IMG/VR virus record: IMGVR_UViG_3300031963_000607
Coordinates: 1-31,805 of that record
Source: a virus
Length of the DNA stretch: 31,805 bases
Direction: 5' to 3' (one strand)
The position numbers were made by a program, and so were the translations under genes. Under the pieces are notes generated by a model, which worked only from the letters and a program-made list of their open reading frames with translations, was not told where the DNA came from and searched no databases. This document shows positions 1-31,805 of the stretch, in pieces; positions within the stretch are counted from its first letter, which is position 1, and each line of letters opens with the position of its first letter.

Positions 1-102
1 TACGGGATTGGGGGCGAGTGGATCACGACTTTCAAGGGGCATGTATGCCCGGAGTGCGAGTCAACTAATTTCGAGATGGAGGATAGCGACAATGAAGATT
101 GA
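1..102 (+). CDS. C-terminal end of a small zinc-ribbon protein (partial)
   Basis: The first reading frame is open from the window edge to a TGA and encodes the last 33 residues of a protein. The visible part has a CPEC knuckle (VCPECES) followed by a very acidic tail (MEDSDNED), the usual look of half of a small phage zinc ribbon. The other Cys pair and the start lie outside the window. Its stop overlaps the next gene's start by 11 nt, which fits the tightly packed operon that follows. The function is unknown and the call rests only on the Cys pair and the packing. Confidence 0.5.
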   Translation, partial: YGIGGEWITTFKGHVCPECESTNFEMEDSDNED

Positions 103-562
103 ACTGAAGAACATCAAGCATGCCGCATTCGCGAGTCAAGAGACGCAATGTTTCGAGGCCTCGCTTTACATCAACGGCAAGCCGCGGGGGACGGTGAGCA
201 ACGAGGGATACGGTGGTGCGGATCGATTCTCCGATCACGCAGCCGAAGACGAACTGAATGCCTACGCGAAGACCCTGCCGCCCCGCACTTACGAGTGGGA
301 TGGCAAGACGCACGAGTTCGACCAGACGGCGGATTCGCTGGTGCAGGAAATTCTGGGCGAGCACCTGTCGCGCAAGCAATTGCAGCGGGTCATGCGTGAC
401 AAGGTGGTGTACTTGAAGGACGGCAAACTCTGGCAGACCACCGCGATTAAGAGCGCGGAGCAGCGGGCGAAGTACATTGCGCTGAAGGAGAGTGAGGGCA
501 AGACGGTGCTGAATTCGCTGCCGCTGGCGGATGCTGTGAAGATTTTTCGGGAGGTTGCATGA
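92..562 (+). CDS. conserved hypothetical phage protein, 156 aa
   Basis: I do not recognise a family for this 156-residue soluble protein (MKIELKNIKHAAFAS...). An in-frame extension upstream exists, but the ATG at 92 is preferred: a GGAGG lies at 78-82 and the N-terminus MKIELKNIK reads as a beta strand. The middle contains an acidic, aromatic stretch, and the C-terminal third (residues about 90-156) is charged and helical. No signal peptide or membrane segment is seen. Its stop overlaps the following methyltransferase start as ATGA, so the two are probably translationally coupled. A role is not inferable beyond membership of the accessory operon. Confidence 0.8.
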   Translation: MKIELKNIKHAAFASQETQCFEASLYINGKPRGTVSNEGYGGADRFSDHAAEDELNAYAKTLPPRTYEWDGKTHEFDQTADSLVQEILGEHLSRKQLQRVMRDKVVYLKDGKLWQTTAIKSAEQRAKYIALKESEGKTVLNSLPLADAVKIFREVA

Positions 563-1200
563 ACTCGTTACGCATGAACCGGATGACACTTTCACCGGCA
601 GTCTGGGCAGCGATTGCACCGGAGGGGATTCGGACTTACTACTCTGGCGCGAGCGAGGGCAAGTTGGTCGAGCAAGCGGAGTACCGCACGGGGTCGATCA
701 GTTCGCAGGATGCTGCGGAGCTGCGGGCAATTGTGGAGTATTTCGAGCCGTCTGTAATCGCGGAGGTGGGTACTTATATCGGGCGCAGCACGCGAGCAAT
801 GGCTGCGGGGAATCTCTCGAGGGGCGAGGATCACTTGACGATTTATACGTGCGACTCATCGAACGCCATTCAGATCGGGCCGGTATACGGGGCGAAGGTA
901 GTCCAGCACCCGAAGACGACCTCGACGCAGATGTTTGAGGAGTTGTACTCCGCAGCCGTCAGCGTGGACATGTTTTACATCGACGGGCGCTTGAGCCACC
1001 AGGATGCGGGGTTGATGAAGAAATTGAACCCCGACGCGCTGATTGTGCTGGACGATTTTGAGGGCATTGAGAAGGGGGTCGCGAATGCTTCTGTGTTATT
1101 GAGCAACACCTTCAGCCAGCATTTTCTGGTGTACCCGCGAGCGGGCGGGAAGACGGCGCTGATGGTTTCGCAGCGGTGCTTGCAACTGACACCGCAGTAG
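559..1200 (+). CDS. class I SAM-dependent methyltransferase (Methyltransf_24-like)
   Basis: The protein has 213 residues. A Rossmann motif I, EVGTYIGRST, lies at about residues 69-78, followed by an acidic strand end at D99 (YTCDSS), FYIDGRLSHQDA at 139-150 and IVLDDFEGIEKG at 162-173. This order of glycine loop, then D-G-x-x-S/H, then D-D is typical of small O-methyltransferases of the Methyltransf_24 type, which transfer a methyl group from S-adenosylmethionine to hydroxyls of sugars or small molecules. The substrate cannot be read from the sequence. Translation starts inside the previous stop (ATGA) after a GGGAGG; a second ATG at 574 is possible. Together with the methyltransferase at 4280 and the glycosyltransferases downstream it suggests glycan modification. 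Confidence 0.75.
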   Translation: MNSLRMNRMTLSPAVWAAIAPEGIRTYYSGASEGKLVEQAEYRTGSISSQDAAELRAIVEYFEPSVIAEVGTYIGRSTRAMAAGNLSRGEDHLTIYTCDSSNAIQIGPVYGAKVVQHPKTTSTQMFEELYSAAVSVDMFYIDGRLSHQDAGLMKKLNPDALIVLDDFEGIEKGVANASVLLSNTFSQHFLVYPRAGGKTALMVSQRCLQLTPQ

Positions 1201-1203
1201 GTG

Positions 1204-1218
1204 ATCCCAAATTGGGAT
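1204..1218. promoter_or_regulatory. 15-bp perfect palindrome next to a promoter (operator-like)
   Basis: ATCCCAA-A-TTGGGAT is a perfect inverted repeat with 7-bp arms and a single central base. It lies just after the methyltransferase stop and its last base is the first base of a candidate -35 box. As RNA it would be too tight to fold well, so a repressor or activator site is more likely than a terminator. No second copy was noticed in the other promoter region examined (11387-11497). Confidence 0.4.
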
Positions 1219-1245
1219 TGACTACTCAAGCCGGTTGGGTATCAT
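1218..1245 (+). promoter_or_regulatory. candidate sigma70 promoter
   Basis: TTGACT (1218-1223) and TATCAT (1240-1245) are separated by 16 bp in one of the few intergenic gaps (90 bp) of the left region. This would drive the small-gene operon starting at 1291. The match is good (5/6 and 4/6 to consensus) and the flanking palindrome supports a regulated promoter. Transcription has not been shown. Confidence 0.45.
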
Positions 1246-1290
1246 TGGTTGGGACTGGTGAATTTATCTGCTTACTTTTAGGAGAGAGCA

Positions 1291-1641
1291 ATGTACCAGG
1301 TGATGAATAATTTTCGGGTAGCGAACGGCACTCACTTTGTGGGTTTGGTGGAGGCGACTTACGAGGAGCTGCGCCAGACGTTTGGTAAGCCGCTGACGGC
1401 AGCGGATGACAACACGCGGGCGGAGTGGGTGGTGTTGTTTGACACTGAAGAGGGGGATGTGGTGGCGACGGTATATGACTGGAAGTGCCAAGACATTCCG
1501 CTTGATCAGATGAAGATTTGGAACGTGGGTGGGAAGTCTATTGACGCGCTGATTCAGATTGAGGATGCGGTGCGATTCACGCGGGATATGAACGCGCACG
1601 ATGACGAGCAGGCGAGGCAGTGGGAGTTGTCGTACGAATGA
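1291..1641 (+). CDS. conserved hypothetical phage protein, 116 aa
   Basis: This 116-residue protein has a clear AGGAGA ribosome site 6-7 nt before its ATG and is the first gene after the candidate promoter. The layout resembles a small conserved phage family: an N-terminal strand, a helix containing FGKPL, then EWVVLFDTEEGDVVATVYDWK and WNVGGKS, and a charged helix ending in LSYE. The middle looks like a compact beta sheet. No catalytic motif, zinc site or membrane segment is visible, so the function is unknown. Its stop overlaps the next start as ATGA. Confidence 0.8.
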   Translation: MYQVMNNFRVANGTHFVGLVEATYEELRQTFGKPLTAADDNTRAEWVVLFDTEEGDVVATVYDWKCQDIPLDQMKIWNVGGKSIDALIQIEDAVRFTRDMNAHDDEQARQWELSYE

Positions 1642-1991
1642 ACGACTTTCGCGAGCGTTGGGGGCTGGCGCCGAAGAAGTTGGTGGTCTGTCCTCGATGT
1701 CACACCGAGCACCGTGGGCGGTGTCACTTCATGCGCTTGAGCACGACGCGAGCGCCTCGCGTGGAGGAGGTTCTGCGATGGATGGAGCGCAAGAGCGAGC
1801 GGATGCGGTTGTTACACGCTCGCAAACTGATACGGGAGTTAAGCGATGGAATCGAAGAGGGACGGAGCACCGGGCGATGGACGGTTGGGCGTTGGAAGCC
1901 GACGCCAACGGAAAGTCGAACGTATTTGGGAGTTGATCCGCGAGAAGCAAAGAGAAATACGCTCACTCGAGAGCCAACTAGCGAGGACTGA
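1638..1991 (+). CDS. small basic zinc-finger-like protein, 117 aa
   Basis: The ATG at 1638 overlaps the previous stop (ATGA). Near the N-terminus VVCPRCHTEHRGRCHF supplies C18, C21, H25 and C29/H30, a possible zinc knuckle, followed by an Arg-rich helical stretch (residues about 40-75) that could bind nucleic acid. The last 48 residues are low in recognisable structure and are overlapped by another open frame starting at 1846, so the true C-terminus may differ (see the overlapping ORF). The function is unknown; a nucleic-acid-binding role is inferred only from the Cys pair and the basic helix. Confidence 0.6.
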   Translation: MNDFRERWGLAPKKLVVCPRCHTEHRGRCHFMRLSTTRAPRVEEVLRWMERKSERMRLLHARKLIRELSDGIEEGRSTGRWTVGRWKPTPTESRTYLGVDPREAKRNTLTREPTSED

Positions 1992-2049
1992 TCCAAATGA
2001 ACTGGTTGAACCGATTGATACGAAGACTAAAGCACAAGGCGAAACTTGA
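1846..2049 (+). CDS. possible overlapping small coiled-coil gene, 67 aa
   Basis: This is an alternative frame inside the end of the preceding gene. It has a good ribosome site (GGGAG, about 8 nt before the ATG), and residues about 20-48 form an amphipathic, charged helix (VERIWELIREKQREIRSLES). The frame looks more protein-like here than the C-terminus of the 117-aa frame, but it also overlaps the 39-aa gene at 1997 by 53 nt. It could be a real overprinted gene, or the natural continuation of the 1638 gene if the assembly carries a frameshift. Confidence 0.4.
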   Translation: MESKRDGAPGDGRLGVGSRRQRKVERIWELIREKQREIRSLESQLARTDPNELVEPIDTKTKAQGET

Positions 2050-2116
2050 CTGGAATCACGTACCGCCGCCGAACTGGGCGTGCTCGCGCCGTCGCACGGG
2101 AGGGTTTTACTGGTGA
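1997..2116 (+). CDS. small basic aromatic-rich protein, 39 aa
   Basis: This short gene begins MNWLNRLIRRLKHK and continues with a Pro/Trp-rich stretch and RRRTGGFYW at the end. It has GAGG about 10 nt upstream, starts 5 nt after the preceding stop, and its TGA overlaps the GTG start of the next gene (GTGA). The tiling supports a real gene despite its size. The N-terminal 18 residues form an amphipathic basic helix; the function is unknown. Confidence 0.5.
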   Translation: MNWLNRLIRRLKHKAKLDWNHVPPPNWACSRRRTGGFYW

Positions 2117-2292
2117 ACATGGAGTACTCACAAGACCGGCTGCGAGCGCAGATTCGGAAGCTGGAAGACAAGATGGATCGGATGAGCGAGGAGTTTGAAC
2201 TACGCCAGCGCGAGGCGCTGATGGGTGAGATTGTGGTGTGCGTGGTGATGTTTTTTATTGGGATGCTGTGCGGGTGGGTGATTGCATCGTGA
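2113..2292 (+). CDS. small single-pass membrane protein with coiled coil, 59 aa
   Basis: The GTG at 2113 is chosen over the ATG at 2119 because GGGAGG lies 8 nt upstream and the GTGA overlap matches its neighbours. Residues about 3-36 form a charged heptad-like helix (LRAQIRKLEDKMDRMSEEF). The C-terminal 22 residues (EIVVCVVMFFIGMLCGWVIAS) form one membrane helix, giving a tail-anchored, N-in topology. Such proteins can be accessory lysis or membrane-interaction factors, but the gene sits far from the lysis cassette and no function can be assigned. Confidence 0.65.
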   Translation: MNMEYSQDRLRAQIRKLEDKMDRMSEEFELRQREALMGEIVVCVVMFFIGMLCGWVIAS

Positions 2293-2858
2293 AGGTTCTG
2301 ATTGCATGTGAGTATTCTGGTGCGGTTCGCCGTGCGTTTCGCGAACGGGGGCATGACGCATGGTCGTGCGACTTGTTGCCGGCGGACGATGGCAGCGAGC
2401 ACCACTACCAAGACGATGTGCGTAATGTTCTCGGGCGAGGCAAGCCGTGGGCTGAACTGCCGTGGGACTTAATGATTGCGCACCCGCCTTGTACTCATCT
2501 TGCAGTGAGCGGAGCGCGTTGGTTTAAGGAGAAGCGATTTGAGCAGGGGGAGGCGCTAGAGTTTGTAAGATTCCTTTTGGATGCGCCGATACCGCGCATT
2601 GCGCTTGAGAATCCGGTGAGCATTATCAGCAGCCGCATCAGAAAGCCCGACCAGATCATTCAGCCGTGGCAGTTTGGGCATGGGGAGACCAAGGCAACGT
2701 GTCTTTGGTTGAAGAATCTTCCGCTGTTGAAGCCGACGAACATTGTCGAAGGGAGGGAAGCTCGCATTCACAAGATGCCGCCCTCTGCTGACCGATGGAA
2801 GAAGCGCAGCGAGACGTACGCTGGGATTGCATCTGCGATGGCGGAGCAGTGGGCATGA
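2289..2858 (+). CDS. short DNA cytosine methyltransferase-like protein (Dcm-like)
   Basis: The GTG at 2289 overlaps the previous stop (GTGA). The 189-residue product begins KVLIACEYSGAVRRAF, a SAM-binding motif I, has a motif-II-like CDLLPAD at 27-33, then AHPPCTHL at 64-71 carrying the catalytic-type Pro-Cys, and ENPV at 107-110 corresponding to motif VI. It is much shorter than typical C5-cytosine methyltransferases (over 300 aa) and has no obvious target-recognition domain. Members of this short phage family are usually annotated as SAM or DNA cytosine methyltransferases. A likely role is methylation of phage DNA against host restriction, but activity without a recognisable recognition domain is uncertain. 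Confidence 0.7.
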   Translation: MKVLIACEYSGAVRRAFRERGHDAWSCDLLPADDGSEHHYQDDVRNVLGRGKPWAELPWDLMIAHPPCTHLAVSGARWFKEKRFEQGEALEFVRFLLDAPIPRIALENPVSIISSRIRKPDQIIQPWQFGHGETKATCLWLKNLPLLKPTNIVEGREARIHKMPPSADRWKKRSETYAGIASAMAEQWA

Positions 2859-3040
2859 AGTACTACTGCTCTCACTGCGAGTCGGTGATGGAGCGGGACT
2901 CAAAAAAGGTTTGGATGAATTCATTTTGTAGTGACACTGGCAAGACGGTAAGAATCTATAGGAGAACTAGACATGCAAATCGACAGAGAAAGCCCGCCGG
3001 GGGCGTGGCAGCGGGAGTGGGACGCAAGGAGTCACACTGA
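2855..3040 (+). CDS. small zinc-ribbon protein, 61 aa
   Basis: It starts inside the preceding stop (ATGA). YYCSHCES gives C5 and C8, and SFCSDTGK gives C25, in a short strand-rich domain typical of tiny phage zinc ribbons; the fourth ligand is not obvious. After residue 35 the protein becomes basic (RRTRHANRQRK). The last 22 codons overlap the next gene by 68 nt, which is more than usual here, so this C-terminus may be weakly constrained. Nucleic-acid binding is a guess from composition. Confidence 0.6.
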   Translation: MKYYCSHCESVMERDSKKVWMNSFCSDTGKTVRIYRRTRHANRQRKPAGGVAAGVGRKESH

Positions 3041-3170
3041 AACGGAGTACCGCCAGGAGATACGGGAGATGCGCGAGCGGATATGGTACTACCTCAAGCA
3101 AATTGCGGAGCTGGAGCAGGAAGTGAAGGAGTTACGCGCCAAAGATGCAAGATGGGTGCAGGAACCATGA
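2973..3170 (+). CDS. small coiled-coil protein, 65 aa
   Basis: It is preceded by AGGAGA at an ideal distance. After an N-terminal MQIDRESPPGAWQREWDARS, residues about 22-58 make one long charged amphipathic helix (YRQEIREMRERIWYYLKQI followed by an E/L/K-rich stretch), so the protein probably forms a dimeric or higher coiled coil. No membrane segment is present. Its stop overlaps the next gene (ATGA). The function is unknown. Confidence 0.65.
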   Translation: MQIDRESPPGAWQREWDARSHTETEYRQEIREMRERIWYYLKQIAELEQEVKELRAKDARWVQEP

Positions 3171-3394
3171 TTAGCGAAGACATGAAAGTATGGAACGATT
3201 ATTGGCTTTCAACTCACGGTGCGCTTGAAGATTTTTGCAAGTTAGTTTCGGCTCGTGCTGCCGCAGCCGAGCGGGAGGCGTGTGCGAAGTTGTGTGAGGA
3301 TATTCCGGTGCCGCAAGACCCAACAGAATTGACGCATATTCCAACACTTGAGCGATGCGCCGCCGCCATCCGTGCTAGAGGAGAAAGCAAATGA
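3167..3394 (+). CDS. small helical phage protein, paralogous motif family, 75 aa
   Basis: The ATG overlaps the previous stop. The protein contains ALEDFCKLV, then AAAEREACAKLCEDI at about residues 30-45, and ends ERCAAAIRARGESK. The AAAERxACAK and xAIRARG pieces recur in the product of the gene at 3747, and the ALExxxKxxxLV piece also appears at the end of the product of the gene at 3391. Small phage proteins with this architecture are common as hypothetical proteins in accessory regions. The function is unknown; the helical, Cys-bearing AERxACAK segment may be an interaction module. Confidence 0.65.
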   Translation: MISEDMKVWNDYWLSTHGALEDFCKLVSARAAAAEREACAKLCEDIPVPQDPTELTHIPTLERCAAAIRARGESK

Positions 3395-3750
3395 CATCTG
3401 TGCACCAAAAGAAAGAACTTGGCCGGTGGCTACTGCCGGGCGCGGAGGGTGTCCAGCAGTTTGGAGTAACCCGAAAACCCCACGCATTCCACCGCGCCAT
3501 GATGCGGATATGTTTTGGCTGGCAGTGGATGGACAAGGAACTGACTTGTGACTACTGCAACCTTTACCCAAGGCTGCGTAGGAAAACACACTGCGCAGAG
3601 TGCGCCCGTTCGCTTGAAGGCGGCGAGTTATATAACGTGATCAAACTTGCCGAGAAAGCCGGGATCGTATTCGGAACGAGCAGCACGCATATCACAGTGC
3701 AGAAATTGGAAAAGTTTTTCGCTCTTGTACAAGGAGTCAACAAGCCATGA
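3391..3750 (+). CDS. small zinc-binding phage protein, 119 aa
   Basis: The ATG overlaps the preceding stop and follows GAGGAGA. The middle has FGWQWMDKE, then CDYCNLYPRLRRKTHCAEC with C53, C56, C68 and C71, a clean CxxC-x11-CxxC zinc ribbon. The C-terminal 40 residues (NVIKLAEKAGI ... LEKFFALV) resemble the N-terminal segment of the next gene's product (EVIELARKAGL ... LEEIDKFATLV), suggesting shared modules. No enzyme motif is seen. Confidence 0.65.
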   Translation: MTSVHQKKELGRWLLPGAEGVQQFGVTRKPHAFHRAMMRICFGWQWMDKELTCDYCNLYPRLRRKTHCAECARSLEGGELYNVIKLAEKAGIVFGTSSTHITVQKLEKFFALVQGVNKP

Positions 3751-4106
3751 CCGGCCATAAACGACCCCGTAACCGGACAAAGGTGATGCAACCGGCCACA
3801 AATGACCGCTTGCCTAGCCGTGAAGTGATCGAACTTGCCCGCAAGGCAGGGCTTCTGGACAAAGTAGACCTGTCCGAAGACTACCTCATCCCCGCCTGGG
3901 CCGCGCTAGAGGAGATCGACAAGTTCGCCACGCTCGTTGCCGCAGCCGAACGAAAAGCGTGTGCGAAGATTGCAGACGATGAAGCGAATGACGCGATGAC
4001 GGCGGGGGAACACAACTCAAAGTCTAACGCAGCATGGAACATAAGTCTGACGGCAAAGAGAGTTGCCGACGCTATCCGTGCGAGGGGGAGCAGTAATGCC
4101 GGCTAA
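3747..4106 (+). CDS. small helical phage protein, paralogous motif family, 119 aa
   Basis: It starts in an ATGA overlap. A basic, Pro/Asn-rich N-terminus (about 25 residues) leads to EVIELARKAGLLDKVD, then ALEEIDKFATLVAAAERKACAKIAD and a final AKRVADAIRARGSSNAG. The AAAERxACAK and AIRARG modules match the gene at 3167; a 29-bp stretch at 3940-3968 matches 3261-3289 at 25 of 29 bases. This suggests local duplication or domain shuffling. The protein is soluble and helical, with no catalytic signature. Confidence 0.65.
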   Translation: MTGHKRPRNRTKVMQPATNDRLPSREVIELARKAGLLDKVDLSEDYLIPAWAALEEIDKFATLVAAAERKACAKIADDEANDAMTAGEHNSKSNAAWNISLTAKRVADAIRARGSSNAG

Positions 4107-4287
4107 AGAATCCCCGCCGCCCACGCTACGCGGCATCATGTTTGTTTTGTTTTTGATGTTCCTACTTACCATTCTTCCCATAGCACTGGTGATCTGGCTA
4201 ATTACCGTTCTTCCTTGGCAATTCTCCGCTGGCGTAGCAGCCGGTATGTTCATTATGTTTTTCACACGAAGGAGGAAGCATGATTGA
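4096..4287 (+). CDS. small double-pass membrane protein, 63 aa
   Basis: The start at 4096 is chosen because GGGGGAG lies about 8 nt upstream; an in-frame extension to 4063 would overlap the neighbour more. After a short MPAKESPPPTLRG leader, residues about 14-36 and 38-57 form two hydrophobic segments, ending in TRRRKHD, so both ends are probably cytoplasmic. Two-helix proteins of this size include class II holins, but the real lysis genes lie at 30-31 kb, so an unknown membrane role in takeover or superinfection exclusion is equally possible. Confidence 0.6.
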   Translation: MPAKESPPPTLRGIMFVLFLMFLLTILPIALVIWLITVLPWQFSAGVAAGMFIMFFTRRRKHD

Positions 4288-4990
4288 TCCAATGTCGAGG
4301 GGCGGCGTTCGTCGGTATCTGGATACCGTCAAGCCGGAGGAGTACTTGCCGAACACGGGCGAGGTGAACCTACGGGAGATGACGCTGACCGGGCTGTGCG
4401 ATCTATACGGCAGCGACAAGGGCACGATCAAGCACCGATACACTGATGTGTACGAGCGCCTCATCGACTGGCTGATTTGCGCAGAGGATCTTCCTCGAGC
4501 GGACTGCGACTTTATGATTGCTGAAGCGGGGATTGCATGCGGCGCGAGCCTGCGGGCATTCGCGAATTACCTTCCAGGCTCTACGATCTACGGCTACGAC
4601 ATCCGCCCGGAGTGCGCGGGGTTATGCGAGAACTTGCATAACGTGAACATTGTGATTGACGACCCAGCGAAGATGGAAGCGCCGGACTTTTGCTTTGACA
4701 TTTTCATTGACGACGCTTCGCACATTTCGGAGCAGATCGTTGCGATGTTTGAGAACTGCTGGGATTGGGTGAGACCCGGCGGGTACTACGTAATTGAGGA
4801 TCTGCGGTGTACCTATAATAAGGCGTACACTGAGCAGTTCCGCAGCCACTTTGATCCGAACGCGGTGAACGACCGGCGCAGTATCTTGGATTTGATGGAT
4901 ACTTTGATGCGCGTAGTTGATGCACGAGGTCCGGTCAAAGAGTTGAGTTACTACCCCCAGATGCTAGTCATAAGGAAGGATACGAAATGA
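4280..4990 (+). CDS. SAM-dependent O-methyltransferase, macrocin/mycinamicin sugar O-methyltransferase-like
   Basis: The protein has 236 residues. LYGSDKGTIKHRYTDVYERL at 42-61 is the hallmark YGSDKGT-H-YT-Y signature of macrocin-type and related sugar O-methyltransferases. A SAM loop follows at AEAGIACGASLRAF (81-94), YGYDI with D107 as the ribose-binding acidic residue, and FIDDASHISEQ (142-152) with RPGGYYVIEDL (165-175), whose Asp and Glu residues match the metal-binding set of that family. The known reaction is metal-dependent methylation of a sugar hydroxyl. Three glycosyltransferase genes follow in the same operon, so an O-methylated sugar is a reasonable product. It overlaps the previous gene by 8 nt. 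Confidence 0.75.
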   Translation: MIDPMSRGGVRRYLDTVKPEEYLPNTGEVNLREMTLTGLCDLYGSDKGTIKHRYTDVYERLIDWLICAEDLPRADCDFMIAEAGIACGASLRAFANYLPGSTIYGYDIRPECAGLCENLHNVNIVIDDPAKMEAPDFCFDIFIDDASHISEQIVAMFENCWDWVRPGGYYVIEDLRCTYNKAYTEQFRSHFDPNAVNDRRSILDLMDTLMRVVDARGPVKELSYYPQMLVIRKDTK

Positions 4991-5292
4991 GCGAGTTTGA
5001 TTACATGGAGAAGCCTCAAGTGGTGGAAAACCCGGAGGAGGTTTGGTGCAAGATCGGGCCAACCGGGGAGCTGGATGTTTTCAACTGGGAGTTTGTTGAA
5101 AAGATGGCTGCTGCATACGATCTGTCTGGTGCATTAGCACCGAAGACAAACCCGCAGATCATCTGCAAGCTGGCTGTTCTGATTCGCAAGCAGACCCTGC
5201 AACTGGCAGCGGAGTCAATGCTCAAGTACAAGGATCAGTCGGCGACTTCATCTGTGATTATCATTAAAGAAATGCTGGAGGAAGAGGCGTGA
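4987..5292 (+). CDS. conserved hypothetical protein, 101 aa
   Basis: It sits between the sugar O-methyltransferase and the first glycosyltransferase, with 4-nt overlaps at both ends (ATGA and GTGA). The N-terminal half is acidic with several aromatics (EVWCKIGPTGELDVFNWEF). The second half (residues about 50-101) is helical, amphipathic and ends EMLEEEA. No motif was recognised. Its position suggests co-expression with the glycan enzymes but gives no direct evidence of function. Confidence 0.7.
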   Translation: MSEFDYMEKPQVVENPEEVWCKIGPTGELDVFNWEFVEKMAAAYDLSGALAPKTNPQIICKLAVLIRKQTLQLAAESMLKYKDQSATSSVIIIKEMLEEEA

Positions 5293-5960
5293 ATCGTTTT
5301 GTATTCTTTCACGTTGGCGCTGACATCACATTCCCGACGAAGATGGTGAAGTCACTGAAGGAAGTGATGCCGGATTCGCAGGTCACGATGTGCACCGATG
5401 ATGCGACTCCGCAGGTACCTGGCGTAGACGATTACAAGTACTCGCAGGGTAACTACGAGCAGATCATGTACTGGCGAACGAAGGCATTTGCAGAGGCAAG
5501 GATCACGCAGCCGGCCGCGTACATTGACACGGACATGCTGTTCGTACTTCCGTTCTCACCGGCTGCGGTATTGGGCGAGCGCGAAGTTATGTTTTGTCGT
5601 CGCTCGTTTGATCGCGATGCGGGGTTCAACGGGGAGCAGCGGGACGGTGCATTCAAAAAGTACCACGGCATTCCGCTTGGTACGCTGTACCCGTACCTTG
5701 GGTGTATGACGATGACCAGTAACTATCATGCGTGGAAGTGCATGGCGATTCTGATGGGGTTCATGGACGAGCCGCTACGCAAGTGGTATGGCGATCAAGA
5801 GGCGCTGAAGGTGTACTCGCACATGCTACTGCCGGAGCTGGTTGGCGAGATCGAGGAGAGCGAGTACGCCTGCCTGCCCGACAGGCGATTACCCAATCAA
5901 GTACCGAAGGTGCTGCACTACAAGGGGCCGGCGCGTAAAGAGGCTTTCTTAAATGCTTAA
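5289..5960 (+). CDS. GT-A fold glycosyltransferase, 223 aa
   Basis: The GTG start overlaps the preceding stop (GTGA). Residues 3-10 form the first strand (RFVFFHVG), followed by helices and AAYIDTDMLF, whose D80-T-D82 is the DxD metal/nucleotide-sugar motif of GT-A glycosyltransferases. A C-terminal LHYKGPARK contains an HxxG element similar to the GT8 family metal-binding His. The enzyme should transfer a sugar from a nucleotide donor; donor and acceptor cannot be read. The length (223 aa) is on the short side for GT8. Three different glycosyltransferases in a row suggest stepwise glycan assembly on a phage or host molecule. Confidence 0.7.
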   Translation: MNRFVFFHVGADITFPTKMVKSLKEVMPDSQVTMCTDDATPQVPGVDDYKYSQGNYEQIMYWRTKAFAEARITQPAAYIDTDMLFVLPFSPAAVLGEREVMFCRRSFDRDAGFNGEQRDGAFKKYHGIPLGTLYPYLGCMTMTSNYHAWKCMAILMGFMDEPLRKWYGDQEALKVYSHMLLPELVGEIEESEYACLPDRRLPNQVPKVLHYKGPARKEAFLNA

Positions 5961-6624
5961 AATATTTGTTGGATACGACAGTCGCGAAGATGCTGCGTAT
6001 CAAGTATGTGAAAAGTCTTTGCAGACGACGGCTTCGATTCCTTTAGAAATCGTTCCGATAAAGCAGTACGAGCTGCGCAAGCAGGGTGTCTATTGGCGTG
6101 GATTCGATGCGAAGGCGTCTACTGAGTTCAGCATTACGCGGTTTCTTACTCCATACCTCGCGGGGTATACCGGCTGGGCCTTGTTTTGCGACTGCGATTT
6201 TCTGTTCCGGCGGGACATTGCGGGACTGCTTGACTACGCCGACCGGACAAAAGCGTGCTTCGTTGTACCGCACGATTACCGGCCGACCGAAACGGTCAAA
6301 ATGGATCATCGACCGCAGCATCTTTACCCTCGCAAGAACTGGAGTTCATTCATGTTCATCAACTGTGAGCATGAACAAGTTAAGCAACTAACGCCAGAGA
6401 TTGTGAATGTTGCGACACCGAGTTATCTTCACAGGTTTGAATGGCTCACTGATGATGTCATGGGTTACCTTCCGGTGACGTACAACTATCTTGAGGGTTG
6501 GTACAAACCGTCTGACGAACCGGATCCCATAGCGGTTCACTTCACGAGGGGCGGTCCTTGGTTTAAGGACTGGTGCGACGTTGAATACGGCCGCGAATGG
6601 ATGGCCGTGGCATCGATGACATGA
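5953..6624 (+). CDS. GT-A fold glycosyltransferase (GT8-like), 223 aa
   Basis: It begins LKIFVGYDSREDAAYQVCEKS, a start seen in many phage and bacterial GT8-like proteins. WALFCDCDFLF holds D80-C-D82 as the DxD motif, and AVHFTRGGPWF near residues 192-202 carries a probable metal/donor-binding His and an acceptor loop. It is the same length as its upstream neighbour, but the two share only fold-level features, so they are not a recent tandem duplication. An 8-nt overlap with the upstream gene and an ATGA overlap with the next gene indicate a single operon. Donor and acceptor are unknown. Confidence 0.75.
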   Translation: MLKIFVGYDSREDAAYQVCEKSLQTTASIPLEIVPIKQYELRKQGVYWRGFDAKASTEFSITRFLTPYLAGYTGWALFCDCDFLFRRDIAGLLDYADRTKACFVVPHDYRPTETVKMDHRPQHLYPRKNWSSFMFINCEHEQVKQLTPEIVNVATPSYLHRFEWLTDDVMGYLPVTYNYLEGWYKPSDEPDPIAVHFTRGGPWFKDWCDVEYGREWMAVASMT

Positions 6625-8003
6625 CAAAGCATCAAAAGACTATCAAGCAGATTGAAGCCAAGTTCCAGGCGGGCAAGCTGGATGAGGCTATGGATCTGTG
6701 CAACCTTGCGATCTCTCTCGCTCCGAAAGATCCGATTGCATACCGTGCGAAGGCGCGTCTTTTCCAGATAAAGGGTAACTACCCGGAGGCGGAGAAGTAC
6801 TACTGCGCAGCCATGAAGAGGATGAATCCCGAGGTTGATGACCTTGTGAATCTTGGGATCAGCCTGTCTTCTCAGCAAAAGTACGACGAAGCGATTGTTC
6901 AGTTTGATCGTGTGCTCGAGATGAACCCGAAGTATTTGCACGCAGTGATTCAGCGTGGCGCTTCGCACTGGGAGATGCACCGGTACGACAAGGCGATGGA
7001 GGACTTTCGTTTAGCAAATGAAATTGCACCGGACGATGCCAATGCAAACTGGATCTTGGGTCTGCTGTCGCTACAGATGAACGACTTCAAGACGGGCTGG
7101 CCGTTGTATGAAAAACGCTGGCAGAGCGAGAGGTTCAAGAGTCGTAAGCTGGTCACTCAGAAACCGCAGTGGACTACGAGCAGCAATGCGAATTCTGCGC
7201 TGGTCTGGGGTGAGCAGGGCATTGGGGATCAGATCATTTACGGATCGTTGCTCCCGGCCATTCGCAAGAAGGCGGGTTACGTGACGGCGATGGTAGATCC
7301 CAGGCTGGTGCCGATCTTCAAGCGGTCGATGCCGGACATCAACTTCATGTCGAACTTGGATCAAGTCCAGGCTGCGTTACATGAAACGCAGATTCCGTTC
7401 GCCAGCATTGGCGGAACATTTATTCAAGAGCTGGACGACATTGAGGTTCACGCAGCCCGGCGGTATCTGACGGCTGACCCTGAACTGGTTGAGAAGTACC
7501 GCCAGGAGCTTGGGCTTGACCCGAACAAGTTGACGGTGGGGATGTCGTGGATCAGCAGTGCCATCAAGATTGGGCCGCACAAGAGCGTCAATCTTGAGCA
7601 GCTGATGCCTATTTTGAAGGGCGACTACAACATCTTAAACCTGCAATACGGCAGCGATAAGCGGGCCATTGACGAGTTCAACCGCAAGCATGGCACGAAC
7701 ATCGTGACAAGCTCTGTGAACCTCTGGAGCGATTTTGAGGGGCTTGCTGCGATCTGTATGCAATGTGATGTGGTGGTATCGATCAGCAGTTCCACCGTTC
7801 ATCTGGCCGGTGCTCTGGGTGTACCGGTTCTTTTGATGGATGCAAACAAGTTGTGGTACTGGGGCAACACCCGCAATGGTCGCAGCCTGTGGTACCCGAG
7901 CGTTCAGGTTTTCCCCAGAGCGAGTATGGTTTCGCCGTGGGATAATGTGATTGAAAGCGTTAAGAGTGCATTAGAAACTGGGAGTTTTAAAAATGGAGGT
8001 TAA
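6621..8003 (+). CDS. TPR-repeat glycosyltransferase (GT41/GT9-like), 460 aa
   Basis: The ATG at 6621 overlaps the previous stop (ATGA); a start at 6597 would overlap it further and is not needed. Residues about 1-165 are TPR helix pairs (for example KYDEAIVQFDRVLEMNPKY and RYDKAMEDFRLANEIAPDD). A GT-B glycosyltransferase-like half follows: ALVWGEQGIGDQIIYGSLLP, then a C-terminal donor-site segment VVVSISSSTVHLAGALGVPV and WYWGNTRNGRSLWYPSVQVF. This arrangement occurs in bacterial and phage TPR-glycosyltransferases, in which the TPRs usually bind a protein or glycan acceptor. With the two GT-A enzymes and the O-methyltransferase it forms a likely glycosylation pathway. Protein O-glycosylation versus lipopolysaccharide modification cannot be decided here. 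Confidence 0.8.
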   Translation: MTKHQKTIKQIEAKFQAGKLDEAMDLCNLAISLAPKDPIAYRAKARLFQIKGNYPEAEKYYCAAMKRMNPEVDDLVNLGISLSSQQKYDEAIVQFDRVLEMNPKYLHAVIQRGASHWEMHRYDKAMEDFRLANEIAPDDANANWILGLLSLQMNDFKTGWPLYEKRWQSERFKSRKLVTQKPQWTTSSNANSALVWGEQGIGDQIIYGSLLPAIRKKAGYVTAMVDPRLVPIFKRSMPDINFMSNLDQVQAALHETQIPFASIGGTFIQELDDIEVHAARRYLTADPELVEKYRQELGLDPNKLTVGMSWISSAIKIGPHKSVNLEQLMPILKGDYNILNLQYGSDKRAIDEFNRKHGTNIVTSSVNLWSDFEGLAAICMQCDVVVSISSSTVHLAGALGVPVLLMDANKLWYWGNTRNGRSLWYPSVQVFPRASMVSPWDNVIESVKSALETGSFKNGG

Positions 8004-8172
8004 TGAGGATGCCATCAAACAGTACCTCGCCGCTATCGGCAAGCGAGGTGGAAGCTCTGCTAGCGGAGATAAAAAGCGCAGACCGCGAGAGCACTACCAG
8101 CGAATGGCAAAGCTCAGTCACGCCAAGCGAAAGAAGCGATCCCGTAAATCCAAGTCACTACAAGAAGGGTGA
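7993..8172 (+). CDS. small basic protein overlapping the DUF3310 gene, 59 aa
   Basis: The ATG at 7993 has GGGAG about 8 nt upstream and lies within the end of the TPR-glycosyltransferase gene. The product begins MEVNEDAIKQYLAAIGKRGG and turns strongly basic (HAKRKKRSRKSKSLQEG). This layout, a short helix then IGKRGG then a Lys/Arg-rich tail, is typical of small phage nucleic-acid-binding proteins. Nearly the whole gene is overprinted on the N-terminal codons of the DUF3310 gene in another frame. Both frames have good ribosome sites, so I consider both real. Confidence 0.6.
   Translation: MEVNEDAIKQYLAAIGKRGGSSASGDKKRRPREHYQRMAKLSHAKRKKRSRKSKSLQEG
7995..7999 (+). promoter_or_regulatory. ribosome binding site embedded in the 59-aa gene
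   Basis: GGAGG lies inside codons 1-3 of the 59-aa gene. It is 3 nt from the ATG at 8003 and 9 nt from the ATG at 8009, so 8009 is the better-spaced start of the DUF3310 gene. Its presence shows that the two overlapping frames can be initiated independently. Confidence 0.55.
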
Positions 8173-8350
8173 CATCGAATGCATCGATGCCATCAAAGCG
8201 ATGCTGACACCCGATGAGTGGAGGGGGTTTCTGAAGGGGACGGCAGTGGCGTATCTCTGGCGGCTCGGGCACAAGGATGCCATTGAGCAGGACGCCGGCA
8301 AGACTTTGTGGTACGTCTCTTGGCTTGCGAACAAAGACCCGAGGGGATAA
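8009..8350 (+). CDS. DUF3310 domain protein, 113 aa
   Basis: Residues about 44-108 (DPVNPSHYKKGDIECIDAIK ... GFLKGTAVAYLWRLGHKD ... DAGKTLWYVSWL) match the DUF3310 signature of many phage proteins: VNPSHY, the FLKG segment, YL-R-GHKD and the final WY helix. The biochemical role of DUF3310 is not well established; it is often labelled as related to phage nucleotide kinase. The roughly 43 residues before the domain are Ser/Glu-rich and are overprinted by the 59-aa gene, so the start is uncertain (8003 or 8009). The gene ends 44 nt before a strong terminator and is the last gene of the left operon. Confidence 0.8.
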   Translation: MPSNSTSPLSASEVEALLAEIKSADRESTTSEWQSSVTPSERSDPVNPSHYKKGDIECIDAIKAMLTPDEWRGFLKGTAVAYLWRLGHKDAIEQDAGKTLWYVSWLANKDPRG

Positions 8351-8394
8351 GATCCCCCCGTGCTATCTCGTGTTATCTCCTGTTTGTGAGACTT

Positions 8395-8421
8395 GCCCCG
8401 GCCCAGCGCCGGGGCTTTTTT
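8395..8421 (+). terminator. intrinsic terminator ending the left operon
   Basis: GCCCCGGC and GCCGGGGC form a perfect 8-bp GC stem with a 5-nt loop, directly followed by six T. It lies between the convergent DUF3310 and primase genes and works only rightward: on the minus strand no T tract follows the stem. Confidence 0.9.
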
Positions 8422-10657
8422 ATCTGACCCTTGCGCGATAGACCCTGCGGTCTCGCCCAATCGATCCTTTGATTACTTCTTCCAGCAAGTCACCGGACTC
8501 GACGAGGGTTTGAAGTATTTCGTTTCGATCACGGGCCTTCATGCCTTGGCAAACCTTGGCGATCTGGGTGGTGCTCATGCCATCGTCGCCCGAGTTGCGG
8601 ATAATGTTTAGGATCTTCTTGTGCGAGGCTTCGATCTCGTTCTCTGAGATCTCCTTGACGATAAGGTCAGAGGTGTAGTTGAACGACCAACGAGTTAGGT
8701 CGTTCGCCATCTTGAGGATATCGAACGTCAAGATAGGACTTACTGGATCGCGAGCGATTGCTTCGATCATCCCGATCTTCACGGTGATCTCGGTGTACCG
8801 AACCCACAGGGCATCGTCCTTGCGTGCCTGGTTGATTTGCCATTCGCGCATCTTGCTGTACTCCGCAAAGGCTGCGTCTTCCCACTCGACTACGATGGGT
8901 ACGACTGCGGAGTTTGGAATCCCTTGGATATTGGTCATGTTGCCGATGCCCGAGGGGATGATCTGCGCCGAGTGTTGGATATCTTCGATGATGTCCTGCG
9001 GGACTTCTGTGTTGTCGGGGATCTGCGCATCCGGGTAGTCATCGAACGGCGGTACGAGAAGTATTCGGCTGAGCGTTCCGTTATCCACCATGTCGTGGTT
9101 CAGCGCGGGTATCAGCGTTCTTGGAGTTGTGGTTCCAAAGAAGTTGAAGTTTGGTTGATTGATGTCGAGGCGCTGGCGATCCTTGGAGTCTGCGTACTCC
9201 TGCCCGTGGTACACGCCGCTGCTGGAGGAGTAGACCTCGAGCAGGGTCTTGATGATATCGCGCTGATGGGATGCGGCATTGCGTGCCGTCAGACTTTGAA
9301 GGTACAGCCCCATCTCATCGAGGTGTGAGATGCGAGAGGGGTAGTCGTGAAGCGTTCTTAGAATCGCCACACCCGAGCTGAACCTGTCGCCGCAGATCAG
9401 CTGCCCGAGACCGGTCAGTGCCATCAGTTCCTTGATGCGCTGACGCGAGTGATCCTTTCCTGCGCCGGGCTTTGCGACGGCGATCACGAAAAGATTGCAG
9501 CGGGTATTCAGCCTGGCCATTGCGTACCGCCGCCCGAAGATTGCGCCGAACATGCACAGCGTGTTCATCAGCGCGAACGTCGGCTGCGGTTGTTGGGCGG
9601 TGGAGTTGATCCAGCGGGTAACGCGCCCGACCAGCGACGGGCTTTGGAACCACTCCTGCGGGAAGTTCTCTCGAGTGCTTCGGGTAACTTTTTTTACCAT
9701 CTTATCTAGCCCGGTGAGATCGACCTTTGGCGTCTTCATCGGGTTGAGATCAATGTGCGGGGGCGGTACCCAGCCGCTTTGCTGGGCCAAAAAATAGAGC
9801 GTGCCGGCACCGATCTTTGTGGGCGGCGACTTGCTGTAGTGATCCCACCGCTGGCGGGTTTCGATTTGGTTGTACTTGCCAGAGGACTGCGACCACTGAT
9901 CGAAGATGGTGAATCCCTTTGCTTCGGTGGCGCAGTAGATGGCCATGCCGATTCTGTTCCAGTCATCCCAAGAAAGGTCTGGGTTTTGAACGTAGCGAAG
10001 AGCGTCCTCGACCGCAGCAAAGGTGCCGACGAGTCCGTCTTGCGAAGCCTTGACATCCTTGTCTGGGATGACAGTGCGCAGTACCTTCTTGCGAAGGTTG
10101 GGCGGCAGTATTTTGTACGCTTCCTCGCAAGCATGCAGGACTTGCTCTCTGGTTACGAGGGGCAGCGAACTGACGGGCGTCTCATGCGGGGGGCTGACCG
10201 GCCAGCGATACGGTTCACAAGTCTCGGGGTGTATTGCATAAGCAACGAACTGCTGGCCAGCACCCAGCACTTCGATGGGGTGCATGGAGATCTTGCTGAA
10301 CGGTTCGTTGGTTCTGTACAGGTACAATGCCTTGGGCGCTTTACCGATACGGATCATGTCCGTCTGCCCAAGAATATTTGAGAACACCTGCCCCACTTGT
10401 ACGGCAACATCCTGCTCGAGGATATCGATGTCGATAGCGACGACCTCGCCGGCTAGGATTCCGATACCGCAGCCCGGCCATGTAGCCCAGATGTCGATGT
10501 GCGCAAGTTGCGCATCGATATCGTTCCAGCGCGACAGTTCCCCCCACTTGCCACCGTCCCACCGACCTGGACGCTTTGTGCCCGGCATAATTGGGATTAC
10601 GCGATAGCCGGCATCTTTCAGCTTCGCGCCAAATTTGTGCATGAAGTTGTCAGACAT
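8420..10657 (-). CDS. primase-polymerase / PriCT / DUF3987-type ATPase replication protein, 745 aa
   Basis: The start is set at the ATG giving MSDNFMHKFG; an upstream extension would lie within RusA. Residues 1-190 are a bifunctional primase-polymerase (AEP) domain: GCGIGILAGEVVAIDIDIL with the acidic IDID at 75-78, the basic GKAPKALYLYR (105-115) and YAIHPETCEPYRW (140-152). Residues about 212-296 look like PriCT-2 (SWDDWNRIGMAIY ... WDHYSK ... IGAGTLYFLA). An ATPase domain follows with Walker A AKPGAGKD (395-402) and a Walker-B-like HLDEMG (445-450). The C-terminus is a winged-helix-like segment. It should prime and unwind phage DNA. No separate DNA polymerase is in the window. Confidence 0.85.
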   Translation of the reverse strand: MSDNFMHKFGAKLKDAGYRVIPIMPGTKRPGRWDGGKWGELSRWNDIDAQLAHIDIWATWPGCGIGILAGEVVAIDIDILEQDVAVQVGQVFSNILGQTDMIRIGKAPKALYLYRTNEPFSKISMHPIEVLGAGQQFVAYAIHPETCEPYRWPVSPPHETPVSSLPLVTREQVLHACEEAYKILPPNLRKKVLRTVIPDKDVKASQDGLVGTFAAVEDALRYVQNPDLSWDDWNRIGMAIYCATEAKGFTIFDQWSQSSGKYNQIETRQRWDHYSKSPPTKIGAGTLYFLAQQSGWVPPPHIDLNPMKTPKVDLTGLDKMVKKVTRSTRENFPQEWFQSPSLVGRVTRWINSTAQQPQPTFALMNTLCMFGAIFGRRYAMARLNTRCNLFVIAVAKPGAGKDHSRQRIKELMALTGLGQLICGDRFSSGVAILRTLHDYPSRISHLDEMGLYLQSLTARNAASHQRDIIKTLLEVYSSSSGVYHGQEYADSKDRQRLDINQPNFNFFGTTTPRTLIPALNHDMVDNGTLSRILLVPPFDDYPDAQIPDNTEVPQDIIEDIQHSAQIIPSGIGNMTNIQGIPNSAVVPIVVEWEDAAFAEYSKMREWQINQARKDDALWVRYTEITVKIGMIEAIARDPVSPILTFDILKMANDLTRWSFNYTSDLIVKEISENEIEASHKKILNIIRNSGDDGMSTTQIAKVCQGMKARDRNEILQTLVESGDLLEEVIKGSIGRDRRVYRARVR

Positions 10658-11027
10658 TTTGAACTTGAACCTCCACCCTATCTTCCCCGTACTTTTTCGA
10701 GGCAATGATTTCTGCAACGGCTGCATCGTCATGGAAGACGATGCCGTTCAATCCATCCAGTATTGCCTTGATGATGTTGTCGAGATCAGGGCGTGATGTG
10801 TGATATCCCGTTTTCGTTTTGTGCGAAAAGTACGCCGTGATCGTGACCCTTACCGGCCCTTCTAACATGGACTTGCCGAACATGGCAACTTGCCCAAGAG
10901 TCTTGACTTCTTGCTCGTACATCTTGGTCTTGAACGGAGTGTACGTCACGGTCTTCCCCGACCGGCTGCGACCGAATCTTGGGCGGGCTTTCCCTACGGG
11001 CTTTCCGTAAATAACTAGGTCGATCAT
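10650..11027 (-). CDS. rusA: RusA-type Holliday junction resolvase
   Basis: The protein has 125 residues, close to the usual 120. The signature RPDLDNIIKAILDGLNG at 79-95, followed by VFHDDAAVAEI, carries the acidic residues D81, D83 and D100/D101 that bind the metal in RusA, and the basic KARPRFGR stretch near the N-terminus (13-20) fits DNA binding. RusA enzymes are dimeric endonucleases that cut four-way junctions symmetrically and help phages resolve recombination intermediates before packaging. The gene overlaps the primase-polymerase by 8 nt and the HTH gene by 4 nt, forming a three-gene leftward operon. Confidence 0.92.
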   Translation of the reverse strand: MIDLVIYGKPVGKARPRFGRSRSGKTVTYTPFKTKMYEQEVKTLGQVAMFGKSMLEGPVRVTITAYFSHKTKTGYHTSRPDLDNIIKAILDGLNGIVFHDDAAVAEIIASKKYGEDRVEVQVQNV

Positions 11028-11386
11028 TTGACACCCAAAAACTTGTGTATACGCTCGCGGGTCCGGGCGCTGGGAACCTCCTCACCCTTGGCATACTTGG
11101 CCAATGTGTTGCGACTCATTCGCATCTTCTTCGCTCCGTCACGGATGGTGAGTCCGTTCTTGAGCAGTGCAAGCATCAGCTTTTTGTGATAGGGATCTGA
11201 CGCGCTTGCCTCAGTGCTTGCGACTTCGCCCTTTGTTTTCTGGCTGATGATGCGCACAGCCTTGGGCGATGGGGATCTTGACCCGCTGATCCACTTTGTA
11301 ACAGTTGACCTGTCAACCCCGCACATAGCAGCGAACTGCTGATGCGTCAAGTCATTATCGCGTATGTACCTCAAGAACTCATTCAT
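11024..11386 (-). CDS. double helix-turn-helix regulator, 120 aa
   Basis: The ATG at 11386 is chosen because GGAG lies 7 nt upstream. Residues about 12-45 are a Cro/CI-type HTH (LTHQQFAAMCGVDRSTVTKW, then ISGSRSPSPK). After a Ser/Ala linker, residues about 76-110 form a second HTH of the same general type (LTIRDGAKKMRMSRNTLAKY, then AKGEEVPSARTRER). The protein has no peptidase or ligand domain. It should bind DNA and is the first gene of the leftward replication operon, next to an operator-like dyad covering its own candidate promoter, so autoregulation is likely. Two fused HTHs in so short a protein is unusual. No integrase was seen, so it need not be a lysogeny repressor. Confidence 0.8.
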   Translation of the reverse strand: MNEFLRYIRDNDLTHQQFAAMCGVDRSTVTKWISGSRSPSPKAVRIISQKTKGEVASTEASASDPYHKKLMLALLKNGLTIRDGAKKMRMSRNTLAKYAKGEEVPSARTRERIHKFLGVK

Positions 11387-11410
11387 CGGGTAGCTCCATG
11401 CTGTATTGAG

Positions 11411-11427
11411 GGTGACATCATGCCACC
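11411..11427. promoter_or_regulatory. 17-bp imperfect dyad, candidate operator
   Basis: GGTGACATCATGCCACC reads as two 8-bp arms around a central base with a single mismatched pair (A versus C). It lies in the 111-bp divergent region and covers the -10 of the leftward candidate promoter. A Cro/CI-like dimer could bind here; the double-HTH protein encoded next to it is the obvious candidate. Confidence 0.45.
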
Positions 11428-11445
11428 ACTTGCATTCCGTCACAA
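11417..11445 (-). promoter_or_regulatory. candidate promoter for the leftward HTH-rusA-primase operon
   Basis: On the minus strand TTGTGA and CATGAT are spaced exactly 17 bp apart (4/6 and 4/6 to consensus), about 30 bp upstream of the HTH start codon. The overlapping dyad supports a regulated promoter. Transcription is inferred, not shown. Confidence 0.4.
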
Positions 11446-11458
11446 GGGGGTGTACGCT
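11430..11458 (+). promoter_or_regulatory. weak candidate promoter for the rightward recombination operon
   Basis: TTGCAT and TACGCT are spaced 17 bp apart upstream of the gene at 11498. The -10 match is poor (3/6), and the site overlaps the leftward promoter. A promoter is expected somewhere in this divergent gap; this is the best I can see. Confidence 0.25.
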
Positions 11459-11497
11459 CTCTCTGTCGGCATTAACGACAAACCAAGGAAACCTGAA

Positions 11498-11881
11498 ATG
11501 AAAACTGAAATTGAAATTGCAGAAGAGTTGTTTACAGCAAAGATCGAAGAGAAGAAGGCTACCGAAAAGCGAGTAGCCCTCGAGGAAGAGTTGATCGCTC
11601 TTCTCGGTTCAAGAGAGGAAGGTTCCCAGACCCATCAGGTCGGGGCTTTCAAGATCACCATCACTGGCAAGCTCAACCGCAAGATTGATTGGGACATCTT
11701 CGATGCAAAGATTGCAACGAAGATCCCAGAGAGTCTGCATCCTGTGAAGATGAAGCGCGAGCTTGACGATGCTGGGGTCAAGTACCTTTCCAACAACGAG
11801 CCGCAGTTCTACAAGATCCTTTCGGCTGCATTAACTGTCAAGCCAGCCAAGACCGCAGTAACCATTGTTCAAGGAGTTTAA
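11498..11881 (+). CDS. DUF7173-like phage protein, 127 aa
   Basis: The ATG at 11498 has an AAGGA ribosome site 8 nt upstream; the longer frame to 11342 would run back through the divergent promoter region and is rejected. Residues about 1-38 form a charged helix (IEIAEELFTAKIEEKKATEK), followed by a strand-rich part (AFKITITGKLNRKIDWDIFD) and LSNNEPQFYKILSAALTVKP. Proteins of this shape commonly precede the AAA_24 ATPase and DUF669 genes in aquatic phages, as here. A recombination or replication accessory role is inferred from that context; no catalytic motif is present. Confidence 0.75.
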   Translation: MKTEIEIAEELFTAKIEEKKATEKRVALEEELIALLGSREEGSQTHQVGAFKITITGKLNRKIDWDIFDAKIATKIPESLHPVKMKRELDDAGVKYLSNNEPQFYKILSAALTVKPAKTAVTIVQGV

Positions 11882-11885
11882 TGAG

Positions 11886-12650
11886 ATGGCGATATCACTA
11901 AGTAGTTTGAGAAAGACAGGCGTTGCTCGTCCGCCGCGCATCGTGTTGTACGGTGTGCACGGAATCGGCAAGAGCACGTTTGCAGCACAGGCTCCGAAGC
12001 CGGTGTTCATCCAGACCGAAGAGGGCTTGGATGCCATCAACGCCGATGCCTTCCCTCGGTGCCAGAAGTTTGAAGACATCATGGATTGCATCAGCGCCCT
12101 GGCATCGGAGTCGCATGAGTTTGGCACCGTGGTGCTTGACTCTGCGGACTGGGCCGAGCAGCTGATTCACAAGAGAGTTGCGGAAGACAACAACGTCAAG
12201 ACCATCGATGCCATCGGGTACGGTCGCGGCTACAAGGCTGCGTCGGATTACTGGCGTCAGATTCTTGATGCGTTTGATTACCTGCGCAACGAGCAGGGGA
12301 TGCAGGTGATTGTGCTGGCGCATACGCAAGTGAAGCGGTTTGATGATCCTCTCGCTGACCCGTATGACCGGTATCAGTTGGACCTGCATCACGGCAGCTC
12401 AAGCTTGATTGCTGAGTGGTGCGACATTCTGATGTTTGCCAATCAGCAGTACTCGACTGTCAAGAGTGATGTGGGTTTCAACCAGAAGATCACTCGCGCT
12501 GTGGGTAATGGTAACCGGGTGCTGTACACCCAAGAGCGTCCGGGTTGGCAGGCGAAGTCTCGCTGGCCGCTGCCCGACATGCTCTCGCTCGAATACAACA
12601 AGTTTGCCGATGCGCTGAGCACGGCTATGAACAACGTAACTGGAGGTTAA
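11886..12650 (+). CDS. AAA_24 family phage ATPase, Sak4-like recombination protein
   Basis: The start is set at ATG 11886 with AAGGAG 9 nt upstream. Residues 19-31 (IVLYGVHGIGKST) are the Walker A loop, GTVVLDSADW at 80-89 is Walker B, and residues about 147-160 (IVLAHTQVKRFDD) look like a RecA-type sensor segment. This RecA-core family includes Sak4-type single-strand annealing recombinases, usually encoded beside an SSB-like protein, which is exactly the case here (DUF669 follows after 5 nt). The likely role is ATP-dependent DNA recombination or repair during replication. The exact Sak4 assignment is an inference. Confidence 0.8.
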   Translation: MAISLSSLRKTGVARPPRIVLYGVHGIGKSTFAAQAPKPVFIQTEEGLDAINADAFPRCQKFEDIMDCISALASESHEFGTVVLDSADWAEQLIHKRVAEDNNVKTIDAIGYGRGYKAASDYWRQILDAFDYLRNEQGMQVIVLAHTQVKRFDDPLADPYDRYQLDLHHGSSSLIAEWCDILMFANQQYSTVKSDVGFNQKITRAVGNGNRVLYTQERPGWQAKSRWPLPDMLSLEYNKFADALSTAMNNVTGG

Positions 12651-12655
12651 TTAAA

Positions 12656-13141
12656 ATGGCAAAGTTAAGTTTCAACGTCGCAGACGCTGGCGATCTCACA
12701 CAGAACACCCGAGAGATTCTCCCGGCTGGGGATTACACGATGCAGATCGTGCAGTCGGATCTTCGCGACACGAAGGCGGGCGACGGTCAGTACATCTGGC
12801 TGGAGCTGGAGGTGATGGGTCCGAAGTACGCGGGCAGTCGTTTCTGGGAGCGTCTCAATCTTTTCAACAAGAGCGAGGCGACTGTCAAGATTGCTAAGAA
12901 GACTTTGGGCAACATCTGCAACGCGGTTGGCGTGTCTGTTTTTGAGGACACCGAGCAGTTGCATTTCAAGCCTATGAAGGTCAATATTACCCACAAGGAA
13001 AACAAGATGGGTGGTCTTGACGCACGAGCTGCGTACTACCCATTGAACGGGGCGACCCCCGCAGCCGCTGCTCCTCAGGCTGCTCCTGTTGCCACTGCCT
13101 CGGCCGCTGCGCCGAAGCCGTGGGAACGTCACAAGAAGTAA
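12656..13141 (+). CDS. DUF669 protein, probable single-stranded DNA binding protein
   Basis: The ATG at 12656 follows TGGAGG by 9 nt. The 161-residue product opens with MAKLSFNVADAGD and has ILPAGDYTMQIVQSDLRDTK and GQYIWLELEVMGPKYAGSRF, the beta-rich pattern of DUF669, and FWERLNLFNKSEATVKIAKK in the middle. After residue 130 comes a flexible Ala/Pro tail ending PWERHKK rather than the acidic tip of classical SSB. DUF669 proteins are generally taken to be OB-fold ssDNA-binding partners of Sak4-type recombinases. It is followed by a structured intergenic element. Confidence 0.78.
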   Translation: MAKLSFNVADAGDLTQNTREILPAGDYTMQIVQSDLRDTKAGDGQYIWLELEVMGPKYAGSRFWERLNLFNKSEATVKIAKKTLGNICNAVGVSVFEDTEQLHFKPMKVNITHKENKMGGLDARAAYYPLNGATPAAAAPQAAPVATASAAAPKPWERHKK

Positions 13142-13147
13142 CACAAA

Positions 13148-13226
13148 GAGGCGCGGCATCCGGATAGCAACTCCCCCGTTGCTAAATTGCCACCCACCTG
13201 CCGGATGTCGCGCCTCCCCTTGGAGG
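13148..13226 (+). promoter_or_regulatory. structured leader with alternative pairing to the ribosome site
   Basis: 13148-13163 pairs with 13201-13216 to form a 16-bp stem containing one G-U pair. Inside it, 13165-13171 and 13178-13184 form a perfect 7-bp hairpin with a TCCCCC loop, leaving 13185-13200 unpaired. The right arm also contains CCTCC (13213-13217), which can instead pair with the Shine-Dalgarno GGAGG (13222-13226) across a 4-nt loop. The two folds exclude each other, as in a translational switch. No T-tract follows, so it is not an intrinsic terminator. The role is inferred from the fold and its position immediately before the exonuclease gene. Confidence 0.6.
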
Positions 13227-13230
13227 AGAA

Positions 13231-14181
13231 ATGGTCAAGATTCCAGACACTGAAGATCTCACGTTGCGCGCTGTAGACGCTGCGATGGAATCTTTGCAAG
13301 AAAATAGTCCACGCGGATACCTTGGTGCATCTGCTGTGGGAGACCCTTGTGAGCGGAAGTTATGGTTTAACTTTCGCTGGGTCAGGCGAGGCTTTATCGA
13401 AGCCGGTGGGCTGCGACGAATCAATGATGGACATCGGGGCGAACAGGTAGTTGCAGACATGCTTCGCCTTGTGCCTGGCGTTAATCTTTCCACGGAAAAG
13501 GAACCCGGTGTTCAGCATTCTTTTGAGGCAATCGGCGGGCACTTTCGCGGCAACTGCGACGGGCTTATAGATGGTCTCTTGCAAGACCCGGACGAACTCT
13601 ACGTCTGGGAGTGCAAGGTCATCAACGAGAACAAGTTTAAGAAGTTGCAGAAGTTGCGCTTCACGGATGAATCCACCGCGCTGAAGAACTGGGACTACGT
13701 GTACTACGCGCAGGCTCAGATCTACATGCATTTCTTTGGGACGAAGAAGCACTACCTTACCGCAGCCTCACCCGGCGTTCGCGATCTGATGAGTGTGTGT
13801 ACGTTGTACGTACAAGAAGAGGCGGAGATGTTTGTCGAGAAGGCGAAGCGCGTCATCTTCGCTCCGAAGCCTCCGGGCAAACTGTCGAACGACCCGGCAT
13901 GGCACGAGTGCAAGTACTGCACCTTTAGTCAGATGTGCCACGGCGACGATATGCCGAGACAGAAATCGTGCAGGACCTGCTTGCACAGTACACCGCTTCC
14001 GACTGGCGGGTGGAAATGTGAGTGGCATAACAAGAGCTTGGATCTTGAAGTGCAGAAACGAGGCTGCGAACACCACTTGTTTGTTCCCGATCTGATACCG
14101 GGAGAGCAGATAAACTCTGGCCCTAACTGGGTTGAGTATCTGATGAGGGACGGATCGGTATGGACAGACACCGCAGCATAG
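13231..14181 (+). CDS. PD-(D/E)XK exonuclease, Cas4/RecB-like, with extra Cys domain
   Basis: The protein has 316 residues. GASAVGDPCERKLWF gives C40, H68 and E71 follow, NCDGLIDG has D110, WECKV has E127 and K129, and YYAQAQIYMHFF carries the QxxxY motif IV (161-165). CKYCTFSQMC supplies C227, C230 and C236, which with C40 make the four Cys that ligate an iron-sulphur cluster in Cas4/AddB-type nucleases. A further 80-residue tail has a second Cys set (C247, C250, C263, C279) not part of the basic Cas4 fold. The likely role is 5'-3' resection feeding the SSB/Sak4 pair. No cas1 or CRISPR is nearby, so it is a phage nuclease rather than an adaptation protein. Confidence 0.85.
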   Translation: MVKIPDTEDLTLRAVDAAMESLQENSPRGYLGASAVGDPCERKLWFNFRWVRRGFIEAGGLRRINDGHRGEQVVADMLRLVPGVNLSTEKEPGVQHSFEAIGGHFRGNCDGLIDGLLQDPDELYVWECKVINENKFKKLQKLRFTDESTALKNWDYVYYAQAQIYMHFFGTKKHYLTAASPGVRDLMSVCTLYVQEEAEMFVEKAKRVIFAPKPPGKLSNDPAWHECKYCTFSQMCHGDDMPRQKSCRTCLHSTPLPTGGWKCEWHNKSLDLEVQKRGCEHHLFVPDLIPGEQINSGPNWVEYLMRDGSVWTDTAA

Positions 14182-14378
14182 ATCCAGATGAAGTATCAGA
14201 CGACGACGTTGAGTCAACGATGCTACTCACCGGAGAAGATTTGCTCATCATTTTGAAAGCACTAGATTTGTATGCATATAGCCTGATCATGTCGTTCTCT
14301 GACAGAGAGCTTGAACATGTGAAACATGTCGCAAAAGAAATTATTAAATCATTACCGAAACAGGAACTTGACTCGTGA
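14160..14378 (+). CDS. small helical acidic protein, 72 aa
   Basis: It overlaps the exonuclease gene by 22 nt and its stop overlaps the helicase start (GTGA), so it is part of the recombination operon. The first 20 residues are acidic (DPDEVSDDDVES), and residues about 24-66 are two amphipathic helices (GEDLLIILKALDLYAYSLIM and RELEHVKHVAKEIIKSL). An internal ATG at 14220 is an alternative start. Function is unknown; a helicase or exonuclease partner is possible from position only. Confidence 0.65.
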   Translation: MDRHRSIDPDEVSDDDVESTMLLTGEDLLIILKALDLYAYSLIMSFSDRELEHVKHVAKEIIKSLPKQELDS

Positions 14379-16054
14379 TTAAACTGCGCTACTACCAAGA
14401 GGAATCCATCGAAGCCACCATGCGCTACATGCAGGAGAATGATGGCAACCCCGTCATCGTCCTGCCGACTGGCACAGGGAAGAGCCTGGTGATTGCGGAG
14501 TTCTGCCGGTTGGTTCTCGGCCAGTGGGCGGATACGAAGATTCTGGTAGTGACGCACGTTCGCGAGTTGATCAGGCAGAACTACGATGAACTGAAGAGTC
14601 TCTGGCCCGAAGCCCCGGCCGGCATCAACTCCGCCGGGTTGAACAAGCGCGAGTACGAACCTTCGATTGTGTTTTGTGGGATTCAGTCGGTGCATTCAAA
14701 GGCATCGAAGTTCGTCAAGGTCGATATCGTTTTGATTGACGAAGCGCATCTAATTCCGCGCAAAACCAACACGATGTATCAGAAGTTTCTGAACAATCTG
14801 AAGGTGATGAACCCGGACATGCGGGTGATTGGGTTAACTGCTACACCATATCGGCTGGACTCGGGGCTCCTGTACGACGGCAAGGATGCGCTGTTTGATT
14901 CGGTCTCGTACGAGGCTCCGCTTTCCGACATGGTGCGCGAGGGGTTCCTTACCAAGTTGGTATCTAAGCAACCCAAGACGCAGCTGGGGGTGAGCGGGGT
15001 TGGAATGCGAGGCGGCGAGTATATCCAAGGGGAACTCGAGAAAGCCGTTGACAAGGACGACATCAACGCTGCCGTGGTGGAGGAGATTCTGGAGTACGGG
15101 AAGGACCGGCGCTCGTGGCTGATCTTCTGCTCTGGCGTGAGTCACGCCACCCACATTGCTTCGCTGCTGGGAAAGCACAGCATCGACTGTGCAACCATTT
15201 TTGGGGACACCCCAAGGGTAGAGCGGGACGAGATCATCCGCGACTTTAAGGCCGGCAGGCTGCGGGCTATTGCATCTATGGGAGTTCTGACGACCGGGTT
15301 CAACGCCCCGAATGTGGACCTCCTTGCGGTGCTGAGACCTACCTGCTCAACCGGCTTGTACATACAGATCATGGGACGGGGGATGCGTAACTCGCCCGGC
15401 AAGACGGACTGCCTGGTGCTGGACTTTGCGGGCAACGTCGCCCGACACGGGCCGGTGGATAAGGTCAATCCCAAGAAGCCCCGGCGTAGCGAAGAGGGCG
15501 GCGAGGCTCCGACCAAGACATGCCCAGAATGCCATAGCATCGTTTTTGCGGGCTCCATGGAATGTCCCGACTGTGGATATGTCTGGCCCCCTAGAGAGCC
15601 TGAGATCGCCTCTACGGCGACGACGCTGCCGATTATGAGCGTGGACGCTCCGGCCGAGTGGAAGAAGGTCAATGCGGTCTTCTATCGCCGGCACAATAAG
15701 CCGGGCAAGCCGGACTCAATGCGCGTGGAATATCGATCCGGAATGGAAGTGTTTCGGGAGTGGGTCTGCTTCGACCACAAGGGTTACCCTCGAGACAAGG
15801 CAGTGAAGTGGTGGCGCAAGCGCATGAAGGGTCCCGGCATCCTGCCGACCTCGACCGCAGACGCCCTTGGTAATGCAGATGCATTACTCAAACCCACCGA
15901 GATCAAGGTTCAGAAGAATGGCAAGTACACAGAGATTACGGAGTTTCGGTTTATGCCCGATGTGTCATCGGGAGGCGAGAGGGTTCATGTACTCCCCGCC
16001 ACCGGGGGAAACCCGACGAACAGCCAGGTTTTGTTCACTAAAGTGCGTGGATGA
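14375..16054 (+). CDS. SF2 DEAD/DEAH-box helicase with zinc ribbon, 559 aa
   Basis: The GTG start overlaps the preceding stop. Motifs in order are the Q-like RYYQEESI, Walker A LPTGTGKS (30-37), VLIDEAH (119-125), LTATPYR (153-159), the helicase-C part IASMGVLTTGFNAP (298-311) and motif VI QIMGRGMR (330-337). Residues 382-399 are a CPEC ... CPDC zinc ribbon, and the C-terminal 150 residues form an extra beta-rich domain seen in many phage SF2 proteins. It should unwind or remodel branched DNA with the exonuclease, SSB-like protein and RusA. The last 45 codons are overprinted by the next gene in another frame. Confidence 0.88.
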   Translation: MIKLRYYQEESIEATMRYMQENDGNPVIVLPTGTGKSLVIAEFCRLVLGQWADTKILVVTHVRELIRQNYDELKSLWPEAPAGINSAGLNKREYEPSIVFCGIQSVHSKASKFVKVDIVLIDEAHLIPRKTNTMYQKFLNNLKVMNPDMRVIGLTATPYRLDSGLLYDGKDALFDSVSYEAPLSDMVREGFLTKLVSKQPKTQLGVSGVGMRGGEYIQGELEKAVDKDDINAAVVEEILEYGKDRRSWLIFCSGVSHATHIASLLGKHSIDCATIFGDTPRVERDEIIRDFKAGRLRAIASMGVLTTGFNAPNVDLLAVLRPTCSTGLYIQIMGRGMRNSPGKTDCLVLDFAGNVARHGPVDKVNPKKPRRSEEGGEAPTKTCPECHSIVFAGSMECPDCGYVWPPREPEIASTATTLPIMSVDAPAEWKKVNAVFYRRHNKPGKPDSMRVEYRSGMEVFREWVCFDHKGYPRDKAVKWWRKRMKGPGILPTSTADALGNADALLKPTEIKVQKNGKYTEITEFRFMPDVSSGGERVHVLPATGGNPTNSQVLFTKVRG

Positions 16055-16262
16055 TTACATGATCGACAAGTCGCCAAACGAACAAGCCGCTATCAACGAC
16101 GCAGCCGCTGCCGGTGGGTACTTCATTGAGGCTATCGGGGTGTACAACTTCCTTGATTTTACGCCTACTCAATACGATGAGTTAATTGAAGCCATCATCA
16201 CAGCGTATGTGGATTCGCTTCAGGCGCAGAAGGCTGAGTCAGAGGGAGTTCGGTTTCCCTAA
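15918..16262 (+). CDS. DUF6511-like zinc-finger protein, 114 aa, overprinted on the helicase end
   Basis: FGLCPMCHREARGF and ARFCSLKCVDDY provide C13, C16, C39 and C43, and the C-terminal half (EAIGVYNFLDFTPTQYDELI, then a helix) matches the usual DUF6511 layout of a zinc finger plus a short helical domain. The Cys half is essential to the family pattern yet is encoded inside the helicase gene in a different frame. The ATG at 15918 has AAGG 9 nt upstream; ATGs at 15873 or 15879 would add residues not typical of the family. Its 3' end also overlaps a convergent gene by 65 nt. The function is unknown. Confidence 0.7.
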   Translation: MASTQRLRSFGLCPMCHREARGFMYSPPPGETRRTARFCSLKCVDDYMIDKSPNEQAAINDAAAAGGYFIEAIGVYNFLDFTPTQYDELIEAIITAYVDSLQAQKAESEGVRFP

Positions 16263-16392
16263 CGAAGCCTTCTCCCTTGCACCGCTCTTCGTTGAACTTG
16301 ACTTCGATAAACCCGGAGTACTTACCGTTCGAGCACCAGCCCTCGTCCTCGTAGGTCTTGATGAAGTGCCTGCACTGTTGGCAGCGAGTCAT
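16198..16392 (-). CDS. small four-Cys zinc protein, 64 aa
   Basis: TRCQQCRHF supplies C4 and C7, EGWC has C20 and RCKGEGF has C38, a CxxC-x12-C-x17-C zinc site in a 40-residue head. The tail is Pro/Thr-rich. The Cys spacing recalls the extra C-terminal domain of the exonuclease (CxxC, WxC, C). The ATG overlaps the stop of the metallophosphoesterase gene (ATGA). It is the last gene of the long leftward operon and its 3' end overlaps the convergent gene. No terminator is seen there. Confidence 0.65.
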   Translation of the reverse strand: MTRCQQCRHFIKTYEDEGWCSNGKYSGFIEVKFNEERCKGEGFVRETELPLTQPSAPEANPHTL

Positions 16393-17384
16393 ATCTCTTC
16401 CCCTCTAAACCATGCCTTGCCGTGCTCGACCACGCACAGCTCGGGCTGAAGCATCTTGCCGCCCTTGAAGGTAATGACCGCAAAGCCCGACGCCCAGTTG
16501 ACCGGGCCGGCTTCGGCATAGTTGAACTGAGGCCCGTAAGGCTCAGCAAGGGTACCGGTGTCTACACCATACCGCCGGCCGCGATAGTCCGCCCAGGGCG
16601 TTACCTGAAGCTTGTGAAGGTGCCCGTGCGCGTAAGAGACGCCAGCCTTTAGGGTGCTGTTATAGGAGGCGTGTATCCCACCGGATACAGGTCGATGCCG
16701 GATCGCAAGCCAACCATCTTGCTCCCTGTTCAAATGCAAGCACCAGCCCGCTCTCCACCGAGGCAGATAGTCAAGCAGGGTAGTTCCGGTCATTTCTTCA
16801 AACTCGCCAATCCGGCCAGACAGGTAGTTTTCAAAGCGAGCATCGTGATTGCCAATCGTCCTGATGAGCTTCGCATTACCCGCAGCACGCTCAATCTCCG
16901 CGCACCGATCCTGTACAGCGTGGATCTCTTCCTTTAGCTCAGGCTGCTTTTCCCACATGATCCGGGCATGCCGGCTGATGCGGGCACCGTCCAAGATGTC
17001 GCCATTCAGCACGATCATTTTTGGACTAAGTTTCTTGGCTAATCTACAGAACGCTTCATGCGCTGGGCTCACGATGCCGGGCCAGTAGTGCGCATCTGAA
17101 GCAATCATTACTACGCCTTCGTCCAGCGTATCGAGCATCTCTGATTCGTACCGCCGGGCTCGGTCCTCAGCAATCTTGGATACCCTGTGCCCCTTCAGGG
17201 TTTTATCACTTTGAGAGTTGTTCTTGTTAACTGTGGGCAGCGCAATCCCGTACTTGGCTTCAAGATTGCGGCGACGGGACATCATTGGCCTTTGCGACAC
17301 CCCCAGTTCTTTTGCTATTTCATTAGGCTTTTTAAGTCTGATCCAAGTTGATATGAACTCTTCGTCAGATATTCTCTTTGGCAC
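16389..17384 (-). CDS. metallophosphoesterase with N-terminal HTH, 331 aa
   Basis: The calcineurin-like metal motifs are all present: SDAHYW (96-101), LNGDILDG (126-133), TIGNHDARFE (176-185), H230 and AHGHLHKL (252-259). The first 50 residues (EEFISTWIRLKKPNEIAKEL, then GVSQRPMMSRRRNLEAKYGI) resemble a helix-turn-helix with the usual GVS turn, which should direct the enzyme to nucleic acid. Phage enzymes of this type may be DNA or RNA phosphodiesterases or phosphatases; the substrate cannot be assigned. It sits at the far end of the late operon, after the virion genes, which is an odd place for an early enzyme. Confidence 0.83.
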   Translation of the reverse strand: MPKRISDEEFISTWIRLKKPNEIAKELGVSQRPMMSRRRNLEAKYGIALPTVNKNNSQSDKTLKGHRVSKIAEDRARRYESEMLDTLDEGVVMIASDAHYWPGIVSPAHEAFCRLAKKLSPKMIVLNGDILDGARISRHARIMWEKQPELKEEIHAVQDRCAEIERAAGNAKLIRTIGNHDARFENYLSGRIGEFEEMTGTTLLDYLPRWRAGWCLHLNREQDGWLAIRHRPVSGGIHASYNSTLKAGVSYAHGHLHKLQVTPWADYRGRRYGVDTGTLAEPYGPQFNYAEAGPVNWASGFAVITFKGGKMLQPELCVVEHGKAWFRGEEI

Positions 17385-17592
17385 GATCCACCTTTATTCC
17401 AAGTTCTTTACGGCGCTTGTCGGTGGCCTTGTCATCTCGGGTGGCTCTCCACTCCAAGTGCCCATCGACCATCCGGAACTCTTCCTTGTGAACCAAAGCG
17501 CAGTCGCAACACTCCGTGTGCGTATACCCACGGACGCGATACCACTTGCCGTCCTCGATCTGGACAGGCGTGTACTTGTCCTTCTTTTTCAT
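17365..17592 (-). CDS. small conserved phage protein with a Cys pair, 75 aa
   Basis: The product starts MKKKDKYTPVQIEDGKWYRV and has RGYTHTECCDCALVHKEEF, then WRATRDDKATDKRRKELG. Proteins with the pattern YRVRGYTH-x-E-C-C-x-C-A-L-x-H recur as small hypothetical proteins in many phages. The three Cys and two His could bind one metal. It overlaps the metallophosphoesterase start by 20 nt and follows the 1097-aa gene by 10 nt. The ribosome site is weak. The function is unknown. Confidence 0.7.
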   Translation of the reverse strand: MKKKDKYTPVQIEDGKWYRVRGYTHTECCDCALVHKEEFRMVDGHLEWRATRDDKATDKRRKELGIKVDRAKENI

Positions 17593-17602
17593 GGGCTTGA
17601 CT

Positions 17603-20600
17603 CTACCTGCTTGCGTATCTTCTTAGCAAGACTTCTTCTGCGGGGGTATAAACCACGCCGCCTTTGGCTTTCTTAATTCGCTGTGCCTCCTGCTCGTGAA
17701 GGCGCTGGGCGTAAGCAGTAGAGGCTTCGGGACTAGAAAAAATTCCTAAGTGTCTTCCTGTTTTTAAGTAAGCATCAATGGCTTCTTTTTCAGAAACAAC
17801 CCTGCCATTTACGACAGTGGGAATAAGAACTTCTTTACCATTAATGTTAACGCCCATAGATCGGACGGTGCTGTAAGTACCATCTGGATTGCGTACAGCG
17901 GGGAGCTTGGATACATCAATGTTCCCAGGAGTAACTAGCCCGCCCTCTGCCTTCTTCTCTGGGAACTTGACGCCTGCCTCTTCCAGAATGCGAAGTTCAT
18001 CCTTGCTTAGCGCCTTCTTAATAACATCCTTCAAAAACGCATCCGGGGTTTCTTTCATCGCCTGTTGACGGGCGGCGGAATTAACCTCAGACAAAAGTTG
18101 TTTGAAAATATATCGCTTTTGAGAATTGGTTTTGTTTGCATACTCAGGAGAAGACACAAACTTTGAGACAACATCATTAATTAATGAAGCAGACTTTGAT
18201 GCAACAAGCCTGTCTGCATCAACATCCCCCGTGCGCTTGAATATCTCAAACTCCTTAATCTGAAGCCGATCCATTTCTTTCTCGGCTTCGTTCTTGGGAG
18301 AGATTTGCGTGACGCCCGTAACCTGACGAAGCCCAGGCGACTCGCGCACCCGAGGCTGCGGGTTGGTGTATGAGAAAGACTCTGGCAGTTCACGGCCAGC
18401 GACAGGAAGTTTGGAAGTTATTGGGCCAGTCAGAGGCTCTTCCGTAACGCGGCGAACCTTGGCTTCCTCTGGCATGAACTCCGCCATGACATCGCGAACT
18501 TGCTGAAACGGAATGAAGAATGTGCCGGCGTATTCGCCGCCTAACTTCACAAGGAAGTCTTCTGCTTTCTTGGCTCCAAACTCTGGGTCTTTTCTGAATT
18601 CGCCAAGCACCCCGTCAACCAGTTGGAGCCCAGTTTTATCAGAGCCGATGCCGGCGAGGGCTTCGGTAACATCAGTTCCTTTCAGGTCGTACAACGTACC
18701 ATCCAGATTGCGCTTTATAACATCGCCAACAAACAGATACGCAGAGAACGGCGCATACGGGCGCATGTCGATGGTCTTGCCATCTTCACCCTTCAGTTCG
18801 TACCACTTCTCGCCAGCGTATTCTGAGTCACGCAGCGCGTATGCCCCGTAAAGAAGGCCTGACCCAGCAAGTGCTTTAGATAGTAATCTGGTATCGCCTG
18901 ACTTGAGCGCAGCCCGTTCGTTCTTGCTGAGCAAATGCAACGGGCCAGCAGGGCTGTACTCCGTCATAAAGCGCATTGAGTTAATCAAGAAGCGCGGGAA
19001 CGGGATTGCAACTGTAGCAAGCGGAATGTTATCGATAGCGGTAACAACGGCTTGCTCAGCCTTTGTCTTCGGCTTGTTTGAGAATGTGAAGTCCATAGCG
19101 TCTTCAACGCCGCGCTGAACGATATCCTCCGGAATATCGCCCATGCGGTTGGACTTCATTACTTCGTGGAAGTCGAGCCCGCGTGCTTTCATGCCGCGCT
19201 CAACAGAGTCCGCAAAGACGGCGCTACGCATCACGCTGTCTTGGAATCGGTTAAATACGTTAAGTGCATAAACCGCTTTCTCAGCGCCACCTAGAATGTC
19301 CGGAGCTTTTCCGCCAAGCGTTACGCCAGCGTTGTACTGACGGAACATCTCATCGTATTCTTTTGGGCGAACCTCAAGGATACGTTTGGTTAAGTCCATG
19401 GCTTGCTTTGGATTGAGCAAGTTCATTACTTGACCAAACGCATCGCCCGCCGTCGTCAACGGCATCTCTGGGTTGACCTTGCCAGTAGCCTTTTGAATAC
19501 CGTAGTCAATCAACTTTGTACCGGTATCAAGAATGGATCTGCCAACTCCGACCGTAGCATTACGTACCGCCGTTGAAAGTTGCGACACCATAAGTCCACG
19601 ACGAATATCTTCTATTCGTTTAAAAATTCCTCGATCATCAATGATTCCGCCCGCAGCCTGAGTGTTAATGCCTTCAACGGCGTCCTCTGCTTCGCGAGTA
19701 AACTTCCTAAAGTCACTTAGAATTTGCAGCGTTCTACCAGCCTGCGAAACTTCTTGAACGTAAGACTTTGCAAACTCATCTGGGGTCAGCTCATTACGTT
19801 TGAGAATGTCAACGTACACATCTGGACGTAAGCGCCCAGACTGAAGCAAGTTAGCAACCTGCAAGAACGGCGGGATGCTGGGGTCAATCTTGACCTCTCC
19901 AGTCTCCAGCAACTCTTTTGCAGCATTGGTAATTTTTTGCTGCGCAGCAATCGTAGGCGCTACGCGCTCGCCAGTCTTCATGCCGGGGACGACGTTCTCC
20001 GGAAGATCACGCGCTGCGATACGCGCAGCCTCAAGTTCTGGGTCTGGAGAAAGATTAATCTCAGACTTCACTACTTGCGTGTTAACTTCATCCGGCGTCT
20101 TAACAATCGGCAGTTTCGACGCCTTTGGCTTCTTGCCCTTCTTGCCCTTGACTTCCGGCACCACAGGAGGCGGCGGCTCTGGCGCAACAACTGGCGGAGG
20201 CTCTGGAGTTACGGCAGGCGGAGCTTCAGGGACAGCCTTCGCTGCCGCACGGCGGCGCATCAAGCCTCTAGCCGCTACAGCACCAGGGAGCAGGACTTCA
20301 GGCCCGAGCACATCCTCGGCAACGGTACTGGCAACCTTGGAGCCGGTCACTTTCTCAACGCCCTTGCCAATCATTTGCGACGGAATCGACAGGACCTCCG
20401 CAGCAGGGCGGATCGTCTCCATACCCAACTTGCCCATCTCACTGCGCGGCTCGTACGTCATCTTGCGCTGAGTTTCGCGAATCGCTGCTGCGGCTTCCGG
20501 GTCTGACTCGCCTTTTGCAAGGCCGTATGCGCCTCGAGCGTAAGACGGAAGCAGGCTCAAAACGCCAGTCAGCATCGACGCTGCCGGCTCAACAAGCAAC

Positions 20601-20896
20601 GAAGTCACGCTCAAGGGAGTCGGTGATCGTCGCGTAGCAGGCTGCTCTACAGCCGGGGCCGGGCGCGTTGCCGGGGCTGGCGCTGGCGTAACAGAAGGCC
20701 GTGAAGCCGGAGCAGTAGAAGCCTGACCCTCACGCATAAAGTCCACGCGAGCAGGCTCCTGCTTTCTGGGCGCAGGCTTGCTGAGCCCGTACTTGGACTT
20801 CAGAACGTATTCTTCTGCATCTTCTTGGGTTGCCCCTTCAGGTGCAGGAACATTCCATTTCTTTCCGTCCGGACCGATGACCGTGAAGTTAGGCAT
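17603..20896 (-). CDS. large internal virion/ejection-type protein, 1097 aa
   Basis: The size, the Ala/Pro-rich N-terminus (residues about 40-100 and 220-255) and the position as the last of three big virion genes suit an internal (ejection) protein. The middle (residues about 320-830) is helical with NAAKELLETGEVKIDP, a region with MVSQLSTAVRNATVGVGRSI and a weakly hydrophobic patch (LATVAIPFPRFLINSMRFM). The C-terminal conserved phage domain at about 992-1072 (VRNPDGTYSTVRSMGVNING, EVLIPTVVNGRVVS, GRHLGIF) is common in virion proteins of many podoviruses. No lytic transglycosylase motif was seen. The function is inferred from context. Confidence 0.75.
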   Translation of the reverse strand: MPNFTVIGPDGKKWNVPAPEGATQEDAEEYVLKSKYGLSKPAPRKQEPARVDFMREGQASTAPASRPSVTPAPAPATRPAPAVEQPATRRSPTPLSVTSLLVEPAASMLTGVLSLLPSYARGAYGLAKGESDPEAAAAIRETQRKMTYEPRSEMGKLGMETIRPAAEVLSIPSQMIGKGVEKVTGSKVASTVAEDVLGPEVLLPGAVAARGLMRRRAAAKAVPEAPPAVTPEPPPVVAPEPPPPVVPEVKGKKGKKPKASKLPIVKTPDEVNTQVVKSEINLSPDPELEAARIAARDLPENVVPGMKTGERVAPTIAAQQKITNAAKELLETGEVKIDPSIPPFLQVANLLQSGRLRPDVYVDILKRNELTPDEFAKSYVQEVSQAGRTLQILSDFRKFTREAEDAVEGINTQAAGGIIDDRGIFKRIEDIRRGLMVSQLSTAVRNATVGVGRSILDTGTKLIDYGIQKATGKVNPEMPLTTAGDAFGQVMNLLNPKQAMDLTKRILEVRPKEYDEMFRQYNAGVTLGGKAPDILGGAEKAVYALNVFNRFQDSVMRSAVFADSVERGMKARGLDFHEVMKSNRMGDIPEDIVQRGVEDAMDFTFSNKPKTKAEQAVVTAIDNIPLATVAIPFPRFLINSMRFMTEYSPAGPLHLLSKNERAALKSGDTRLLSKALAGSGLLYGAYALRDSEYAGEKWYELKGEDGKTIDMRPYAPFSAYLFVGDVIKRNLDGTLYDLKGTDVTEALAGIGSDKTGLQLVDGVLGEFRKDPEFGAKKAEDFLVKLGGEYAGTFFIPFQQVRDVMAEFMPEEAKVRRVTEEPLTGPITSKLPVAGRELPESFSYTNPQPRVRESPGLRQVTGVTQISPKNEAEKEMDRLQIKEFEIFKRTGDVDADRLVASKSASLINDVVSKFVSSPEYANKTNSQKRYIFKQLLSEVNSAARQQAMKETPDAFLKDVIKKALSKDELRILEEAGVKFPEKKAEGGLVTPGNIDVSKLPAVRNPDGTYSTVRSMGVNINGKEVLIPTVVNGRVVSEKEAIDAYLKTGRHLGIFSSPEASTAYAQRLHEQEAQRIKKAKGGVVYTPAEEVLLRRYASR

Positions 20897-20907
20897 CGTA
20901 GCCCTCG

Positions 20908-21816
20908 TTACTGATTTTCTTGCTGCCGTAAGAGGTAGTCAAGAATGCTAGAACTTTTCTTTTGCTGCTCGTCATACATACGCAACTCTTCAATTTCATC
21001 TGGCGTTGCAGTGCCATTTTTTATTTTGTTTCTAATTTGCGCCATACGGGTAATTAGAGCAGGTCGTGGAGGCGCTGATGGGCGCTTTAGATGCTTCACT
21101 TCGCGCAGGTATTTTGCGTAAGCCTGATCTTCTGGAAGATTTGGGAACATTGCTTTTGCTGAAATTTTGTCAGCGCGAACTTGAGATGGGTCTGCTTGGC
21201 CTTTTTCTGCTGCAAGCCTACGAATCTCAAGAAGGTCTTGACGATACTTTGCCTGTTCCTCCGCAGCCATTCTTTCCTGCTCACTCCTTGACTTGCGCGT
21301 GAGAATGTCAAGCGCAAGATCTTGCGCCTTCATCGCACGCTCTTCGTTCTCCGCCTGAGTACTGCGGATCAAGTCAGCAGACTTTCTAATGGAGCCAGCG
21401 CCAAGAATGTCAGCAATGCCCAACTGCTTTGGCGTCAAGAGCTTTTTTTGCGCTTCTTCAAGTTGCTTGATGATTTCTTCTTCGTAGAGGTTACGTCGAG
21501 AGACTTGCTGCTTTGCTTGGGCAGGCTCTCCTTCGTCCTCTTCAACTGCTGAGGCAACTTCTTCAGGTTGATCAACAAGTTCGTCTTCATCTTCCTCATC
21601 AGGTTGAATAACTCTTCCTTGATCTTGAGTAAGTTCTTCTTCATCTTCAACCTCACTGATATCGCCCCAGCCAGGTTCTTCAGACCTTGCTTTCGGTTTT
21701 GCAACGTCAAACTTCTTCTTGCGGTTTGCAAGAATGCTGTCATTACCCTCGATGATGTACCGCTCGTACATTTCACGAAGGTTCTTAGCAGGGCTTCGGT
21801 ACTTGATTTCAGCCAT
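20908..21816 (-). CDS. acidic coiled-coil virion-associated protein, 302 aa
   Basis: The first 20 residues are basic (MAEIKYRSPAKNLREMYERY). Residues about 45-100 are extremely acidic (EVEDEEELTQDQGRVIQPDE and repeats of E/D), and 105-230 are charged helix with coiled-coil character. It lies between two virion genes, with 11 nt and 3 nt gaps. Such acidic, elongated proteins could act as a scaffold, a chaperone for basic partners, or an internal virion protein; the capsid genes needed to test the scaffold idea are outside the window. No enzyme motif was found. Confidence 0.6.
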   Translation of the reverse strand: MAEIKYRSPAKNLREMYERYIIEGNDSILANRKKKFDVAKPKARSEEPGWGDISEVEDEEELTQDQGRVIQPDEEDEDELVDQPEEVASAVEEDEGEPAQAKQQVSRRNLYEEEIIKQLEEAQKKLLTPKQLGIADILGAGSIRKSADLIRSTQAENEERAMKAQDLALDILTRKSRSEQERMAAEEQAKYRQDLLEIRRLAAEKGQADPSQVRADKISAKAMFPNLPEDQAYAKYLREVKHLKRPSAPPRPALITRMAQIRNKIKNGTATPDEIEELRMYDEQQKKSSSILDYLLRQQENQ

Positions 21817-21819
21817 GGC

Positions 21820-23226
21820 TTAACCACCCTTTTTAAGCATTTCTTTCAAGAAGTCTTTAACTGCACCGCCAGTAGGCGAATTAAGAATTTCGTTAATAAC
21901 CTTATAAGCATTAGCAAGTTTTGAAACGTCCGTTTCAGAAGTTGCACCCGGCGGAAGTTCCTGACGAGTCTCCGTCTTGACAGACGGGACGTTAACTCCC
22001 GAAAGAATGTCAGACAAGAACTTGAGCATGTCCTTCGGATAATCACGCTGCTCAAGGAAGTCCTTGTATGCAAGATCAAGATTGGCCTGATCCATTGCGC
22101 GCTCTTTCTCGCCAACTTCCGTAAGCGTCTTAGCGCCCCTAGTCTCAAGGTCCTGAGTCTCGCGACCCATCGTGAGGTATTTGTCAGACAGTTCGCGCAG
22201 GGCTGCGGCGTCTTCAGTCGAAAGCCTGCCCTTAGACTCCGCAATGCGGGTAAGGTTTTGCGCATCCTCTGCCGTAAGCGTGCCAGATGCCTTGCCAATC
22301 TCAAGCATGCGGTTGGCATCTTCGCTCGTCAGTGCGCCAGCCTTCGCTCCGATATCCGCAAGGCTGCGACCGCTTTCAATCATTCGGTTGTAGTCTTCCG
22401 CGCTCAACTTGCCAGACAGTCCGGCAAGTTCAACGAGACGCGCAAGATCCTTACCGTAGATATCCGCAGCCTGACCGTACCCGGCTTGCAGCGCCTTAGC
22501 CTGCTCGCCAAGAATTGAGCTTTGCACATCGCGCAATGCACGAGCGCCAAACTCGCCCATGCGAGTGCTGCCGGGACCAACGCCAAATTGACCGGCGCCA
22601 ATGAACTCCTGACCAATCTCAGGTAGGTACTTTTCTTTAAGCTGCCGAATACCAATGTCGCCAATCTGCTCAACGACGCCCTTGATGTACGGGTTCATGT
22701 ACTTATCAACAGCGCCTGGGAATGTTTCCGAGGCGGCGTCAATATATCTCTGCGCAGCCCCTAATGAGGAACCTTCCCCGCCGGCTTTGATAGCCCTAGA
22801 AGCGTCGGAAAAATAATCCTTTGCGGCGCCATAAGAAGAAACATCACCCGCCCTTTCAAAAAAGGGCCTGGCTGCGCCAGCAGCAGACATACCAGATGCT
22901 TTAGCAAAATCACCAGCAGCTGCCGCAGACGCGCCTCCAGTCCTCTTCGCAGCCTCGTCAAGGGTAGAGCCAGCCTTTGTTGTGAACGGCTCAAACGATC
23001 TTGCCGCCTTCCTCGCAGCCTCAGCACCTTCCCTTTCGGTCTTCGTAAATTCTGCAATCCGAGGGCGCTTGTAGGTTTCATAAGGCAGGTCTGAGAACGC
23101 CTTCGCCTTAGAAAGCATGTTGGTGGTATATTCGGTATACCACTCCGGAAGCTGAATTTTTGTGGTGCTCGTCAAATCAATGGGAGTGGGAGTTTTCCCC
23201 TCAAACAGAAAGTCTGTAACACTCAT
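21820..23226 (-). CDS. internal virion protein with short tandem repeats, 468 aa
   Basis: The protein is Ala/Gly-rich. A family signature is the N-terminal FEPFTTKAGSTLDEAAKRTG-like region followed by YGAAKDYFSDASRAIKAGG and LGAAQRYIDAASETF, near-repeats around residues 100-170. Residues 271-349 contain four copies of an about 18-residue helical repeat (AGALTSEDANRMLEIGKA, SGTLTAEDAQNLTRIAES and so on). The C-terminus is LKEMLKKGG. Such proteins occur next to the tail genes in aquatic podoviruses and are usually annotated as structural or internal virion proteins. Its ATG overlaps the next stop by one base (TAATG), indicating coupling. Confidence 0.65.
   Translation of the reverse strand: MSVTDFLFEGKTPTPIDLTSTTKIQLPEWYTEYTTNMLSKAKAFSDLPYETYKRPRIAEFTKTEREGAEAARKAARSFEPFTTKAGSTLDEAAKRTGGASAAAAGDFAKASGMSAAGAARPFFERAGDVSSYGAAKDYFSDASRAIKAGGEGSSLGAAQRYIDAASETFPGAVDKYMNPYIKGVVEQIGDIGIRQLKEKYLPEIGQEFIGAGQFGVGPGSTRMGEFGARALRDVQSSILGEQAKALQAGYGQAADIYGKDLARLVELAGLSGKLSAEDYNRMIESGRSLADIGAKAGALTSEDANRMLEIGKASGTLTAEDAQNLTRIAESKGRLSTEDAAALRELSDKYLTMGRETQDLETRGAKTLTEVGEKERAMDQANLDLAYKDFLEQRDYPKDMLKFLSDILSGVNVPSVKTETRQELPPGATSETDVSKLANAYKVINEILNSPTGGAVKDFLKEMLKKGG
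22180..22416 (-). repeat. four tandem 18-residue coding repeats in the 468-aa protein
   Basis: Residues 271-349 are made of one 25-residue and three 18-residue units sharing the pattern G-x-L-(S/T)-x-E-D-x-x-x-(L/M). They look like stacked short helices. At the DNA level the units have drifted, so they are old duplications rather than recent slippage. Confidence 0.7.
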
Positions 23227-25955
23227 TAGGCTAACCCTCCGCCCATGTACTTATCGGGCGACTTTGCGTCCGGACTAATCTGGCCACGCGATAGGGCACG
23301 ACCCTTGTGCTTTCGGATATTAGCACGGAATTTATCCATCCGCCGTGCCCCCTCCCTAGTCGAGCCATCCCCCAAAAGAGCCAGAGTTTCCGCGTCAATT
23401 ACGTACTCCCCGTCGCTCAGTAGGGCAGGGATTTTGTCGTCCCGACCGGACCCTGGACCGTCCACATAGCGGGACTTTTTGCTGCCGCCCTTGGCATAGC
23501 CTGCCAACCCGCCCTTGGCGAGTCCGTCCTTCTTTTCCTCAGGGGGTTTCTCTTCCTCGAGAACGTACTCAAAGTACTGCTCCTCAGGGCGGAACCCGTA
23601 GGTCTTCGCTTCGGTGGTCGGGGTAATGCTCTTGCGAACATACTTGTACTTCGGAAGCGCCCCTCCAAACTCGGTGTCCTTGGTCGCTGTAGTCAACGGA
23701 CCCTTGGGCTTTGACCCGCCGCCACTCGTAGCGCCAAACGCAGCCAGAAGCTTGAGCAACTCCTCAAGCCCTCCGAGCTTATCCAGCATACCCTTGAGAG
23801 GGTCTTCCTTTTCTTCCGGCGGAGGCTCGTTTACCTTGGTAGGTTGCGTGGGCATATCAACCGGAGTCGTTGTTGGAACAACAACAGGAGGAATAATAAG
23901 ATCTGGCTTTACCGGTGGCGAAGTCGTTACTTCAATTTCAGGTAGCCCTTCTTTCACGGGCGCTTCAACAAAAGGCTCTTCTTCAGGCTCAGTCTCAGGA
24001 GCAGGCTCGGCAGTTTCCAAAGGACTCTTTGGCAGATCAACCGGAGTCGTTGTCGGAACAACAACAGGAGGGACAACGAGCGGAGAGCTTGTAGTGGCTG
24101 GAGCCGTTACTTCAATTTGAGGAAGCCCTTCTTTTACAGGTGCCTCAACAAAAGGCTCTTCTTCGGGCTGCGGTTCAGCCTCCGGTTCCGGCTGAGGCTC
24201 TGGCTCAGGTTGCGGCGCTGCCTTTTCCACAATGGTTTCTGCAACCGCAGGTGCGGTCGTAGCAAGCGGAGCAGCAGGAGTTGTTGCAACGCTAGGCTTC
24301 GTCGAAACTACAACCTCATCAAGGGGAGAAGGCTCTGGAACAGTAGCTTGCGGAGTCGTTGCCGCAGAACTTCCGCCACCACCGCCTAAAGCGCCGGCAG
24401 CACCCGCTGCACCAGCGCCAACAGCAGCGGCAGTACCAGCGCCCGCGCCGGTTCCAGCGGTTACTGTAAATGTGGGGAGAGCTCCAGCAGCGGCACCAGC
24501 ACCAGCACCCGCGCCAGCACCAGCGCCACCAAGAGCGCCCCCTGCTGCGGTTGTACCCGCTGCTGTGCCAGCACCAGCCCCCGCACCCGCACCCGCACCC
24601 GCTCCAGTTCCAGCACCGCCACCAAGCGCGCCGGCAAGTTGCGCACCGCCAAATATGGCAGCAGCAATCGCGGCAGCGTTGAAGATGTCCTTAAATATGC
24701 CAGGATCTTTCTTGACCTCTTGAGCCTGAAGAACCCGATCAAGCATCGGGTACCCAGTGTCTGACGTTATCGCTTTTCCAGATTCGTCAAAACCAGACAC
24801 CCACATTAAAGCGCCGCGTTCCTCGGCTCCCTTCGGGTCAAACTTCCAAGCCTCATCAAATTTATATCTATCTCCATAAGCGCCCTTCATAAAGTCTGGC
24901 GGCATGGAGTTAATAAACTGACGAGCCTCTTCCTTGGTGAAAGCCCCCCTAAGGTTTTTAAGTTCGTTCGTCTGCGTCAAAAGAGTTTGCATTCCGTTTT
25001 CGGAGGCATATTTATAGGCCTCTTCAAACCGATTGCTCTTCAACAGATCAGAAAGAACCTGACGCTGAGGCAGGCTGTTAAGATAAACCGACTCTTGGCT
25101 AGAAAGAGAATCAAGCGTCTGCTTCAAATTTTCTTTTAGACCATTCTCAATTTCCGGCGTAAGTTGATTAGCCGTTCTTAAAGAATTGATCTTTTGCTCA
25201 TAGTCGCTAACAGCGGATTGCTTTTCTTTCTTGTACCGATCTGCGGCAGCAATGTCCGCACCGCCAGTGCCGGGCTGGGTCAGGTTAGGAACAAGCGAGG
25301 GCTGCGCTCCAAAAAGTTTCATCCTGTCAATCCAACTCATTTCGGCTGGTGCGACAGGCTGCGTTACCGGCTCCTTCTGAGCAGAAGGCTCTTCAATTAC
25401 AACTGCGTCACTCAGAGCGCCAGATGGAACTCGAGAGTCTTCTGATGAAACAGCATCGCTCAAAGGAGATGAAACAGATGCTGATTGTTTCCTTGCGCTT
25501 TCTTCCCCAGCAACGCGAGCGGCTTCCCGCTCCGCTGCAACACGAGCGGCTTCGCGCTCTGCTATGACACGGGCAGCTTCTGCTCTAGCAGCCTCGGCTC
25601 GCGCAGCTTCTTCACTAGCAGCCTGGGCTCTCGCTGCCTCATCGCGGGCAGCCTGCACTCTCGCAGCCTCCGCTCTAGCAGATTCGGCGGCTTGCTCAGC
25701 CTCCGCCTGTCTAATCATATCTTCACGAGCGCGCTCCTCAGCTATCCGCTCGGCAAGAACACGACGGCTTTCTTCCTCTGCTCTGGCAGCGGCAATCTCT
25801 TCCTGCCGGCGCTGCATCTCAAAAAGGTCTGCTTGGCGTTGACGAGAAGCCTCTTGCTCTTCAAGCATCTGAGCAATAAAACCACGCTCAATTTCCTCTG
25901 ACCCGCCTTCAGGGTCCGTAGTAGGAACTTCACCGTAAGTGTAAAAACCAGCCAT
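23226..25955 (-). CDS. very large low-complexity virion protein, 909 aa
   Basis: Residues about 30-165 form a long Glu/Arg/Ala coiled coil with near-heptad units (EREAARVAAEREAARVAGEE and similar). Residues about 437-532 are a Gly/Ala-rich, silk-like segment. Two 60-residue Pro/Glu-rich repeats follow (EEEPFVEAPVKEGLP... twice). The last 80 residues (830-909) hold a conserved phage domain: DGPGSGRDDKIPALLSDGEY, then VIDAETLALLGDGSTREGAR. It is in the virion gene block and is likely structural or an internal/ejection protein. No catalytic motif is seen. Opposite-strand long ORFs are shadows of its simple composition. Confidence 0.68.
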   Translation of the reverse strand: MAGFYTYGEVPTTDPEGGSEEIERGFIAQMLEEQEASRQRQADLFEMQRRQEEIAAARAEEESRRVLAERIAEERAREDMIRQAEAEQAAESARAEAARVQAARDEAARAQAASEEAARAEAARAEAARVIAEREAARVAAEREAARVAGEESARKQSASVSSPLSDAVSSEDSRVPSGALSDAVVIEEPSAQKEPVTQPVAPAEMSWIDRMKLFGAQPSLVPNLTQPGTGGADIAAADRYKKEKQSAVSDYEQKINSLRTANQLTPEIENGLKENLKQTLDSLSSQESVYLNSLPQRQVLSDLLKSNRFEEAYKYASENGMQTLLTQTNELKNLRGAFTKEEARQFINSMPPDFMKGAYGDRYKFDEAWKFDPKGAEERGALMWVSGFDESGKAITSDTGYPMLDRVLQAQEVKKDPGIFKDIFNAAAIAAAIFGGAQLAGALGGGAGTGAGAGAGAGAGAGTAAGTTAAGGALGGAGAGAGAGAGAAAGALPTFTVTAGTGAGAGTAAAVGAGAAGAAGALGGGGGSSAATTPQATVPEPSPLDEVVVSTKPSVATTPAAPLATTAPAVAETIVEKAAPQPEPEPQPEPEAEPQPEEEPFVEAPVKEGLPQIEVTAPATTSSPLVVPPVVVPTTTPVDLPKSPLETAEPAPETEPEEEPFVEAPVKEGLPEIEVTTSPPVKPDLIIPPVVVPTTTPVDMPTQPTKVNEPPPEEKEDPLKGMLDKLGGLEELLKLLAAFGATSGGGSKPKGPLTTATKDTEFGGALPKYKYVRKSITPTTEAKTYGFRPEEQYFEYVLEEEKPPEEKKDGLAKGGLAGYAKGGSKKSRYVDGPGSGRDDKIPALLSDGEYVIDAETLALLGDGSTREGARRMDKFRANIRKHKGRALSRGQISPDAKSPDKYMGGGLA
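23851..24210 (-). repeat. 180-bp tandem repeat within the 909-aa gene
   Basis: Two copies, 23851-24030 and 24031-24210 (the second incomplete at its edge), repeat with a spacing of exactly 180 bp: ATCAACCGGAGTCGTT begins at 23856 and 24036, and AAAGGCTCTTCTTC at 23971 and 24151. This equals 60 codons. Substitutions are mostly silent or conservative, so the duplication is moderately old and the reading frame has been kept. Confidence 0.85.
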
Positions 25956-25962
25956 GGTTCAC

Positions 25963-26202
25963 CTAATTTAAGACTTGATAAAAACGATATGCCCACTCTT
26001 GCCAGTCGTCAAACTGGTAAGGAGACGGGGGGTTTAACTGAGAAATGCCGTTTATGCCTATCAAGCCAGCAGCCCAATTTTGCCACTCGGATTCCGAGTA
26101 CAGCTGCGGGATCACCGCATATTCATCCAAGTCCAAGCACAGGGTATCCGCCCAGTACTGCAAGTCCACCCCACGAGGATCTACGATTCGGTGCGTTCTC
26201 AT
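25963..26202 (-). CDS. small conserved phage protein, 79 aa
   Basis: MRTHRIVDPRGVDLQYWADT is followed by a hydrophobic acidic stretch (LCLDLDEYAVIPQ), then Trp-rich WQNWAAGLIGINGISQLN and DDWQEWAYRFYQVLN. The seven or more aromatics in 79 residues suggest a compact surface-binding protein. Its ATG overlaps the stop of the stabilisation protein gene (4 nt), and it precedes the 909-aa gene. Related small ORFs occur at this position in podovirus-like genomes. The function is unknown; a small tail or virion component is plausible. Confidence 0.65.
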   Translation of the reverse strand: MRTHRIVDPRGVDLQYWADTLCLDLDEYAVIPQLYSESEWQNWAAGLIGINGISQLNPPSPYQFDDWQEWAYRFYQVLN

Positions 26203-27815
26203 GGATTCTCTCCAAGCACCGTACCCGTAGCCGCTTCGATGTGCGCAATAACCTGGCCCATTTGATAGTTTCCGCCCAGCGTGTTGCTCTCGAAACGGAA
26301 TCGCATCTCTCGACGGATCTCTCGGAAGTACACCAACTGTTGCTGACGGTCTGTCAGTGTTGCGTAAATCGTTTGCGGGTCGCTAGTAACTTCTGCTGAC
26401 CTAGCGTTAGCACGACCCGTTACTTCTACGGTCATGTCTCCAGACATAACAAAGTCAGGCTCAATGTACTCTACGCGAATCGCCATGTTCTGAGGCTGCT
26501 CAGAAGCAATTAAAGATATGTCTGCCGTCTCGAAGAAAGACTGAACCGGGCGAATCTGAGTTCCGTAAATTTCATCTGTGCCATATTCATGCTGCCACAC
26601 AACGTAACCCTTTGGGTCGTTGATGATTCGCGGCTGGTTGTCTTCCGTAACGCGAAGATCTTTAGCCTCAGTTTCGCGATAAAGAGGAACTTGAGGGTCA
26701 ACATCGACAACGCCCACCACCAACGGTGAGCTGAATACCTGCGCATACATGCCAGCAGAGCGCCCGCTATTTGGGAGCACAGTGTCGTACCACGTTTGTT
26801 CGCGCACGTTGTAGATAACTGCATGGGTACATTCAGTGGCATTCCCACGCGGGTAACACCACCAGATCTCGCCCCATCGCGGAACTTTAAACACGAATAC
26901 TTTCTGGCGCTGAGAGTAGTTCAAGTTGTCAAAGAACCAGTTCAAGTTCAAAGCGTTTGGTACTTCTCGTACAACACCGTTGAACATCAAGAACCGGTCA
27001 ACACCGCACCAGTAGTAGATACCGTCGTACTCGATCACGCTTTGCGAAGAAAGAATGCTCGACTGCGAAGTAATAGTGTCAAACTGAAATACCGCCTGAC
27101 CGCCTACATACGTAGCGCGAATTACCGAGTCCAATGACCAGAACAAACCCGAAGGTGCGTTACCGGCGCCGGATCGAAGCGGAAGACCTTTTACAATTTT
27201 CTGGCTCGTAATGCGAGCAGCGCCTGCATCGCCGCTAGTCCAGTCATCGGTATACCCGGCTCGGCTCCACTGGATAAACCCGTCCGATCCGTAAGCGAAT
27301 ACATACGGAGCCAAGGCAACGATGCCGCCTGAAATAGTCAGTGAGGGTACAGGGGTTAACTGCGAGGTCCCGTTGTCGTACCCAACATACAACTGACCAG
27401 CAGCGTCCGAAGAGATGTCCTCTACGTTTGGAGCAACGTGAGCCAGAATCTCGTTCTGGTTATTTGTGGTGTTGTACGCAACATCGAACTGCCACATGTT
27501 TGCTTCATTAGAAATGAAGCTGGAATCTGTTCGATTAGTGATAATGCTCGAAAGACCATTCTGGTCTAGGCGAAATCGGAAAATACCATTTGCCGTTCCG
27601 ATGTGAACATACGTATAGGCATTGTGATTGTGGATATGCATTCCACGGGCAATGCCCTCTAGGCTGTCTTGCAGCGAACGATACCCGCCTATCTTTCTGG
27701 GCAGTCCACGTTGAAAACGAACCCACTGTCCGTCTACGTAATAGTTGCCCTCAAACTTGGTACCGTCTCTCTTGATACCGGGTTCAGAGCGAACAATGAC
27801 CGGCTGAAGCGGCAT
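26199..27815 (-). CDS. tail/packaged-DNA stabilisation-like structural protein, 538 aa
   Basis: The N-terminus has MPLQPVIVRSEPGIKRDGT, then GQWVRFQRGLPRKIGGYRSL, a pattern of phage structural proteins that gate or stabilise DNA. The protein is strand-rich throughout (repeated short segments such as GIFRFRLDQNGLSSI, VVGVVDVDPQVPLYRE, RIINDPKGYVVWQHEY), consistent with a propeller-like fold. Gene order adaptor, fibre, this, then ejection proteins agrees with a P22-type tail machine with gp10-like function. I am confident it is a virion protein, less so of the gp10 equivalence. Confidence 0.65.
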   Translation of the reverse strand: MPLQPVIVRSEPGIKRDGTKFEGNYYVDGQWVRFQRGLPRKIGGYRSLQDSLEGIARGMHIHNHNAYTYVHIGTANGIFRFRLDQNGLSSIITNRTDSSFISNEANMWQFDVAYNTTNNQNEILAHVAPNVEDISSDAAGQLYVGYDNGTSQLTPVPSLTISGGIVALAPYVFAYGSDGFIQWSRAGYTDDWTSGDAGAARITSQKIVKGLPLRSGAGNAPSGLFWSLDSVIRATYVGGQAVFQFDTITSQSSILSSQSVIEYDGIYYWCGVDRFLMFNGVVREVPNALNLNWFFDNLNYSQRQKVFVFKVPRWGEIWWCYPRGNATECTHAVIYNVREQTWYDTVLPNSGRSAGMYAQVFSSPLVVGVVDVDPQVPLYRETEAKDLRVTEDNQPRIINDPKGYVVWQHEYGTDEIYGTQIRPVQSFFETADISLIASEQPQNMAIRVEYIEPDFVMSGDMTVEVTGRANARSAEVTSDPQTIYATLTDRQQQLVYFREIRREMRFRFESNTLGGNYQMGQVIAHIEAATGTVLGENP

Positions 27816-29014
27816 TAGTACGTACCGCCCTCAATGGGGTCCAACCCCAGCGCGATCTGGGCAGCGGACTGACTCACTGCGGTAAACACTGCGTTACCAA
27901 CTGTCGTTGCTCCCAAATTCGTTCGCGCACCGCTCGCAGTTGTAGCACCGGTACCACCCTGAGAAACCGCAACCGGGATGCCAATCGTTGCCGTGTCGGC
28001 ATCAACCACATCAGTTCCGTCGCAGTACAAGATCGCTCTGGCTGCGCTTGAAACAGTAACGCCAGGGCTTGCTTGGCCGGCTGTTCTAATGCCAAGCGTG
28101 TAAGAACCAGATGTCTGATTGCTGACCCAGTACTGTTGAACCGTGGTCGGAACAATAACGTCGCGATTTCCGGTTAAAGTTCCAGTAAATACGTAGGCAG
28201 TTTTGTTGAGCTCGGAAACTGAAAGGGTGTAATTACCGCTGCCCGAAACGTCAATTTGAAGCAGGCTAAAAGCGTAGACAGCAGATTGACCAAAGCCAAT
28301 CGTCCAGAACTGCACACCGTTAGTAACAACGATGGCGCTATCACCAGGCGACAGCACAAGTGTGCTTGCGCCGTTGATCAGTTCTGAGCTGCTGGGGTCT
28401 AGCGTCAGATCACCAGTACCACTGTTTCGGACGTTAACAAACCAGTCGCTACCCAAGGTAGGGGCGCCATCAAACGACAGCGTTCCAGCGCCTCCTGTCC
28501 ACACCAGAACCTTTGCTCGGTCGCTCGTGCCCGTCGTGTAGTTAGTACTAAAGCTGGTCACCGGCATCGACTGGTTCAGGGTCGTGGCAATTGCCTTGAT
28601 ACCTAAGCCAGCCAGCGCAGCCGCGTTGGTAGAAGAAGCCGATGCACCATATTGGAACGAACGCCACGTACCTGAAGCAGTGCTGTTGTCTGTAAGATAA
28701 ATTTGAAACGTCGTTCCAGACTGCGGAGCACAGATCACTACACCAGTAGAGGTCTTAACCGTGAACGTGTTAGCGCCGACGTTATTAAACAGAACCGTCT
28801 CGCCAGTGCCGGCTTCAGTCGCATCCGGCATTGTGATGACAAGACTCGTGGTCGTCGCATTAACGTCCATAATCTTCGCAACGACGTCGGTACTCGGAGC
28901 AGCCTCAAGAGGCCAATCCAAAACCTGATCAATCGTCAGCGATACATAACGGTACGAAACATCGCTTGGGTAGATGTTCGTGCCCCCGAACGTATTGGTG
29001 TAGGTGGTGGTCAC
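27815..29014 (-). CDS. tail fibre-like protein, 399 aa
   Basis: The sequence is rich in Thr, Ser, Gly and Val strands with the classic trimeric-fibre look. A strong indicator is the C-terminal VAVSQGGTGATTASGARTNL, a very common element of phage tail fibre and tail-fibre-tip regions (QGGTGA-T-A-x-x-x-x-L). The first 40 residues (GGTNIYPSDVSYRYVSLTID) may be the capsid or tail attachment. No intramolecular chaperone or receptor-binding enzyme domain was visible. Its ATG lies 3 nt after the adaptor stop, and its stop overlaps the next start by 1 nt. Confidence 0.75.
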   Translation of the reverse strand: MTTTYTNTFGGTNIYPSDVSYRYVSLTIDQVLDWPLEAAPSTDVVAKIMDVNATTTSLVITMPDATEAGTGETVLFNNVGANTFTVKTSTGVVICAPQSGTTFQIYLTDNSTASGTWRSFQYGASASSTNAAALAGLGIKAIATTLNQSMPVTSFSTNYTTGTSDRAKVLVWTGGAGTLSFDGAPTLGSDWFVNVRNSGTGDLTLDPSSSELINGASTLVLSPGDSAIVVTNGVQFWTIGFGQSAVYAFSLLQIDVSGSGNYTLSVSELNKTAYVFTGTLTGNRDVIVPTTVQQYWVSNQTSGSYTLGIRTAGQASPGVTVSSAARAILYCDGTDVVDADTATIGIPVAVSQGGTGATTASGARTNLGATTVGNAVFTAVSQSAAQIALGLDPIEGGTY

Positions 29015-29017
29015 TTC

Positions 29018-29665
29018 TTATGCCTCCCGGCGATTCGTAGACCGGTCAACAATCTTCTGGAGATCTTCGCCATTCAGCGCAGCCAGCGACCGGTCATAGT
29101 AGGACTGCCACAGCTGCACCCGGTCGTCGTCTTTTACAAACGGAGTCGCTTCTACCAGCGACCCATACAACAGCAAGTTTGGTGCAAACTCCGTGAGCCA
29201 GTTGGTCTGATTTGTATCATCCAACAGCGGCGGCAGTTCGTAGTACAAAATCTCCATTGGATAGTTCGCAGCCGGCGTCGGCACAAATATCCAGTGCTTA
29301 TAGTCGTAGTCAGCGTAAAACTTAGGCTGGCCAGTCGTTGTCTCATTGGGCCAGTAACTACGGACGTATTCGTAAGATCGCGGGAATACGGGGGTGTGGA
29401 CGTTGTTGTTCGTCCCGGTACCATAGTTAATGCTGATGGTGTCACGCCACCGATCCGGCTTTGCGTAAACAGCTACCCCAGATTGCATGGTGGTATTGAC
29501 CACCGTTTGGAACCCCTGAATCTTGAGTTCACGGGCAATCCGGCGCTCGGCCAGGGTAATTAGCCGGGGGATCTGCTCGTAGACAATAGGGTCCGTCGCC
29601 CCGCCACGCTCTAGGTAGTTGCGGATGTCGGACTGCAAGCTGGTAAATGTCATCGACGCAGGCAT
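29018..29665 (-). CDS. P22 gp4-like head-tail adaptor / tail accessory protein, 215 aa
   Basis: The pattern MTFTSLQSDIRNYLERGGAT, then IPRLITLAERRIARELKIQG, then YELPPLLDDTNQTNWLTEFAPNLLLYGSL and WQSYYDRSLAALNGED is typical of the phage adaptor protein family that includes P22 gp4, which binds the portal ring and connects the tail. The 215 residues compare with 166 in P22 gp4, so this protein carries extra strands in the middle (VAVYAKPDRWRDTISIN and DYDYKHWIFVPTP). It heads the tail block, with AAGGAG upstream. The portal is not in the window. Confidence 0.78.
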   Translation of the reverse strand: MPASMTFTSLQSDIRNYLERGGATDPIVYEQIPRLITLAERRIARELKIQGFQTVVNTTMQSGVAVYAKPDRWRDTISINYGTGTNNNVHTPVFPRSYEYVRSYWPNETTTGQPKFYADYDYKHWIFVPTPAANYPMEILYYELPPLLDDTNQTNWLTEFAPNLLLYGSLVEATPFVKDDDRVQLWQSYYDRSLAALNGEDLQKIVDRSTNRREA

Positions 29666-29718
29666 ACACCTCTCCTTAGTCCCGCGTCTTACCAGTCAGG
29701 CAAGACTATTTGGGCACA

Positions 29719-29724
29719 ATTATA
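29719..29724 (-). promoter_or_regulatory. perfect -10 hexamer ahead of the tail block
   Basis: TATAAT on the minus strand lies in the 65-bp gap between lysozyme and adaptor. No good -35 is seen at 16-18 bp, and TTGTCG is only 9 bp away. It may be an activator-dependent or weak promoter, or a chance match in an AT-rich gap. Confidence 0.3.
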
Positions 29725-29730
29725 CCCTAA

Positions 29731-30210
29731 TTACGACAAATATAGCCTCTGCTCATCTTTACGGCGTTTGACAAGACCGGGCAATACACGCCCAGCCGCC
29801 TTCGTCCATTTCATAAACTCTTCAGCCGCTTCTTCAAAGTCACCCCGGTTGGTCTTCATCCGCAACCCAGAGCGTTGCAGATTTCCAAGGCCCACGTTGA
29901 AACTGAAGGAAACCAAAGCATCGAAAATCCCTTGATGACCAAGAGCAGCAGGGCAAAGTCGGGCCACGCCGCGCTCAAACCGGCCAAGGTCTTGAGCAAG
30001 GATAGCGTCCACCTCTCCCATCGTGAGGGTGCGATCCCAGCCTGCGGGTACCGGTAGACTCTTGCGCTCCTCATACTTCACCGCCAAGTGAGCAGGATCT
30101 ATTACGTGACCCACCCCCACGCTCCAGATTAACGCCGGACATTGGTACGGACGGGTTCGGACACCCTCGTGATGACAAATCATGCGTATCGCTTTTTCAG
30201 ACACTCGCAT
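29731..30210 (-). CDS. GH24 phage lysozyme (endolysin), 159 aa
   Basis: The start is set at the ATG 30210 because the longer frame begins with TTG inside the homing endonuclease. HHEGVRTRPYQCPALIWSVG gives E15, C24 and S30 at the 9- and 6-residue spacing of the E-D/C-T catalytic triad of T4/P1-type lysozymes, followed by VGVGHVI. FDALVSFSFNVGLGNLQRSG and LPGLVKRRKDEQRLYL are the typical later family segments. The protein lacks a signal peptide, so it should depend on the holin. It cleaves peptidoglycan at the end of infection. The Cys and Ser in place of Asp and Thr are variants known in P1-like enzymes for Cys, rarer for Ser. Confidence 0.85.
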   Translation of the reverse strand: MRVSEKAIRMICHHEGVRTRPYQCPALIWSVGVGHVIDPAHLAVKYEERKSLPVPAGWDRTLTMGEVDAILAQDLGRFERGVARLCPAALGHQGIFDALVSFSFNVGLGNLQRSGLRMKTNRGDFEEAAEEFMKWTKAAGRVLPGLVKRRKDEQRLYLS

Positions 30211-30715
30211 GCTTGCACCCGTCAAAGTGCCATCGTTTCATTCCATTGCATCGTCCTTGCTTGCCACAATGAGGGCAAACCAAAACAGGCATGTTTTGTG
30301 CCGCTGCCGACAAGCGAGATTTATGTTCTTCCGAAAATACAATTTTTTTACCAAACATCGGATTTTTGCTACCAAGTTTGGCAATAGATATGTTTTTACG
30401 GTAAGCCTCTGGTCTTTCCTTGCCTTTTGGGTTTGGAGGAATGCCGCCGCCAACGCAAGTATTCCACCCCATGTTTTCAAATGGGCGAAGCATTTTTTCT
30501 AAAAACCGCGCAAGATCTTCATCAAGATCCGACGCAATAACATCAATACACATCTCGTCGCCATATTTTTTAATAGCATTTGATAAATGATCGCGGCGAG
30601 TCTTTGCAGCATTTTTGTGTTGGTAAAACCTAACAGCAGGGTTTACGCTGATTCCAACGTACCCTTCATCAAGCGCAAGGCTTGATTGTTTTCTGATGTG
30701 GTATACCGATGTCAC
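30197..30715 (-). CDS. GIY-YIG homing endonuclease with NUMOD3 motifs and zinc finger, 172 aa
   Basis: The GTG at 30715 is the best start because it overlaps the holin stop (GTGA) and starts just before VYHI (4-7), the GIY strand; YVGISVNPAVRFYQHK (19-34) is the YIG strand with R29, and FLEKML contains the catalytic-type E73. GWNTCVGGG follows at 83-91. Residues about 93-124 are NUMOD3-like DNA-binding segments (GSKNPMFGKK). The C-terminus has VCPHCGKQGRCNGMKRWHFD, a zinc motif common to phage homing endonucleases. It is a free-standing mobile gene that inserts by copying itself into cleaved phage DNA. Both ends overlap the neighbouring lysis genes. Confidence 0.88.
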   Translation of the reverse strand: MTSVYHIRKQSSLALDEGYVGISVNPAVRFYQHKNAAKTRRDHLSNAIKKYGDEMCIDVIASDLDEDLARFLEKMLRPFENMGWNTCVGGGIPPNPKGKERPEAYRKNISIAKLGSKNPMFGKKIVFSEEHKSRLSAAAQNMPVLVCPHCGKQGRCNGMKRWHFDGCKHASV

Positions 30716-31197
30716 TTCTTGCCAAAAGCCTGCGTACCAAACCAAAACGCAATAATGCTGCTTAGGATCAGCATTTCGTCATCCGAAAACACTTCGGCCA
30801 TTGCAGCCGCAAACGGCACCCCTTGATGCCATGCGTACCACACCCCGGCAATGTTCAGCGCGACCAACTCCAGCACGAAAATGTACGTCACAACAGGACG
30901 GACGCTGGCACGCAGGTTAATCATCCACTGACTGGCGCCCTTGCCGATCTCAATGTCATGGTTGTACAGGGCTTGGCGTTCCTCAGCAGCCGTCTGCGTC
31001 TGGATTTGCTCCAATTTGATTTCCTCAACCCGTGCCTGCGCGATAAACCCACGCTCTGCCAATGCTAACTCGCGCTCTTTCTGGGCTGCGACAAGAGCCA
31101 ATTCGTGCTTTTTGTCCTGCCGGTCTTGGAAAATTTGCAGAATCTTGGGTAGTCCACCCGCAAGGAACGACAGGAAAGTGCTAATCATGGTCATCAT
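30712..31197 (-). CDS. three-TM holin-like protein, 161 aa
   Basis: Hydrophobic segments lie at about residues 5-22, 100-122 and 140-158, with a charged, coiled-coil middle (residues about 25-85; RQDKKHELALVAAQKERELA). RASVRPVVTYIFVLELVALN is typical of the holin_3TM group found in gene transfer agents and many phages. It probably permeabilises the inner membrane to release the lysozyme, which has no signal peptide. Starts at 31197, 31194 or 31188 are possible; 31197 fits the 4-nt overlap with the upstream gene. The homing endonuclease interrupts the holin-lysozyme pair. Confidence 0.75.
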   Translation of the reverse strand: MMTMISTFLSFLAGGLPKILQIFQDRQDKKHELALVAAQKERELALAERGFIAQARVEEIKLEQIQTQTAAEERQALYNHDIEIGKGASQWMINLRASVRPVVTYIFVLELVALNIAGVWYAWHQGVPFAAAMAEVFSDDEMLILSSIIAFWFGTQAFGKK

Positions 31198-31451
31198 TTG
31201 TTGCGCTCCTCCATCAGTTTGACGCGCACTTGCAAGTCATGGATGTCCTCCATGATGTCGTCTTTAAGTTCCTGACGACGGGACGCGCTTAATGGGCTGT
31301 CGGTGGGTACACCTTCAGCCGTAATCAACGCGGGCATCTTGCTCTCAACCGACATCAGACGATTGTTGAACGATGCGATTTCCGCAAGCAACCAGCCGAC
31401 AGCGGCCAGTAGCACCGGGAACAACATATCCACAATCTTCTGCATATTCAC
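31194..31451 (-). CDS. small single-TM protein of the lysis region, 85 aa
   Basis: IVDMLFPVLLAAVGWLLAEI near the N-terminus is one membrane helix, followed by a polar hinge (SVESKMPALITAEGVPTDSP) and a charged helix (ELKDDIMEDIHDLQVRVKL). Its ATG overlaps the upstream stop and its stop overlaps the holin start. Small proteins of this form accompany holins in many phages, as antiholins, spanin-like factors or membrane-anchored helpers. No lipobox or signal-peptidase site is seen, so classical spanin is unlikely. Confidence 0.6.
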   Translation of the reverse strand: MNMQKIVDMLFPVLLAAVGWLLAEIASFNNRLMSVESKMPALITAEGVPTDSPLSASRRQELKDDIMEDIHDLQVRVKLMEERNK

Positions 31452-31642
31452 TTCTGCAATGCCTCCACCAGCATCATTGCCATCGAACCCAACGCGCCGA
31501 CCAGCACCAGAATGACCGTGCCTCCGACTGAGATCACGAGTCTCTCCAGACGCTTTAAACGCGCATGGATCGCTTCGTACCGTACCGCACAGACATCAAT
31601 GTGGCTGGTTACGGTCACTTCCAGTTCTTGCACGGTGGTCAT
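31448..31642 (-). CDS. small tail-anchored membrane protein of the lysis region, 64 aa
   Basis: The first 35 residues form a charged helix (VQELEVTVTSHIDVCAVRYE, then IHARLKRLERL). The remainder (VISVGGTVILVLVGALGSMA) is one C-terminal membrane helix. This coiled coil plus C-terminal helix layout resembles haemolysin XhlA-type small proteins, which assist holins. The assignment is by layout only. The start is set by a 4-nt overlap with the upstream gene stop. Confidence 0.55.
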   Translation of the reverse strand: MTTVQELEVTVTSHIDVCAVRYEAIHARLKRLERLVISVGGTVILVLVGALGSMAMMLVEALQK

Positions 31643-31791
31643 TGCTTTACTTCATCCGGCTTTGGCACCTGCGGCTCGGCCTGCTCCTTGATCTTGACGA
31701 TGAGCGGCCACGCCCCCGTCTTGCTCGGCAAGTCGCCTAGCACTTGCAGGATTGCGTTCACTTCTTCAATGGACAGTTCTAGTTTAATCAC
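31639..31791 (-). CDS. small conserved phage protein, about 50 aa
   Basis: The frame is open from the window edge and contains IKLELSIEEVNAILQVLGDL, then PSKTGAWPLIVKIKEQAEPQ, a pattern recurring in short conserved hypothetical proteins near the lysis or structural genes of aquatic phages. The GTG at 31791 gives a 50-residue product starting exactly at the conserved strand; a longer reading beyond the window cannot be excluded. Its stop overlaps the next ATG (ATGA). The helix-strand-helix design with no catalytic residue suggests a small adaptor; the function is unknown. Confidence 0.55.
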   Translation of the reverse strand: MIKLELSIEEVNAILQVLGDLPSKTGAWPLIVKIKEQAEPQVPKPDEVKQ

Positions 31792-31805
31792 GGCGTCACC
31801 CACGG

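Follow-up and report, generated by a model that had tools for sequence, protein, structure and literature searches.

We found that a 909-residue phage protein, which is probably an ejected (internal) virion protein, carries four short motifs that resemble the TonB boxes of bacterial TonB-dependent receptors, and we consider it somewhat probable that the protein would offer these boxes to periplasmic TonB during DNA entry. The protein is encoded in IMG/VR virus record IMGVR_UViG_3300031963_000607, and the window that we analyzed spans this entire record (31,805 bases; Table 1). The sequence evidence for TonB boxes is strong, and their equivalence to the TonB box, their location in a predicted disordered, Pro-rich segment, their multiplicity and their persistence through replacement of the body of the protein were established at the sequence level. 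An initial annotation of this DNA had overlooked the motifs; its observations were partly confirmed and its interpretation was partly supported.

Table 1. Features of the 909-residue protein and its neighbors (positions in the window; residues are those of the 909-residue protein)
Feature	Position	Strand	Basis
909-residue ORF, probable ejected (internal) virion protein with TonB-box-like motifs	23226..25955	minus	uninterrupted frame; synteny
Glu/Arg/Ala-rich single long helix (predicted), residues 20-158	25482..25898	minus	AlphaFold2, pLDDT mostly >90; autocorrelation; relatives
Helical domain (predicted), residues 233-411	24723..25259	minus	AlphaFold2; BlastP
Ala-rich hydrophobic helix (predicted), residues 420-445	24621..24698	minus	AlphaFold2, low confidence (pLDDT about 29-48)
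Gly/Ala-rich tract, residues 424-532	24360..24686	minus	composition
Motif 1, LPTFTVTAG, residues 493-501, within Gly/Ala tract	24453..24479	minus	19.0 bits, receptor-derived position weight matrix
Motif 2, LDEVVVSTK, residues 545-553	24297..24323	minus	15.4 bits; V550 in 96% of 28 aligned proteins
Pro/Glu 60-residue module, copy 1	23998..24177	minus	repeat comparison
Motif 3, LPQIEVTAP, residues 611-619, module copy 1	24099..24125	minus	14.4 bits
Pro/Glu 60-residue module, copy 2 (DNA 72% identical)	23818..23997	minus	repeat comparison
Motif 4, LPEIEVTTS, residues 671-679, module copy 2	23919..23945	minus	16.7 bits
C-terminal domain common to Caulobacter RW-group phages and at least 531 IMG/VR loci	23226..23519	minus	PHROG, Blast, IMG/VR scan
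468-residue neighbor, second protein of block	21820..23226	minus	31% identical to GB2A gp064c
302-residue neighbor, third protein of block	20908..21816	minus	kept in close relatives; no GB2A BlastP match
1097-residue neighbor, fourth protein of block	17603..20896	minus	gene order; no BlastP match to GB2A fourth protein
phrog_3287 virion structural protein	26199..27815	minus	E=5.5e-35
SU10-type tail adaptor	29018..29665	minus	PF24175, E=3.4e-31

The reading frame was intact, as the initial annotation, which gave no strand, had claimed. Residues 14-159 were at least 75% Glu, Ala, Arg and Gln, and an AlphaFold2 model of the whole protein (27 sequences, mean pLDDT 54.3) drew residues 20-158 as one unbroken helix, so the long helix behind the claim of a Glu/Arg/Ala coiled coil stood; the heptads did not, the hydrophobic autocorrelation being -0.21 at lag 7 and +0.29 at lag 5. 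The DNA of the helix region had periods of 15, 27 and 30 nt, and some relatives have a longer helix of this kind (e.g., that of locus L009). At residues ~233-411 the model placed a helical domain, absent from the initial annotation, that BlastP found to be kept in the closest relatives and replaced in the relative L011. Residues 420-445, an Ala-rich helix of low confidence in the model, may be a membrane segment, residues 446-718 had no predicted structure (pLDDT about 23-41), consistent with disorder and with the flexible or unfolded segment that had been claimed, and a helix at residues 719-743 was followed by a small C-terminal domain. Gly and Ala made up at least 75% of residues 424-532 (109 residues), which upholds the composition of the segment that had been called silk-like but not the likeness to silk or elastin: the protein matched no Pfam family at E≤0.1, hence no Plug, barrel or silk/elastin module was found. 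Residues 531-700 were 24% Pro and 15% Glu, and here the exact 180-bp duplication that had been described kept its 180-nt (60-residue) period and lost its exactness, as the best 180-bp window was 72% identical (best segment 79% over 139 bp, longest identical run 20 bp, sub-blocks of 84% over 77 nt and 91% over 46 nt). Searches of Pfam, PHROGs and NCBIfam returned the C-terminal domain and chance-level matches and nothing else, a PDB sequence search returned only a chance-level antibody match (E=0.38), and Foldseek with the AlphaFold2 model found no PDB match at E≤0.001 and one match in BFVD, to an uncultured phage (E=1.1e-5).

The peptide repeated in the Pro-rich segment resembled a TonB box, and this likeness was then tested. 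For this we took 57 loci from PF07715 (Plug) searches of bacterial genomes, removed 4 + 4 of them, and submitted the 49 receptors kept, from the signal-peptide site to the Plug, to unsupervised expectation-maximization (EM) over 9 columns with no phage input. The first two EM runs settled on the Plug strand and on the signal-peptide site; the region was then narrowed, and after narrowing the 12 best random starts listed gave nearly equal likelihood. The resulting motif, L-[PDE]-[TEP]-[VI]-[VT]-V-T-A-[ST], lay close to the Plug match in 33 receptors, starting 13-21 residues ahead of it, and farther away in the others of the 49, and at 14 bits it flagged 29 of the 49 source receptors.

Among the four matches to this motif in the 909-residue protein, motif 1 is the least certain because of its Gly/Ala context. 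Motifs 2-4 sit in the Pro/Glu region, and the predicted lack of structure over residues 446-718 would give boxes there the exposed, flexible placement that they need. Since motifs 3 and 4 are at equivalent positions of the two module copies, the duplication is one of a TonB-box module. Both resemble receptor boxes of a Bradyrhizobium genome (e.g., LPSVTVTAP and IPAVTVTAP); the boxes of the 909-residue protein are less canonical than the best of its family (LEEVVVTGTKP).

Relatives for the forward test were drawn from the best 80 of at least 531 IMG/VR relatives, i.e., they are a sample. From 107 ORFs with the C-terminal domain, 14 distant ones (E≥1e-20) were set apart, leaving 93; removal of 16 incomplete ORFs left 77, and removal of near-duplicates left 47, with the window ORF represented by that of L003 (98% identical). 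In these 47 non-redundant complete proteins the receptor motif scored 55 hits in 23 proteins at 14 bits (24 had none), where whole-protein shuffles predicted 0.67 hits and 40-residue block shuffles 1.2-1.5, and where the reversed sequences gave 1. None of 2000 column-permuted motifs reached 55 hits (mean 1.7, maximum 46). At 10 bits there were 110 hits in 33 of the 47 proteins, 14 having none, versus 10.8 for block shuffles and 7 for reversed sequences. The residue following the motif window, which is not scored, was Lys or Arg at 37 of the 55 sites in phage proteins and at 12 of 25 in receptors, against a local phage background of 4.1%.

Hits elsewhere in the same loci were sparse: the other plus-strand ORFs (n=338, ≥150 residues) gave 6 hits in 133,710 residues versus 55 in 36,990. 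Two of the six were in large downstream ORFs of the same block (L066 8919-11126, box EAPEIVVTAPRIE; L089 8420-11455, box SEEIVVTATEGY), three were in TVSGG contexts of the phrog_3287-type protein and were taken for chance, and one was in an incomplete 515-residue frame of L065. Three of 28 virion-region proteins from five named phage records had a hit of at least 14 bits, namely GB2A gp065c (15.8 bits) and two "stabilization proteins" (14.1 and 15.4 bits); as we took the latter two for chance, chance hits at 14 bits do occur. The scanned proteins of phiM5, including its internal virion proteins, and of DSL-LC05 had no boxes.

The reverse test used a motif of 10 columns (residues 545-554) made from 20 distinct phage peptides only, and it was run against one genome, G018, in which 1.6 Mb of sequence held 8,192 open frames of ≥100 codons on the two strands. 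G018 belongs to the class of Pararhodobacter genome G003 and was picked for having the most Plug matches (47) among the 26 searched. Nineteen of these frames carried a Plug. Plug receptors filled ranks 1-8 of the 8,192, each with its match 14-25 residues ahead of the Plug, and Plug frames made up 10 of the top 20 (AUC 0.89). The reversed phage motif placed no Plug frame in its top 20, and none of 150 permuted phage motifs placed more than 2 among its first 8. Long frames do not account for these ranks, since none of the 8 longest is a receptor.

Within the family the motif forms a conserved island in a variable region: L545 and E547 are conserved in 86% and V550 in 96% of 28 aligned proteins, with a mean column identity over that alignment of 23%. 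The Pro-rich segment of relatives repeats peptides such as PLEEVVVTGTKP, RLDEVVVTGSKYQP and PTEEVVVTGTRPPP. The relative L011 has near-identical ends (the first 98% identical over 48 residues in a masked search and over about 175 by eye, the last 170 residues 100% identical) and a body that is mostly unrelated or weakly related (28% identity over 208 residues), and it keeps box-like motifs, LEEIKVTGKK twice (10.7 bits) and LEQIEVSTF, all scoring below 14 bits. At 10 bits, the relatives with boxes carry 1-9 each, and spacing is regular and lineage-specific (36-37, 42-45 or 50-56 residues in several lineages). Tandem Repeats Finder (TRF) reported a 111-nt tandem array where the boxes of L031 lie, and for the box modules of L009 it listed no such array in the DNA. 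This pattern bears on the proposal of the initial annotation that the protein only needs to be threaded through the tail, as an inert tether of flexible, silk-like or coiled-coil nature. Such a tether agrees with the predicted disorder of residues 446-718, the predicted helix at 20-158 and the low-complexity composition, and yet it gives no reason to expect that the disordered part would hold a conserved motif of host type; a purely mechanical role leaves unexplained why a conserved motif of 9-10 residues, equal to a TonB box, should stand in a variable Pro-rich segment. Taken with the lack of heptads and the inexact duplication, this makes an inert tether seem to us very unlikely.

Gene order is what leads us to regard the 909-residue ORF as likely an ejection-type (internal) virion protein, in keeping with what the initial annotation had suggested. 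On the minus strand the SU10-type adaptor is followed by a fibre-like protein, the phrog_3287 protein, the 909-residue ORF and then the 468-, 302- and 1097-residue ORFs, which places our ORF downstream of adaptor and virion structural genes in a putative internal-virion-protein block. The gene order of GB2A is the same, with BlastP identities of 60% for the adaptor, 51% for the phrog_3287 protein and 31% for the protein after the 909-residue ORF; the 302- and 1097-residue proteins had no GB2A match at E≤1e-3. In related loci the fourth-protein position is held by homologs of an internal virion protein of phiM5, a Sinorhizobium phage in a LUZ24-like podovirus lineage (PMC10386132). This phiM5 protein, annotated as detected in the particle proteome by mass spectrometry (MS), matches the last block protein in L089 and L234, and Sm_phiM5_25, an MS-detected structural protein, matches the phrog_3287 homologs of related loci, so that the link to phiM5 runs via related loci and not via the fourth protein of the window itself. 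An AlphaFold2 model of the phrog_3287 protein (5 sequences) had a mean pLDDT of 29.9.

The claim of a C-terminal phage domain was borne out: the last ~80-95 residues match a PHROG tape-measure model (E=1.2e-4, 35 residues of 1853 positions) and proteins of Caulobacter phages (61% identity over 77 residues), as well as the IMG/VR relatives. That PHROG match, and the deposition of GB2A gp065c as a tail length tape measure protein, could be read as meaning that the 909-residue protein is the tape measure of a long-tailed phage. The match is limited to the C-terminal domain, however, and did not extend over the whole length; the adaptor encoded nearby is of SU10 type, and the neighboring phrog_3287 protein has a structural protein of phiM5 as a relative; syntenic relatives range in length from 580 to 1301 residues; and the 14 distant relatives, which we presume to be tape measures, had no box at 14 bits (maximum 12.0). 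A tape-measure role is on these grounds extremely improbable.

Boxes of this type extend beyond the family. An exact IMG/VR scan found EEVVVTG and DEIVVTA in at least 120 loci each, and their reversed peptides in at least 120 and in 112, respectively. Counting distinct contexts in frames of ≥300 codons among the matches listed, a Pro-rich context surrounded 17 of 51 EEVVVTG and 8 of 32 DEIVVTA sites, versus 0 of 35 and 0 of 32 for the reversed peptides, and Lys or Arg followed within three residues at 31 of 51 and 17 of 32 sites, versus 10 of 35 and 4 of 32. The EEVVVTG set overlaps the known family and includes near-duplicates; the DEIVVTA set is mostly new among the matches listed. DEIVVTA proteins with a different C-terminus were found in L414 (with repeated box modules), L437, L449 and L460, those of L479 and L471 have the same C-terminal domain or a related end, and an incomplete one in L419 lies beside a phrog_3287 homolog. 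DEIVVTA near the C-terminus of the proteins of L417, L420 and L498 has another conserved context and was not counted as evidence; these cases illustrate that short beta-strand motifs can coincide by chance. The matches in L184 and L227 are likewise no phage-tether boxes, being Plug proteins on viral contigs. Among isolates, a tblastn search of 50,697 phage records with three family members closely matched one group, Caulobacter phages RW/GB2A, in which one box passes the threshold (15.8 bits) and others score lower; isolate searches with other box proteins led to the Caulobacter group, to phiM5, to DSL-LC05 or to no match.

These contexts matter for another explanation, by which the motif is a generic short beta-strand that docks a tether on another virion protein in assembly or packing, the likeness to TonB boxes being convergent. 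Such docking would accommodate the nature of TonB boxes, which are short strands for beta-augmentation, the presence of DEIVVTA elsewhere in phage proteins, and the existence of relatives without boxes. It fits poorly with the reverse test, in which the eight best-scoring of 8,192 frames were TonB-dependent receptors whose match was correctly spaced from the Plug, with the trailing basic residue matching too, and with boxes being present in different proteins of different phages, and we think it improbable, if not negligibly so.

If the 909-residue protein does offer boxes to TonB, we envisage a podovirus-like phage of a TonB-bearing Gram-negative host, in which the protein would be packed in the head and be ejected together with the DNA. 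Roles in the virion and in the conduit would fall to the long helix, the helical domain and the C-terminal domain, the hydrophobic Ala/Gly stretch would lie in or near a membrane, and the disordered Pro/Glu tether of 270 residues would span the periplasm. Beta-strand augmentation, as in the known TonB-box mechanism, would attach its boxes to host TonB at the C-terminal domain of the latter, and the incoming complex would become anchored to the ExbBD-driven motor, with the PMF helping to pull, position or open the DNA conduit; tandem boxes might, speculatively, make capture more likely or serve as handholds one after another. A more sweeping version, that widespread, mostly uncultivated phages enter with TonB power, their box arrays being successive handholds by which TonB-ExbBD pulls the ejection complex and DNA, and that box type and copy number evolve with host TonB, is offered tentatively and is in our estimate rather doubtful.

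The boxes could instead bind TonB in order to occupy it, blocking TonB-dependent receptors after entry and so excluding superinfecting phages or bacteriocins or starving the receptors. Having several boxes per chain would suit such sequestration, as would the inhibition of TonB-dependent processes in vivo that a TonB-box pentapeptide reportedly causes (in a paper cited by PMC7142613). Virion proteins reach the cell in few copies, which is a weak basis for a lasting effect, and the gene lies in the structural/ejection block, so we rate sequestration as quite unlikely.

Entry by way of TonB boxes would have partial parallels in known systems. Filamentous phage g3p binds TolA. Like the protein proposed here, g3p is a phage entry protein engaging a PMF-linked trans-envelope protein with a TonB-fold C-terminal domain, and unlike it, g3p belongs to an unrelated phage and binds TolA through a folded domain, not TonB through short boxes. 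The TonB fold of the TolA C-terminal domain is described in PMC8928145. Klebicin C and colicins 5 and 10 are TonB-dependent bacteriocins with a TonB box of their own, and beta-augmentation by the TonB box is described for FhuA and klebicin C (PMC11658791). As in these bacteriocins, the phage protein has a predicted disordered segment with its own TonB boxes, would be delivered from outside to the periplasm and would there bind ExbB-ExbD-coupled TonB; it differs in having its boxes inside Pro-rich modules, with up to 9 boxes per protein in the family, and in being delivered probably by the tail, not through a receptor barrel, and no killing domain was identified in it. With TonB-dependent receptors (Plug PF07715) it shares the box sequence, including the trailing basic residue, but it is without a Plug or barrel (Pfam, E≤0.1).

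Among phages, the podovirus ejection proteins P22 gp7/16/20 and T7 gp14/15/16 (PMC8954989) are alike in genomic position, mosaicism, helical parts and inferred ejection, and a text search of that review turned up no mention of TonB. Irreversible adsorption of T1 requires TonB and energy (PMC11658791, PMC9586334). The FhuA phages T1, phi80 and T5 differ from the window phage in that the TonB box is that of the host receptor, with which T5 pb5 and Llp do not interact according to the same sources. The Caulobacter phages RW, RLK, KcrB and GB2A, the proposed Riverwalkvirus (PMC11053796), share the gene order, the C-terminal domain and a TonB-box-like VDEIVVTPS (15.8 bits); their protein differs in its length of 580 residues, in having no long Glu/Arg/Ala helix that could be seen in the sequence, and in its annotation in GB2A as a tape measure. 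In a pelagiphage, a TonB-dependent receptor-like gene stands among structural genes (PMC10504331), which is a different observation that may be related. Among the papers listed for TonB and phage in the literature that we searched, which includes few subscription papers, none reported TonB boxes in virion proteins of phages.

The proposal bears on the power source of early DNA entry in most phages and on the way in which ejection proteins get across the periplasm. If it is true, it would explain needs for TonB that involve no TonB-dependent receptor, and it would link the entry of phages with the import of bacteriocins. It would be testable in a cultivated pair, Caulobacter and RW/GB2A, and it would give a function to many unannotated phage proteins now called "tape measure-like" or "hypothetical".

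TonB-box-like motifs (boxes) were also found in phage proteins outside the window family, i.e., the relatives of the window's 909-aa ORF, a probable ejected virion protein (see table). The repeated box module of the L414 protein (EDDEIVVTAPKTTEPPFPS) gave two exact-pattern matches spaced 129 nt apart, and the C-terminus of this protein differs from that of the window family. The four single-box proteins (example box KIDEIEEVVVTGKQEEQ) are of ejection type or have no assignment; the L234 protein shares 34.5% identity with an internal virion protein of Sinorhizobium phage phiM5 detected by mass spectrometry. The motif scan found no TonB-box match at 9 bits in the fourth protein (1097 aa) encoded by the window's block.

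In L184 and L227, a signal-peptide-like segment is directly followed by the TonB box, and a Plug domain is also present (E-values of 8.7e-9 and 4.9e-7, respectively). The two ORFs are shortened TonB-dependent receptors, either phage-borne or contaminating. The motif contexts of L171, L187, L192, and L231 are the same or similar, and one viral contig with such a Plug-bearing ~530-aa ORF is 89 kb. The box peptide DEIVVTA also lies within a conserved IPVYxGxxxIDEIVVTAxQR.....SGG ending close to the C-terminus in L417, L420, and L498 (frames of 525–949 codons), probably a separate conserved element.

The motif of the C-terminal domain recurs in large proteins, presumably tape measures, encoded at loci L100-L113 on Streptomyces, Nocardia, Bradyrhizobium, Martelella, and other contigs; the domain is a module common to them and the window family. 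Caulobacter phage GB2A gp065c resembles the window family only across this domain; despite its deposited label, its gene order is consistent with an internal virion protein. In two pairs of close relatives, L011/L017 and L012/L018 (the L012 copy being cut on its N-terminal side), the window-type protein has near-identical ends and a replaced centre, a pattern that points to modular exchange inside a single gene.

Coordinates of the box, Plug, repeat and C-terminal features
Feature	Location	Strand	Description
Plug ORF	L184:5969-7558	(-)	~530 aa; TonB box + PF07715
Plug ORF	L227:6196-7782	(+)	~530 aa; TonB box + PF07715
C-terminal domain	window 23226-23519		motif SDGEYVI...; also loci L100-L113
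24-nt tandem repeat	window 20168-20223	(-)	Pro-rich stretch PPPVVAPEPPPPVVPE of fourth block protein
GB2A gp065c	OR260089.1 34059-35801 (= L013:6498-8240)		annotated in its record as "tail length tape measure protein"
Box protein	L414:2499-3728	(+)	410 aa; box module repeated
Single-box phage protein	L066:8919-11126		box close to N-terminus
Single-box phage protein	L070:8957-11164		box close to N-terminus
Single-box phage protein	L234:2547-4079	(-)	box close to N-terminus
Single-box phage protein	L185:4750-6909	(-)	box close to N-terminus
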